From Hymenochaete sp. R1 (lineage: Eukaryota > Basidiomycota > Agaricomycetes > Hymenochaetales > Hymenochaetaceae), in the NCBI GenBank assembly GCA_019400425.1, contig JAFREE010000129.1, positions 1 through 64,000 of the forward strand: a DNA stretch of 64,000 nt, in the 5' to 3' direction. This document shows positions 1 to 64,000 of the stretch, piece after piece. The notes under the pieces are model-generated. The model made no database searches, was not told where the DNA came from, and saw only the letters and a list, made by a program, of their open reading frames with translations. A program made the position numbers and the translations under genes. Numbering within the stretch: the stretch's first letter is position 1; each line of letters starts with the position of its first letter.

Positions 1-504
1 GTGCCACAGTACCCCTGATACCCCTTAAGCGAGCTCGCTTAAAGCGAAAATGAAGCTGACCCCACTCGGCGACCGTAGACGGCTGAGGACTTCGTGCTGT
101 GAAATAATGGCGCGTATGAAAATCACCTACCGAAATAAGCAGCGACGACTTCTTCTGTACCATCCCCCAGCTGTACGTCGAAATTACATTTTCACAACGA
201 AATCTCTCGGATAGCTTCCCTAAGCTAACGCATTATTGAGCCATTGCAGAAAAAACCCGTTCGAGTTTCAATTGCATAAATGGCTAATAATTGGAGATAA
301 TAAACAATCGGGGAGAGAACTTGAAACGTTTCATAAGTGCAATGAGTTCACTAGCAGATAGAAAAATGAAATCCGTTCGTAGCAATGAACATTAATACCG
401 GTACTCCGTAATCGAAAAAAGTAGTATCATAATTGGACTAGATACCGGCTCTGTACGTTTGGTAGAATGAGAATTGCTTGGGTCATCAAGCTGCCACCGC
501 CCCA
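1..504. other. intergenic, left edge
   Basis: No coding region, RNA gene or repeat could be supported. It is the 3' flank of the minus-strand gene that ends at 505. Confidence 0.5.
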
Positions 505-1550
505 TTAATCGCCTTCGTTCGTCTGGTCTGTTTGGGTAGCAGGTGCCAAAGATCTGAAGTATTCTGCCCTTTGCGTTGCAATGTACTCAGCGAAGCCCAA
601 GTTCTCGAGATGTTTCTTCCGCTCGTCGTGGTACTCTCTGAAAGCCTTATCTTTATCTGCCATCAAACCTAAATTCTTCTTTGGCTGTCTCAGAGCTTGT
701 CTAGCTGCGATGATTTTGGTCTTCTCCGCCGTAGCTTGTTCGAAGTCTTCCGGGCCAACATAGTCCGTCGCGGAAGCAGATTGAAGCAGAGCGATCGAGG
801 GATTCGCTGCGTATCTCTTAAGAGCTGATGTAAGTCTGACTTCGTGATGCTTCAATGCTTCCCATGCAGCATCGACAGCCTGAATCTCTCCTTCGCATGC
901 GAGAATGTCGAAATGAGCGGCGTGGATATGAAGGATGTGCTTTTTCACAATATCATTAGCATTACCTTTATGAGGCACGTTAGAAAGGGCAATCTTATAA
1001 TCGAAACAAACAACTCGCCTCTTTCTGGTGCTTCTTCCGCGATGCCATCTGCCTTATTGATGTAAAATATTGCATTTTCGAGAGCGATCGCTTCGGTTTC
1101 CCCAGTCAATTCTAGAAGACGGGCACGGACTGCGTGATATTTGTCCAACGCGTTTGATTGGTTGTTTACGTCCTTTTCAGCTCTGGTGATGAGGTTCTTT
1201 GCTTTCTTCATGTCGTCTTTCACATCTACAAAAGCAGTTTCTAGCTGAGTGAATTTCTCTTCTGGGACTTCTGGTTCAGAAGAGAAATGATGGGAACTAT
1301 TGTGCTTTTTATAAGCCTTGTCAACTGTGGTAAACTCTGATAAAAGTCCTTTAATGTCGGCGAAAGCTACTTGTCTTCCAGAACCCAAAATCTTTAAACG
1401 AAGACCATGGATTCTATTGACATGCTCCTTGTGTATTTGCTCAGCGGTCCTTTTGTGACGGCCACTGCCGCTGCTTCGAGCTGATTGGCTAAGGGGGTCG
1501 TGCCTGACAGCACGACCACCCTCTCGAGACTGTCTCGGTGTCCTGGGCAT
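505..1550 (-). CDS. helical protein of unknown function, 325 aa
   Basis: Two exons, 1550-1008 and 939-505, are joined by a 68-nt intron that starts GTTTCG, carries a TGCTAATGA-like branch point and ends AAAAAG. The join keeps the frame and gives about 325 residues. The start is the ATG at 1548-1550 (MPRTPRQS). The N-terminus is basic and serine-rich, and the rest is charged and probably helical or coiled coil, with no signal peptide or membrane segment. I do not recognise the family. It resembles in style, but does not clearly align with, the paralogues at 38.7-51.6 kb. It is probably lineage-specific. Confidence 0.65.
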
Positions 1551-2711
1551 TTCTCTGGACGAAGAACTTATCAATTAAAATAGAGTGGACCAATTGCTTC
1601 TCGGCTCACCGACAGTATCAAATTTGGGCGCAAAACTTGTGTTGGGATACGGAAGACCGCAAGAAGGGGGAGGAAGGTCGGTAAGGAAACTTTGCTAGTA
1701 TGAGTTTTAACTGGCGCGGTGGTGACTAAGCTTGTCGCACAATTGATAACGGAACTTCACAGCTATGTAAAATGTCAGCGTAAAAATCATACACGCCGGA
1801 AAATGGAGACATTTACATGCGTAGTGTGTAGTAAGCTCGAAAAGAGGTGAATTGTGAGCAGTAGGGTTCAAGAGGGGGAAAAACTAGAAACATGGCGTCG
1901 AATATGATCAGAGCCATCTTTCCTTCAGAGAGGAAAAAGCTCACGATATCCTGCTAAGCAGATCAATGACAAGTGGCGTTGCCAGAGTGACTAAGGCAGT
2001 GCGATGCTGTTATGAGGGAGTGAATGGAAGACGAGAGACGGGAAGGGTGGCTCACCTATTACTAACGCCACAGCAATATCTAGGAGCAGAAAGAGAAGGG
2101 GACTCAAATGCAGAGAATATCCAGATATAAAATGGTAGGATTATATACCCTGCCATTTACTATGCTCCTCACGTTTTGCTCTCGCTTATCCTAACAACAA
2201 GCGAAAAGGAGAGCAAAGTGAAGGCATTTCTTGACGCGCATCGGAACAATATCTTCTCCATGAAACTGGAAAGTGGTGAATCAGGGAACAGGAGAAGCTG
2301 GAAGTCAATGACTTCGCCAGAAAACGGGTTGGTCACAGACTTTTCCTTGAGCGAATGGTTTTCTTGGATATCCGAAGTGGAATAAAAAGTCCAGCCTGCA
2401 GAGTTGAACAGTGTTACACCAACCAGTCGGAATGGTTTTTTAGCGCTTTGGTATATATGAGATGCCCTCCTCTATACGCCAGACGTTCGTCAGCCTCAAA
2501 ACTGTCGAAATAACATGTTGATAACCTAGATGATCAGAAGGAAATCCCAACGCTCAGTACTTCCCTCTTTATTAAGTTGACTCGTGATTTCCTTCGAAAT
2601 TCGCACCTAGAATCCATCCATCCATTTCCAAAAATAGAACATAAATTACAAATATAAAATAAAAACTGGACTATGTTTTCCCGTTGGAAACTTCAAGTCG
2701 CCCTAGTAAGA
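1551..2711. other. intergenic, 1.1 kb
   Basis: Only a 69-codon open frame at 2176-2385 (+) is present, and nothing supports it as a gene. No repeat was recognised. Confidence 0.45.
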
Positions 2712-5015
2712 TTAGGGATCCGAGGGTCCCCACAACACGCAACGCCCACTGGCGTTACCGGAGACGGCTCGCTCGATGACATTGGGATGACTGCAAGTGA
2801 CCGCTTGCACCGCAGTTATCCTGGAACGTTTGACTCAGCTCTAAACACATGGGGGCAGGCGAAAGCATAAAAACACACACCTTTTACTATCTGAGAGACG
2901 AGCAAGGAGATCACCTTTGCAAGAGAAAATGTCAAGCGAATGGTTCATGTTTCCAACCTGGATGAGGCCAATACCATGAGTGAAGTGCATTGTCCATGTG
3001 TAATATCACAAACCGTAAAATGCGGGTAAACATCCGGGTTCTGCGACCATTGAGCTCTCAAAACAGTTACCCATCGGCCCTGGGACAAAATACATAAGCT
3101 TGAAAAGAGCGAAGCTGGAGGGTATACGCACAGTCTGGCAATTGTGTCCGATGGAAGTGATTGGCCTAAAAGATGGCAACGGTCCTTTACTATCTAACAT
3201 GTCTCCGATGTCCCAAACTATGAGAATAAGAAAAAATGAGCGTGAGCAAAGAAGCCATCGTTTGACTTACGCCGCAAATGGTCATCATACGATGTGCTGA
3301 CTACACTACGTCCTCTCGGATCCCAGAATGCAGCGCTGACAGATTTGCCGTGTTCCCACATTGCCACAGTGCTATGTTCTCCTTTTCCTGTATTCATGAA
3401 ATCTTCGACCTGATCTTGTCTATAAGTTTTAGGACTTTCGTCGTCCGAAAGGAGGGCCAGTGGCATCGCTGATAACTTCCGAGCATCCCAGATCCTGAGT
3501 TGAAAATATGAATACATTCTGCCGTCATAGACGTGGGTCACATACTTCAGAGTTCTGTCATTGGATGCGAGAAGTAACTTTTCGGTGCGAGTCGGGTTCA
3601 CGCTAACGCAACCAATCTTAGCGGATGCGAGCTCCCATCTTCGGCACTTCGACGTATCTTCTCGTAAATCGAGATGCGAGAGGCCTCCAGCGGCATCTGA
3701 TATCCACATTTCCTGTCCTGTAGGTGGCAAGTCGAAGTTTGTGATAAGAATAGAGTCCGCGGAGAAGACTTCCCGACTCGATCCGCTTTCGAACGAAGTG
3801 CTGCGAATGGTGCAGTCATAAGAACTCGTGAAAAGCTGGAATAAGTATTGTCAGAGAGGTTCAAGTTTATCGCTATGACCGACTAACGTGATGAGAGTTA
3901 GAAGGGTCTAATTTAATAGAAGAAATTGACGATTTAGATGTTGCTGGCCAGTGAGGCTGCAACCTCCAATGCTTGCCACCTTCGCGGTCTTCAACCGAAA
4001 CTTCGTCATTTTCGCCTATGACCTCGTCGGGAGACGCCCGCGCATCCCAAATACCGATTTGACCGTGTTTATCTGCTTCATGTCAGAGTGCAAAATATTT
4101 TTATAGTCAGAATGGAATACTCACCTCCAAAGAAAACAAGGTCCTTCGTCTTTTCAGGATGATAAGCTGCGCTGTAGACACGGTCTTGGGTGACTTTAGC
4201 TCTGCTTATAACTTTCATTCCCTGGAGTTGCCTTGCTAAACTTTTCATCTCTTTTGCCTCAGCTTGTTTGTTTGTGTAAACGAAGTCGGATAGGGCCGCT
4301 ACGCGTCGAGGCTGAAGCTCGTGTGCGGCAGCGCGCAAAGTAGAGGCGAGTGCTCCTTTGTCATCTTCATCGATATCTTCGAGTTTTACCAGGTCTGAAA
4401 GGTCAAGTTTTTCATGCCGAGGTTTCCTTGCTTCTCTGGCTCTTTCCTCTGCTTCGAGGCGGTCTTTTTCCAAACTTTTGTTCAGTTCCTCCTCTTGTTG
4501 CTATACAGAAGGTGGTTTAGCATCGCTTCGTCGAGAGAAAAGGCTCGTTCTCACCAGTCTCCGCCTTTTCGCGGCCGGGCTCTCTCCAGGGTATTCGACT
4601 GCTTTTCTCAGACGTGCTGACTGTCGTCTAGGTTCCTGCGCTTCCGGCTTTGCCACTTTCTTGCGTTTCGCTGGTTGGATGGGCTTCGATTTCTTATCCG
4701 CCGCTCTTTTCTTTGATTTCAATCCTGTAGATGCATCAAGAATATCAAGAGACTCTAGGAGGGCACGGTTGCGTGCGATGTTCGCTTGCCGTTCAATTTC
4801 GCTGGGTGGTTGAGATTGAGTCAGCTTGAGACCCGAGCAGTACCAGCAGAAACCTACTATTCAGTCAATTCTGACATGACCGAGATATGCACCAATTGTG
4901 TGTGATGGAGGTAAAGTGTGGTCGCAAGCCAAGTTAAATCGCGAGACAAGAACCCCGCGTTTCACTTACTAAAACGAGGCAAGTGAGCTGTGACTGGTGT
5001 GACTTGACGCGACAT
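2712..5015 (-). CDS. CMR1: DNA damage-binding WD40 protein CMR1/WDR76
   Basis: This is a nuclear WD40 protein of the CMR1/WDR76 family, which binds DNA and chromatin at damage or replication-stress sites. Family hallmarks are readable across several exons: EIERQANIARNRALL near the N-terminus, a basic Lys/Arg-rich segment, KVTQDRVYSAAYHPEKTKDL leading into GQIGIWDA, then LRIWDARKLS, a WEHGKSVSAAFWDPRG segment, HNCQT, AQWSQNPDVYPHFTV, NMNHSLDIFSCKGDLLARLSD, and the end ITAVQAVTCSHPNV...SGNASGRCVLWGPSDP. The stop is at 2712-2714. The first exon is least certain: the best ATG is at 5015 (MSRQVTPVTAHL), but the phase of the first intron is ambiguous. The gene is head-to-head with twinfilin. Confidence 0.88.
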
Positions 5016-5091
5016 GTGACAGAATTACCTTTTGCGGATCCTGATCGGACGTCAACCACCGACTAACAGTCGGACTAGCACTTGCACTATC
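5016..5091. promoter_or_regulatory. divergent promoter CMR1/TWF1
   Basis: Only 76 bp separate the proposed start codons of CMR1 (-) and twinfilin (+), so both must use overlapping promoter and 5' UTR sequence. No TATA box was recognised. Confidence 0.5.
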
Positions 5092-6454
5092 ATGTCCGCA
5101 GCCTCAGGAATTAAGACGTCGCCCGAAGTCATCAAAGTGTTCTCAGATGCTAACGAACCAAGCAGTAATGTACGATTCATTTTGATCACGATTAAAGATG
5201 GTTTGTCAATGCCGCTATGCACATCCGCAGAGACCTGAAGAAATTGATGGTGTATATATGCGTTACAGAATGCCTCGTGTCGAAGAGTACCATCAACATT
5301 AATCAGTCAGATCTCCAAGATGAGCTCGTGCGACTTCAAGATGTGCTCGAGAACGATGTACCCATGTATGTTCTGGCTCGCTTGGGGGCACAAGATGAAC
5401 CCGGATGGTTGGCCATAAGTTACGTTCCAGACACGGCCAGCGTCCGCGGAAAGGTGAAGTGGATTCATAAGTATCAGCATCTCGCAATCATACTTATCTC
5501 CAATATCTTTAGATGCTCTATGCGTCATCTCGAGCTGCTCTCACTAAAGCCCTGGGCTCAACACACTTCCCAGACTCCCTCTTCGCCAATTCCAAAGCAG
5601 ACCTCACGCCATCGGCTTACGCCGACCACAAAGCACACAACGCCGCCCCCCAGCCTCTCTCTGCCCGTGAGCAGGAGATTGCCGATGCAAGAGAAGCAGA
5701 GCGCGAGACCTCAGTTTATACAGGATTGTCGGCGCGCCGTAATCATGTTGGTTCGGTTCCAGGGACACAATGGAGTGATCGTGCGACTGAGGCTGTAAAC
5801 AAGCTTGGACAAGGAAATGGTGACGAGGTTGTCATTCTCGTGAGTCCGAGTTGATTGTGATCTGTGTTTGTTCTGACAAGTTGTCCCTCCGACTTCAGAA
5901 AGTTGACCTAGCTAAGGAGGTTCTGGTTGTCGCATCCACCTCACCGTGTACGATCACTCAACTTTCTCAAAAACTGCCTTCCGATGAACCATGTAAGTAA
6001 TCTCTTGCTAGATAATGGTTTGAGCTCACTCTCTCTTAAGCGTTTGCTTTCTTTGCTTGGAACCATAGTATTGGTTCTTCTCAACGTCATGACATTGGTA
6101 CGTTTTCGTTCATTTGACGACTGCAGTGTTTAACGACTCTCTTGTATAGTCTTCATCTACTCCTGCCCATCCGGTTCTCCCGTCAAGTCCCGCATGATCT
6201 ATTCCGCAACATGCCGCGCCCTATATCACAACTCAAAGTCTCTTCTCGAGTCATCGGAATTCACATTGGCGGCTCGTACGGTGGAGACCTCCGATCCCTC
6301 TGAACTGGACGAATCATTCCTCATTTATGAACTCGGATTTGCCAAGGAGCCAGAGACGGATGGAAGCGCATTGTCCACCGATCGGAGCACAGCGAAATTA
6401 GGAGGCCCAGCAAATGCGTTTGCGAAGCCAAGGGGACCAGCGAGGAACCGGTGA
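5092..6454 (+). CDS. TWF1: twinfilin, actin-binding protein with two ADF-H domains
   Basis: Twinfilin binds actin monomers and caps filament barbed ends; it acts at cortical actin patches. The N-terminus MSAASGIKTSPEVIKVFSDA is the classic start of ADF-H domain 1. The next exon has SDLQDELVRLQDVL and EPGWLAISYVPDTASVRGK, and the following one MLYASSRAALTKALG. A linker leads to ADF-H 2, with FAFFAWNHS, FIYSCPSGSPVKSRMIYSA and a C-terminal tail GFAKEP...KPRGPARNR. At least five introns interrupt it, including 5200-5307 (after ITIKD), one ending just before 5513, and short ones near 5840, 5990 and 6100. The domain order and length fit the family (about 330 residues). Confidence 0.9.
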
Positions 6455-6655
6455 ACGAGTATGGTGGTGAGGTCATGACAGAGTTATGCAATGCTTGACT
6501 CCAGATAGCAGTAGTATCTATATTAAGGACTTTGAATTTGAAATTACACGAGGAGAATAAATTGAAAGGAAGTATCCAAAACACACTACAAATAGGAAGA
6601 CGATGTAGGATTGACATTGGAATGAGTAAATTATACACGCGTCGCCAGTCTTTAC

Positions 6656-9107
6656 TTAAGAAGCTGGGTTAGGCAATCGTAGAAGTGGAGTCGTGACGGG
6701 GAGAGCAATGTCATAGCAAAATGGATGTGGGTGAAATATGGAAAGAAGTTTATCTTGTCCCGCTTTCACAGAGCGTTTGAAGAAAGAGGTCCAAGTCCTC
6801 TTTCTTTATCTCGAGCACGTTGGTATCAAACGTCCCATGACGAGCGCGAGCATTGCATCGCTCCTTCGCGTCGAGGAAAGCCAGTCCGAACTCACTGTTG
6901 TTGAAAACATGAGCAAATTCATCGGTCGCAGTCGCACATAGGAGACTTACTTCTTCAGAACACGCCCATACTCCAACGCAGCGTTGATACCTACAACTAG
7001 ATAAGTTCCATCTCTTTCGTTCAGTGCCGCAACGACGATGGGCAAGCGCTCTCTTTTCTTCTTCGATAACGAGGATTCATTGCGAGTCGGCGGTGCCACG
7101 CGCTCCCGCATGGCCTCTACAAGCCACCGCGCAAGCCGGCAGAGAGGTCCTGGAGATGAGAAAAGTGCAAGATCGGGCCCTTGGGAGACGATGACGACCT
7201 GATGGTGTCGCATCCTGTGGATGGCCTTCGCGTCGATGAGTGCTGACCCTGCACGAATGATAGCTCGGTGCAAACTCATGGAAAGCTTGAGAGCGTCACG
7301 AAGTTGCGTGATACTGAGAAAATTAATTAGTTGTAGGTGAGTTAAAAGGCAGAGCTAGAAGCTTACTCATTCAGGGCATCGAATGCTGTCCAGAAATTCC
7401 GAATCCACCATTGAAGATGCTTTTTGACTTGCTCATCGGTTTCTCCCTCGTCATTCTGCTTTTGCGGGACCACAGAACCACCTGGAGGTATATTTTCTTG
7501 CTCGTCATCACGCCATCGGTTATGCTGCTGTCCGTGAAGTTGCCAGACTTTACCCCCACCGAACCACTCCCCGCCATTCCTTGCTCCTTCGACCTCAACC
7601 TCTAATCGCACACCGCCCGCTGCGTCAAGCAAAGCACTAATAGCCTCAACACTGTCCGCTGCACTCAAAGGGGAGGCACGGTATCCGCAACATCGCGTGA
7701 ATGACTTGTAAGATAGCTCAACCATGCCATACTCAGGTGAAATTGATTCCAGTTTCTCATGAAGGTCATGCTTGAGGCGCATATCCATGTGTGAGTAAGG
7801 CTGCTGGCTCTGTACTGTCGAAAAGCTAGAAATATAAATTAAGTTTAATCTCAGGCTTCAAAAATCGGATCGGATGCTTACCCCATCTTTGCAAGTAGCC
7901 CAGCCAGTCTCTTCCGCCCTTTATCCCGCCAGATGTTGACTGATTTTGCCACGTAGCCAGAATGCAGCATTGCATCATAAAGATTCCAATGTCTCCAAAG
8001 CATGAAACGCAGTTCGTCGGATACTCGTATCGAATTGTCATCCGGACCTCGAGCACTATTGGCAGTCTTACCCTTCCTTGGGTCCTCCACGATATCCTTG
8101 TTCAGTCGCTTTACTTCATTTTCGTATATATCATAGAACCTCTCGTACTCGGCACGAGATATCCGGGATGTCGTATATTGGAAAGTGAGGCCAAGAATTG
8201 CAAACCATAGGAGATCGTTGTCTGTTCGTGATAGGGAGTTTGCCAAGAGGTACATGGTGGAGGAGACTGCTTGACCGTAGTACGTTCCTGCCATATAGTA
8301 TTTGTCGATGATAGCAGAATAGAGATCCCGGTCGTCACGAGACGGACGATTTGGGTTCTGTAATGTGTGAGCCTTTTATAAAAGAGAACCAGTCGTGCAA
8401 GACTCACTTCTTCTGTCCGCCTTCTTTTCCTTCCAGTTCCAGGAGAGCCTCGTCTTCGTTTACCTGAAGAGGATGAGCCGTTAAGCTCTTCGTCCTCTTC
8501 GTCTCCTTCCTCTTCGTCGTCATGCTCAGAGTCGGAGTCATCATCATCCTCATCCGGGGCATAAGCAAGAGCCTCCCAAGCCTTCTTTTGCTCCTCCAGC
8601 TCCTCTGCCCCACCATCATCCCAGACCACAATCCTCTCGTCCTGTCCAAACAAGGACGGTAAACTTTGTGGCCGGTTCGAATCAATGACATGTACACGTA
8701 GGTGGTCAGGAAATTCCCCAAACCAATCATCGGAAGGAAGGTCAAGAATAGATCCCATGTTTATGAGAATCAGCGTCCGAAGCTATATAGAAATATGAGC
8801 CACCGATATCCGATATCCGAAACCAAGGAACACAAACCTCATTATTCGATACCATCTCGTCGCGTTTCCTTTCCAGCTCATTCATTCCCGACACCGGTAT
8901 GACGCGATGCATAATATCATCTTGTTTGAGCAGGTCCGCGAGTATATGAGCTGCACATATCGCATCGACATCGGGAGCGACCAATATAATCAATGAGCTC
9001 GCTGATGTCTGTGCAGACCGACGATGGGTGGCCAGGATTTCGCTGTACGCATGTTCGTATCCTGGTCTCGACGGACTCTCTAAGTGAGGAGGTGGGAGGT
9101 AGACCAT
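6656..9107 (-). CDS. CDC45: replication initiation factor CDC45
   Basis: CDC45 is a subunit of the CMG replicative helicase. The start is the ATG at 9105-9107 (MVYLPPPHLESPSRPGYEHA). The diagnostic N-terminal DHH-like region reads LIILVAPDVDAICAAHILAD and VIPVSGMNELE. It is followed by WFGEFPDHLRVHVIDSNRP and IVVWDDGG, then an acidic Asp/Glu/Ser tract and a basic RRRGSPGTGRKRRRTEE tract, which is the usual variable insert. Later blocks are SAIIDKYYMAGTYYGQAVSS, MDMRLKHDLHEKLESISPEY, FTRCCGYRASPLSAADSVEA, and a C-terminus with FGLAFLDAKERC and FLKRSVKAG ending LPNPAS (stop 6656-6658). About seven exons. It lies tail-to-tail with twinfilin. Confidence 0.92.
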
Positions 9108-9267
9108 CCGTGCTTGTCCCAGCGGCTTTGGGGGTAAAGAACAGAGGGAAAGTCTCAGAGAAGGATGGGTGAGGTCGGGGCGAGAAACGCGCTTGACGAG
9201 AGTTCGAGGCCACGGCCACGGCCGAGAGCGCGGGACCAAACCATACGCGTGACAAAACTTGCCGAAA

Positions 9268-9307
9268 CAGGAAGTCAGCTCACGTGATGTATGACAGACG
9301 CGTAGTT
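9268..9307. repeat. 40-bp direct repeat, copy 1, with E-box
   Basis: It contains CAGGAAGTCAGCTCACGTGA followed by a conserved tail through GACAGACGCGTAGTT. It matches copy 2 at 9511-9550 with one visible mismatch. It sits about 160 bp upstream of the CDC45 start codon. The CACGTG core is a canonical bHLH (E-box) site. Confidence 0.85.
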
Positions 9308-9510
9308 ACGATGACGGACATAGTCCGGCTCATCGTTTTCACTAAGGGAGGAGTATGAGGAGGGGGGGCAAACTCCTTCCTAATTCGGCTGGGCGAGAGA
9401 GTCATGCACAGCATGCTTGCTCAGCGTGTCTCACTTTGTCTTTCTCAGCAGCTTTCGCATACCCGTCCTCCCTATTCATCCTCGATCGTTCGTTCTTACC
9501 AATGCCTGTC

Positions 9511-9550
9511 CAGGAAGTCAGCTCACGTGATGTGTGACAGACGCGTAGTT
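9511..9550. repeat. 40-bp direct repeat, copy 2, with E-box
   Basis: Second copy of the 9268-9307 element, in the same orientation, 243 bp away. It carries the same CACGTGA core and lies upstream of the small gene at 10106. The 500 bp after it (9551-10105) has open frames but no recognisable coding signal. Confidence 0.85.
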
Positions 9551-10105
9551 GTTGCTTTTCCTTCGCGATGGACTCGGTCTTTCTTGTCTACTGGCTACGA
9601 CAACAATCCTCACTCATCGCACGCCTTCATCGTATTGTCTATCTCCTATATCAACGAATACACGTGCGGCAGTCGCCTCTACCTCTTTAAGGTTTTGCGT
9701 AGCCCAGTCAAGAATTCCGATGTGGCCGAGAACTGCGCCTTCATATTTCAAGTTTATCGTGGCATAAACGGCATTAGGCCTAGAGAAGAAGAGAACTTAC
9801 CCTCCTGCGTCAACCACTTACATGATGATTACGCACTTACACATCTCCCCTATCTTTACGATGGTGGCTTCATTTGCCACCTCGACCTCTCACCATTTTC
9901 ACTTAGACACCAAAAAATGACAATACATCGTGGTTGCTTTGACTTCAAGCCACACGATTTTGCTGCGTACTTATATATTGGATGGTGATACGCAATCTTG
10001 ACCTCATCCGTCTTCCTTGTACATCGTTGTGCTATATCGTCTTTCCCGTCGAGGGAAATCTTACTCCCGGCCGTTTCTCTTGTCTCCTGCCCTCAGCTCT
10101 GTACA

Positions 10106-10666
10106 ATGCCACGCCCTGTACCTGTGACCCGGTCTTCCAGCCAGTCGACGGATCCAGGAATCCAATCCAGGCCCTATACACGTTGTGACGACTCGTGCAT
10201 GCTCTCCTTTTCGGTAATGCGCAATTCGAAATAACCACAACTTGCATATCACTTACTCCACTTCTCCCATTTCCAAGGTCGGACAACGGGTCTGGGCTCG
10301 CTGCAATGGTCGATGGACCTATGGAGTCGTCATCTCGGAAGCTACCCTTAAGAGTCCCTACGTAAGTTTATTTCACTTTCACACCCATTTAGTAGAAGGA
10401 ATCCTAACACAACGTGTATTCCATAGCCAAATTCTCGACCTGTTCCTTCACATACTGTCGTCATTCGTGACCCCATGAACCATCATGCAGTCTTCATCAC
10501 CTGCATTCTATCGTCATATATGGGATCATTGAAGCCTGACGACGCTTACACGTATGATCTCTTGGTCAACGAGCGAAGACTCCCTCACTTGGGGAAAGAT
10601 TGGGTTTCGGAGCTTTGGAAAGCTAGCGAACGATACCTTACCTCGAGCAAGAAGAAGGTCCAATGA
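10106..10666 (+). CDS. small SH3/Tudor-like protein, 143 aa, unknown function
   Basis: Three exons (10106-10213, 10278-10361, 10427-10666) join in phase 0 through GT-AG introns of 64 and 65 nt, giving 143 residues. Exon 1 encodes a Ser/Thr-rich start (MPRPVPVTRSSSQ). Exon 2 encodes VGQRVWARCNGRWTYGVVIS, a pattern typical of SH3, Tudor or chromo-barrel strands that begin with a 'VWA' step. Exon 3 contains YMGSLKPDDAYTYDLL and ends SSKKKVQ. I associate this layout with short hypothetical proteins common in mushroom genomes, but assign no function. No catalytic motif is present. Confidence 0.7.
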
Positions 10667-11077
10667 GTATGCGACTCAACCTCCAGCTGCGGACAGTAAT
10701 CCACTTTTGCCTGCTTCAAGTTTTCAAAGACCGGCGATTGTCTTATGTATTCAATATTTGCTTCGGTGGTACCGTTGAAGTAGTATCTTTAATAAATTAA
10801 CCTGTAACTTTTCCGCTGTCGTGTGCTGTTTGTCATCCCTGCAAGAGAGAAGCGCTTCCAGCGTGTTATATGAAAAGTAAGTGGTCTGACCCTCTCATTA
10901 AAGTCATTAAAGCAGCTCTAATCTACTTCCTTACCAGGTCTAATAGGAGTGGGAGTAACACGCAAAACCAAAAAAGCAGTCCTTCAATCAACATAGTCAA
11001 GCATCAGCCACAAACCACAAGTCCAAAATACAGCCAACCAAAACCACGCATAAAAAATAAGAAGGAAGAAAAAAAAA
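10667..11077. other. intergenic between convergent genes
   Basis: A-rich 3' flank with an AATAAATTAA-like signal at 10790-10800. No gene supported. Confidence 0.5.
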
Positions 11078-11815
11078 TCAATAGAAGAATCCACCGCCGC
11101 CGCTCGACCTCCTGCGACCCAGACTTGACCTCCGCACAAATCGATTATAGTACGCTTCGTCTTTCACGTCCAGGTAAGACGCCGGCGGGCACGCGAACAC
11201 GAACGCTTTCGGACTGAGCGCGGGCGAATGCGACAGTGATATCTTTTGATTGTTCCGTGCTTGCTCGTAATTATCTGACTTTCGCTCTTGCTCTTGCTCC
11301 TGGTCCTGGTCCTGCTCCCGACTCTGCCAGCGCTCGCATTCGTGTGCGTTATCGGTAGACTCGGCGTCCGAGTCGATGACGATGATAACAGGCGGAGGTC
11401 CAACGGGCGCGACACATTCCCCGTGACTTTGTCCCGACATATCTTCTACCGTCTCCCAGTGGTACCCATCCCGGCATGTCACATTCGCAGCCGTCGTCGA
11501 GGTTGTAGTTGTAGTCGAGGTAAGCTTAAGAGAACTTGAAGGGGGTAACGGAAGGAACGTGATGCGGATCGTGCTGGCTGTACGTTTGTGTCGGGATCGG
11601 CCAGCAGCTCGACATGATGTGGTTCCCAGTTGTTGGGAGCCTGAGGGACGAGCCAGTGCGAACTTGAATGGGGTATTTACTACTGGTAGGTCGTTGGTCG
11701 GCGGCGGCGGCGATGCCGATGAGGGAGGATGGAAAGACGAAGATGGTGGTGGTGGTAAGGAGGCTACGAGCTCCATTTGGCTACTGGAAGGGGCAGGACG
11801 TTGGTGCATCGACAT
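11078..11815 (-). CDS. low-complexity protein of unknown function
   Basis: An open frame with a first likely ATG at 11815 (MSMHQRP) encodes about 245 residues; the frame stays open upstream to 11983, so an upstream exon is possible. It has Pro/Ser-rich stretches, a Thr-rich tract, a TCRDGYHWETVEDMSGQ segment, VIIVIDSDAEST (a possible SUMO-interacting type motif), a Gln/Glu/Asp repeat tract, and a C-terminus FVRRSSLGRRRSSGGGGFFY with RRSS phosphorylation-like sites. No family recognised. The composition is compatible with a real disordered protein, but a chance open frame in GC-rich repeats cannot be excluded. Confidence 0.45.
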   Translation of the reverse strand: MSMHQRPAPSSSQMELVASLPPPPSSSFHPPSSASPPPPTNDLPVVNTPFKFALARPSGSQQLGTTSCRAAGRSRHKRTASTIRITFLPLPPSSSLKLTSTTTTTSTTAANVTCRDGYHWETVEDMSGQSHGECVAPVGPPPVIIVIDSDAESTDNAHECERWQSREQDQDQEQEQERKSDNYEQARNNQKISLSHSPALSPKAFVFACPPASYLDVKDEAYYNRFVRRSSLGRRRSSGGGGFFY

Positions 11816-13370
11816 TTGGTCTACTTTAGGAGCATGCGTGCGTGCGTAACTCTTTATCGTCTCTTTTTTCCGATGACTACTGCAGTGGTTTCTCAGCAAT
11901 TGTGGGAGAAGAGAAAGGGAGCAATGGGAGTACTGACAACAATGCTTTGAAGATCGACTAATCACGGAAAGGACCGTTACCAAAAGCTGCTTGCTACCTT
12001 CATGCCACGAATCCGAGTCGGAGGAGTAAGTAGAGAAGGAAAGAAGAAGGGGTGAGAGGGGGGGGGGGTGAGTGAAAAGTGAAAACAGGTCCGGGGGAGA
12101 TGTTCCAGTTGAAACGAAAATCAGGAGAGCCTGAGGATCAAGGCCAGGCCAGGCCTATATAAAACAAACCGAAACCTTGGAAAGGGACAGGGAAAGGCTG
12201 ACACTGGCAAGGGGTATTCGATCGATTCTGATGATGATATGATGTGTGCGTTGCAATTCGGGTTAACGATTAACGATTAATGGTTATCGTAAGTGACGTG
12301 TCTCATCTCAGCTTCGATACTCATACTCACTCCCACTGGCACTTAAGCACTAGGTAGGCCCGCCTGTGGTTCGGACTCAAATCCAAATCCAAACCAAATA
12401 TCACTCACCGTACTAATCAAAAATCAACGATTCATATTTCTTTTTTATTCGTTTAATCTTAAAGGCAAGGACATCAAGGCCCGGTTCCGAGACTCACCAG
12501 ACCAGACCAGTCCCTACCAGACCGGACTCGGCCGACGATCCCAACTCGTCAGTGAATCCCCCCTGATCCCTGGTCCCAGATCCCAGATTTCGCGTTTCGT
12601 GGTTTCTATAAATATTCTAAGATCTACCCGCCGGTACCGGATACTAGGCTACTGGCGGGTGTTCCTGCCTGTGCAGCTTCACGGTAGTTGTGTCCTTTCT
12701 TTTAAATTTCTTTCTGCCAGTGGCCGCTGCCAGCATCACGGTATGTACATATATTAAGATGAAGCTCCGACGATATTACATGTAAACTCCTGTCGAAGAG
12801 AGTAAAGAGAGAGATTCGTATACATGTAACATGTAATCATCATGATGTAGCTTCAGTTAGTGCTTTTCCAAGTTTATCCGTCCGTGAACCTTTCTGGGAT
12901 GTTCTATAACGCACGACGTACGACGCTCGATGTCACTGCACCGTGTCTATAGCAGTCTGCAGCAGCAGCAAAAGCATACAGATAGACCGCCCAAGCGTTA
13001 AAATCAATTTGAAAGCATCAATATCAACATTACACAGATCAAGTTCAAGTTCAAGTTCGAGTCTGAGTCTGAGTTAACAACACATTAAGCACATACACAA
13101 CACAACACATGAGCAAAAAGCAAAAAGCAAAAAGCAGAGGCAGGGGGAAACAGTATGGAATAGCGAGCGGGCGGTATAATCGTAATCGTGAATGGGTCAG
13201 AATAGCACAAGCATATAACGAAACGAAACGAAAACGAGGACTGGATACGAAGAGAAATCAAACTTCAAAGGAGATAACAAGTTTTCCGGGGGGAAGATAG
13301 TAGAATACTGAATACTGGTAGATTAGGAAATAAGACAAGATGGAGGAAGCGCGGGGTAATCGGGCAGGAA

Positions 13371-13418
13371 GGAAAAAGAGAAAAAAAGTGGAAAGGAAAA
13401 AGAGAAAAAAAGTGGAAA
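13371..13418. repeat. two perfect 24-bp tandem copies, purine-rich
   Basis: The 24-bp unit starting GGAAAAAGAGAAAAAAAGTG occurs at 13371-13394 and 13395-13418, with a partial further unit. Confidence 0.9.
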
Positions 13419-13470
13419 GGAAGGGAAGACAACGAACAGAACTAGAACTTGGACTCCCATCTGCCCCGCT

Positions 13471-13508
13471 CCCCCTCCCCCTCCCCCTCCCCCTCCCCCC
13501 CCCCCCAC
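13471..13508. repeat. C-rich tract, G-quadruplex-prone on the minus strand
   Basis: Repeated CCCCCT units run into an uninterrupted C stretch. Read on the minus strand it gives at least four G-runs of five or more separated by A. It lies about 28 nt past the stop codon of the minus-strand gene ending at 13536. Confidence 0.85.
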
Positions 13509-13535
13509 CAACTTACGTTCCCCCCTCTCAAAACC

Positions 13536-15573
13536 TCAAGAACACTCCAACGTACTAACCTCCAACACCCTAAACTCGTCCTTATTCTTCATCGCCTCGC
13601 TCCACCCGACCGTCTCCCGCCAATCATTCTGCAGCGCCTCCTTCTCGCCCGACTCCGCGAACGCGTCGAGCTCGTCGTCCGGGATCCCGCGGAAGAGCAG
13701 GAAGATGCGCGTCCAGATGCACATGTCGTGCGTGACGGAGATGTCGATCCCGCGCGCGAGACGCCCGGGGGACATGAAGCGGTAGGCGATGTGTTTGTGG
13801 GCGGAGAAGGCGGCCATGTTGGAGCTGGAAGGAGGGTTGGGAGAGTGAGTTTGAGCTTTGGGTTTGAGGATTTTTTGGAGGGAATATGGATGGATGGATG
13901 GATGGATGGATGGGGAGAAAGAAAGACGGACCTGATGAAGTTAGTGCGGGTGTGCATTGTTAGGCCGAGGTGGTCTAGGACTTTCGAGAGATGTGGAACG
14001 AATTCCTGGAGGGTCATGCAGTAGCTGTTCGAAGGCGCTACTAACGAGGCCGGATCGAACTTTGATATATCGGGTCTGTAAAGAGTATTTATTATCAGAT
14101 ACCGTTAATAAACACACTGCCGCAAAGCTTACATTGCTTCGTAGTAAAGACTCGTCACCACCATCTCCGTCTCGAAATGCTCGAGCGCCCCACCAGGATG
14201 CACTCGCAGAAAAAACTTGAACCGGTCCTCCATCATGTTCTCCGCAGGCGGCCACGTCCACCCGATCTTCCACGCCGGGCTAAACGTGATGTTCACCTCG
14301 CAATACTGCTGCTGGGGCGCCATGATGCTCAAATTGCACTTGGCCGTCACGGGTTTCGACACGGAGCCGAGCTTCGCGAGGATCTTCTGGTCGACGAGGA
14401 TGTCCGGGTTGTACGTCTGGTCCTTCATGCGCGTGCCGCTGAACTCCATCTTGTGCGTGTCGTTGTCGTGGACGATGTCTAGCTTGCCCCAGAAGACGCC
14501 GTCGACGATGGTGCCGTCTTCCATGCGGGCCATATCGAGCTCGTCGGAGTTGACGGAGACGTCGATGCCGACCATGCGGCCCTTTTCGAGTTCGAGGTTG
14601 AAGATACCGTCCATTTCGAGGACGGGTGGTGGACTGGAATGAGAGAGAGAAAAGGTCATCGTTAGATGCAGCACATGGCTTGAGGCTTGGGTACTAACGG
14701 AGGGGCACTAAAATAATGCGAACGGTAAGCATTTCGAGTGAATCGACCATGATAAGATCACTTACGCGGGCTCGTCTGGCGGAGGGGGAGCATCGCTGCA
14801 GATTTCGACTCGCGGTGCAGGAGCGCCCATAACGGCAATTTGGTACGAGTCATCCGATGTTAACTGGGAGGTATCAGAATCAGTACGAGCGAAGGAGATT
14901 GCGACGAGAAACCAATTTCTCAGGGGGAGTGGACACATACATAGACATAAGGTCCGTTGACGGCACGCTGTAGAGGGAAGAGGAATCATGAGACCGGAGA
15001 CATATCAGCATCAGCAATAGAAGTCAAGATGAATACGGACCATGACGGCGAGAGAAGCATGTTCGACGGGCATCCGGAGAGTGAAAGGGACATTCGGGGG
15101 AGGTTTGACCCAGTCCCGTGCCATTTCTTCCAGTGTCTGATACGAAATGCATAATAACATCAGCAGAGGTTGCTTACGCATAGGTGTGGGTGGGATGTGT
15201 ACGATACCTCAAACGACGGCGGAAGCTAATTTGACGAATGCACAGTATGGTATGGTATGGTAGGGTCAGTACAGGCATGTACCGACGATGAGAGATAGGA
15301 CTTGCCATCTTAATTGTCTCCATCTCGCCGAAGACGAGGGTGATGAGACGTTGGCGGGTGAGAGCCATGTTGGCCTGTTGTTGAGTTTGCTTGCCTTGGG
15401 CGTCCTTGTCCTTGTTGGGGTCTGACTTCTTGAGGAACTTTGACCAGATGCTTCCGGATGATTGGAAGGAATCGTCAGTGGAACTGTGAGAGGGGGAGGA
15501 GAGAGGGAGTGAGTGCAGTGGATGGAGGGGAGAGGGATAGGGATAGAAGTACGTACGTGGGCGAGAGGAGCAT
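13536..15573 (-). CDS. conserved protein of unknown function with GC-AG intron and microexon
   Basis: At least eight exons. The start is the ATG at 15571-15573 (MLLSPT), spliced to STDDSFQSSGSIWSKFLKKS. This leads to LVFGEMETIKM, an 18-nt exon (15208-15225, LPPSFE), then TLEEMARDWVKPPPNVPFTL, RAVNGPYVYLTSDDSYQIAV, a long exon with VLEMDGIFNLELEKGRMVGI, MAPQQQYCEVNITFSPAW and FKFFLRVHPGGALEHFETEM, and a C-terminal part with MTLQEFVPHLSKVLDHLGLT, HIAYRFMSPGRLARGIDISV and LFRGIPDDELDAFAE. The last coding codons are VLEVSTLECS. The alternating polar/hydrophobic strands suggest a beta-rich protein without signal peptide. I believe similar proteins occur in other Agaricomycetes, but can give no function. 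The exon before 15226 uses a GC donor (ATG|GCAAGT). Confidence 0.75.
13884..13912. repeat. (ATGG)n microsatellite inside an intron
   Basis: Tandem GGAT/ATGG units, about seven copies, lie in a long intron of the minus-strand gene 13536-15573. Confidence 0.85.
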
Positions 15574-16063
15574 ACCAGCTTGTATAAATTTATGAATATA
15601 ATAATATTATTAGCAGTCACAGTCGATGGATGGGGGAGAGATTAAGATCAAGGCTATCGGAGAGTAGCCAGTGCCAGTGTGAGTGCGCGTACAACATGAG
15701 GTGAGGGTCACTACAGTGGACTCACTCACTGCCAACACGAGGCAGTCGCCTGTTCACTCTCTCGCCGTCGTCGCCGTCGTCGTTATTCACTTGCTCCTCG
15801 TCAGTGGGATGATCTCTAGCAGCGGTGAATGGGTGAAAGAGCCCTTTGCCCGACGAGACCCAGTTGTCCGTGCCGTGCCCATCGCCCATGAGCCAAACTC
15901 TCCAAGGCCAATTCAGTTCACTCCGGAAATCTCGGAACGGATCGTTCGTAACGTCACGTGTTGCATTTTATCCATAATAGGACATTCAACGGAAAAGGAG
16001 AAAACCGAATTTCTTTTCCGAACGAACACTGGCACTCTCTGAGTCTTTTCGCCATCCACCGTC
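15574..16063. promoter_or_regulatory. divergent intergenic promoter region, 490 bp
   Basis: Separates the start codons of the unknown gene (-) and Aim34 (+). It contains GCCGTCGTCGCCGTCGTC-type repeats near 15763-15782 and an ACGTCACGTG site near 15951-15960. No gene supported. Confidence 0.4.
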
Positions 16064-17149
16064 ATGTTGCGCACAGCGTGCTCGTCGTTACGTCCCCAAT
16101 CAGCCCAATATGTCGCTAGAAGATCCTTCGTGAGCTCTGTCCTGCTCTCAAAGACCTACGAGGACAAAACAGTCGCAGACTTGCGCGCAGAACTCCGTTC
16201 TCGCAGCCTCCCAATGTACGTGTTTACCCCATCCTCGCCGCCACCGCACAGCCATACTTAAATCGTATTCGTATATAATATTAATATGCGTGCAGCTCAG
16301 GCGCCAAAGCGACGCTTATCACGCGTCTCCAGAAAGCAGACACTGCGCGTCTGTCTGAGGATGGGGCTCCTATTCCTGTTCAGAACTTGCAGAGTCCGCA
16401 GCATCAGCATCAGTCCCGTCCAGCTCGTCTGTTGTCCACCTCTTCCGTGAACGCAGATGCGGTCGGTGTGGAGACCCAGAGATCTTCAAGACCCTCTATG
16501 ATACTAGACGTCAAGCTTCCTGATGTCTCCAAACCCGCTCCAGAGAGCCCCGTAGACGTCGTAAGTTGCCCCTCCCTCTCCACCCACCTTTCAACACGCT
16601 CACACACTCGCTCACTAACACCCCTTTCCCCGCGTTTCCCTCCCCTCATAGCCCTTCCTCCCCGATTTCTGGAACTCCTCCGCCGTCAAGGCAGAATCAG
16701 CCCCCTCCGCACCTCAACCATCCATTCCCAAGATCATGCTCGCCGCCGGCGCCGACACCTACCCCCAAGGCGGCCCCACCTTCGCCCTATCCTCAGCCTC
16801 CACACAAGACAACCTGCATTCCCTCTCCCAAACGGACTTTGACTTAAACTCGAACGCGGGGTCGTCGTCGTCTCTGAGTGGTCCCTCGGCGGCGAAGAGG
16901 GTGGAGGGCGTGTGGGGAGACGTGTTGGATGAGATGGGAGTCCCGCATGAGTTGTTTGTGGCGAAGTCGGAGACGGAAACAGCGGAGACGATGTCGGTGA
17001 GGAGGGTTGTTGGGAGGGTCTCAGGAAGGGATATGGACGAGGGGGAGAGAAAGGGTGCGTACGCGTTGTTTGGGATTCTGCTTGGGTCGTGGGTTGTTGG
17101 GGGTATCGCGAGTCCTTCGAGGAAATCGGAGAAGGGGCAAACGCATTAA
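16064..17149 (+). CDS. AIM34: Aim34-like mitochondrial SAP-domain protein
   Basis: The start is the ATG at 16064. The N-terminus MLRTACSSLRPQSAQYVARR is Arg/Ser-rich without acidic residues, a typical mitochondrial targeting presequence. A SAP motif follows: YEDKTVADLRAELRSRSLP, interrupted by an intron, then SGAKATLITRLQKAD. After a disordered linker, one membrane segment occurs near the C-terminus (GAYALFGILLGSWVVGGIA). Three exons, with introns near 16215-16295 and 16560-16650. Presequence, SAP domain and C-terminal membrane helix match fungal Aim34 (altered inheritance of mitochondria 34), whose molecular role is not well defined. Confidence 0.78.
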
Positions 17150-17643
17150 GACTTGACAAGTGAGGTATCTTGAAAGAGAACTTTTTCGGTAAGGAATTTG
17201 TTGTGTGCTGCGTTCGGCTCTGCTCGAGCGTCGATACGATGCAATGCGATACAATGCGATAGATGCAACTCGAATCCGTTATGCCTGAAATACGCTCGTC
17301 TAATAATACATAGTCCATCTATCTGTCTACAATACTGCTTCTCAAGAAAATATGATGCAAAGAGTTTAAAGCTGGTGTAGATACCTAGTACATCATCCGA
17401 GTCATCCAATGAAGACTATCAAAAACGTAAAGGTAATCTCCATTAAATCAAGCGCTCTCAGGGCCTCAGTCCTCTCCACCTGGCTGGCTTCGAGATAAAC
17501 ATACTTTTTTTTAAAACTGTGTAACACGAAATATTCATAATAGTACATGTACATGCTCGAGACGCTGTCAACAACAAAAAAGGGGATACTAGTCCTAGGG
17601 AGAAACACATCAGCTCCACACTCGACTTCAACTTCACGCACCA
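17150..17643. other. 3' flank of AIM34
   Basis: No gene supported. It ends at the target-site duplication of the transposon at 17652-19013. Confidence 0.5.
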
Positions 17644-17651
17644 CTGGCGGG
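17644..17651. repeat. 8-bp target-site duplication, left copy
   Basis: CTGGCGGG directly before the left inverted repeat; the identical 8-mer follows the right end at 19014-19021. Confidence 0.9.
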
Positions 17652-17820
17652 TAGGGATCTGCGCGTAGCGTATACGCGTTACGCGTAATTCCCCGTAATT
17701 GCAACAGGCCATTACGGGTTACGCTACGGGAATTACGGGCATCCCGTAATTCCTGGTCGCCATTACTGTTACGGGCGCCCGTATACGCGTATTACGCGTA
17801 ATACGGGCAGAGAGCGTGCC
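17652..17820. repeat. left terminal and subterminal repeat region
   Basis: The 16-bp inverted repeat at 17652-17667 is followed by dense TTACG, CGTAAT and TACGCG motifs to about 17805, after which the sequence changes to gene-like composition. Confidence 0.85.
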
Positions 17821-18683
17821 CGCCCTCGTAACTTTCCAAGGGCAGTCAAGAATCACGATGAAAGTCCTAAAATAGATGTTTAGTGAGATAAAGACAAGAT
17901 TTGGCGTCAGTAAACCATGCATTTGCATCTGTACGGTAGACAAAAAGAAGAGGCGACGCACACAGGCTCTGTTCGCTATGTAAAGCCCAATGCAAGCGGA
18001 CTATCCCCGGATGGCCGCTACCCAGTCGTGCAAGCGTGTTTTTCTCAGCTATGGCGATTTGAGTCTTGTTGAAGCGCTTCAGATGCGCTTTGTTGAGGAT
18101 CTTTATTGCGTACTTCTGTTCGGTAGGCGGGTATATAACATGATGTGCCTACACCATGCAACCGAACCACGATGCAAAACACTGCATTTCTAACATTATA
18201 AGCACGGTCCAGAGAAGTCAACGTGCATGACAAGAATACGACGCACCATGGAATACGACCCTTCCCTCAGAATCTCCCCAAACCCAAAATCATCTTCCGA
18301 CAATCTGAACCCAGCTGAGCTATTCCTCGATTTCGCTGTCCTCGCCCTCGACTTGCTCTTCGACTGCGCACGTCTTTTCAGGTCTTCAGGCGTGTCACCC
18401 ACAATCCCCAATTCTTTTGCGAGGTGCGCAGAAGGCCGGGTCGAGCACGGAGTTGGCTGTGCGTCAGATTGGCGCATCTGCGAGATGAAGCGTGGGATGA
18501 GAACGATCTTAGGGGCCTTGGACAAGGTGTGTTTAGGACAAGGGAGCCTGTTGATGAGGAGAACGAGGAGAGCGAAATGACGGAGGCGTTCCTTGATAGA
18601 TCAGAGAGGGAGGGCTGCTGGCGGGATTGAGGATCTGGAGCGGAGCCGTTTGGGGAAGGATTGGTGACTTGTATGTGAGCCAT
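17821..18683 (-). pseudogene. captured 5' part of a PDK1-type (AGC) kinase gene
   Basis: An ATG at 18683 begins MAHIQVTNPSPNGSAP, then SVISLSSFSSSTGSL and PCPRPLRSFSS, as in basidiomycete PDK1 N-termini. A second frame continues AHLAKELGIVGDTPEDLKRR and the start of the kinase domain, DDFGFGEILREGSYSM (glycine loop degraded, with Arg in place of Gly). After an intron (GTGCGT donor at about 18236; acceptor GTGTAG) comes YAIKILNKAHLKRFNKTQIA (the ATP-binding Lys is present) and EKNTLARLGSGHPGIVRLHW. After a second intron, TFIVILDCP is visible before the coding signal ends inside the element. The catalytic loop and activation loop are absent, and a frame change lies between the first two blocks, so no active kinase can be made. 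Introns were retained, so capture was at the DNA level. Confidence 0.85.
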
Positions 18684-18835
18684 GGGTGTTATGGTGAGAG
18701 GACAATGACGACGCCGGGGTTGCTAAATGCGAAATGAGCGAGCTGGATGGTGAAGGGATGCCAATGATGAAGGAAGGAAGACGAGGGGCGAGTGGATGGA
18801 TGAATGCGAGCGGCCAGAGCGAGTGCAAGGGCGGG

Positions 18836-19013
18836 GGATCTACACGCGCCGTAACTACGCGTATACGCCGTAATTGGTCGTAATTTCCCAGGGCATTACG
18901 CGCTACGGGGAGCGTAATTACGGGCGCGCGTAGTGACTCAGACCCATTACGATTACGCTAATTACGGAATTACGATTACGCTACGGCGTAATTACGTTAC
19001 GCGCAGATCCCTA
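18836..19013. repeat. right terminal and subterminal repeat region
   Basis: The same CGTAAT/ATTACG-rich composition as the left end; the perfect 16-bp inverted repeat is at 18998-19013. Confidence 0.85.
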
Positions 19014-19021
19014 CTGGCGGG
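19014..19021. repeat. 8-bp target-site duplication, right copy
   Basis: CTGGCGGG, identical to 17644-17651. Confidence 0.9.
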
Positions 19022-19095
19022 ACCGACCCGAAGCACAAGCCCAAAGCCTAAAGCCCAAAGCACTGAAAAAAAGCAACTCAGCACAGAAAGGATGT

Positions 19096-19240
19096 GATAT
19101 GATATGATATGATATGATACGGACGCCCTAGACCGTGTAATTCGATGTTAGAGTTTCGAAGGAAAGGTTGGGGGGAGGAACCAAAGGACAAAGGATTGGC
19201 ATTTACACGTACATACGTATACATACATACATACATACAC
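19096..19240. repeat. microsatellites
   Basis: GATAT/ATGATAT tandem units at about 19096-19121 and an ACAT tandem at about 19209-19239, in the 3' flank of the RRM gene. Confidence 0.8.
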
Positions 19241-19249
19241 GGATATGAT

Positions 19250-20139
19250 TCATTCCTCCATGCCATCGCCATCGCCCTCACCGTCCACTTCGCCATCTCC
19301 TTCCTCTCCTTCCCCTACCCCCTCCTCCGGGAGTGACTGCCCGGACCTGAGAGCAGCCCTCGCGCCCACGCCTCCGCTCTGCGCCAACGGCTTCGCGTAC
19401 TGTTTTAGCCAGTCTTCGGATTCCCAGACTGTTTTTTGTCGTCGTCGTTGATGTTGTTGTTGGATGGTATATTTTTCGGTTGAGACACGAACCGCGAACG
19501 AAGAACGACGATGTTAATGTCCATGTTTACAAAAAAAAAACGACGAAAAAGAAAAGAAAAAGTTCGTCAGAGTCGAAGTCTTAAACACAAAAACACAAAA
19601 CAAAAACACGACAACGCACTAGCTTTGTTCCCCGACGCCGCCGCCGTCACTTTCTGCGGTCTGGCAAGGTTGACGCGCAGCACGCGCCCGCGGAGCTCGT
19701 TCATGTCCATGTTGTCGATCGCGTCCTGGGCGTCGCCGGCGGAGGTGTAGGTCACGAACGCGAAGCCGCGGTGTTTTTGGGCTGGTGGTGTGTGTGGGTG
19801 AGTTTTGGAGGGGAGTTTTGGTGTCGAAACCAAGAACGAAAGGAAAGGAGGGAGGTGACTTGGATAGGGGAAGGACGTACGTTGGTCTTGTTGGTACTGC
19901 GAAGGAGTCTGGGCGGGTGGGATCTGGACTTGGAGGATATCGCCTTGATTGGTATAAGCAGTTCGTAATGTTGTTGCAATGACCAGTGTAACAATATAAG
20001 TTGAGTGGAATTGGATATAAAGCAAAAGAAGAAGAGACGGACCGAAAGTGGAGAATGAGTCGTAGAGGGCCTGTTCGTCAAAGTCGTCTGCTATCCCGCC
20101 GATGAAGACCGTCCGTTTTGCTTTGGTTCCCTCTTCCAT
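19250..20139 (-). CDS. RRM protein, PPIE/Cyp33-type RNA-recognition motif without cyclophilin domain
   Basis: The start is the ATG at 20137-20139 (MEEGTKAKR). One RRM spans the first 95 or so residues: TVFIGGIADDFDEQALYDSF (RNP2 is VFIGGI), DILQVQIPPAQTP, then KHRGFAFVTYTSAGDAQDAI (RNP1 is RGFAFVTY) and LRGRVLRVNLARP. The wording closely follows the RRM of cyclophilin E/Cyp33. Instead of a cyclophilin domain, the last exon reads WESEDWLKQYAKPLAQSGG and an acidic Gly/Glu tail ending DGMEE (stop 19250-19252). It is a likely nuclear RNA-binding protein. Four or five exons. In-frame ATG codons further upstream are less likely starts. Confidence 0.82.
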
Positions 20140-20422
20140 CCTGGTGCTGATCGATTCCAGTCGAGTCGGCTTACAGTGAAGGTGAAGGTGAGGAGGCAAA
20201 TTCGGATTTGGATTTTGGAGATCTAGAGAAGTCACGGCAGTTACGGCCCGAGAGGCTGCGCCAGATCACGTGTGCAAATCACATCCTTTTCCGTCGTCTG
20301 ACCTCAGACCTCCGACCTCCCAAAGCCGAGTTCGACTCCCCACTACCACCTCCACGAAAGCGAAAGCAAAGTCCGACGTTAATATTCAAATTGACACCAA
20401 CATCGGACTCACTCCTCAAAAA

Positions 20423-21262
20423 ATGCACCCTCGACTCCTCCTACGCGCCACCCACCAAACCCTCAGTCGCTCCCTCCATTCCTCGCCCCAACATCGACGC
20501 GCAGCAGCAGCACTCGTCGGTCCTCCAGACCCAGTATCCAACATTCGACCCGTCATATACGCCAAACACGAAAGCGAAAACGACGGCGGAAGCGCTGAAA
20601 CTATAGCACATGCACAGCGATCCACTCGTCCCGCACGTCGTCGGGAGACAAGCACTTCAGCACCCGCACCAGCGCCAACTCCATCGCAAAGTTCCGTAAC
20701 TCAAACTCCCAGTATCGCGTCAGAGTCGGACTCCGCGTCTTCGTCGTCGGCGAAAGAGACGCGGACGTCCCCCACACATCCGTATCTCTTAGACGAGTTT
20801 GGTGGGGATCCGGTTGATTATCAGTGGAGAGTTGAGAGGAGCCGGTTGGATGCGTATAATCACGCTTTTTGGAAAGATGTGCGTCTCGTCTCGTCTCGTC
20901 TCTTTTACTTTCACTTCTTTAGATCTCTCTTCATAGGCAAACGTTCATTGCCGATCGCCTTTGTTTCCTATTTTGTTTCCTGCATGGGACGTTCTAACAC
21001 AACTCTCACTATCACCCAGAGCAACACCCGCTTCGAATCCGCCAAGCGCACCGTCCTCGCCTCCGTCCCTCCCTCCGCCTCCCCCGACACGCGCGAAGCA
21101 GCCCTATCGGAGTTCTACACAAAGTGGTACGCGCAGGAACAGAGTCGCTTGCGCGAATACTCCGAGGAATGGTACCGCCGCAACTTTGGTGGGATATTGT
21201 TGGCGGCGAAGGTTGCTATGCGCCAGTTTCGGATGAGGATATTTGGGGGACCGGGGCTTTGA
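20423..21262 (+). CDS. COA8: COA8/APOPT1-like mitochondrial cytochrome c oxidase assembly protein
   Basis: The start is the ATG at 20423. The N-terminus MHPRLLLRATHQTLSRSLHS is a clear mitochondrial presequence. The family core follows a disordered Ser/Pro/Thr linker: DPVSNIRPVIYAKHE, HPYLLDEFGG, DYQWRVERSRLDAYNHAFWK, then after one intron (20879-21019) SNTRFESAKRTVLASVPP, EFYTKWYAQEQSRLREYSEE and WYRRNFGGILLAAKVAMRQF. The conserved order 'FW(K/T)D-SNTRFE-A-EFY-W' is diagnostic. COA8 supports complex IV assembly in the matrix. The linker of about 90 residues is longer than in animal COA8. It lies tail-to-tail with NUP133. Confidence 0.85.
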   Translation: MHPRLLLRATHQTLSRSLHSSPQHRRAAAALVGPPDPVSNIRPVIYAKHESENDGGSAETIAHAQRSTRPARRRETSTSAPAPAPTPSQSSVTQTPSIASESDSASSSSAKETRTSPTHPYLLDEFGGDPVDYQWRVERSRLDAYNHAFWKDVRLVSSRLFYFHFFRSLFIGKRSLPIAFVSYFVSCMGRSNTTLTITQSNTRFESAKRTVLASVPPSASPDTREAALSEFYTKWYAQEQSRLREYSEEWYRRNFGGILLAAKVAMRQFRMRIFGGPGL

Positions 21263-21429
21263 GAGAAGAGCCTGGGGCCTGGGGAAGGGAGGGGGAGGGG
21301 CAGATATAAATAAGAGGAGAATGTGTGGTTTGATGCTTTCGTTTTCTCGACGTAGAACTTTTTTTTTGGGAAAGCAGTGGTACAAACAAGAAAGAAAAGA
21401 AAAGTAAGGGCTATCCACGATCATCCCAA

Positions 21430-24400
21430 CTACACTTCCATAGACACATCCCCACCTTCCACCCTCAACTCTTCCACCGCCAACTCCCTCACCCTCTCAA
21501 TAACAGACTCCAACCCCATCGTCCTCAACCTCTCCCTCTCGTCCTCATAGTCCCTCTCCAGCGCCTCAAGCTGCTCGTCCGCATGGCCCGGCCACCGACT
21601 CTCGAGTTCCTCCCGCGTGGGCACGACGGCTGCTTCGTCGACGGGGTACACGATCTGCGAGACGTCCAGGTCCTCTGGGTTATCGTCGCCGGTGTGTGAA
21701 GCGGAGAGGGAGGCACGGAGGAGGGTGTCTTTGACGGTTGCGTAGAGGGCGGTGCGTCTGTAGGTCGCGTCGAGCTGGGCGTCGGTTTTGTTGGTGGTGC
21801 GGCTGATGCTTGGCCAGCTTGTTTTTTTTTGCGTGTGTGGAGAGGATTGTGTTAGCGGAACGTGGGTGATAGGAGTAGAGGGCGGATCATCAGTACTTAC
21901 TCGTCATGAATATAAATTCTTCGCCAAACTGTCCGGAACGCAGAGAGTTTACGGGCGTCTGGTATATTCTAATGATAAGCGATAGATAAAACGACGTTAA
22001 CTTGATGGCTTCGTTCCGAAAACCTAAACAGAGAACACCTACCTTGACCCTCTCAACAAGCTGCAACGCCGTCCCAAACTCCAACTTATCCTCCTTCAGC
22101 GTCAACAAATCCACCAAGTCCTCCACCCCAAGCGCCCGGTTCTGCAGCAACTCCTTCACGCTCGCCTTGAACTCCGAGTGGAACGCCGGGCTCGACCGCT
22201 GTTTGAGCGACGGCGCGACGGCTTTGATGACGAGTTCCGCTTGGTTGTCGAGGGATTGGCGAGCTTTGGAGCCTGCGAGGGAGGAGCGGAGGTCTTCGAT
22301 GAGGAGCTCGTGGACGCTGATGTAGTCGAGGCCGTTGGTAAATGCTGTAGCGTTGTTAGGTTCAAGAACGAAACGCCTTATGGAACGAAAGGGGCTAGCT
22401 CACTTTCAGTATGTTCCCTTCTTCCGGACGTTCTCTCGCCTTCTGCGATGTCCGCCAGTCTACCTATGCTTAACATCACCTACAAAGATATGTCGTCAAG
22501 GTGGTTGCTTCTGTATTAAATCCTGTATTGTTAGGACTTACGGAGCGGGCGGCCAAGTCTGGTGTCCGTTCGACTTGCGACATGAGCGTATCTGCAACGA
22601 CACCCCACCGGTCTTTCTCGACGTCATGAACCCACGAGACGGCAGGATGAGGATGCTTAGAGAAGAAAGCATCGACAAACGCTCCGTAATGTTCGCCATG
22701 GGCATAGAGGCATCGGAGTTCAGCTATAAGTCATTCAAATGTATTGGCCGAAGTATCAAGGACACGGTGTAATTTTTGTCTTACCGTGCTCGAGATACCA
22801 TTGATATAGCTTATCACAGAACTCTTCCTTGTACCTCTCAACGTAGTCGGTCAGCCTATCAGCGTATTTATTCGCCGTCAGGGGGAAAATTGGTGGGGAA
22901 GAGTGGCATAGATCTGCCAGGGAGATGAAATCTCGGTAGTCTTCAGCCAATTGGAATGCCTGATCGACCATATCGTATTTTACTGCGACGCAACGATGTA
23001 AGCTTGGGATGACGAGGCTTTTCAGAGGTATCAGGCTCACGTAAAGTGTGTAAGACGATGGGTCGTAGCTGCTGGAATCGTTCGTGGAACTCGCGTTTTT
23101 CATTCTCAATGCCCATCTCATCCGCTGCTGCAGGGCTACATCGAATTCGTATAAGCACCATAAGACCAAGAGTGCTCGTCTCGTCGAAACGAAGGACAGA
23201 ACTGACCTTTCAAGCCAATCCTGTCTTTCCTGGAAACTCCTAAACACTGTCGAAGCTAGCTGTGGGAGCTGTACGCGTACTGCCTGCGTCACATCATCAA
23301 CCGCTTCAGGGACTTCTGATAGTCTACGATCCGAAAAGTTGAAGAATTCGAGGACGATATCGATGATGGGCTGTGAGCTCGTCCAGGCGTCGAGCATAGC
23401 ACCGGCAATGCCGTAGACGCCGGCATTGGCGTCCCGATAGGACCATGCGGATTGCATGATGCACTGGCAGAGCACGTCTGTGAGCATGCTTTATTAGCAG
23501 AAGAAGTAGGGACAGAGCGCACCAAAAGGTAATCAACACCACGGCCGAGGTCCTCCGGGTCTCCGCCTTCCATGTTGTAGCCTGAGTTCTCAACGACCAT
23601 TTTTAGGTACGGAAGAATACTCGCAATTTCTCGTGTCTGATATGAGATAGGTGAGATATGTAACCATAGGACAGGGGATTTGATTCTTACTTGTAATTTA
23701 AAGAAAGCCCGGGTGACATCCTCTTGATTCCTCTCCTCGGTTTTTTCCATATACGAAGAGATGGATTCAAGAAAAACATGCTCATCGTGACCCAAGCTTG
23801 TACGATTTTAGTAACCGACATGAATAAGACAAACTTGAGCTCCAGATACTCACTTTGCTCGGTGACAGTATGCGAGCCATAATTGTTCCGCAGCATACAG
23901 CCTTTCTGCATCCATTGCCAGGCGCTGCCTACTCGTTTGAGACATCTAGCACGCATCCAGCACGCATTTTCTATTTTTTTTTTCTTTTACAAAAATAAAT
24001 TTCATATCTGCTTACCTTCCCAAGAGCCCCGTTTTCGTTGATAAAATCGATCAAAAATCGCAGCCGATCCTTCCTTTCTGCCAACTGACGACTCAGATCT
24101 GGATTTGGTTTGACGACCTCGGGGTCCGAGCAGAGGACGGCGTGGCTCAGCTGTTCAGCGCCGATGATGAGGCTTTCCTCGTCAATGTCAGGTGGAAATG
24201 TGAATAAAAGTGGATTCTTTTCGCAATGCATAAGTGAGATATGGGATCAATATTGGAAGAAAGAGAGTCAAACCTTTGGATTTGAGCCAAAAAGGATTGC
24301 TTGAGTCATAATAGATTTAATCGATGTTCCGCGCCAGGTACTTTCATCCAATTGCAAGTCAGACGGGCCAGCTGCCATGTATCAAATCCCGATTAAACTA

Positions 24401-26253
24401 CGAACCTTTCGTTAAAACTATTGATTTTGTCGATGTCCACATTGACTCGCATCAGAACTTCGCTATTCATAAACAGTAGTTCAGACGCTCCATCGACAGA
24501 GCCACAGCCAAATGTACGATCTTGGAGGGATTTGAGGGTCAGCATATTGCTATACATTGTTTCTGTGGTTCCGGGGATCAGCCGCATGTACGTTAAAGAT
24601 GTAGAAATGTCGAGACCATTTGCTACCAATGCCACAACGTCTCCAAATTGAACACAATACAAAGCGCCTCCTTTTACAAGTCTTAGGCGAGGGTGTATGT
24701 TTGCTTTGTCTGCGGATATCTAAGGTATGTAAGATGTCGGATTTCTTATCAATTCATAATAGGAGCACGCACCGTTTCATAGGGAACAATTCGTATGCTA
24801 GCGACATCTACGACTCCCTCAGTATACAAATCCCCTCTCATCCTGGTTACAACATAAATACGCCGGGGTCGCAAGTCCATGCCGGATTCGTCTTCGATCC
24901 CCGCATTGAAGGATACGAGGAGAATGAGCTCTTTCTTACTAAAGAAGACTAAGCAAAGTGTCATGATTGTTGAAAGAGAACGTACGCATTGAAGGCGATA
25001 TCTAGCAGTTCGAGATCCATGGCGTCTTTGTCTTCGATAGAAGGAAAGAACTGGACCAGGCTATAATGTAGCACGTCCTTTAGATCGACAGCTTTCGTAC
25101 GCTAGGTGAGTATAATGCCGCATAAGTCGCTGATAAACAAAGCTTAGGATGGATTTAGGCTTACTTCTTCCCATCCTTTGTGTAGCACTTTCCAGCACAA
25201 AATTTCTGACTCGGCGCAACACCATACTTCGAACCCCTCGTCGGTTACATCAATCACAGTCGCAGCGTTAAAGCATTTCTGGAGACCACCCATTTCTTCC
25301 TTCTTGCCGTAGAAGTAATCCAAAATTATGTTCGACGATTGAGGTCGATGTACGGTGAAAGCACGGCTTTCGATATGGAGTTTTCCGTCTGAGGACGTGA
25401 CGGAAAGCAGGAAGAGTCTGCCGTTGGTAGTGGTGGCTACGAAAGTTTGCGACTTCAACGCGAATTAACGCAGGGTTATATACTGGGAGAGAGAGAAAAG
25501 GTATTGTAGGCCCACCTCGGCGAAGATGAGATCTGTGACTGTCTCGTCCGAGCTAGTATCCAGCAGCGAATCATGCGTAGGTTCACCGCCCGTTAACCCA
25601 AGCCCAATGCTATCCCAAAAGCGAATCTCGCCATAAGGAGTCAGAAGCAAAAGCCCTGGTTCACGGGACATGCCATATGTAACAAGAGCACTAAACGGTG
25701 CTGACGGTTCTGTGTATCGGTTCGGGCAGGGGAAGATGTAGCATGTCGGAGGGCCAGGAAGGAGTTGTGAGTATCTCCAAACGAAGCAAGTCTCGTTCGA
25801 CGCGATGAGGCAGAAGTTGCATCTTGCGTCGACATTCCCCGCAAACGAGCTGTTCACATAGTCTTTGTCAAATATCAGAGAACAAAAAAAAGGCGACGAC
25901 GAGAACAGAAAGGACTGACCAGCGTTTCTTAGAACTTTGAGCACTTCAGCAGGCAAGTGAGCTTGTAAAGTGACGCTGAGCTCCTCCGACTGCGCAAACA
26001 ACACACCCGTACGCGCTTTTGGTGTGTCACTCTGGAAAGACAAGAGTCCGTCAACGTCCATTTCGCTCGTATTGTCTGCTTCCGTGGACGCGTCGCTAGC
26101 CACGGACATGTGCGACGAAGTCCGACCAAGTCCTCCGTTGACTCGCGAGCTCGCACTCTGTCTTACTGAAGACTGCCTCTTTCGAGGGACGATTGGAGGT
26201 CCATTTCGAGCTCTGTGTGAATTGGGTTGCGGGGAAGATGCGAACATGGACAT
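21430..26253 (-). CDS. NUP133: nucleoporin NUP133
   Basis: This is a large many-exon gene for a Y-complex (Nup84/Nup107) scaffold nucleoporin. The start is the ATG at 26253 (MSMFASSPQ) after a divergent promoter. The N-terminal beta-propeller includes CNFCLIASNETCFVWRYSQL, CPNRYTEPSAPFSALVTYGM, LLTPYGEIRFWDSIGLGL and QTFVATTTNGRLFLLSV. The helical C-terminal domain includes NPLLFTFPPDIDEESLIIGA, QLAERKDRLRFLIDFINENG, DAERLYAAEQLWLAY, YDMVDQAFQLAEDYRDFISL and LYQWYLEHG, ending AVEELRVEGGDVSMEV (stop 21430). This order matches fungal Nup133. The gene spans about 4.8 kb with a dozen or more short introns. Confidence 0.88.
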
Positions 26254-26405
26254 GGCGGATGGTAACAAGCAGCGCGTTCCCGACAAACAAGACTCTCCGT
26301 CGACGTCAACACAAAAGTCGCGTCGAGCAAGCACGGCACGCGTCTCTCCTCTTCCTTTCCCGCCGCCTGCAGCGTTCTCTAAGTCCGTCAACTCACATAG
26401 AGACA
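26254..26405. promoter_or_regulatory. divergent promoter NUP133 / amino acid transporter
   Basis: 152 bp between start codons of divergently transcribed genes. No core element recognised. Confidence 0.4.
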
Positions 26406-29109
26406 ATGAGCTCACGCTCCTCGAGCTCGAATGCACCTATACTCAAGTCTCCGAGAGGCTCAGCAATGCAATACCCTCCTTCTCCGCCACTCTCAAACCA
26501 TTCTAATGATTCTAACGACTCCTTACGTGCTCTTGAACTAAGTGACGGACCGATAGCTCCCAGGAGCGCTCGGGGTCGCTCGTATTCTATATCTGGCTTT
26601 GACTTTCAGGCTGACTTGCTGCCTCTGAGTGCAAGCGTGAGCACCGCAGATGCTAGTGTCACGGCGACTTTGGGAGGGGGGAAAGATGTAAACTTAATAA
26701 GTGGTCGGTTGAATGGAATTTCTGGATTTCCACAGTTGCGGATAGCTGACTATAATGTCGCACAGGCATTGCACTCACCGTCGGACTCCAGGTATGTTAA
26801 GAGATGTCGTCTGTACACTGTAGTCATTAATGTTTGACCAGATTGGATCAGGTATCTTGTGAGTAACATACCACATGTCTTCACTAAATACACTCACGGA
26901 TTCGTCCTCCCAGTTCTTCACCCGGTGTAATTGTCGCAAACACCCACAGCGTGGGTGCAAGTCTCATCGTATGGCTGGTATCCGGCGTCCTCGCCTGGAC
27001 TGGTGCCTCCAGCTACGCTGAGCTGGGCTCAGCCATCCCCCTCAACGGCGGCACACAAGCGTACCTCGCCTATGCTTACAACCCGCTCGTCTCATACCTC
27101 TTCGCATGGACTTTCATCACTGCTCTAAATCCAGGCGGAAAGGGCGTCATTGCACTCATTTTCGCAGAGTATGTGAACAGGCTACTTTGGCATGCAACCG
27201 GAGGCGACTCGTCGCCGGACTTGATACCAGACTGGTCGATCAAGTTAACGGCGTGTCTTGCGGTTGCGGCTGTTACAATATTGTGTATTGCGACGAAGAA
27301 CCTGGGGACGAAGGCTGCTGTGGTACTGACGAGTATTAAGGTGAGATGGATTAACATTTCGAGTGGCTTTCTGACGTAGTTTCGTAGATAGGTTCTTTGG
27401 TACGCAAATTTCATTCAATGCGGAGCTATGAGCAGTTAAGGTCCAACGTATTTTCTGCAGTTCCTCATAGTCATCCTCGGTATCGTCCAATTGGCTCGCG
27501 GGCAAGCCGCCCAGACCCTTCGCGAACCACTATTTGACGGGACAAGTAGCAACCCATCTGCATACGCCCTTGCTCTCTACTCGGGACTATGGGCCGTGGA
27601 CGGCTGGGACCAAGCATGCTACGTCGGAGGTGAGATGCGGAACCCGGATAAGAACATCCCTCGAACCATCCACTCGAGCATGTTCATCGTCGTTGTAAGC
27701 ATATACGAAGCTCGGAATGCTCGACGGAAAGTGAAGTCTTAATGAATGATGTGTAGATCTTATTCATCCTCGCGAACATCTCGTACTTCGTTGTCCTAGA
27801 TAAGGTAAGTACAGGCATGACCTCTACGTCTGTTTTCAATTCACATCCACGTTGTTAGATAACGGTGGGTATGAGCAACACAGTAGCTCTCGACTTTGGC
27901 CACGCTGTTTTCGGCTCGATAGGTGGTTCAGTCTTCGCCCTCATCGTTGCTATATCCTGCTTCGGCGCACTCAACGGTAAGCCAGCCCCTCTTCTCCAGC
28001 CATCCCAAGGAATGAGAAAAATCATACCAATCCGACTCTTAATTCGTTTTAAATAAATTTTTGGGTCTTAGGCTCTTTCTTCACCGCGGCACGCTTAATT
28101 TACGTCGCTGCGAACGAGGGGTACCTCCCTCGCGCGTTTGGGCGCTTGAACAAGTCGCGCGGGACACCTGTGAATGCGATGCTGCTCCAGGCCATTGCTA
28201 CGACGGCATTCATCATTCTTGGTGGTGGTGAGCTTTTCGAATGAATTTGTCGGCTTTGAATGGGGGAAGTGATAACTTGTATGTGTTGACAGGCTTTCGG
28301 CGTTTGATTAATTTTGCAGTGGTTGCTTCGTGGGCGTGAGTGCTACAGTGATTTTAAACAGGGGTCTATTTAAACCCTTTCCCTCCGCTTATGCTTTACT
28401 ATTAGTTTCTACTTCTTGACGGTGCTTGGTTTGGTTGTTCTGAGGTTCAAGGAACCCGAGCTCCCTCGGTAAGCTGTCTCAGCCTCATTCATTCATCCAC
28501 GTTCTCATCCCATTGATCGCAGGCCGTACAAAACATGGATAACCACACCTCTAACGTTCTGTGCCGTAAGCATGTCTACATCCTCATTCGCGAGACATGC
28601 TAACTGAAGTTCGACGTGGCTACAGGTCGCATTGTTCCTTCTCTTCATGCCCATCATCGCTGCACCTCTCGAGGCGCTCGCAGTTCTAGGTTCGTCCCTC
28701 AAATAATTCTCGCTGACTCCGTTTTCACCACATTCACATTCGCTTCTTGTTTTGTTCAATGTACAAACAGGATTCGTCCTTGCTGGTGTCCCAATGTACT
28801 ATCTCACCCGCCGACCAGATTCCGAAGGCGCCTCGCGCGTCCAAGCTATCTTCTGTACGTCCACAACTTCCACGACCACTACCCCTCCTTGTTCCTGTTT
28901 TCCCCCTCTTTATTCGCGAACTTCCCATCCGTATGCACTTATACCCGTTTCTTCTGTTTTATCTCAATACAGCACCAATTACCACCCTCGTCGCACGCAT
29001 CCGTGGTGGCCGAGGTGGCCTTTCACGCTCACATGCTGGGTTCGAACGCGTTGCGACTGCTCCGGAGGATGTGGAGTTGACGGAGACGAGGGAGAGGCCT
29101 CGATCGTGA
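26406..29109 (+). CDS. LAT-type (SLC7/APC superfamily) amino acid transporter
   Basis: The start is the ATG at 26406 (MSSRSSSSNAPILKSPRGSA), giving a long hydrophilic Ser-rich N-terminal tail of about 130 residues. Helices then follow: FSSPGVIVANTHSVGASLIV (the G-I-F-x-SP-type unwound helix 1 of LAT carriers), WLVSGVLAWTGASSYAELGS (the conserved YAELG), TQAYLAYAYNPLVSYLFAWT, LTACLAVAAVTILCIATKNL, LYSGLWAVDGWDQACYVGGE, ILFILANISYFVVLDK, SFFTAARLIYVAANEGYLPR, and the last helices FAVVASWAFYFLTVLGLVVL and VALFLLFMPIIAAPLEALAV. It ends ELTETRERPRS. About ten exons; the last intron joins QAIF to SPITTLVARIRG. Closest to fungal methionine-permease/LAT carriers; the substrate is not readable from sequence. 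Confidence 0.85.
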
Positions 29110-29464
29110 AGACACGCCTATTCCCACTTCGGCTTCAGCCGTGCTTCCAAATCTGCTTGTAGACGGGATCGAGCATCGATTTCTCTAGAGGGCTGCTTTC
29201 ATTCTCGTGATGGATTTTCTCTTTTCTTGTGGAAATACCCTAATATTTATATAGTTGTATGTCCAGCACACATTCATCCATCATCATTTCTTACTTTGAT
29301 GTTATCCAACAACAGCAATGCAATTCGATTTATTCTTAGAGTACAATCCACAAACAACTTCACGCCACCCGCACAATCACACGAAACAGCATTAGAAAAC
29401 AAGACGATGGGGAAAGGAGATTGAAAATGGTATGGGATTGGGTAAATGGGTGGAGAAAGACCGC
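29110..29464. other. intergenic between convergent genes
   Basis: AT-rich 3' flanks of the transporter and ATX1; no gene supported. Confidence 0.5.
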
Positions 29465-29968
29465 TTAGGCGACAGAGACTGCTGGAGCAGTTGCAACGGG
29501 CTCCGCAGCGGCCTCAACAGGAACAGCCTCTGCATCTCCAAACACCTGCTCCTTCTCGAGGATCTTTCGAACGAAACGTGCGAAAAGTCAGAAACAACTT
29601 CCTATAGCGACAGACGCATTAGAGAGAAGAGTCATACCTTCTTGCCCGTCTTCTCGATTCTCGCCGTCAAGTCATCGAAAGAGATGGGGCCCTTGACATC
29701 TACGGTCTGGTTCTCGAGCGAGACGTGGAATTCGTCGACACCGGCTTGGGCGTCCTGCGCGCGCTGGAGGGCACGGTTGACTGCTCCGGAGCAGCCTCCG
29801 CACGTCATCTATATTAAGGCCGCAAAGGTGAGTATAACGCGCAAGTGGATACTTTGATGAGGGGGGAAGTATTCAGACCTGGACTTTGTACTTGTAGGTG
29901 TTGGACTGGGGATGCATACAGTCAGTTTGGCGATTCCCATATACCAGTTTGTAAGACAAACTTACCAT
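29465..29968 (-). CDS. ATX1: copper chaperone ATX1
   Basis: A small cytosolic metallochaperone that hands Cu(I) to the secretory-pathway copper ATPase. The start codon at 29966-29968 is followed at once by an intron (ATG|GTAAGT), giving M-SNTYKYKVQ, then a second intron and the copper-binding loop MTCGGCSGAVNRALQ (MxCxxC with both Cys). Next come DEFHVSLENQTVDVKGP and FDDLTARIEKTGKK. The C-terminus after the last intron is an Ala/Val/Glu-rich extension (EAVPVEAAAEPVATAPAVSV; stop 29465-29467), longer than in yeast Atx1. The frame is open upstream to an ATG near 30088 (MTTSLPTVPLDVDD), so a longer N-terminal form of about 40 extra residues is possible but less likely. Confidence 0.88.
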
Positions 29969-32900
29969 TGTCGTAGAGATGGATTTAGTTTCGGGATTCG
30001 ATGTGGCGTCGCTGCCTTTCAATTCTGAACGAGGGTTATTGGCAGTATCGTCCACGTCCAGAGGGACAGTCGGAAGGGACGTAGTCATATGTGCGTGGGT
30101 CGTGAGAGTTGTCAAGAAGTCGATAGATGAGAAGGGTAACGCAAGTTAGCAACGGCGCAACACAACATTAATCGAGACAGTCATAAATGATAAAACTGAT
30201 GTTCAGGGATATAGTGGCTGAGGTGCAGAGACACAAAGGACGAGCCCGGAGATGAGCCTACGGGGCAAGTGCAGCTCAACATTGTCAGAGCTAGCCCCGT
30301 TTGTACGATAGAGTTCGATGGGGCCAGTGCTCCTCCTTGAATGTCTGTGTTCATAGGAAGGTTAAGGGAAAATGGCACTCACAGCGAAAAATCGATCGGG
30401 GATGAAGGAAAAGGCTAAGGAGATGGTAGAAGGAAGAAGGCAAGGGAGGCAAATGTGCTCTTATATGCCTCTGAAAGCACGCGAACGGACGTTGCCGACA
30501 TCGTCAGCGACCAACTCATCGCTGCCTGTGCGGTGCCTGTGCTACTCTCTCAGTCAGCAACCACCGTCGCCGAGCTCGCATCATCACAGCCCAATCATTG
30601 CATTCCATGACGGAACCCGATGGGAATTGATGTCTCTGAGCTGGCAGTCTCAGCAACGGTCACTCGAGTCGATTCTGCACTTGAACCACTCAGAAGCTAC
30701 CATAGTGATGGTTGGCCTTCGACTATGAAATCTGTCACTGCGGTCGTCTCGTCGCTCTCGATCTTTGTTAAACATCGTTCTGACGGAAAGCACTTGTCAT
30801 GGGGACTCGGAGGCTCTTTCAGCAAATGGCTCAAAAATAGACTTTCTCGGATGTGTTGCTCAACGCATTTATGGCTCGATGTTCTATTACGTGCGCTCTT
30901 GAATCTTCGCCAGTTTATCGGAAGGTTATTTCAATAAGGTGAGCGTTCTCATTGTTCTCGTGAACGATAACGGCGATGGGGTAGTCTCCCTTATAGATTC
31001 AATCACCGTTATCCCGTACATGCTGCTTGAGTTGGTGCAAACTCGTACGAGCCACAGGAAGGAGAATGACGAGCATCTTGAGAACCCCCTTGTATCTTGA
31101 CGCTCGTGTATCATATTCGGAATGCTGTTACTACTGGTACGTTCATTACCCATTATTCTTGAAGGCATCCAAAAATATTGTTTTGTGCACAAAAAAGATA
31201 CAGTGCTGTGCTTTCCAATCGATGCCACCGCTTCCTTCGCGCATCTTCTTCAGAGAGAAAATGCCTGGTCAATTATTCCAGAATTCCATTTCAAGTCCTC
31301 GTATTCTATCCGTTTATATGATCCAATTTCACACCCCAGTCTTCAGCGTCAATGGTACCTCCAAAGGGTCTTCCCACCTATCCCGGTGCTCGTCTATGGG
31401 TTGGAAAACCAAGCAGGAATACTCAAATGCGTCTAGTGAGCGCCCGAGTTGCGGTTCGTAGCGTTTCAGCACAGCGCCTGGTGTCCATTCCGCCACTCCA
31501 TCCATCACTCTCCTCAGTTTTGAAGCTTCGGCCTTGAAACTTCTGCTAAACAAGCCCCGGCTTATTAATCTGGTGTGCTTTGTCTTCTTTGTCTCTCAGG
31601 CTGAAGAAGCATATACGTGCTCATTGCGAATGTTCTGTTCCCTAACTTTCGACCTCTTCCTGAAGCAACTCTGCATTTCTCTCTCTAGACTTGACCATGC
31701 ACCATTATCTTCGTTAAAGTCTTCATTTCTGTACTTCCCCGTTCTTGGAGCAAGGCTATATTCTTAATTTTTGGCCAGGAGTCGCAACAACAGCTACGAC
31801 GCCGCCTGAGAATGGGAAAGTCGTAACGGGCACGGGAGGGCGTTCCTTCTCCCATTCTTCTTTCTTCGCCTATGTTGTTAGAAACCACTAGTGCTGGTGG
31901 ACATCGACCATCACTATTTTGTTCGTGATGCCCACGAACTCGACCTCCGCGCACTAGGAACAGATGCGGGTTTGTTACGCAACGGCGCCTCCACGGAAAA
32001 GTGAGTTTCATAGCTATACTACGTTATCGCCTCTCGCTAATAAGCCTGAACTCGCCATTCCAAAAACGGGACTCGTATTCTGTATTTTTGTAACTACCAC
32101 AGGTCCGTCATTTCTTCTATGTTTCCCAGAGTGTCTTGCTCACTTCTCATCCCTCCTTTCCCCAGATATCTCCTTGACTCGCTTTCTCCGGCTTGAATCC
32201 TGCATCTTCATTAAAACAATCCCATACACTTGCTGACTCACTGACTCGGTTTGGGTCCTCCGCGTGCATACGATCTTTCCGCCGATACCTATAACGACAC
32301 CCTCGGTTCTACTCTGACGCAGACGCCCAACGTGACTCGAAATGATCCTTCAGAAAACAGTTGACAAGGCCGTCTTATCTCCCTCGTTCGTTCGTTTCGT
32401 TCGTTCGTTCCACCCTCATCCACGCCCTCGCTCGGAACCACAAAGGGTGTACAGAGTGGGATACGCCGACCCACAGATCTGCATCTCCAGCTCCGACTCC
32501 CTCGTGAACAGGACTAAGGGGGAATCGCACCGACCGTGTCGGCGTGTCGACTGTGGGTGGGTGGGAGTCGGAGCAAGCTTTTAAGTTCGCCGCTTGAATA
32601 AATCTTGGAACAGAGTTGAGTTGGGTTAGGTTTCGAAGGGTATATTCGGCATGGGACGCAGAGGCGAGTTTGGAATGTGGTGCGATGGTTAGAATGAATG
32701 AGTGTTGGAATTTCGTGTCTTCTTTGTTGTCATTAAATCACCCTGGAGACTCTGGCGTTTCTTTTTGATTCATTTTTCAATGACATGAATGAAAGGCAGG
32801 ACTCCATCAAGGCGAACGACGCTTGTGGTCCTTCGTTCTATTGATGATGCATCAACTTTACCACCACTCTCCCTTTCCATTTTCAGACAACAACCAATAT

Positions 32901-33082
32901 AAATAGCATGAAATCGAAGCCACGCACTTCCTTGAGACCAAACGAGACCGCGTTTATACTTCAGGGAAAATACTGATTTTTATGCTCATGAGAATGTACG
33001 CGCAATACATAAGAAAGTATCAATACAAAAAAGAAAGATGGGTGTACGAAGGATTGGGAAATTAAATGCCGCCGAAAGCAGT
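29969..33082. other. gene-poor 3.1-kb region
   Basis: Several open frames of 60-145 codons occur on both strands (for example 31027-31461 +, 30620-30937 +, 31685-32011 -). None has a recognisable motif, consistent splice pattern or partner frame. No inverted repeats or tRNA boxes were found. It may contain a decayed gene or transposon remnant, but I can support none. Confidence 0.4.
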
Positions 33083-33822
<740 letters not shown>

Positions 33823-34427
33823 TTGAGCTGATTAAGGTACGCTAAACCCATCAACGATACCAACGCCAATAACAATCAATGCTTCACACATACAAACCAG
33901 TCAAGTATTACTCACAGTATAAATGGAAGCTTGAAAGCGGGTTCTGAAAGAGCCTTGAAGGCGAGAAATTGAGCAAGAGTTGGTGGTGGTAAGAAGGGAA
34001 GAGAAGTGAGGCTTGGTGAGTCGCGTCTGACTGGCCTTTTATAGGGAAGGAGCCCCTGGCGTTTGCCGATCCATACAACAATCCCTGCACGTGACACTAA
34101 ACGCGTCAATAAAGACAAACATTCGGGTTGGGGCGTTTGACTCTGAGGCGCGAGCGGTTCCATTGACCCCTAACAAATGGATGAAGTAGCAGAAGCCAAA
34201 CAAAACACATCGTTCTTTTGAGATATACAGACAGAGTACAAGAGTACAAGACTTTAAACCTTTCTTTTCTACATGCCGCAAAATTTAGAGAGTAAAAACC
34301 ATCTACCTTTGTCTTTGTTGTTCTTCTATAGATCTGCCATCGCCTCGTTGCACTGCAGCCAGCACAATCTACACCCTAGCCCAGCGTCCTCACTTTGTAT
34401 CCGACAGTAGTACGCGCGAGCTGAAGT
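33823..34427. promoter_or_regulatory. H2B promoter and 3' flank of the oxidoreductase
   Basis: 600 bp without a gene; presumably holds the H2B promoter. No canonical histone element was recognised by eye. Confidence 0.35.
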
Positions 34428-36365
34428 TCAAGTCCGCCTCTTCGGGTTTCCGAGAGGAGGCATCGTAGTGGCATCCTGCAACTTCTTCTTCGGTCCCTTC
34501 TCACTGGCGCGCCGAATCGCCCACGTCAACTCATACGACTTGCATGCATCCTCAAATGAGCTTAAGATCAGCCCAGAGTCCGCATCGGCCTCGATGTCTT
34601 CAATGACGTTGACCCAGTTGGAGACCTCAGAGAAGAAGGGGTCGTCGCCAGGGAAATGGTGAGTTTGTTCGTAATCATCGCCTGGGCGGCGGACGTAGAG
34701 GATAGGCTGGACATATGGGTTGACGAGCCTGAGATTATTTCAACGTCGTTAAATTTTGTCTTGGTTCTATGGGTGATCGAGAAAGCGTACTTCAAAGTAT
34801 AACCATCAGCGATGACTTCAAGCTCGCAAGCGTAGTTGTGTCCCTGCAAGGCGACACAGTGCGTAAAGCTTCCAACTGCACCATTCTCGTATTTCCTGTC
34901 AAAAAAAGTCATGTCTCGGTCGTCATCACTTACGTGAAGAACGAATCCTCACCAAGTCGCCGAAGTGATACGGGGAATACGGTTCTCTGGCGGAATTTTC
35001 GCTTCATCGACCGACATCTTAGACAACCTGCCGGGTTCCTCGTCCCATTCGACAGAGTGTGCCAAGACTGTGCTGACGTCTACGTCACCTCCAAAGTAGC
35101 GCGAAAGGTCACAGAAGTGAGTCCCTTGCTCGACGATGGGTCCACAGCTTCCGATAAGAGATAAAAATGTCAAGCTATTTAACGTTTAACTGAATGCGGA
35201 AATCTTACCTCTTGGACTTGTCATACCAATCCAACTTCGCGATCGCCTCGTACGCACAGGCATAGCGAGCGATGGTGGCCATCACCGTCAAGTTATTCTC
35301 TTGGATGATCTTCTTCATCATTTGCACCGCCTTCAGATACCGGAGCATATACCTACATGCAGACAAAAAAAGTAAGTCAAAGTCCAAATACGAACATTTG
35401 CTCATGAAAGGGTGATTACCCAACCGAGCAAATAGTGCCGGAATCATCGATCTGCTTGGCCACCGAGAACGCCTCTTCGAGCTCCGCATCTGGGTGCGTC
35501 GCGACCGGCTTCTCGATGAACATTGCAACGCCTGGGAAGTGCTTCATAATCTGAAGTTCGATATCCCTGCCTGGCTTCGTGCTCCCTCGGAACATAGGTG
35601 GAGATCCGATGAGAAATGCGGTCGGAGCGGGAAATTCGCCCTTGTGCGCGAGAAGGTCCTCGAAGGTCTTGAACACACGGGTGTCCTTGTATGCGGGAAC
35701 GACGAAGGAATCGCATTTGTCGGCGAGGACCTTCTTGGCTTGTTCGGTATTCGGATCTACGAGGGCGACGACCTTGAGACGGAGGGAAAGTTTACTATAG
35801 TGGAGGAGGCAGATGGGGGTGAGTGGAGGAGCATGGTGATTGGAGTGGCGTCATGCGGGGGCAGAAACCGGGTAAAAAGGAGCAAGAGATTGAGCAATTT
35901 GGATGAACGGGATGGTGGATATGAGGATGCGCACTGTTCAAAACGGAAAGAGTGGTTCCACGGGCCCTCGTCCGAGCCTAGATCGATTTTGTTTTACGCA
36001 CAGAGAACGGCGATGGATACGATGAGGTCAGAGATAACCGTGCTTCTTCGACTGTGATGGAGAGGCGACGGAACTGACCAAACATGATATTTCCAGCACC
36101 AATGAAGACGACATTGAAAGGAGGTCTTCCACCGGGCATATGATCAGCTCTGTGTCGTTAGATGAGAGGGTGAAGGAGGAAAATAAAAGTGCATATAGTC
36201 AGTCGGTTGAGAGTGGGGTATACCTGAGAGGAGGAAAAAGTCATGCCTGTCCATTCTGACGAGTCTTGAAGGGTCGATAGAGTCCTTCCTTGACTGTCTG
36301 CGGGAGGACAGGCGCCTCTCGGGCCCAGAAAGAGAGTCAAGGGTGGACATGGCAAGGTTGGCCAT
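34428..36365 (-). CDS. Gfo/Idh/MocA-family NAD(P)-dependent oxidoreductase
   Basis: The start is the ATG at 36363-36365. The first exon (MANLAMSTLDSLSGPERRLS) is spliced to ADHMPGGRPPFNVVFIGAGN, which has the GxGN dinucleotide-binding loop. Further blocks are LRLKVVALVDPNTEQAKKVL, FPAPTAFLIGSPPMFRG, MFIEKPVATHPDAELEEAFS (the family's EKP motif), YMLRYLKAVQMMKKIIQENN, IVEQGTHFCDLSRYFGGDVD, and YENGAVGSFTHCVALQG from the C-terminal beta-sheet domain, ending PPLGNPKRRT (stop 34428-34430). About seven exons. These enzymes oxidise sugars, inositols or related polyols; the substrate here cannot be named. No signal peptide, so probably cytosolic. Confidence 0.88.
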
Positions 36366-36865
36366 GATGGTCAGAGAGCAAGATCAACTACAGATGAAAA
36401 GGTAAGAATACGTTCGAGTAAATGTTAAAAGGAGATAGATCAAAGTGCAACCTATTTTAAAGGCCCAGAAGTGATGTGAGATGGGTGTCTGAGACGAAGA
36501 TTCACGAAATCGGTGAACGACGATGACGATGGTGGGTGGTGTAGAAGAGACGAGGGATTATTTAAAAGTTAAAGAAGTGCGTGATAGCTGATCGACCGAC
36601 CCTCATCAACGACGATTCGCTTAAGCTTTTCGAGTCTATTCTTTAGCTGCTGCTGCAGTCATTCCGTTCCCATTAATATTATATCGATAATAGCTCTCGA
36701 GCATTCACAGCCATCGACAGAAAGCGACTAGAAGAATGAGAAGAAAAGAAAAAAGAAAGTGAAAACGAAGGAGAGAATGCGGGCGAGGGTATCTATGTAC
36801 TCGTACAAAAGTCACGTTGGAAAGCAAGCAGCAGCAGGAGCAACGGCAGCGACAAGCTACCGCCT
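36366..36865. other. intergenic, 500 bp
   Basis: Upstream region of the oxidoreductase; it holds nothing recognisable apart from Gly/Ala-poor AT-rich stretches. Confidence 0.4.
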
Positions 36866-37592
36866 TCAATACGCACGGCTCTGCCCAGCGTTCATGTTCA
36901 CTGCGCTCTTGTTTGCACCACCCTCGCCCATGTGTGCGTTCATCGCCATGCTCTGCTGTTGCTGCTGCCGCTGTCGCGCCTCGAGGATCTGCTGCGTCCT
37001 TCGCTCAGCCGCGGCAAGTCGCTCCGTCATAGCCTTGAGCTCTGCGTTCAGCTTATCGTTCTCCTCCGCCAACCGAAGCACGTTCGACTGCCTCTTTTCA
37101 ACTTGCTCTTTTTTCCTACAAAGGAAATGTAACGTGACGAACAGTCACAGTCGAGGCAAGAAAGGCAATGTCGTCAGTGGACAAAGTCGATATTGATCAA
37201 GAAGCTGAGTGGCAAGCTAACTTTGGATCGATATCCGGGTCGAGAGGGGCCATCTCGGCCATGATCTGCTCAAAGGAAAGCGAGGAGTCGAACTTTGTCT
37301 CCGGCAATGAGGGTGGGATGGCAGGGATGTTGATGGGAGCATCCATGGTGCCGGTGGTCATGCGAGACATACGTGATCGCCTTTCATCGAGAAGAGACGT
37401 CCAAACTCAGTAAAACAGAAGTAACAAAAGGAAAGGAAATGAAAGGAGAGGGAAAGTATGAAGGAGAAAAGGCTCGGAGATGGAAAGGGAGTGTCTTACG
37501 GACCTGCTCTCGATGGAGGAGCGAGACTGAGCGTCAAAGTCACGCTCGGGCCGCTTGTCCGTCGGGTAGTTGTTGAGCGGGTTAAAGTTCAT
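36866..37592 (-). CDS. short coiled-coil protein of unknown function
   Basis: Start ATG at 37590-37592 (MNFNPLNNYPTDKRPERDFD). A second exon carries TGTMDAPINIPAIPPSLPET and FEQIMAEMAPLDPDIDP, and the last exon is a heptad-rich helix: KKEQVEKRQSNVLRLAEEND, KLNAELKAMTERLAAAERRT, then a Gln-rich tract and MNAHMGEGGANKSAVNMNAG. The stop is at 36866. About 150 residues in three exons. The consistent composition and in-phase splices suggest a real gene. Unknown family; it could be a small scaffold or a bZIP-like dimer without a basic region. Confidence 0.6.
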
Positions 37593-37998
37593 TTTGGAGA
37601 GAGTAGACGAGGAAAGAGGAGGGAAAGGGAGAAAAAGGAGAGGAGGACGCTGAGGAGGAAGGCGCAGAAGATGGAAGAAAGAGTCGAAGAGAGAGAGAGG
37701 TTGATCACGTTCCACTCGCTCTCTCGCTCGCCGTCGCTAACAGCCGCCACACTCACAACACGCTCGTCGTTGTATGTAATCTTCTTGTCTTCCAACACTC
37801 ATCATCCATCCATCCATCCTTGGCCTTGCTCCTTGCTCCTTGTTCGCTGGCTGCCTCAACCATCAAACAAATGCTCTCATCTGGGATCACACCGTCCTAG
37901 TTACCATGGATGCCTCCTCTTCTCAGAAGCGGTACCAATACTACTGAGGTAGTGTTTCTCCGTATGACGTTCCGTCGCGAAACACAGTGGCAACCTTC

Positions 37999-38460
37999 TT
38001 AGCTTCCAATTTCCTTTACTCGTATTAGCCTCCGAGTGCTTCGGAAAACAAGGCTTCTGGTGTAGTAATTCCGATTCGATTCGACTTTGTCTTCAAGTGG
38101 CGTTAATAGTACATCGGAGAGTAAATACACATTTGTTGGAACGACTCCCTCGTCCACAAGTGCTGCAGTAATTACCTTGCTTTGATGCGCCTTGATCAAT
38201 ATCCGAGTGAGTTTTACCATCGATGAATATTGAAAACTTATATGCTGAATATCCATTTTGATTAAGTGTACATCTTATTCTGTAAACATCTTTATGGAGC
38301 CAGTTGAAATCCCCATGTCTGCAGACAATTTCCCCATCTGATTCATCACGCAAATTTATAGTGTAGATGCATAAGGTTAGCCTTTCGGAGGTCTCAACGA
38401 ATTCGGTAAGGGTACTCAACTCTTCCCAGAATCGTCCATTACCATTCCTCGCAGGTGAGC
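37999..38460 (-). CDS. small beta-rich protein of unknown function, incomplete model
   Basis: An open frame reading GRFWEELSTLTEFVETSERL, TLCIYTINLRDESDGEIVCR, and CTLNQNGYSAYKFSIFID can be spliced (donor GTAAAACTC near 38217, acceptor CTGCAG near 38164) to ALVDEGVVPTNVYLLSDVLL and YYTRSLVFRSTRRLIRVKEI (stop at 37999). The join keeps frame. No ATG is present between the upstream in-frame stop and the coding signal, so either a 5' exon is missing from my model or this is a remnant. Alternating hydrophobic strands suggest a beta-sandwich. No family recognised. Confidence 0.45.
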
Positions 38461-38752
38461 TGCGATGTGATCTTGCACTGTTCTATTTGGCTATGTTCAC
38501 GATCTTAACGATGTAGGAGCGCACCTTACGACAGATGCCTTCGGACAACTTCCTTCTCGCACGATCTCAAACCCTATGCATAGATCCTGGCGAGCATATC
38601 AACAAGCAATGTACTCTAGCGCAAGCTAGCCCATTTTCATGACTTTGCCCCGACTCCCTATAATTTAGAATGCCTTCTGATCTCCTTAAAGAATGCAGCT
38701 TGACGGACGAGGGAATATCTATCCTTCACCACGCACACACACGCCTCCTATC

Positions 38753-39637
38753 ATGTCTTATACAACAAAACCCAAAGTCGTCGATAGCCTAGTCGCGACA
38801 CTCGGCCCTACACCTTTCTCCGATATAGTCCTCAAGAGACTCGACACTGAACACAACCTTATCCTCACAGACGGACAGTCGAGGTTGCAGCAGCCATCCA
38901 CCTTACATTTCCTTGAGAAGGATGCGCTTAGACAGCAAGACCTCCTCAGAGGGGCGGACGGCCCACACTTCGACGCCGAAGCCGCCTACGACCAAACGCT
39001 GTTCTACATGTCTTCCGTCATCATGTTCGAGCTCGATAAGGGAGAAAGCGTGAACACCGGCAAGGGCAGTACAAGTGATACCGGCCGTGATATACTCGTG
39101 TCTCTCTGTGCTAAGGTCGAAGACAAAGTGAAGGACGTTTCGAGGGAAGCGATGGAGAAGCTTAGATCGCTTGAAGCGCAGGTGGCGATCAATAACTTGG
39201 TGCTCAACTACTGGCAAGCTATCCGAAGGACGCTGGTAAACAGTCACAAGCAACACAATGGGGAATCCGTCTCTGATTCGCGTAAATCGGTTTCGGAGCG
39301 TGGCCCTAAGGTCTCAAACGATCTGAAAATCGACATCTTGCTCCATGTGCTCATGTGCAAATCCCAGTACCATATCCAACAGCTTCATCGAAACGCAATC
39401 CTAAATGCAGTCCGGGACGGAAATCACGAGGAGCCCATGCCCTTGAATGAAAGAGACCAAGACGTACTGGCCGAGCCAAGAAACGAGAGGATTCTGGTTG
39501 AGGAGGTGCTCAAGCCTCGGATGAAGAATCGCATGGGGCGGAAGGGCCAGCTTCGGTATGAGAACGCCGTAAAGTGGGCTAACGCCTACGAGGACTATCA
39601 GTTGAGGAGGAAAACGGGGACCGATGGCTCAAGCTAA
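38753..39637 (+). CDS. cluster paralogue A, about 294 aa, divergent
   Basis: Single open frame; ATG at 38753 (MSYTTKPKVVDSLVATLG), with an alternative in-frame ATG at 38693. No introns, signal peptide or membrane segment. The central NYWQAIRRTLVNS, DILLHVLMCKSQYHIQQLHR, and the C-terminal YENAVKWANAYEDYQLRRK align in order with the 'W/aromatic - RFVxxxxHY - AKAWxxxY' blocks of the genes at 46772 and 48642, so I place it as the most divergent member of the local family. Its N-terminus lacks the LRRxTSS motif. Function unknown. Confidence 0.65.
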   Translation: MSYTTKPKVVDSLVATLGPTPFSDIVLKRLDTEHNLILTDGQSRLQQPSTLHFLEKDALRQQDLLRGADGPHFDAEAAYDQTLFYMSSVIMFELDKGESVNTGKGSTSDTGRDILVSLCAKVEDKVKDVSREAMEKLRSLEAQVAINNLVLNYWQAIRRTLVNSHKQHNGESVSDSRKSVSERGPKVSNDLKIDILLHVLMCKSQYHIQQLHRNAILNAVRDGNHEEPMPLNERDQDVLAEPRNERILVEEVLKPRMKNRMGRKGQLRYENAVKWANAYEDYQLRRKTGTDGSS

Positions 39638-40440
39638 ACTTCGCTATTTACGTGTCTCTTGTCTACCTTGCTTAGATCTGACAGGATTATTTATTTGTCT
39701 TTCTCATTGGCGGGCATTAAGAAAAGGATCAGACAGGGACTAGCACTCGACCCCGATAATCGTTAACTTCGCCACGGAATGGTGGTAGCTTCATAGGACC
39801 GGCGTAGTCGGCTTCCGGCGTCGCTGCAAAGACCGTCTTCAAGTTAGTTCCCCAGCTTACTGTTGATCAAAGGCTTACGATAGCAGCTGACCCAGAGATT
39901 CTTAAGCGCAAAGGTGGTTTGCTGATGTGTGAGTCCTGGCCAGATTCAGTTTGCTGATTATTTCGAAATGCAAATGGGTTCGGCCGATTTCTACTACTCG
40001 AGTTTTGCTCTTTCTCTCCGTTCCAAAGTGAGTCCTTTTTCACGAGCTTTATCTATTCTCTTTCTTACGTTGAAATGCAAAGATCATCGTACAATCATGA
40101 GGCGCGTGATTCATAATTACTGGTATATATGGTAAAGTGGATAGCGCGGACTTATACTATGCACGTCCTTTCCATGCCGCCAGGCCTTGGCATTCGTAAT
40201 GAGTTTGCACTTTGCTGCTGGGTGTCCAGTGATGAAATTGTGATCATCCCGCAGCTATCTCGTCACCTCACGTTCAGCAAAGCGCCTATTCTTTTGCCTG
40301 TGCATACTTCCCCTTGCAGACCTCCCAAATAGGCTCGACCTGAGTGTATGCATCTTTCCTCTTCCATCTCTTTCGAGTTTTATATTCTTGCACGCTTCTC
40401 TTCGGAAGTCCTACCGCTCCTCTCCGCCTTTTTCAACGCC
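39638..40440. other. spacer with a possible gene relic
   Basis: On the minus strand about 39756-39835, a 30-codon frame ends EADYAGPMKLPPFRGEV...GRVLVPV-stop, and a second block near 39870-39925 reads QTTFALKNLWVSCYR. They look like the last two exons of a lost gene, but no upstream exons were found. Confidence 0.25.
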
Positions 40441-41475
40441 ATGAGCACCCAATCTCGTGAGTCCAGAAAGGACAGGAAAGACTTGGAATCGCGAGGACGA
40501 CGGGGCTCGTCGAGGTTGACACCTCCAAATTTCTTTCGCAGAGCGACCAATTCTATCAACTTGCACCTTCGCGGGAAGCGGCCTCGGTCTCAGCCTCAGC
40601 CTCAGCCCCATCCTTATCCTCGATCTCAACCCCGTCCTCAGTCTCAGTCTCAGCCCGAGGAACGTGCTTCTAAGACTGAGCCAATGTCTTTTGGGCCCGT
40701 CATGACCGCTCAACCCGATCTTCTATCGCTGAATCTGACAGAGCCCATCACGGACGCACTCGAAAATGAGAGCAAGGCACTTGCGAGGGAGGAGAACCTT
40801 GAAGGCGAGTACACGTCCCTGATACAGGAGGCGTTCGTCCGGTCGACGGAGTTCACGCTCGTCCACGATCAGATCGAGGAGGCCAAATTCGCGATGGCAT
40901 TCCTGTCGTTGTACGGCGTCTCGCACGAATCGTCGTCATTGGAGGATAACAAGACCCGGATTGCCGCAACAAGGAACGGCCATATCTGGCACTCAGATTC
41001 GGACTCGGACTCGGTCCCGGAATTCGTCGCCCAAGAACCTACACCCGAGTTCCTCGAGAAGTTGATCAGTGATAAGAAATACGCAGCGTCCATTGTCGAG
41101 CAACTCTCTGCGCTCTGGAAGCGGTGCTTGAAAGAACTGACTGGGATCGACCAACTATATAAATGCGAGTCCGAAGGCGACGCCCTCATACTCCTGAAGT
41201 ATGTTCTGTTCGCGATGCATTACAACTACTGCGTCGATCTGCGAAGGGTGTCGCAGGCCGTGACATTGCGGAAGAATGCATACAGGAAGCTTCATCGCCA
41301 GACGTCTGTGTGGATGCATAGGGACAAGACTTACGAGGAGGAACGGGAGAGGGCAAGAGCGAATGTGGAGCAGGCGAAGTTCGCGATAGAGAAGCATATG
41401 TTAGTGACTGTTCCTAGGACCAGGTGGCCAACAGAGGAGCGGTGGCTGGAAGCCTTGGAAAGTTGGGGGGTCTAG
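40441..41475 (+). CDS. cluster paralogue B, 344 aa
   Basis: Intronless; ATG at 40441 (MSTQSRESRKDRKDLESRGR). A basic N-terminus with FFRRATNSINLHLRGKRPRS precedes a tandem Gln-Pro/Gln-Ser repeat tract (residues about 57-80). Core blocks follow: ITDALENESKALAREENLEG, RSTEFTLVHDQIEEAKFAMA, FLSLYGVSHES, an acidic DSDSDSD tract, QEPTPEFLEKLISDKKYAAS, IVEQLSALWKRCLKELTG, LLKYVLFAMHYNYCVDLRRV, and the end PTEERWLEALESWGV. This is the clearest full-length member on the plus strand. Predicted soluble and helical. Function unknown. Confidence 0.85.
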   Translation: MSTQSRESRKDRKDLESRGRRGSSRLTPPNFFRRATNSINLHLRGKRPRSQPQPQPHPYPRSQPRPQSQSQPEERASKTEPMSFGPVMTAQPDLLSLNLTEPITDALENESKALAREENLEGEYTSLIQEAFVRSTEFTLVHDQIEEAKFAMAFLSLYGVSHESSSLEDNKTRIAATRNGHIWHSDSDSDSVPEFVAQEPTPEFLEKLISDKKYAASIVEQLSALWKRCLKELTGIDQLYKCESEGDALILLKYVLFAMHYNYCVDLRRVSQAVTLRKNAYRKLHRQTSVWMHRDKTYEEERERARANVEQAKFAIEKHMLVTVPRTRWPTEERWLEALESWGV

Positions 41476-42020
41476 TAATCTCAAATGGTGGGATATGCTC
41501 GTCTTGGTATAGAAAGAAATGAAAAACGAAGGCGAGGGTAACATGAGCACCTCGACTGGAACCGATTTTGATAGCTTTTCAGCTTGTCGTTAATGATTCG
41601 CTGGTTCACGAATATATAATATATTTCACTCTTTCTTTAACAACAATAGAGAAATAAAACATTATCTTCAAACAACAGGGTTCCCAGTACTTATGAGACT
41701 AAACCCCAAATACGGCGAGTCCTGCCTGTACTCAGCTCGTACTAAGCACAAAATCACTACTTCAGTAAACGGGATTTCTAGATGTCATACAGCCTCATGA
41801 TCATGAATGGGAATCAAGCACGCCAAATAAACGTGCATTATAAGGAACAGTAATTCATATGAGCAAACATATAATCTATTATTTACGAGACTGAAAACGG
41901 ACAGGCACGCCTTGAAACAGCGCACTCTTCATAATAGTACTGGTCCAAAGCTCACCACATTCCGATGACTCCATAAAAGTAATCTGTGCGTCGCGGAGGC
42001 TACAGATACTTCCTCGGCGC
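41476..42020. other. spacer between convergent paralogues B and C
   Basis: AT-rich, no gene supported. Confidence 0.5.
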
Positions 42021-42935
42021 TTACTTACACGCCTCCTCCATCCATCGATCCGCCGTTTTCCAATTCTCCGTGAACCGAGTCTTCTCGACGAGAAATACCT
42101 TGATCTGCTCCATCTTCTTCCTCGCTTTTTTGCACTCGTCTACATGCGCCGCATCTTTCGCCACCCATCGTCCACGTAAGCCATGCTTCTCCAGCGCAGC
42201 CTCCCGCATTCGCCTCGCTCGAGACACCCTATGAAGGTCAATGCAATAATTGAAATGCATCGCTTTCAAGAGGATCGCTATGAATTGGAAAACACACTCC
42301 TCGGAAACTTTGGTCGGATCGTTGGATAGCATGTCCTCTGCTCGCTTCTTAGCGATGTCAAAATTGATTCCCCAGCGCTCCTCTGTTCGTCTGACGAGAG
42401 CCGACGAGTATTCCCTGTTGTCCCGCAGCTCCGCAAGAAACTCGGAAGAGGGCTCCTGGACGACGAACTCTTTGTCTTCTACACTTAGAGGCCAAGACTT
42501 CCCCGTTTCGTATTCCTTTCCCTTCCGAGAGGTAGATACCGCGCCAGTATCCGATGGTTTATAGGGCATGTTGTCGACCATTTGGTGTGCCATGGTAAAC
42601 TTGGCCTCCTGAAACTGGTCGTCGGCGAGAGTGCATTCCGTGGCCCGAATCAAGGCCTCCCATATTTGCGAGCCAGAAGGCCCTGATCCGCTGTCGAGCC
42701 CCTGTAATACCTTGTACTCGTTCTCGAGCGCGTTCCAGATATATTTAGGCATGAGTTGAGAGGTGTATTTGGCGAACTTGCAGGCGCTAGGCGGAGGGAT
42801 GCGCGCATTGGGATCGGGAGATGATTTCTTTTTTACGCTGAATAAAGTACTGGCGGTGCGCCGAAGGTTATTTAGGGTACCCTCTGATGAGCCCGCTGCA
42901 CCATGTCTGTCCTTTCCGATTTTTTGATTACTCAT
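42021..42935 (-). CDS. cluster paralogue C, 304 aa
   Basis: Intronless; ATG at 42933-42935 (MSNQKIGKDRHGAAGSSEGT). The N-terminal LNNLRRTASTLFSVKKKSS carries the family LRRxxS motif. Core: MPKYIWNALENEYKVLQGLD, IWEALIRATECTLADDQFQE, AKFTMAHQMVDNMPYKPSD, VVQEPSSEFLAELRDNREYS, QFIAILLKAMHFNYCIDLHR, VSRARRMREAALEKHGLRGR, and the C-terminal WKTADRWMEEACK. It is the closest relative of the damaged copy at 45011-45742, with which it shares both coding and upstream sequence. Function unknown. Confidence 0.85.
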   Translation of the reverse strand: MSNQKIGKDRHGAAGSSEGTLNNLRRTASTLFSVKKKSSPDPNARIPPPSACKFAKYTSQLMPKYIWNALENEYKVLQGLDSGSGPSGSQIWEALIRATECTLADDQFQEAKFTMAHQMVDNMPYKPSDTGAVSTSRKGKEYETGKSWPLSVEDKEFVVQEPSSEFLAELRDNREYSSALVRRTEERWGINFDIAKKRAEDMLSNDPTKVSEECVFQFIAILLKAMHFNYCIDLHRVSRARRMREAALEKHGLRGRWVAKDAAHVDECKKARKKMEQIKVFLVEKTRFTENWKTADRWMEEACK

Positions 42936-45010
42936 GGCGAAGGGGTCCGAGATCTGCTAGAACTGTAAGTGTGCTTGTTAATGGAGATTTGGAAGGCAAA
43001 GAGCGGGTAGCGGGGGAGGTAAGAGAAAGATACGAACCCGAGGCCCTGTCTTATTGGGATTTATACGAGACGACTGCTAGTTTGCTACGGCAAAGCAATA
43101 CCCTCCAGCTGAACTAGCGAAGAAAGGATGCAATATGAATCAGCTAGTCCAGCTCTGGAATCATCAGTCCCTTATCGAGAGTCCATTGCAGCTGCTAAGA
43201 TCTCGTAAAACATGCGAATTCAGCTGCTTTGATATTACTGCTAGCAGGTGACTTTGCGAAGAAAATATGGTCATATGGGTCAATAAGCTCTCAGAGACGG
43301 TCGAATGTCGTTCGTGGATGCCGCGTCTGTCGATGCCGGTTTCGATGGAATCCCAACTAGCTAAAAGACATTGACATTCTGGACCAAGTATTCTTTCTTC
43401 CTGTTAATTAGTAGCGTAAATCATAATTCAAGGTGACTTTGCAGTCTATGCTAACGCGCCACTACAGCGACGACGAGCAAAATACATACAAATAATATCG
43501 TCCTAGCGGATACCCTGTTGCACTCTGCATCCACAATCCTCTTGAATCGCGGTAATTGTGAATTGATGCGAGTGGATCGCATTAGGGGTCCCGGATCTGG
43601 CCGCATTATGTTTTGGCTCAGACATCTTCAGACGGTCCGGGCAGACTACATCCGGCGTATGCGTTAGATTGGAGGTAGCAAGCAGGCAAAGGAGAGAGTG
43701 GTCATCGTGATAACAATGAGTTCATGCATGTGGGAATTGTTGCACCTACGTCTGAAAAAAGTGACGGGGACCGTGTTGCTCTACTCTGCAATGAGTGTGA
43801 CTTTGGCACCACGTAGAACCCAAGCTTAGTGCTTGAGTTCGGCATTGAGGAAGAAAGCGACGGTGCCAAAATAACAGACTTTTTTTGGCGTCGGCCGTGC
43901 AAGGCGAAGGCTTGCGAGGATCCTACCTGCAGCTGTTGGAGACCTCCCATAGACTTCAAGACTTGATGGCTCCCATTTTGTCCCAAACGATGCCACATTA
44001 TGCCCTTTCTTCCTGATCGACTTTGACAGTCTCAATCGCCGTCCGCGGATTCTTCTGCTACGCCGATCGAGAGATGCCCGCTCGAATTGTGGTGTAGGTA
44101 CTGGTGAATCCCGGCAAATTCGCCAGCGGTGGCCACAAGGTCGATACGAATACGGGAGATGGGTTTGTACGACGTGTAGAAGATACGTTCTTGTACAACT
44201 TCAAGAGGACCATGCAAGGGGTGCAATAATATGGTCCGTGTTACCGTTATGGTGCAGGCTTCAGTTGACTGGAGCACTGGGAAGGGACCTCTTGGAGCGG
44301 TAGAGGTACGTGGCTGGTCATCTGTAAATTTGGCGCGAAGAACACGTATGTAGGGATGCTGGTGTAGCCGCTAAGCCAGGCTTCGAGAGGGAGAGGTCGT
44401 GCTTTTCTACAAGGTCAGACCAGTATGAATCCTCAAGGGCGGTCTGTAGATTTTCATCCGAAAAAAAGTCCCCTTGGAACTAATAAGGATGGCTGGATGG
44501 GCGTATGTTTTCAACAGACTTTGTCGGCGACGTCGTAGATTTTGTTAAGAACGTCGAGCTCGTTCGAATCGTTGTCGTCGCTGCACATGCTCGGATCCGG
44601 AAACGCGGCTATGTCGGATTGTCGCGCTCAAATACATCTCTAACCGGAATAAATCCGGCAAGATCGATCCCGGAATTCCGAGTCCGCTTAGTATACCCTG
44701 CTCAGTGCCAGTGCCCCAGTAATCCGTGTGCAGGACATCACACAATTAACACTACAATAGTTAGCCAGGTCGTCAGACAAATGATCGTTGTAATAAAAGC
44801 TTTCTATATGTGCTAGTATGACATTTAATGTTCATAGCATTGAGGGGAGGGGAAGGGTAAGGCCGTAAGGGCACTTCGAAAGTTTGAAACAACTTCAAAC
44901 AATGATGTTTACTACATGCACTGCTACTAGTAGCGGTCTAATCTGAATACTCGCTATACTCCAGAAAAATATTCCTGGAGTTGCGACAATTAGAGACACT
45001 CATTCTACGT
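42936..45010. other. 2-kb spacer with duplicated promoter and decayed frames
   Basis: The first 250 bp is similar to the region upstream of paralogue D (see findings). At 43702-44600 short minus-strand frames (for example KPISRIRIDLVATAGEFAGI and ELDVLNKIYDVADKVC) are separated by stops and do not join into a convincing gene. Possible decayed gene; no identity assigned. Confidence 0.35.
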
Positions 45011-45908
45011 TTACTTACACGCTTCCTCCATCCAACTATCCGCTGTATCCCACACGTCCTTCATTGTGGTCCTCTCCTTGACAAGTACCTTAATTTGCTC
45101 CATAGCCTTCTTCGCCTTTTTGCAAGCATCCACATGAGATATATCTTTCGCCGCCCTTTCTCCGCGTACACCATGCTTCTCGAGCGCAGTCTTGCGCATT
45201 CGCCTCGCCTGGGTTGCGTTGCGGAATTCAAAGCTATAGTTGTAGTACATTGCTTCCAAGAGGATGGTTAGAAATCGAACAACTTCGGCATCGGAATTCT
45301 TCTCTTGAGCATCGGACAACTTGTTAGCGATACTGAGATGATGCCCCCAATACCTCTCTAGCTGTTTAACAAGAGTCGATGTATAGTCGTTGTCGTTGCG
45401 TAGCGTCTTGGAGAATTCGGGAGAGGGCCCCCGGACGACAAAGTCCTTGGGGATCACAGCAAGAGGCCAGCCCGGCCAGGGGTCCTCCACTGTGTCTTCT
45501 CTGGCCTTTCGAGATGTAGAGTCTGAGTCCGTATTCGATGTCAATGTCTCACGTGGGGAGCTGTTAATAGTATGGAACACCAAAGCAAACTTGGCCTCCT
45601 GAAACTGGTTGTGGGCGAGAGTGCATTCGGTCGCTCGAATGTAAGCCTCCCATATTTGCGAACGATAAGGTTCAGACTCATTATTGAGCTCCTGTAATGC
45701 CTTATACTCATTCTCTAGCGCTTCCCATATATATTTGGGCATTGGCGCAAGGTTGCGCCTGGGGTCGGAGTGAGGAACGAGGGCATGAGGGTCGGGATGT
45801 GTTTTCTTTTGTCAAGTGGAAGCATTAGAACGGCGTTCAATGGTATTTAAGAATGAGATCCCTGACCTTGCTGCATCCATTTCCGCGTCTACGACTGCCA
45901 GTACTCAT
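45011..45908 (-). pseudogene. cluster paralogue D, N-terminus broken
   Basis: From ATG 45742 the frame encodes 243 residues very similar to paralogue C: MPKYIWEALENEYKALQELN, IWEAYIRATECTLAHNQFQE, VVRGPSPEFSKTLRNDNDYT, RFLTILLEAMYYNYSFEFRN, TAQARRMRKTALEKHGVRG-type run, and WDTADSWMEEACK. Upstream, the segment matching C's LNNLRRTASTLFSVKKK is still legible (ISFLNTIERRSNAST) but is closed by a TGA at about 45812, and the natural-looking ATG at 45908 (MSTGSRRRGNG) is in another frame. Either the protein now starts at 45742 without its basic N-terminus, or the copy is dead. Confidence 0.75.
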
Positions 45909-46771
45909 AGTGACGGAAGGTGGTGGGAGTATGAGTTCTTTAGAGTGAGCGTGAGTGTGGTTGGAGAGTGAGAGGAGAAAAGAAAAAATGTGTACTTGAG
46001 ACTCCTTCTTAATGGGACCTTCACGATGCGAATGACAGTATGCACAAGCAAAGTCATATTCTCTAGCTGAACTAAAGGTGAAGAAAGGATGCAATATGGG
46101 TTAGCCAGTTAAACCATAGAACCGTCTGAATCACTTATCGAGGCACCATTGTGATTGCCCAACTTGAAGGCTTCATAATAAAGTGCGCAGATTCACTTAC
46201 TTTGACGATATTAAACTGCAGTAAAGGACTTTGCAGCGGGGTCTGAGGGTACTACGAGTTGATGACCGTGTTCGGCAAATTTCTTGATTTCATACCTGTG
46301 ACGAAGGGGAAAGACCTTGAAAAGATCTGAAAACGAAGAAAACTAAGGCCAATCATCAGTAAAGTCGTAAAATAATGGCACTTCTAAAGCTTGAATTGCT
46401 CAGAACCTGACTGTTACACTTAACTTTGCGCGCAAGAACACTGGTTGAGTCCTCTAGCTAGCGATAAACTTGAAGGGAAAGGAAATTCAAACGCAAGAAA
46501 CAGAAGGTGGGGATCGTACGGGATGACAGAACACCGACTCGGAGTTGCTACTAATATACGAGCAACGTTGACTTGTAGGTTAGATCGATTCACGCATAGA
46601 TTGGCATGAGAAAAGATGGATTACTTATCCAGATAAGGTACAAACCGTATCGAGGATGCCAACGCAAGGTCGCATATATTTACCCAGCAGTTAGAAAGAG
46701 TCAGATATCAGTGGCTACTTACAAAGCCGGCACAAGAACACCATCCACTCAAAGACTCGCATGAGCGTTCA
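45909..46771. other. spacer, duplicated in part
   Basis: The segment about 46063-46240 resembles 43096-43260. No gene supported in the rest. Confidence 0.5.
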
Positions 46772-47686
46772 CTACAAAGCCCGTCCTGCGTTTGGAGGTC
46801 CAGATGCATTGGATGCAGACTGTCTAGACACCGCAACAGTCCTTTCGTACTCGTCTTTCCATGCCTTCGCGACGTCCAACTGGCCCTCTGGAATCTTCAA
46901 GTGCGTTTTCAGCACCTTCTCGATTCCCACCAAGTCCATTTTCAACTTCTGTATTTCCTCGGCAATCGCATCCGGCTCCCTGCGCGGCTGTTCGGCCGCA
47001 GAAGCGAAATCCCTTATACTAGTAGTGGTCGAGATTGGTGGGGCTCGGGTCGTTTCCAACTCATATTTCTGGTCCTCCAACATTCTCACGCTGCAGCTCA
47101 GATAGTAATGCACAGCGAGCACAACAAATCGCGTCAACCGATCCTTCTCCCCAGACTGGTAGATCTCGTTGCTACCATTCGCGACGTCCCAGTTACTTTT
47201 CCAGTAGGCATCGAGACGACCAACAATAGCTCTGGCATCCTTCGTATTACTGCGGAGCTCGGCGATTAGATCGGGTGAGGGGTGCTGAAGGGTGAGGGCT
47301 GTCGCGTTGAAGAGGGCACTTGATACTGAATTAGCTGACATTACGTTCTGCCCGATGCCACGACTGTAGATCGCGCTGTCCCAGGTACGGGTAGGTTTAA
47401 TTCCATACAGCATTAAAAACTGCATCGCAAAGACGGCTTCGATATGCAGAAATGGAGGGGAAAGATCCCATGCTGGCGGGCTACGGCCTGCACCACAACG
47501 ATGGGCACGGTATATGAAGGAATCTTTTTTATTCTTCGACTTGAGGGCGACCGGTTCGCAGCGGATGGCATCTTTGAGGAGTCTGGGGAGAGGATTGCGA
47601 GGGTCTAGGCTCGAAGTGATTCTGCGGAGGAGACGGGGGAAACGGCCCGACGAAGAGCGAGAACGATGATTTGTGTCGGAGGACAT
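46772..47686 (-). CDS. cluster paralogue E, 304 aa
   Basis: Intronless; ATG at 47684-47686 (MSSDTNHRSRSSSGRFPRLL). The N-terminal RFPRLLRRITSSLDPRNPLP has the clearest form of the LRRxTSS motif. Core: RLLKDAIRCEPVALKSKNKK, SFIYRAHRCGAGRSPPAWDL, HIEAVFAMQFLMLYGIKPTR, LQHPSPDLIAELRSNTKDAR, AIVGRLDAYWKSNWDVANGS, RFVVLAVHYYLSCSVRMLED, and KIPEGQLDVAKAWKDEYERT. It pairs with paralogue F (same YRAHR-GAGR and AKAWxxxY blocks). No catalytic motif or membrane helix. Function unknown. Confidence 0.85.
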   Translation of the reverse strand: MSSDTNHRSRSSSGRFPRLLRRITSSLDPRNPLPRLLKDAIRCEPVALKSKNKKDSFIYRAHRCGAGRSPPAWDLSPPFLHIEAVFAMQFLMLYGIKPTRTWDSAIYSRGIGQNVMSANSVSSALFNATALTLQHPSPDLIAELRSNTKDARAIVGRLDAYWKSNWDVANGSNEIYQSGEKDRLTRFVVLAVHYYLSCSVRMLEDQKYELETTRAPPISTTTSIRDFASAAEQPRREPDAIAEEIQKLKMDLVGIEKVLKTHLKIPEGQLDVAKAWKDEYERTVAVSRQSASNASGPPNAGRAL

Positions 47687-48641
47687 GGTTTGTGGAGGAA
47701 CTTTAGAGTATCGGATATTGAGGGCCAGAGTCGGAAAGATCCTAGGGTATTTATGCAGATGTAAGTGAGAAGGTGATATGAGACTTCCCCTCTCTTTACC
47801 CGTGCAAAGAGCATGGCAGATGAATAATATTGTTCTCTGCGTCGCGAGCCAACAAGGTTCTATAAGGTGAAATGAGTTTGCAATGCCAACTTCATGAAGA
47901 TAAGATCATCCATAAGTCGAATGCTCGCAGATATTTAGTAACCTTACCTCACAAGCAAGTATGTGGGTATGCGAACACAGGGTCCTAAGTGTGCAAATGA
48001 GCAAACAGATTGTCAGTTCGAGAGTTTGCGCACCTTTGTCTGAGCCGAACTTTGGTTTGCACTTCACGTTCGCGACAAGCAGATCGAGGTCTGCCTGCAA
48101 AGTCAAGCAAGAGATCGGCCGATAGCCCGTTCATTCGCTAGTCCGAGCCGATATGTTCTACAAAAGTTTTGTGCCGTATTGGTCACTTTGCTGCTTTCTG
48201 TAGTAAACAGAAATGTACGGTAAGAGTTATTGCGGTAGAATTTTGAGAGTGTGAAGACGAGAATCGCTCGTGCAGAAACATACGGCAAGGAAGAAGCTGT
48301 ATGTGATGGAGTTGGATGGTCCGCGAGATACGTTTGCTATTACCCGGGTTAAAGTCGAGGGCAATATGCCAAGCCATTGGGTTAGCCTGCCGTTCTCAGC
48401 TTTGCACACGAAAGCACCGGACGAGACTTGTGGCAATGGAAAAAAGGTAATAACAATCGCAATTTATAGGAGACGCAAAGAAAAGAGTACTATCAGATAA
48501 GATGGACGTTCTAGTAGCAAGAAGCCCGTCAGTTAGATAGCTTTGGTGGTGTATAATCGCAACGCCAGCACAGAAATGCGAGCCATTGATACCAGTAGGC
48601 AACTAACCCTTAACTGTTCGAACACGAAACGGGGGTCCTTC
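47687..48641. other. spacer between paralogues E and F
   Basis: Short frames only, no recognisable gene or repeat. Confidence 0.45.
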
Positions 48642-49619
48642 CTACACCCGGCTCGTGCCTGCACGTCCACTGGCAGATCCACCGGTAGCAGGAGGCGAGC
48701 TCCGAGAGATAGTCGTCTGAAACACCTCGTTCCATGCCTTTGCCACCTCGAGCTGTTCCTGTGAAACATCCAGAAACTTCAGTAGCGTCTTTTCGACCAC
48801 AACCTGATACTCCTGCAGTTTCTGTCTCTTCGACGCGCGTTCCTCCTTCCTCAACCCATTCACATCATCGTGACCTTTTTTGAGCGCCTTTGTGAACTCG
48901 TCAGACACGAAATCCTCTATCGTCAACTCTGCCTCATGAGACCTGTCCTCCTCAAGCTCTTTCAAGTCCCTGATGATATTATAGTAATCTGCGAATACCA
49001 CGAGACGCAAAAGACTGCTTTCCTCCTTAGGATCGATTGGGTTCATACGTTTGACACTGTGAAACCAGTTGTCTCGCCAAAATTCATCGATGGTCTTGAC
49101 GATAGAGATGGCGTCCTTGCTGTTACAATCGAGCTTTATTTCTTCCAGCAGGGTGGGTGTAGGAGGATGAAGCGTGGAGGGTGTCGCATTGAAAATGGAG
49201 GACAGAGGCGAGACTCCTTTGGCGCTTGAAGCTGCATCGCTACCGTGGGCAGAAGAGCTGCTGCTCTCGTCCTGGCGAACGGACTTGATCCCGTAGATCG
49301 TGAGAAGCTGCATAGCCAGAACGACCTCGGCGTATAATTTCGAAGTGGGAAGCTTCGACAGGTACACCTGACGGCCTGCTCCCCATCGGTGAGCCTTGTA
49401 GATGACCGAATTATTGTCGTTGCTGTATCGGAGAGCGAGGCGTTCTTTGTCAATAGCTTCTTGAATGAGTTTGGGGGGTTTAGAGAGGCCACTCTCGCCT
49501 GTGCGAGAGGAGGACGTCTTGAGGGAAAAGGAGGAGGTGAGTCTACGGAGGAGACTTGGAACTCGAGAGCTTCTTGTGTTCTGAGACTGTGCAGAAGGGT
49601 TTTCGTCGTTGGAGGACAT
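48642..49619 (-). CDS. cluster paralogue F, 325 aa
   Basis: Intronless; ATG at 49617-49619 (MSSNDENPSAQSQNTRSSRV). An upstream in-frame GTG is not a likely start. N-terminal VPSLLRRLTSSFSLKTSSSR is the family motif. Core: PPKLIQEAIDKERLALRYSN, SVIYKAHRWGAGRQVYLSKL, YAEVVLAMQLLTIYGIKSVR, LHPPTPTLLEEIKLDCNSKD, IVKTIDEFWRDNWFHSVKRM, RLVVFADYYNIIRDLKELEE, then a Lys/Glu-rich coiled coil, and DVSQEQLEVAKAWNEVFQTT. Function unknown. Confidence 0.85.
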   Translation of the reverse strand: MSSNDENPSAQSQNTRSSRVPSLLRRLTSSFSLKTSSSRTGESGLSKPPKLIQEAIDKERLALRYSNDNNSVIYKAHRWGAGRQVYLSKLPTSKLYAEVVLAMQLLTIYGIKSVRQDESSSSSAHGSDAASSAKGVSPLSSIFNATPSTLHPPTPTLLEEIKLDCNSKDAISIVKTIDEFWRDNWFHSVKRMNPIDPKEESSLLRLVVFADYYNIIRDLKELEEDRSHEAELTIEDFVSDEFTKALKKGHDDVNGLRKEERASKRQKLQEYQVVVEKTLLKFLDVSQEQLEVAKAWNEVFQTTISRSSPPATGGSASGRAGTSRV

Positions 49620-50914
49620 CGTGTATATAGACACAAAGAGCAGGAAGTCGTCTGTGAGTTAGGTATGTGAAAGCACATACTTTTAAAGCCAAGGCGCGAA
49701 CTGTAAGTTGTGCAAAGTGCTTGAGCGACGGGAAATCATATTTGCGACTCCTAAAGTGATGTTAGATGAGATAACTTCTATCGCCAAAGGCACTGAAAAT
49801 GAGTTTCTTACTCTTTTTCTCGATTCTAAAAGATAGGGTGAGCCGGGCCATAATTTCTGTAAAGCTCGTGAATGTTCGGCCTGAATATGGGTAGTGTACT
49901 AGCTCTGCGCCTCTTCTCGAGAGATGCAGCGGCAGGAGTAGCAAAGTCGCTTGTGATGAAATTGGCCCGTAGCCGAGGGAAAGCCGAAAAGCCGATAAGA
50001 GCAGTGGGACTTCGCTCGCTCGCTTATGTAAGTTTTGACCAGGAAGAGATTTCCGGCGACCGTCGTTTGGGGGGCAGGCCGGCCGTTCCGTTCCTCTCCC
50101 CTCCTCCACTAGTACTTCACGCGTTGAAAAAAAAACCAGCATTGGATCTCTACTCGAGGATATTTTCGATGATAGCACTCCTATATCACGATCATCAATT
50201 CAGCCGTATACAATTGCACTACAAAATGGCCGTTTATAAAGAACCAGTGAACTATACTACTGGTATTCGTTAAAAGAGACTCTACAACAGCCAGCTGTCG
50301 ACAAATGGCCTTTAAAGTAACAAAAAAAGAGAAACCTGGAAATAGTCCGAACCAATAATAGGCCGGTGGCGAGCGTTACTCTGAGCGCTCTATAACTTTG
50401 CAAAGGCCGGTTATTTTATTTTACTCTCCGAGCGGAAGGCCTTGGAAGCAGCGGCGAAAAACAGCAAAGGGGGAGACAACGCGCTCGATGTAAGCTCATT
50501 TTGCATAAGATGGGAAAACGTCAGGTTGCTGATAACAAATGGACAAAATTCAGGATACAGAGAAATAATATCTTCCATATGCTAGCGTTGAAGTCGGCCT
50601 CTGAGAACACATAACGAGCTAAGAAGCCGAAAAGCTGAATACAAGTAGACGTTCATAAACCACGGGCAAGCACGAGTACACATACGCATGTATACAAGCC
50701 AGCTAGCAAGGTTAGCCCGTTTGGTTTTGAAGATCGAATGCCCAGTCTGAGCTGAGACTCTCTGCGGGTTCAAGCAAAATCGACCGACGAGGTCTCTGAA
50801 CAACCCTCTCGTAGTCGTCCCTTCAAATCGTCGCCATTTCCAGCCGTTCCTATGGAGTACTCAAGCGATGCAGCAGCACCACGCACCCTATTGATCTTCT
50901 CCAAGTATCTTGAG
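49620..50914. other. spacer, 1.3 kb
   Basis: A 133-codon frame at 49872-50273 (+) shows no motif and is not accepted. No repeat recognised. Confidence 0.4.
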
Positions 50915-51637
50915 CTATGCGTGTCTTCCGAGTTCTTGCACAGGCTTCCAACTTGAACTGCCGCTATTTCTTCGCATATGGATTCTGGCGTGATTCGTCG
51001 TCTTCCGTACGGCATATTTGGGCCATCCCGCTCCGAACATCCGCTGTATCCATAGGTCCAAGCCCGCGTTGTAACAGTACCCAAAGACGACGAAGCGCTT
51101 GAGTCGGACTACCTCGCTGGGTATGGGAGCTTGGGAAGCGAAAGGCTCTGAGTCGAAGAGAGAGCGCAGCCCCGTGTTGGAAGCCCGGCTCAAGACTGGA
51201 TCAGTTGACCCCTTGCCGCCGCTATTGTCGCGAGAAGGCTCAACCTCGCTCTCGCTCTTGCATTCTATGTGACGAGCAGGCTTCACACGCCACCATATGC
51301 TATGAGGAAGCGCATCGCAAAGATGAACTGTGCGTACAACTCCTGGGTTAAGAGTTCCTAGCAAGGGATCCGTGGGCCTGGAAACCATCGGCGAGTTATG
51401 TAGATGAACGAACCTTTGCTCACCGGAGGGGGGGGGGGGGACGTCTCGCTCTTTTTCGAGGGCGCCCTTGAGGAGCTTGGGGATGCGAGTGTCGGACTTG
51501 TGGGAATGATACTTAGTGGAAATGGTGGAAGAGAGGTTGTGGGGGAGACTTGGATCTCGGGAATGGCTCGTGCTCTGCGAATGCCCTAGAGAGATTACTA
51601 GATTAGTCGCTAGAGCGTATAAGCGTATAGTACGCAT
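50915..51637 (-). pseudogene. cluster paralogue G, frameshifted relic
   Basis: The N-terminal region SRDPSLPHNLSSTIS aligns with SRVPSLLRRLTSSFS of paralogue F (the Arg pair is lost), and IPKLLKGALEKERD aligns with its first core helix. The next block, ELYAQFIFAMRFLIAYG, is found in a different frame and hits a stop near 51289, while VKPARH appears in the frame of the long open reading frame: a frameshift at about 51285-51300 within the conserved 'YGxKPxR' motif. A 13-G run at 51428-51440 adds another likely slip site. A late block RFVVFGYCYNAGLDLW still matches the RFVVLAVHYY region. Paralogues have no introns, so splicing is an unlikely explanation. Confidence 0.78.
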
Positions 51638-52993
51638 AGGGAAACAAAAAGCTGAGGGGAAACCCGGAAGTCAGGTATGTGGGTGTGCATTTTGAATACC
51701 CAGGAGTTGAAGTTTAACGAGCCTATAGCTGAGTAAGCCGTGCGAAGTGTTACAACCTTTCTTAGGCAAAACGGCGTTTTCGTTCGTCCTGAAATCGAGC
51801 TGCCCGTACGATTGGCCAATTGAGATTTAAAAGACAATTCGGGTTGAAGGTTGAGCCGTTATGGACAAGTCTGCAAATTACATGTAGTACTAGTATGAGT
51901 AGTATGAGGGAATTGGTTAGTAGGACAAGCCTGGACACAGACCCAACACCGGTCTGTCATCGTTGTAGACAGCACAATTGCCTTCGTGGTCTAAACCGTG
52001 AAGAATCCGAAGAACTGGGTGCACCGAAATTGGGACAGAGGCGAAAGTTGTGAGTAGAAGATAAGCAAGTCGGGGAACGCTCAGCTTGTGCTCCTGCCGT
52101 CGAGAAATCTGTTGAATCAGGTCAAAGGGGGCTCGTATACAAGCGAGAGCACTCTCCCATATCCAAGGTGGCTGATATTTCAACGATCGTTTGATAAATA
52201 AAAGATGGTGAGATACATATATCATGATCATCATGGACTATAGTATTCTTGTGATCATTCGGGCCGTCCGATGCATGTAAAACTAATGACGAGGGGCGTG
52301 TAGTATGTCAATAAAAGACCGAGGACACAAGGTTCAAAACTGAAGTAATGTCGACTGAATTGTCCAGGAACGAGAAGGGAAAGCGAAGGGCGAGGACATC
52401 GGAGGTGAGGCGCGAAAGGATGCTTTTGTGCGTCGCGGTATGGTATCGATGAGATGAGAACAATCCGGCCTAGCAACGGAACGCAACGCACGCGTGGTGA
52501 TGTTTCTAAAAGTACTACTACTCGTAATACAATTGAGAATACAATAACAAAAGTTTGTATTACTAATTCCAAAAAAGGAAGGTCATTATCATTATTAATG
52601 TTGTCCGTTTCATCCCATCCATCCCATCCCAGTTGTAGACTCTGCCCCTCCCCATCTTTCTACCTTCGTCTTCCACCACCGTCGTCGTCGTCGTCAACGT
52701 CGTCGGCAGGCATCCGCGACAAACTACATTCGGACACGAACAGGATCCGGCGAGTCCGATCTCTCCTCTCGCCCTTTCTAACGTGATTTGTTTCCTGTCG
52801 CCAACGTTACTTGGTATTCTTGCTCACACACGCACACTTTTTAAACCGCCCATTACAGCATCCACGGACCCGCCTCGGGTTTCTTTCTCTTTGACTATCA
52901 CGTTTAACGACTAGTATCTCAACTGGCAAGACAACCGAGGACCTTTGCTCTCGTCCTCCACGTCCGCGTCTACAACAGCAAGCTTATTTCCAC
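51638..52993. promoter_or_regulatory. long upstream region of STE11
   Basis: 1.36 kb without a supported gene. A GTC trinucleotide run (about 52680-52698) and a pyrimidine-rich stretch just before the ATG are typical of a fungal promoter and 5' UTR. Confidence 0.4.
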
Positions 52994-55900
52994 ATGACGG
53001 CTTTGGCACCCACCGCTTTGTCTAACACTCTCGGCACTTCTGCTGCGGGGCCTTCCCAGCCGCCCTCACAACAGTCTTCTCCTGCAAGCCCAACAGCCAA
53101 CTTCTCCGCGTCCCAGCAAGCTGTTCTGGCAAAGACCGCTCATCTGAGAGGTCACAGCAACTCCGCATCGCGTCCAGAGACTCCCGTATCAAATGGAAAC
53201 GGAATCGTCAGCGGGCCGTCCCTCGAGCCTCCATCAGGCACGTCCTTTCCGGATTTTCTGTCTTCTTGGGGAGATGTCCACGTTGCCAAATGGCTCGCCA
53301 ATATGGACCCTCATGGCAAGTGTGCCGCGCACGCCACCGCGTTCCGGGAGGCCGACATGCGAGGCAACCTTCTCCTCGAGCTTGACCAACCGACCCTCAA
53401 AGAAATCGGAGTGACGAGCATCGGTGACCGTATTCGTATCCTAAACGCAGTCAAAGCGCTGCGGATACGGTGTAGTAATCGGCATGCGCAGAATGGAGCT
53501 AACTATGGTCACGGTCAGACGCAAAATGGCAGTGTCAGTAGCGTCGCGAGCAGTAATGGGAGCGCCGGTGGTCTGAATTCTGCTCTCGCGCACCCAAGCC
53601 CAACGCTCAAAGTCACCAATGCCGAGTCATCCGATTTCCCAAAGACACATCAGCGCAATAGATCAAGACCAGCGCCTTTACGGTTAACTAACGCAACTCA
53701 AGCTGATCTGCCCCGCCTCGTTAGAGATGCCGGGCAAGCTCCTGATTCAGCACGGTCTACCGCTCCTATGAGACCGCTGCCCTTGCCAAATACACCCACA
53801 TCTCAGTCCCATTCATCATCTGGCTCTGGCTCCGGTCCGAGTACTGGTGTGCGAACCCATTTACCGCCTCTACCCCCACCACCCAGCGTCAAGCCACCAC
53901 TTCCCCCGGGTGCACCGAGAGCTCAACCGAACCGTATCAATGCACTCCAAGCTTCTAGTGGAGGATCCCGACGCACACCAACTCAGGAAACACCTCCGCC
54001 CCTTCACGCTCTCCCTCCTGTCCCCACCAGCTCCGCTCAGAATCAAAATGTATCTGTCCAAACTCCCACGCAAACGCAGAACCCCGCCCTCCTCACTCCT
54101 GGTGGTTCTGGATCCTCCCAAGGTGGGTGGAAGGGAGAATATGGACTTCCTTCGGGTCCCCGCCCTACCGGGCGGGCTACCTCTCCTCTCCCAGGTATTG
54201 GCCGCCGTTCTCCTTCCGGACAACATACCAAAGCTCCAAGCTTCTCTGGTTCCGCTACCGCCTCCAACGCACCAAAAGGTGCCCCGAGGCCAAGTACCAG
54301 CGGCGGACATCCATACGCAACTGCAAACGCTTCTTCATCCCTCCAGACGCCTCAAAACAATGCCGCTAATGCCGCGCTTTCTCCCATCGCTGAATCCTTC
54401 CTCAATCAAAGCCCTATGCATACACCCCTTCCTCCTCCGACCGGCTCCTCTTCCTCGTCATCCCTCGTGAGTCAAAATCCGAACGCATCTGCATATCACG
54501 TCGGCCGGGGTCCCTTCCGCCCGCAGACGCCGTCTTCAAGCGTTGCTGCAGCAAATGCCCCGAGTTTGGACGATCTCAAACGCAAGCTCGTCAAGTTTGT
54601 TTTCCCGGAAGGCGAAACCAGTGCGACAATCAACGTTGCCGAATGCGCGAATGGCGTTGAGATTTTGGAACGAGTGTTGCGAAAGTTTGGTAAACTTGGG
54701 AATATGCCTGGTGGAATACTTGGGGATACTGAATTGGATGAAGGGGGACTTTGCATCGATGGTTGGGCAGTATATCTGGTTTTCGGGAAGGACGATGGGC
54801 CTGGTATGTATCTCTTTTTCTTGAAATGGATACGTGCGGTCTTTCGGAGTGCTGAGACGTGTTCCGGTTTTAGCGAAACCCTTGCGTGAAGCAGAGTTGT
54901 TGTCTTTATGCTCGGCTGGTCCAGATCACCGTGTCCGCGAACATGGTTTAACAGTACGACGTACTGGGAAACCCCGTCGCGCCAAAGTTCTTCAACAGAT
55001 ATTTGGGGAGTCGCCTCCGTCAGCTTCCTCTCCGTCAGGTCTGAGTGTTGTATCACCTCATAGTCCAGTCCCTGGGATTCAGGCCGATGAATCGAGCGTT
55101 GCGTTCCCTCGAACATTTACGCCGACTCAGGATCGTGATGCTCGAAACAACAAAAGAGCAAGTTCGATTAGCGTTCTCAGTGGACTTGGTGTGCATGATC
55201 CTGAGCGTATCCTCGGTGACTCGCAGGCCCCCGTCTCAAACACTAATATCTCACCATCCACCGCGACAGCGAATGGAGGGAAAAGTCCCAGCTCTTCTTC
55301 CTTCGCAGGCAAAATTCGCAACTTCCTCGGTGCAAGACCGCCAAGCGAACTCATCGCGACACACCTCCCTGCGTACTTCCCATACACACAACCTAAGGTT
55401 CTACGTAGGACTGTGCGTCAGTCAATGCGGTTCAGCTCTAGCAATCCCGGAGGACTCGGTCGGAGAGACAGTATCGCTTCAGTGCTTGCTCAGCAGGGCA
55501 TTAACACAAGGCGAGCAAGTCGAATGAGCACGACAACACGTTCGAGTGCGAGCGCGGGGACAGACCATAGGCCTTCGAGTTTAGCAAGCCTCCCGCCACC
55601 ACCTGTACCTGACAAGAACCGCGAATCGACGGTCGATATGGCGCCGCCGCGGATGAGCGTGTCTGCGGAGGACGGACACTCCATAGACCTACAAAGTGAG
55701 GACTCGCACGAAAGTGTAAAGACAGAGACGTCCTCGGTGAAGTCGACTCCCCATCTTCTCCCACCTGTCAATTTCCCCGGAGAGTCATTCGCGGACTCGT
55801 TCCACAGTGTCACAGACGATGCGGGTGGCGCTCATCAGGGAGGAACGCCTGCGATTTCGCGCACGTCGTCGCTCGCGTCGATGTCTATGGCCCGCAGGCT

Positions 55901-57388
55901 GAGTTACATGTCCGAGCTGCGAGCGCGGCGGGATTTATCGGATACGGCGAGTATGTTGACGGTGGATGAAATCACACAGGAGGTAGAGTTGAGTCGGCGG
56001 AAGAGTATGGCGGCTAGCGTACGGTCCGGTGAGAGCGCATATGCTCCTGGTGGTGTTGGGGCGCCGTCGGTGGCAGAGGAAAGCGTAGAGGAGGAAGAAC
56101 CGGCGACGGACACGTTGGTTGACGTTGATGATGACGAGAACTTTGAGATCATTGGAGAGGAGGAGGGGGAAGAGGAAGATGAGATGGGCTCGGATGAAGA
56201 AGACACGCTTGAGGATGAGGAGGAAGTTGCTGAGGAAGACGACGGTGCTCCCGTCAAATCCATAGGTAAGATACGCATGCTTCTATTCTCCAACTTAATC
56301 TCAACGAATACTTTTCAGGCAAGCGCGGCATGAAATGGATCCGAGGTGCTCTTATCGGCGCCGGGTCCTTCGGGAGCGTTTATCTTGGCATGGACGCCAT
56401 GAATGGTCTTCTCATGGCCGTCAAGCAAGTTGAGCTCCCTTCAGGCTCAGGCCCGAACGAACAACGCAAGAAAGCCATGCTCGACGCTCTCGAGCGCGAA
56501 ATCGACCTCTTGCGCGAACTCCAGCACGAGAACATCGTGCAGTACCTCGACTCGAGCTCAGACGAGAAGCATCTCAATATTTTCCTGGAGTACGTGCCCG
56601 GTGGGAGCGTGACGGCATTGCTGAGAAACTATGGCGCGTTCGAGGAAGCGCTATGCAGGCATTTCGTGCGCCAGATCTTGCAGGGTTTGGTGTATTTGCA
56701 TAGCCGGGATATCATCCATCGCGACATCAAAGGCGCGAATATCCTTGTTGACAACAAGGGTGGGATCAAGATTTCGGATTTCGGGATTTCGAAGAAAGTG
56801 GAAGAGAGTATGTGATTTTTCAGCCTTCTATTTTTTTTCTGATCAAGGAAGCTAATTTACTGTACTTACAGCATTCCTTGGCGGAAGTGCTCGTGCCCAT
56901 CGACCATCGCTGCAAGGATCCGTCTACTGGATGGCTCCCGAGGTCGTCAAGCAAGTCGCGCACACGCGGAAGGCCGATATCTGGAGCGTCGGGTGTCTCG
57001 TTGTCGAGATGCTCACCGGCAACCACCCTTACCCAACCCTCAACCAAATGCAAGCCATCTTCAAGGTCCGTTTCCGCTCTCTGCCTTCTTTCCTTTTCAT
57101 CCTTGCTAATCACCGTTTTCTTTACGTTTCCTTCACTTTGTTCGTGCTATACAGATCGGCGGTTCCGCAAAACCTGCCGTGCCCGCCGACATCTCACCCG
57201 AAGCGGAAGACTTCCTCCAAAAGACGTTCGAGATCAAACATGAGGCGCGCCCTGACGCAGACGAGCTCCTGCAACACCCATGGATTGTCAACGGGCCCAA
57301 CTCTTCTAATGGGAATGGAGGCGGGACGGGGAATGCGAGCGGCAAGACGACGGGCACAAAGTCGAAGGCAGCGAAGGCAGCATCGTGA
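52994..57388 (+). CDS. STE11: MAPKKK of the Ste11/Byr2 type, SAM + RA-like + kinase
   Basis: Mating/filamentation MAP kinase kinase kinase. Start ATG 52994. A SAM domain lies at about residues 75-155 ([20 protein letters not shown] ... [32 protein letters not shown]). A long Pro/Ser/Thr-rich region includes [19 protein letters not shown] Ras-association-like segment begins near residue 520 ([35 protein letters not shown]). A second disordered and acidic stretch follows, then the C-terminal kinase: [23 protein letters not shown] (VAIK Lys), [76 protein letters not shown]. All catalytic residues are present. Introns lie near 54802-54875, 56265-56320, 56812-56872 and 57066-57156. It ends [10 protein letters not shown]. 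Confidence 0.92.
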
Positions 57389-57912
57389 TTGTGATCATGA
57401 TTGTGTCTATGAGACGGGCTGAGCCATCGGCAATACTTCGGTTTTTTCGTTCTTTTCTTTTGCGTTCGCGTTAAATATTCTTCACTACCTTGATTTCATC
57501 ACTTCGCTTTCTCAAGTTATTAGCTTTCACACCCCTTTCTTCATTCTTACTTGATTTTCTCTTTCCTAATCGCTTCATCTCAGTCTAAGCACGAGAAAGA
57601 GATTCTAGGATGTTGTTTTGTGTTATACGATATACGATATGCCACCGTGGATAATATGTAGAAATGTGTGCGGGCTGAAACTTGCTTTGCAAAGAAATTA
57701 TGAAGAATTAGATTACATGTACAATGGGGAGTGTGTTGGATTGTCCATCTGCATGAATGGTCGAAAGGCACTATGTATGTGTTCATGTGCGCTACCTGAT
57801 CGCCCACATTTAAAGGAAAAGTCCGAACAAAAGTGTGAAGACGCCATCTTTTGATAAACCCCGCCTCGCTCCACGCCATTCATCAAAATTGGTTGCAACT
57901 ATCCACCGCGTC
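57389..57912. other. intergenic between convergent kinases
   Basis: AT-rich 3' flanks; no gene supported. Confidence 0.5.
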
Positions 57913-59389
57913 TCACCGCATGCTTTGATCTGAAAGATGTTGAATCTGTGACTGAACTTGATGCTGAACAAGACTGCGCACGACGCAATCAAAGGCAACC
58001 AGTGCCTGAGCCGCCGAGGGTCGTTTCTCAAACGACGGGTCGAGCATGGGTCTGGTGAATGTAACGAGTTGGGGGATGTCGTATCCGTTGAGCTGCGATG
58101 TTCACATCAATTAGTCTTACTCAATATCCATGCAATCTGGCGATTGAGTATTCGCGTAAAGGAGGGGGAGGGACGTCAGATGAAACGAACCTTGCAAGCT
58201 CGTAGGATGACTACTGCGAGGGCCCATACGTCTACTTTGAACGGATCTGCCTCTAGACCTTGTTCAATTTCAGGTGGGTCTTCCGTGCCGTGCACACCCT
58301 GTATGCGCGGCTCCTCGTAGTTCGCAGTACCCGACGACGACTCGGACGATATCAATTTTAATGTAAACGAGGTTTCACCATTAGGGATAGTGTTGCGCTG
58401 TGGACGAGGAACGGGCGGGTATATACGGCTCGTTTCGAAATCTATGAAGGCATAGTGGCCATGAAAGTCTGTGAGGATGTTGCGCAGGGAGATATCGAGG
58501 TGTACTATCCGGTGCTCGTGCATGAAGGCGAGACCCTGTGTCATTAAATCGATCACAAAGTCGGGATCCATATGGCCCAATACTGCGGTCAGGATGTGTT
58601 TCAAGGGTTGGAGGGCTAGCGTGAGAGAGTGCGCACCTCGATGCATTGCCGGATGGCTCGAAGGAGGTTTACGAGCCCACATGGAACACAAGGATCAATC
58701 AACTGCGAAGACCATTCCTCCTGCACGATGAGAGCTAAGTCATCCTCCGGAACGGAGATCAAATCCAGTATAGCTAAGGTTCAAATGCTTCGATATCAAT
58801 TACCTCCCATCAAGCTATCACATGCAGGTTGACTCACGGATGGTATGGTTTCTTGGGTCGTCACGTAGGGGAGGGGTAGAAAGTAATCGAACGACCTCAT
58901 ACTGGCGACTCCGCAAACAAGCCGCTTTGACAACTACGCGCTTCCCATCTACAATGCGTAGCCCTCGAAAGAGGGTGTCCGGCTATAGATCGGAAGAACG
59001 GCGTGTTCAAAGTCTGACGCGTCAGTTGGCTGATCCAGTTTTTAAAAACTAGCAGTCAATGAATGACGTACCAGGCCAGCGTCCCGGCACAATGCGTTGT
59101 CATTAGCCCGACAAGCTTTTGCGTAGGCTTCCTTCTCGCAGACATTCAGGCACGTATTTCTGTCTTCGTCGCGGAAGGCTCGTTCATAGTATTTGCGGAC
59201 GTCGCAAGCGGTGTCGAGCTGGAATCCATGGCGCCCTAGTACGCTCCGGTAACGTTCCCAGACTGGTGCTATGCGAATGTTGACTTCGTCTTCGTCAGAT
59301 GATGAAGCCGAGGACGACGAAGACGCTGAAGACCACGATGAGGAACAAGACCCCGAGGATGATGAAGCGTGATGGATACGAGGGTTCAT
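57913..59389 (-). CDS. diverged protein kinase, fungal-specific type
   Basis: Start ATG at 59387-59389 (MNPRIHHASSSSGSCSSSWS), then a Ser tract and VWERYRSVLGRHGFQLDTAC. The kinase-like part begins PDTLFRGLRIVDGKRVVVKA (VVVKA carries the probable ATP Lys; no glycine loop), then DDPRNHTI, ILDLISVPEDDLALIVQEEW, LMTQGLAFMHEHRIVHLDIS (HLDIS, catalytic Asp kept), RNILTD, YAFIDFETSRIYPP (DFE in place of DFG), VDVWALAVVILRACK, and the end LNGYDIPQLVTFTRPMLDPS FEKRPSA (stop 57913-57915). The layout matches the diverged kinase-like proteins that are expanded in mushrooms (FunK1-like or related). Several introns. No membrane segment. Confidence 0.78.
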
Positions 59390-60489
59390 ATAGGTAGTGT
59401 CAAGGATAAGAGCCCAGTAAACGCGTGCGCCGAAGAATCAGGAGAAGGCTGGCTTTTGGCATATGAGGCACTAGTGGGCGAAGCAGCTGAATGAAACATC
59501 GACAGAGCTTTTATGATTTCGCTGTCTCCAGGCGCGAAGACCGAATAAACTAATATAGCAAAAGCGATGCACCATCTTGTAGACATGGTTTCGCGACAGA
59601 TAGACATTTCCGGCAAAACAAGCTAGATTCTGAGTACCCAAGGGTGTCGCCGGTACCGGAAACGGGTTCACGACGTGCACGGCGTCCGATGCTCGCACGA
59701 GTCTAAGGACAAAGATGGAAACGGATTCGTGTGATCCTCGACTGTGGCGCCGAAGACTGGCCGGAGATTGGACATAAGTAGGAAGGAGACTCTCACAGTT
59801 TGACAAGGGTCCAGCTTCCCCTGTGCTGGCGGCCATGAACAATGAGAGTGTGTGAGTCGGTGGTACGAAACTGGCCGTGGTTCGACTTTCAGCCCTAATA
59901 GCCTACTACTCGTAGACTAATTTCACCCACGGTGCAATCCGCATTGAGAAATGGCTCCTGAATTTTGAGTGGAATCTGATACCAAATCCGTGGTAAGTGA
60001 TGAGCAGAAGGTGTCTTTTCCGCCATTACCTACGGTGACAAGATATGCGAAAAAGACACGAGGGGAGCTTGATCGAAGGTAGATGTCACACTGAGCTTTG
60101 CCCAGTCCTTCTGATGTCAGGGTTCACCCAATGACCTTCATCATCAATTGTGGAAAGCCCGGGTCCACCGTGAGATGGCTTGAGACTAAATCGACCAGTT
60201 TCATGGGGTTTTTTTTAACCCAGAGGCGACGGCGAGGTCGCCATCATTTCAGCTGCAGCTTGCCAACAGAGCAGCAGTGTGATGGAGTCGAGCTACAGCC
60301 TATGACTGCCTTGGAAGATGATTTCAAGAGACAGGCCTAGGAAGGAGAGGCTTAAGGAGATGAGATTGAGAAATTCAATATTAATGAAAGGAAAAATGGA
60401 GCGTGGGAGACTAGTCACGTGGGTTTTCACGGGTTTTCGTCCCTGGCTGCTAAGCTTAAGCTTCTCCTCCCAACTTTATTTCCAGTACC
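59390..60489. other. intergenic, with a possible small signal-peptide frame
   Basis: A minus-strand frame from ATG 59586 begins MSTRWCIAFAILVYSVFAPG, which reads like a signal peptide, and ends in a TGA that overlaps the kinase ATG (ATATGA). It may be a 5' exon of the kinase gene, a short upstream frame, or chance. The rest of the region holds nothing recognisable. Confidence 0.3.
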
Positions 60490-61806
60490 ATGGCTGTCTC
60501 TTTCTCTCTGAAGAAAGCAAAACCTTTAATTGCATCTAGCGCAGCATCAACACCGTCTTTGAAGAAGCCGAAAGCCTTCGCATCCCTAGACGATGACGAA
60601 CCTATCGACGCCGCGCCAACCGCCTCCGCCTCAACCTCAAAGTCAACAGCAGCAAATCGGACATTAGCAAACCAGACCCTGAAGCTTTCGCGAGCGCAAC
60701 AGAAAGTCGCTGATGAGGCGAAGAAGGTTGATGCATCCGTGTATGAATATGACGAGGTCTGGGAGAATATGCAAGCGGCGAAGGCACGTCAAAAGGAGAT
60801 GAAGGATATAGAGGCTCAGGAGCGCAAGGTATGTTTTTATTCCCTTTCGTATTACCCTACCCATACTAACGATACTATTATGGAGTAGCCAAAATATATA
60901 GCTTCTCTGCTACAGTCCGCATCAGTTCGGAGACTGGACCACTTACGAGCCGAGGAAAAGATGATCCAGCGCGAACGAGAGGCAGAAGGAGATGAGTTCG
61001 CGGACAAGGAGCAGTTCGTCACACAGGCATATAAGGACCAAATGGCGGAAGTGAGAAAAGCGGAGGAAGAAGAGAAGAAAAGAGAAGGTATGCAATAATA
61101 TTTCACTGGTGTGAATGTGCTCTAAACGAACTCTACAGAGGCGGAGAAAGCAAAACGGAAATCCACGGGGATGACTCATTTCTACCGACAATTACTTGAC
61201 CGATCCGAAGAAGAACACAACGCAACGGTTGCAGCTACTCAGCAGCAACATCCTACAGCCTCTTCCTCGAAGCCACGCGGACCAATGGGCCCAGACAATC
61301 TTACTATCACCAAACCTGCAGAGCTCACTTCTTCCGAGGAAAGTCCAGCCCCAGTCACGCAGTCTGACGCAGACAAAATCCGACAAGCCAACCTGGAAGG
61401 AAAGGACGTTGAACTGAACGATGACGGACAGGTCATCGACTCGCGCGAGCTTCTGAGCGCAGGTCTTAACCTCAGTGCGCCGAACACGCGTAAGCTCGGA
61501 CTTTCGAAGCGAAAGTCGTCAGCGGACGGCGACGAGGCTGTTGTTACGCATCGGGCCGTAGGGAGTGCTGCGACACAGCGGGAAATTAACGATCGGCGGC
61601 GGCGTGAAATTCAAGGACAATTAGCGCAGGAGAAGGATAGGACGGTGAGGGAGAGGGAAGAACGGGAAAAGGAAAGGGCTGCGAAGAATGTGGCGAAGAG
61701 GAACACGGAGGAGGACGTGAAGAGTGCGAAGGAGAGGTATTTGGAACGAAAAAGGCGGAGAGTAGAGGAGGCAAACAATCCAAACGTAGTAGACGGTGCT
61801 ACGTGA
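60490..61806 (+). CDS. NSRP1-like nuclear speckle splicing regulator (DUF2040)
   Basis: Start ATG 60490 (MAVSFSLKKAKPLIASSAAS). After an Ala/Ser/Thr-rich stretch, the family core reads VYEYDEVWENMQAAKARQKE and MKDIEAQERKPKYIASLLQS with ASVRRLDHLRAEEKMIQRER, spanning the first intron, then DEFADKEQFVTQAYKDQMAE, and after the second intron STGMTHFYRQLLDRSEEEHN. The C-terminal half is disordered with a basic coiled coil (REREEREKERAAKNVAKRNT, KERYLERKRRRVEEANN). This is the arrangement of NSRP1/CCDC55 family proteins, which act in pre-mRNA splicing in the nucleus. Introns at about 60829-60888 and 61088-61138. Confidence 0.85.
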
Positions 61807-61928
61807 TAGTGTTTTCATTGTCTTACATTGAGTTGAAAATTCTACTGTACAGAGCACAATGTTGTCCAAGTATCATGGTATATCATTAAATCGATCTCCC
61901 ACAATGTACCAATTATCATAGCAAATGC

Positions 61929-62850
61929 TTAATCCCCGTCCTTCCCCATTCCCATCTCACCCTCTTCAAATTGTTTTCGAGCACGTTTGATATCTTCCTG
62001 CATGAACAGTAGTTCTTCCATTCTCCCAAGCTTCTTGGCGTCGCCTGGTCGTGACAGAGCTTTTCTCAAGTCTTCGATCTGAAGACGACCCTTCTTGGCC
62101 GATGAGAGAGCTGTTTGACACTGGAAGATGTTTAAGTCAAATATATGAAAACAAGATATACCACCTAATGCTTACGACATCGACGATGTATTCAGTGAGG
62201 ATTTCCTCCATGACAGCAACAGTATCGTGCGCGACATGTTTGTCGTCGCCGAAGCCATACATCAGCTTTGGTACTAGATTGAAGATGATAAGCATCAGTA
62301 AAATCATGAAGGAAACAACAATTTAAAAGGATATTCACTCACACTCTTTCGAAAACAGTCCTTTCAGCTGTGACTTCTTCCCACTTCGTCCACCAGACCC
62401 AGTACCAGTGCCCGTTCCTGACGTCCCGATACCCGTTGATGCATCCTTCGTCGAAAACGTTATATTCGAATTATACGCCGAGAACGTACTCGTCGTGGGT
62501 GCTGTCGGAACTGGAGCGACCTGAAGCGCCGACGTTGAGGTCGTGGGTGCTGTCGCCGTTGAAGGTGTCACAGATATAGGTGTGCTAACCCTCGTTGTAG
62601 TCTGAGCCCCTTGTTCCTGTTGCTGCTGCTGCTGACCCGTCTGAGTCTGCTGGTTTGATTGTTGCCCCTGTTGCTGTTGCTGCTGCTGTGCTTGTTGCTG
62701 CTGCGCTTGTTGTCGTTGTTGGTGCTGTTGATGAGCTTGGAAGTAGTTGTACCATGCCTGCTGGTAGCTTTGTGCTGCATATTGGTCTTGTGGCGGATAT
62801 ACAGGCGAATAAACACCCGCCTGAGGATTGTAATGCTGGAACCAGGACAT
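61929..62850 (-). CDS. TAF13: TFIID subunit TAF13 with Gln-rich N-terminal extension
   Basis: Start ATG at 62848-62850 (MSWFQHYNPQAGVYSPVYPP). The first exon is an extension of about 170 residues: a long Gln tract, then Thr/Ser/Pro/Ala-rich sequence and a Gly/Thr repeat, ending SGKKSQLKGLFSKE. The next exons carry the histone fold of TAF13: LVPKLMYGFGDDKHVAHDTV, AVMEEILTEYIVDVCQTALS, then SAKKGRLQIEDLRKALSRPG, DAKKLGRMEELLFMQEDIKR, ending EMGMGKDGD (stop 61929-61931). TAF13 pairs with TAF11 in TFIID. The fold itself is conserved; the Gln-rich part is an unusual addition and makes the protein roughly twice the usual length of animal TAF13. Confidence 0.9.
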
Positions 62851-63009
62851 TGTGGTCGTAGTTTACGATTGAGTTGGAAGTAGCCAGCCAGTGAGTGAGG
62901 TGTTTGCAATCGTGTCGATCATCGTCCGCGTAGTTCGGAGAACGACTTCGGAACTCACAGCCCGAGGCTGCAGCGGCAAGCGGATACAGCACTTGCTTTC
63001 CTTCTTTCA
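62851..63009. promoter_or_regulatory. divergent promoter TAF13/MTR3
   Basis: 159 bp between start codons. No core element recognised. Confidence 0.4.
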
Positions 63010-64000
63010 ATGTCATCAACTACGTTCGACAGACGACGAATAAATGGTCCTGACGAAAGCTTCACCCCTGTGTACGAGGATGAAGATGAGGCCAAATCAT
63101 CGACGAGCAAAGGCACACTCTCGCGAAAAGGTAGACAACCATCGGAAATCCGTCCAATCTGTGCGTCCTCTCTTTGTTTTCTGTTTTAAACCGAGAGAGC
63201 ATTGATTAATATTTTCTCAAAAGTTCTAAAAACGGGTCTCATCAGTCAAGCAAACGGGTCTGCTTATATTGAAACGGAGAAGACGAAGATTACTTGCGCA
63301 GTGTACGATTCAAAACTTCTGTTCCTTCCATTCAATAGTAACATATGGAACATACAATCCGCAGCTATGGCCCGCGACAAGCAAAAACCACATCCTACAA
63401 TGAAAAGGGAAAGCTTAATGTCGAAGTAAAATTTGCTCCTTTCTCGTGTACAAAACGAAGGGCGCCTATGCGCGTCAGTGTTCATCTGTTTGTCTCTTCC
63501 TTAGCCCATACGATTGACATGCAACTTCTGCAACAGGACGCCGAAGATCGCTCTGTATCAACCTTAATTCAACAATCTATCCTACCTGCCGTTCGCCTCG
63601 AACTCTTCCCCAAATCTACCATCGACATATTCCTTTTTGTGATTGAAAATGACGGCATCGAGGGGTGCGTTTCATCCGGGACGGTGGCAGCGAGTACAGC
63701 GCTAGCACACGCACATATCGACATGCTTGGCTTGGTTGTGTCATGTTCAGCTGTGCGTCTCGGCTTTTTTTTCGCTTTACAACGTATTTGACGCGCAAAC
63801 TAATCTATATAAAAGGCACTCCTTGACAATAGCATTTGGCTGGATCCAAATACCGAAGAGGCTAAGGCTTCATCGGGATGCGTAACATTCGCATGTGTTC
63901 CTGCGCTGGGCCTTTCGACTAATATCTGGCAAACAGGGAGACTGACTTTAGAGAATGTAGAAAAGGTGAGTCATCTTGGCCGGGGCTTGTGCTCACTAAA
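63010..64000 (+). CDS. MTR3: RNA exosome core subunit MTR3 (partial, runs off the right edge)
   Basis: An RNase PH-like subunit of the exosome ring. Start ATG 63010 (MSSTTFDRRRINGPDESFTP). After an intron near 63160-63220: LKTGLISQANGSAYIETEKT KITCAVY, the signature segment of the MTR3/Rrp41 branch; then GPRQAKTTSYNEKGKLNVEV, KFAPFSCTKRRAPMR, DAEDRSVSTLIQQSILPAVR, ENDGIEGCVSSGTVAASTAL, LDNSIWLDPNTEEAKASSGC and WQTGRLTLENVEK, followed by a donor GTGAGTC near 63967. At least six exons are seen, and the C-terminal end lies outside the window. MTR3 is favoured over Rrp41 by the N-terminal extension and the INxPDE-like start; the catalytic-type residues are not assessed. Confidence 0.82.

Follow-up and report, generated by a model that had tools for sequence, protein, structure and literature searches.

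A family of diverged paralogues, most of them intronless, around a STE11-type kinase gene in Hymenochaete sp. R1

Family members on contig C34 and elsewhere

The window analysed here is the first 64,000 nucleotides of a contig of Hymenochaete sp. R1 (C34:1-64000, the contig having 70,564 bases in total), and searches were extended to the whole of this one genome (27.8 Mb in 336 contigs). The initial annotation placed at least seven paralogues, A to G, in the window. B, C, D, E and F are homologous and keep the coordinates first given to them, and G is a decayed copy, while A is set apart as a possible very distant member. The locus had also been undercounted, as H, I and K lie further along the same contig and J, M and N on others. 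The features are as follows, with positions in the window unless a contig is named.

A: 38753..39637, plus strand; single open frame of 294 aa, possible very distant member, uncounted
B: 40441..41475, plus strand; intronless member of 344 aa, matched by C at E 1.8e-27 in the whole-genome search
C: 42021..42935, minus strand; intronless member of 304 aa, AlphaFold model mdc422e896d2b
PAK relic: 43861..44578, minus strand; decayed remnant, lying in the spacer between C and D, of a PAK-type (STE20-like) kinase gene; not a family member
D: 45011..45742, minus strand; paralogue of C, with a 243-aa frame starting at an internal Met
D, 5' part: 45743..45908, minus strand; upstream ATG at 45908 with a stop after 23 codons, or a possible intron
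E: 46772..47686, minus strand; intronless member of 304 aa, best match F
F: 48642..49619, minus strand; intronless member of 325 aa, nearest relative E
G: 50915..51670, minus strand; F-like copy, decayed and with changes of frame; its alignment lacks the Trp-helix block
STE11: 52895..57419, plus strand; STE11-type MAPKKK gene with SAM, Byr2-type Ras-binding and kinase domains, not a member
H: contig positions 64827-65756, past the window; open frame, intact copy beyond the STE11-type gene
K: C34 ~68551-69121, past the window; decayed copy found with I as query
I: contig positions 69716-70489, past the window; open frame, intact copy beyond the STE11-type gene
J: contig C171; clear intact copy off C34
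M: contig C179; open frame of 330 aa, candidate member
N: contig C7; stop-riddled stretch, decayed piece found with J as query

Homology among the clear members is seen in pairwise, profile and genome searches. Nine of the ten pairs among B-F score above all 200 shuffles, the exception being C-F (p 0.07), and profiles built without the member to be found recover F from BCDE at 93 bits (shuffle maximum 9.7) and E from BCDFHI at 118 bits (shuffle maximum 7.5). In whole-genome searches, C recovers D at E 4.8e-77 as well as B, and E recovers F (1.2e-37), B (4.6e-7), C (0.009), H (0.088) and D (0.11). The five-member profile (B-F), run over six frames of C34, identified two extra open frames outside the window, H at E 2.1e-13 and I at E 0.0041, the latter rising to 27 bits with H added to the profile (0 of 2000 shuffles as high). 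Searching the genome with I gave J at E 9.6e-17 in addition to K, and J as query gave N at E 0.021 and M at E 0.055. M recovers J reciprocally at E 0.066 and reaches 12.8 bits against an eight-row profile, a score attained by 0 of 3000 shuffles; since its alignment is limited to the C-terminal third, M is graded as a candidate, weaker and more distant than the others.

In the alignment of B, C, D, E, F, H, I and J, a first core helix, EAxFAM..LYG, a Trp helix, an AxHYN helix and a C-terminal AKxW follow one another in order, and seven columns are invariant, including the initiator Met and two Trp. This ordered set is shared by B-F with H, I and J, but is not established at that level in A, nor in M. 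The family comprises these eight clear members, the candidate M and the decayed copies G, K and N, with A uncounted; this count is a lower bound, and the six-frame genome searches score the best candidates only.

None of the six local pairwise scores of A exceeds all 200 shuffles, and its profile scores are reached by 226 (BCDEFHI), 303 (HI), 882 (I) and 323 (EFHI) of 2000 shuffles. Against the eight-row profile with J, 8 of 3000 shuffles score as high (2630 of the 3000 being reported by the program), and against the nine-row profile with M, 250 of 5000 do so (4491 reported). Semi-global alignment is favourable with E, J and I (0, 3 and 4 of 300 shuffles as high) and unfavourable with B, C, H, F and D (19, 22, 98, 202 and 236 of 300). 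When the 64 ORFs with 200 aa or more are ranked, A comes 11th with the eight-row profile and 13th with the nine-row profile, two unrelated ORFs outranking it with the latter. The alignment of A first made by eye is collinear with the profile. With statistics that shift with profile composition, A may be a very distant family member.

As far as can be told from the sequence alone, B, C, E, F, H, I and J are each a single open frame from ATG to stop. The earlier description of seven single-exon genes applies to B, C, E and F, but the frame of D is interrupted in its 5' part and that of G changes. Since the copies descend from a common ancestor, the lack of introns counts as a single inherited character and not as seven. 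In G, one core block can be aligned only in a different reading frame that contains a stop. G scores low, at 12.5 bits (E 0.005) with one profile and 5.8 bits (E 1.1) with another, although 0 of 2000 shuffles reach it. The 5' end of D is possibly damaged, or possibly carries one 61-nt intron with weak sites: a phase-0 stretch of this length has GT...AG ends and CTAAT and would restore the frame, its acceptor AAAAG being weak. The initial annotation counted two copies as damaged; G is decayed, and D is either damaged or possibly split by an intron. A block common to C and D lies 195 nt before the ATG of C and 183 nt before the ATG at 45908, and this like distance makes 45908 the likely ancestral start of D. 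The block occupies window positions 43119-43165 and 46080-46126, and none of the other members was found to have its core word upstream. That the neighbouring genes are intron-rich, as initially stated, would fit the broken-up ORFs of STE11, CDC45 and nucleoporins.

Sequence relatives and predicted fold

No convincing relative of the family was found in Pfam, NCBIfam, PHROGs, the sequences of the PDB or a protein database containing Hymenochaetales. In the latter, C as query had no match at E <= 10 out of 1601 candidates, and a seven-member alignment none at E <= 1 out of 7694. None of the proteins scanned (the seven listed ORFs, with H, I, J and M scanned in Pfam) reached a curated Pfam or NCBIfam cut-off, including those for HET, NACHT or other incompatibility domains, and the first reading of the locus as holding no known domain is upheld at the sequence level. 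The neighbouring COA8 ORF, used as a control query, found 12 proteins in the same database, and six of these, 40-50% identical to it, belong to named Hymenochaetaceae. The best match is Phellopilus nigrolimitatus (45% over 77% of the query), other top matches (40-50%) being Phellinidium pouzarii, three Sanghuangporus species and Coniferiporia weirii; the order was confirmed as Hymenochaetales for four species among the matches, and the next named matches are Cryptococcus at 23%. The control thus shows that the database does contain Hymenochaetales. The search is word-based and needs shared 5-residue words for a match, and with COA8 reaching only 50%, family orthologues at 25-30% would escape it. 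Likewise, most paralogues are less than 40% identical, so that orthologues equally diverged could escape word-based searches, which limits the orphan claim. As far as could be searched, the family appears restricted to Hymenochaete sp. R1 or close kin, and no description of it was found in the literature searched by titles and abstract openings.

AlphaFold predicts a confident all-helical domain for I (8 rows; pLDDT 82.3, pTM 0.83), and the model of C (7 rows) has pLDDT 67.9 and pTM 0.65, with residues 10-54 and 123-156 below pLDDT 50. When VIA-align was used to re-rank Foldseek's best chains (375 and 980 chains aligned, the best 50 entries being considered, which is also the scope for a HeLo-like fold), no convincing match to the predicted fold in the PDB was found among the matches listed. 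These include TAS2R14, the sensor domain of chemoreceptor McpZ, designed maquettes, bestrophin and BAR domains, which have long packed helices in common with the family model, as generic long-helix bundles of the PDB do. In addition, an LLRRxTSS-like block is found near the N-terminus of five members, B, C, E, F and J (52, 30, 1, 3 and 52 of 5000 shuffles as high), whereas the counts for H, I and A (719, 2941 and 1347) are not significant; the blocks were picked after viewing the alignment, and significance was computed for these eight proteins.

Turnover and coding constraint

A nine-row tree places B beside the C+D pair (100/99), joins F to E (87/89) and has a third group of I, J and M (87/87, drawn open). 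The closest kin are physical neighbours in the two best-resolved groups (B-C-D and E-F), as expected from tandem duplication. C and D, initially called very close, share 54% amino-acid identity, and their similarity extends into the upstream region. Birth-and-death turnover, as first proposed, is supported by the three decayed copies G, K and N, by neighbours being closest kin and by this upstream similarity. Between C and D, divergence at codon positions 1, 2 and 3 is 29, 24 and 44% (position 3 versus position 2, Fisher p 4.9e-6), and their average dN/dS is 0.32 (NG86) or 0.47 (YN00). The pair is under coding constraint; the average dN/dS reflects constraint and not diversifying selection, and the C/D comparison gives no sign of positive selection. 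In other pairs, synonymous sites are near or past saturation.

Fast-diverging orphan families need not be conflict genes. The paralogues could form an ordinary lineage-specific helical family under moderate constraint, duplicated locally and serving a developmental or stress role, with no function in recognition or conflict. This explanation is about as probable as the reading preferred below: it agrees with the purifying average of C/D, with Pfam revealing no immune-type domain and with promoter words, none of which is common to the copies beyond the level of random stretches, C/D excepted, while the three decayed copies and the dispersed ones suggest ongoing turnover.

STE11 surroundings and possible roles

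The STE11 gene sits between G and H, inside family territory, with members on both sides. A divergent kinase-like ORF lies just downstream of it (window 58179-58694, minus strand). The PAK relic is 72-73% identical in DNA, over two blocks, to an intact relative at C124:146.4-149.2 kb, with protein identities of 49% and 62.5% and in-frame stops. The intact gene has a CRIB/PBD and a kinase domain, and no PH domain was found in its three scanned ORFs. For Tremellomycetes, a cluster of STE11 and STE20 has been put forward as the ancestral state (PMC6730849), and the PAK relic may thus mark an old linkage. As in the STE11/STE20-bearing mating-type loci of Tremellales and Trichosporonales treated in that source, STE11 lies near a PAK sequence here, but no STE3 or homeodomain gene was found on C34. 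STE3 matches occur only on C293, where the genes lie at 208.9-212.3 kb with a CRIB/PBD-bearing gene ~17 kb away (region to 229.3 kb), and Homeobox_KN matches only on C201 and C68, C201 carrying a divergent homeodomain pair with a Peptidase_M3 gene nearby. Both arrangements resemble the MATB/PAK and MATA/MIP1 layouts described for Trichaptum, also of the Hymenochaetales (PMC8970355). Also on C201, the homeodomain pair has a Ty3-type gag ORF ~2 kb away (L035:2485-3369). C34 has five frames resembling CaaX pheromone precursors, including two nested within a single ORF, versus 3, 2, 1, 5 and 0 in five shuffles; none falls within 38-52.9 kb, and one, at 61919, lies between STE11 and H.

Given this setting, it could be speculated that the proteins are pheromone/MAPK modulators, adaptors acting on Ste11 or Ste20 signalling. 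The positions of STE11 and of the PAK relic, the cluster proposed as ancestral and the RRxS/T-like N-terminal block in several members would suit such a role, which is nevertheless unlikely: adjacency by itself tells little, the STE3 and PBD genes and the homeodomain pair with Peptidase_M3 are all off C34, the pheromone-response core ACAAAGG is found upstream of E only, and J, M and N on other contigs indicate that the STE11 neighbourhood is not required. Less likely still is descent from a domesticated mobile or viral gene, in which a single capture of an intronless, helical gene resembling those for coat proteins or nucleoproteins would have been followed by amplification. The intronless frames, the all-helical fold and the copies on several contigs recall gag-derived or viral nucleoprotein-derived families, but no gag, capsid, nucleoprotein or other viral model was matched in Pfam or PHROGs, no relative of J or E was found in viral contigs, no transposase or integrase was found when 27 of the 40 window ORFs with 150 aa or more were scanned, and GC3 in the family (0.52-0.66, A and M included) lies inside the range of five neighbouring exons (0.46-0.67).

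The reading preferred here, to which we assign a probability of roughly 35%, is that the proteins serve as binding modules in a process of intracellular recognition or conflict. The average C/D dN/dS, well below 1, counts against this reading, and the step first taken from turnover to self/non-self recognition or defence is conjectural. The proteins would be soluble and probably cytosolic, with an essentially all-helical domain of ~200-240 residues into which several members insert a loop of varying length, and most would also carry a disordered, basic, Ser-rich N-terminus, which in five includes the LLRRxTSS-like block. Tandem duplication around STE11 would make copies, of which some disperse and some decay. 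The conserved core may act as a protein-binding platform and the N-terminal block as a phosphorylation or docking site, while the variable loop and surface may give each copy its partner specificity, so that the members together could form a rapidly turning-over repertoire for recognition or conflict inside the cell. Fungal allorecognition (het) families likewise show clustered paralogues, decayed copies and strong divergence, but the present family differs from het and NLR systems in that no Pfam domain, HET and NACHT included, exceeds its cut-off. The more specific proposal of an undescribed basidiomycete repertoire for allorecognition or intracellular immunity, built on a new helical-bundle family undergoing birth and death around STE11, is a long shot.

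At present, this is a well-bounded orphan family with testable predictions and not a demonstrated system. Unnamed in the libraries searched, and with a confident all-helical model that has no convincing match in the PDB, it is a fair structural target. The mechanisms of basidiomycete somatic incompatibility have been called completely unknown (PMC8229728), and if strains showed balancing selection or presence/absence variation at these genes, the family would become a candidate for this process.
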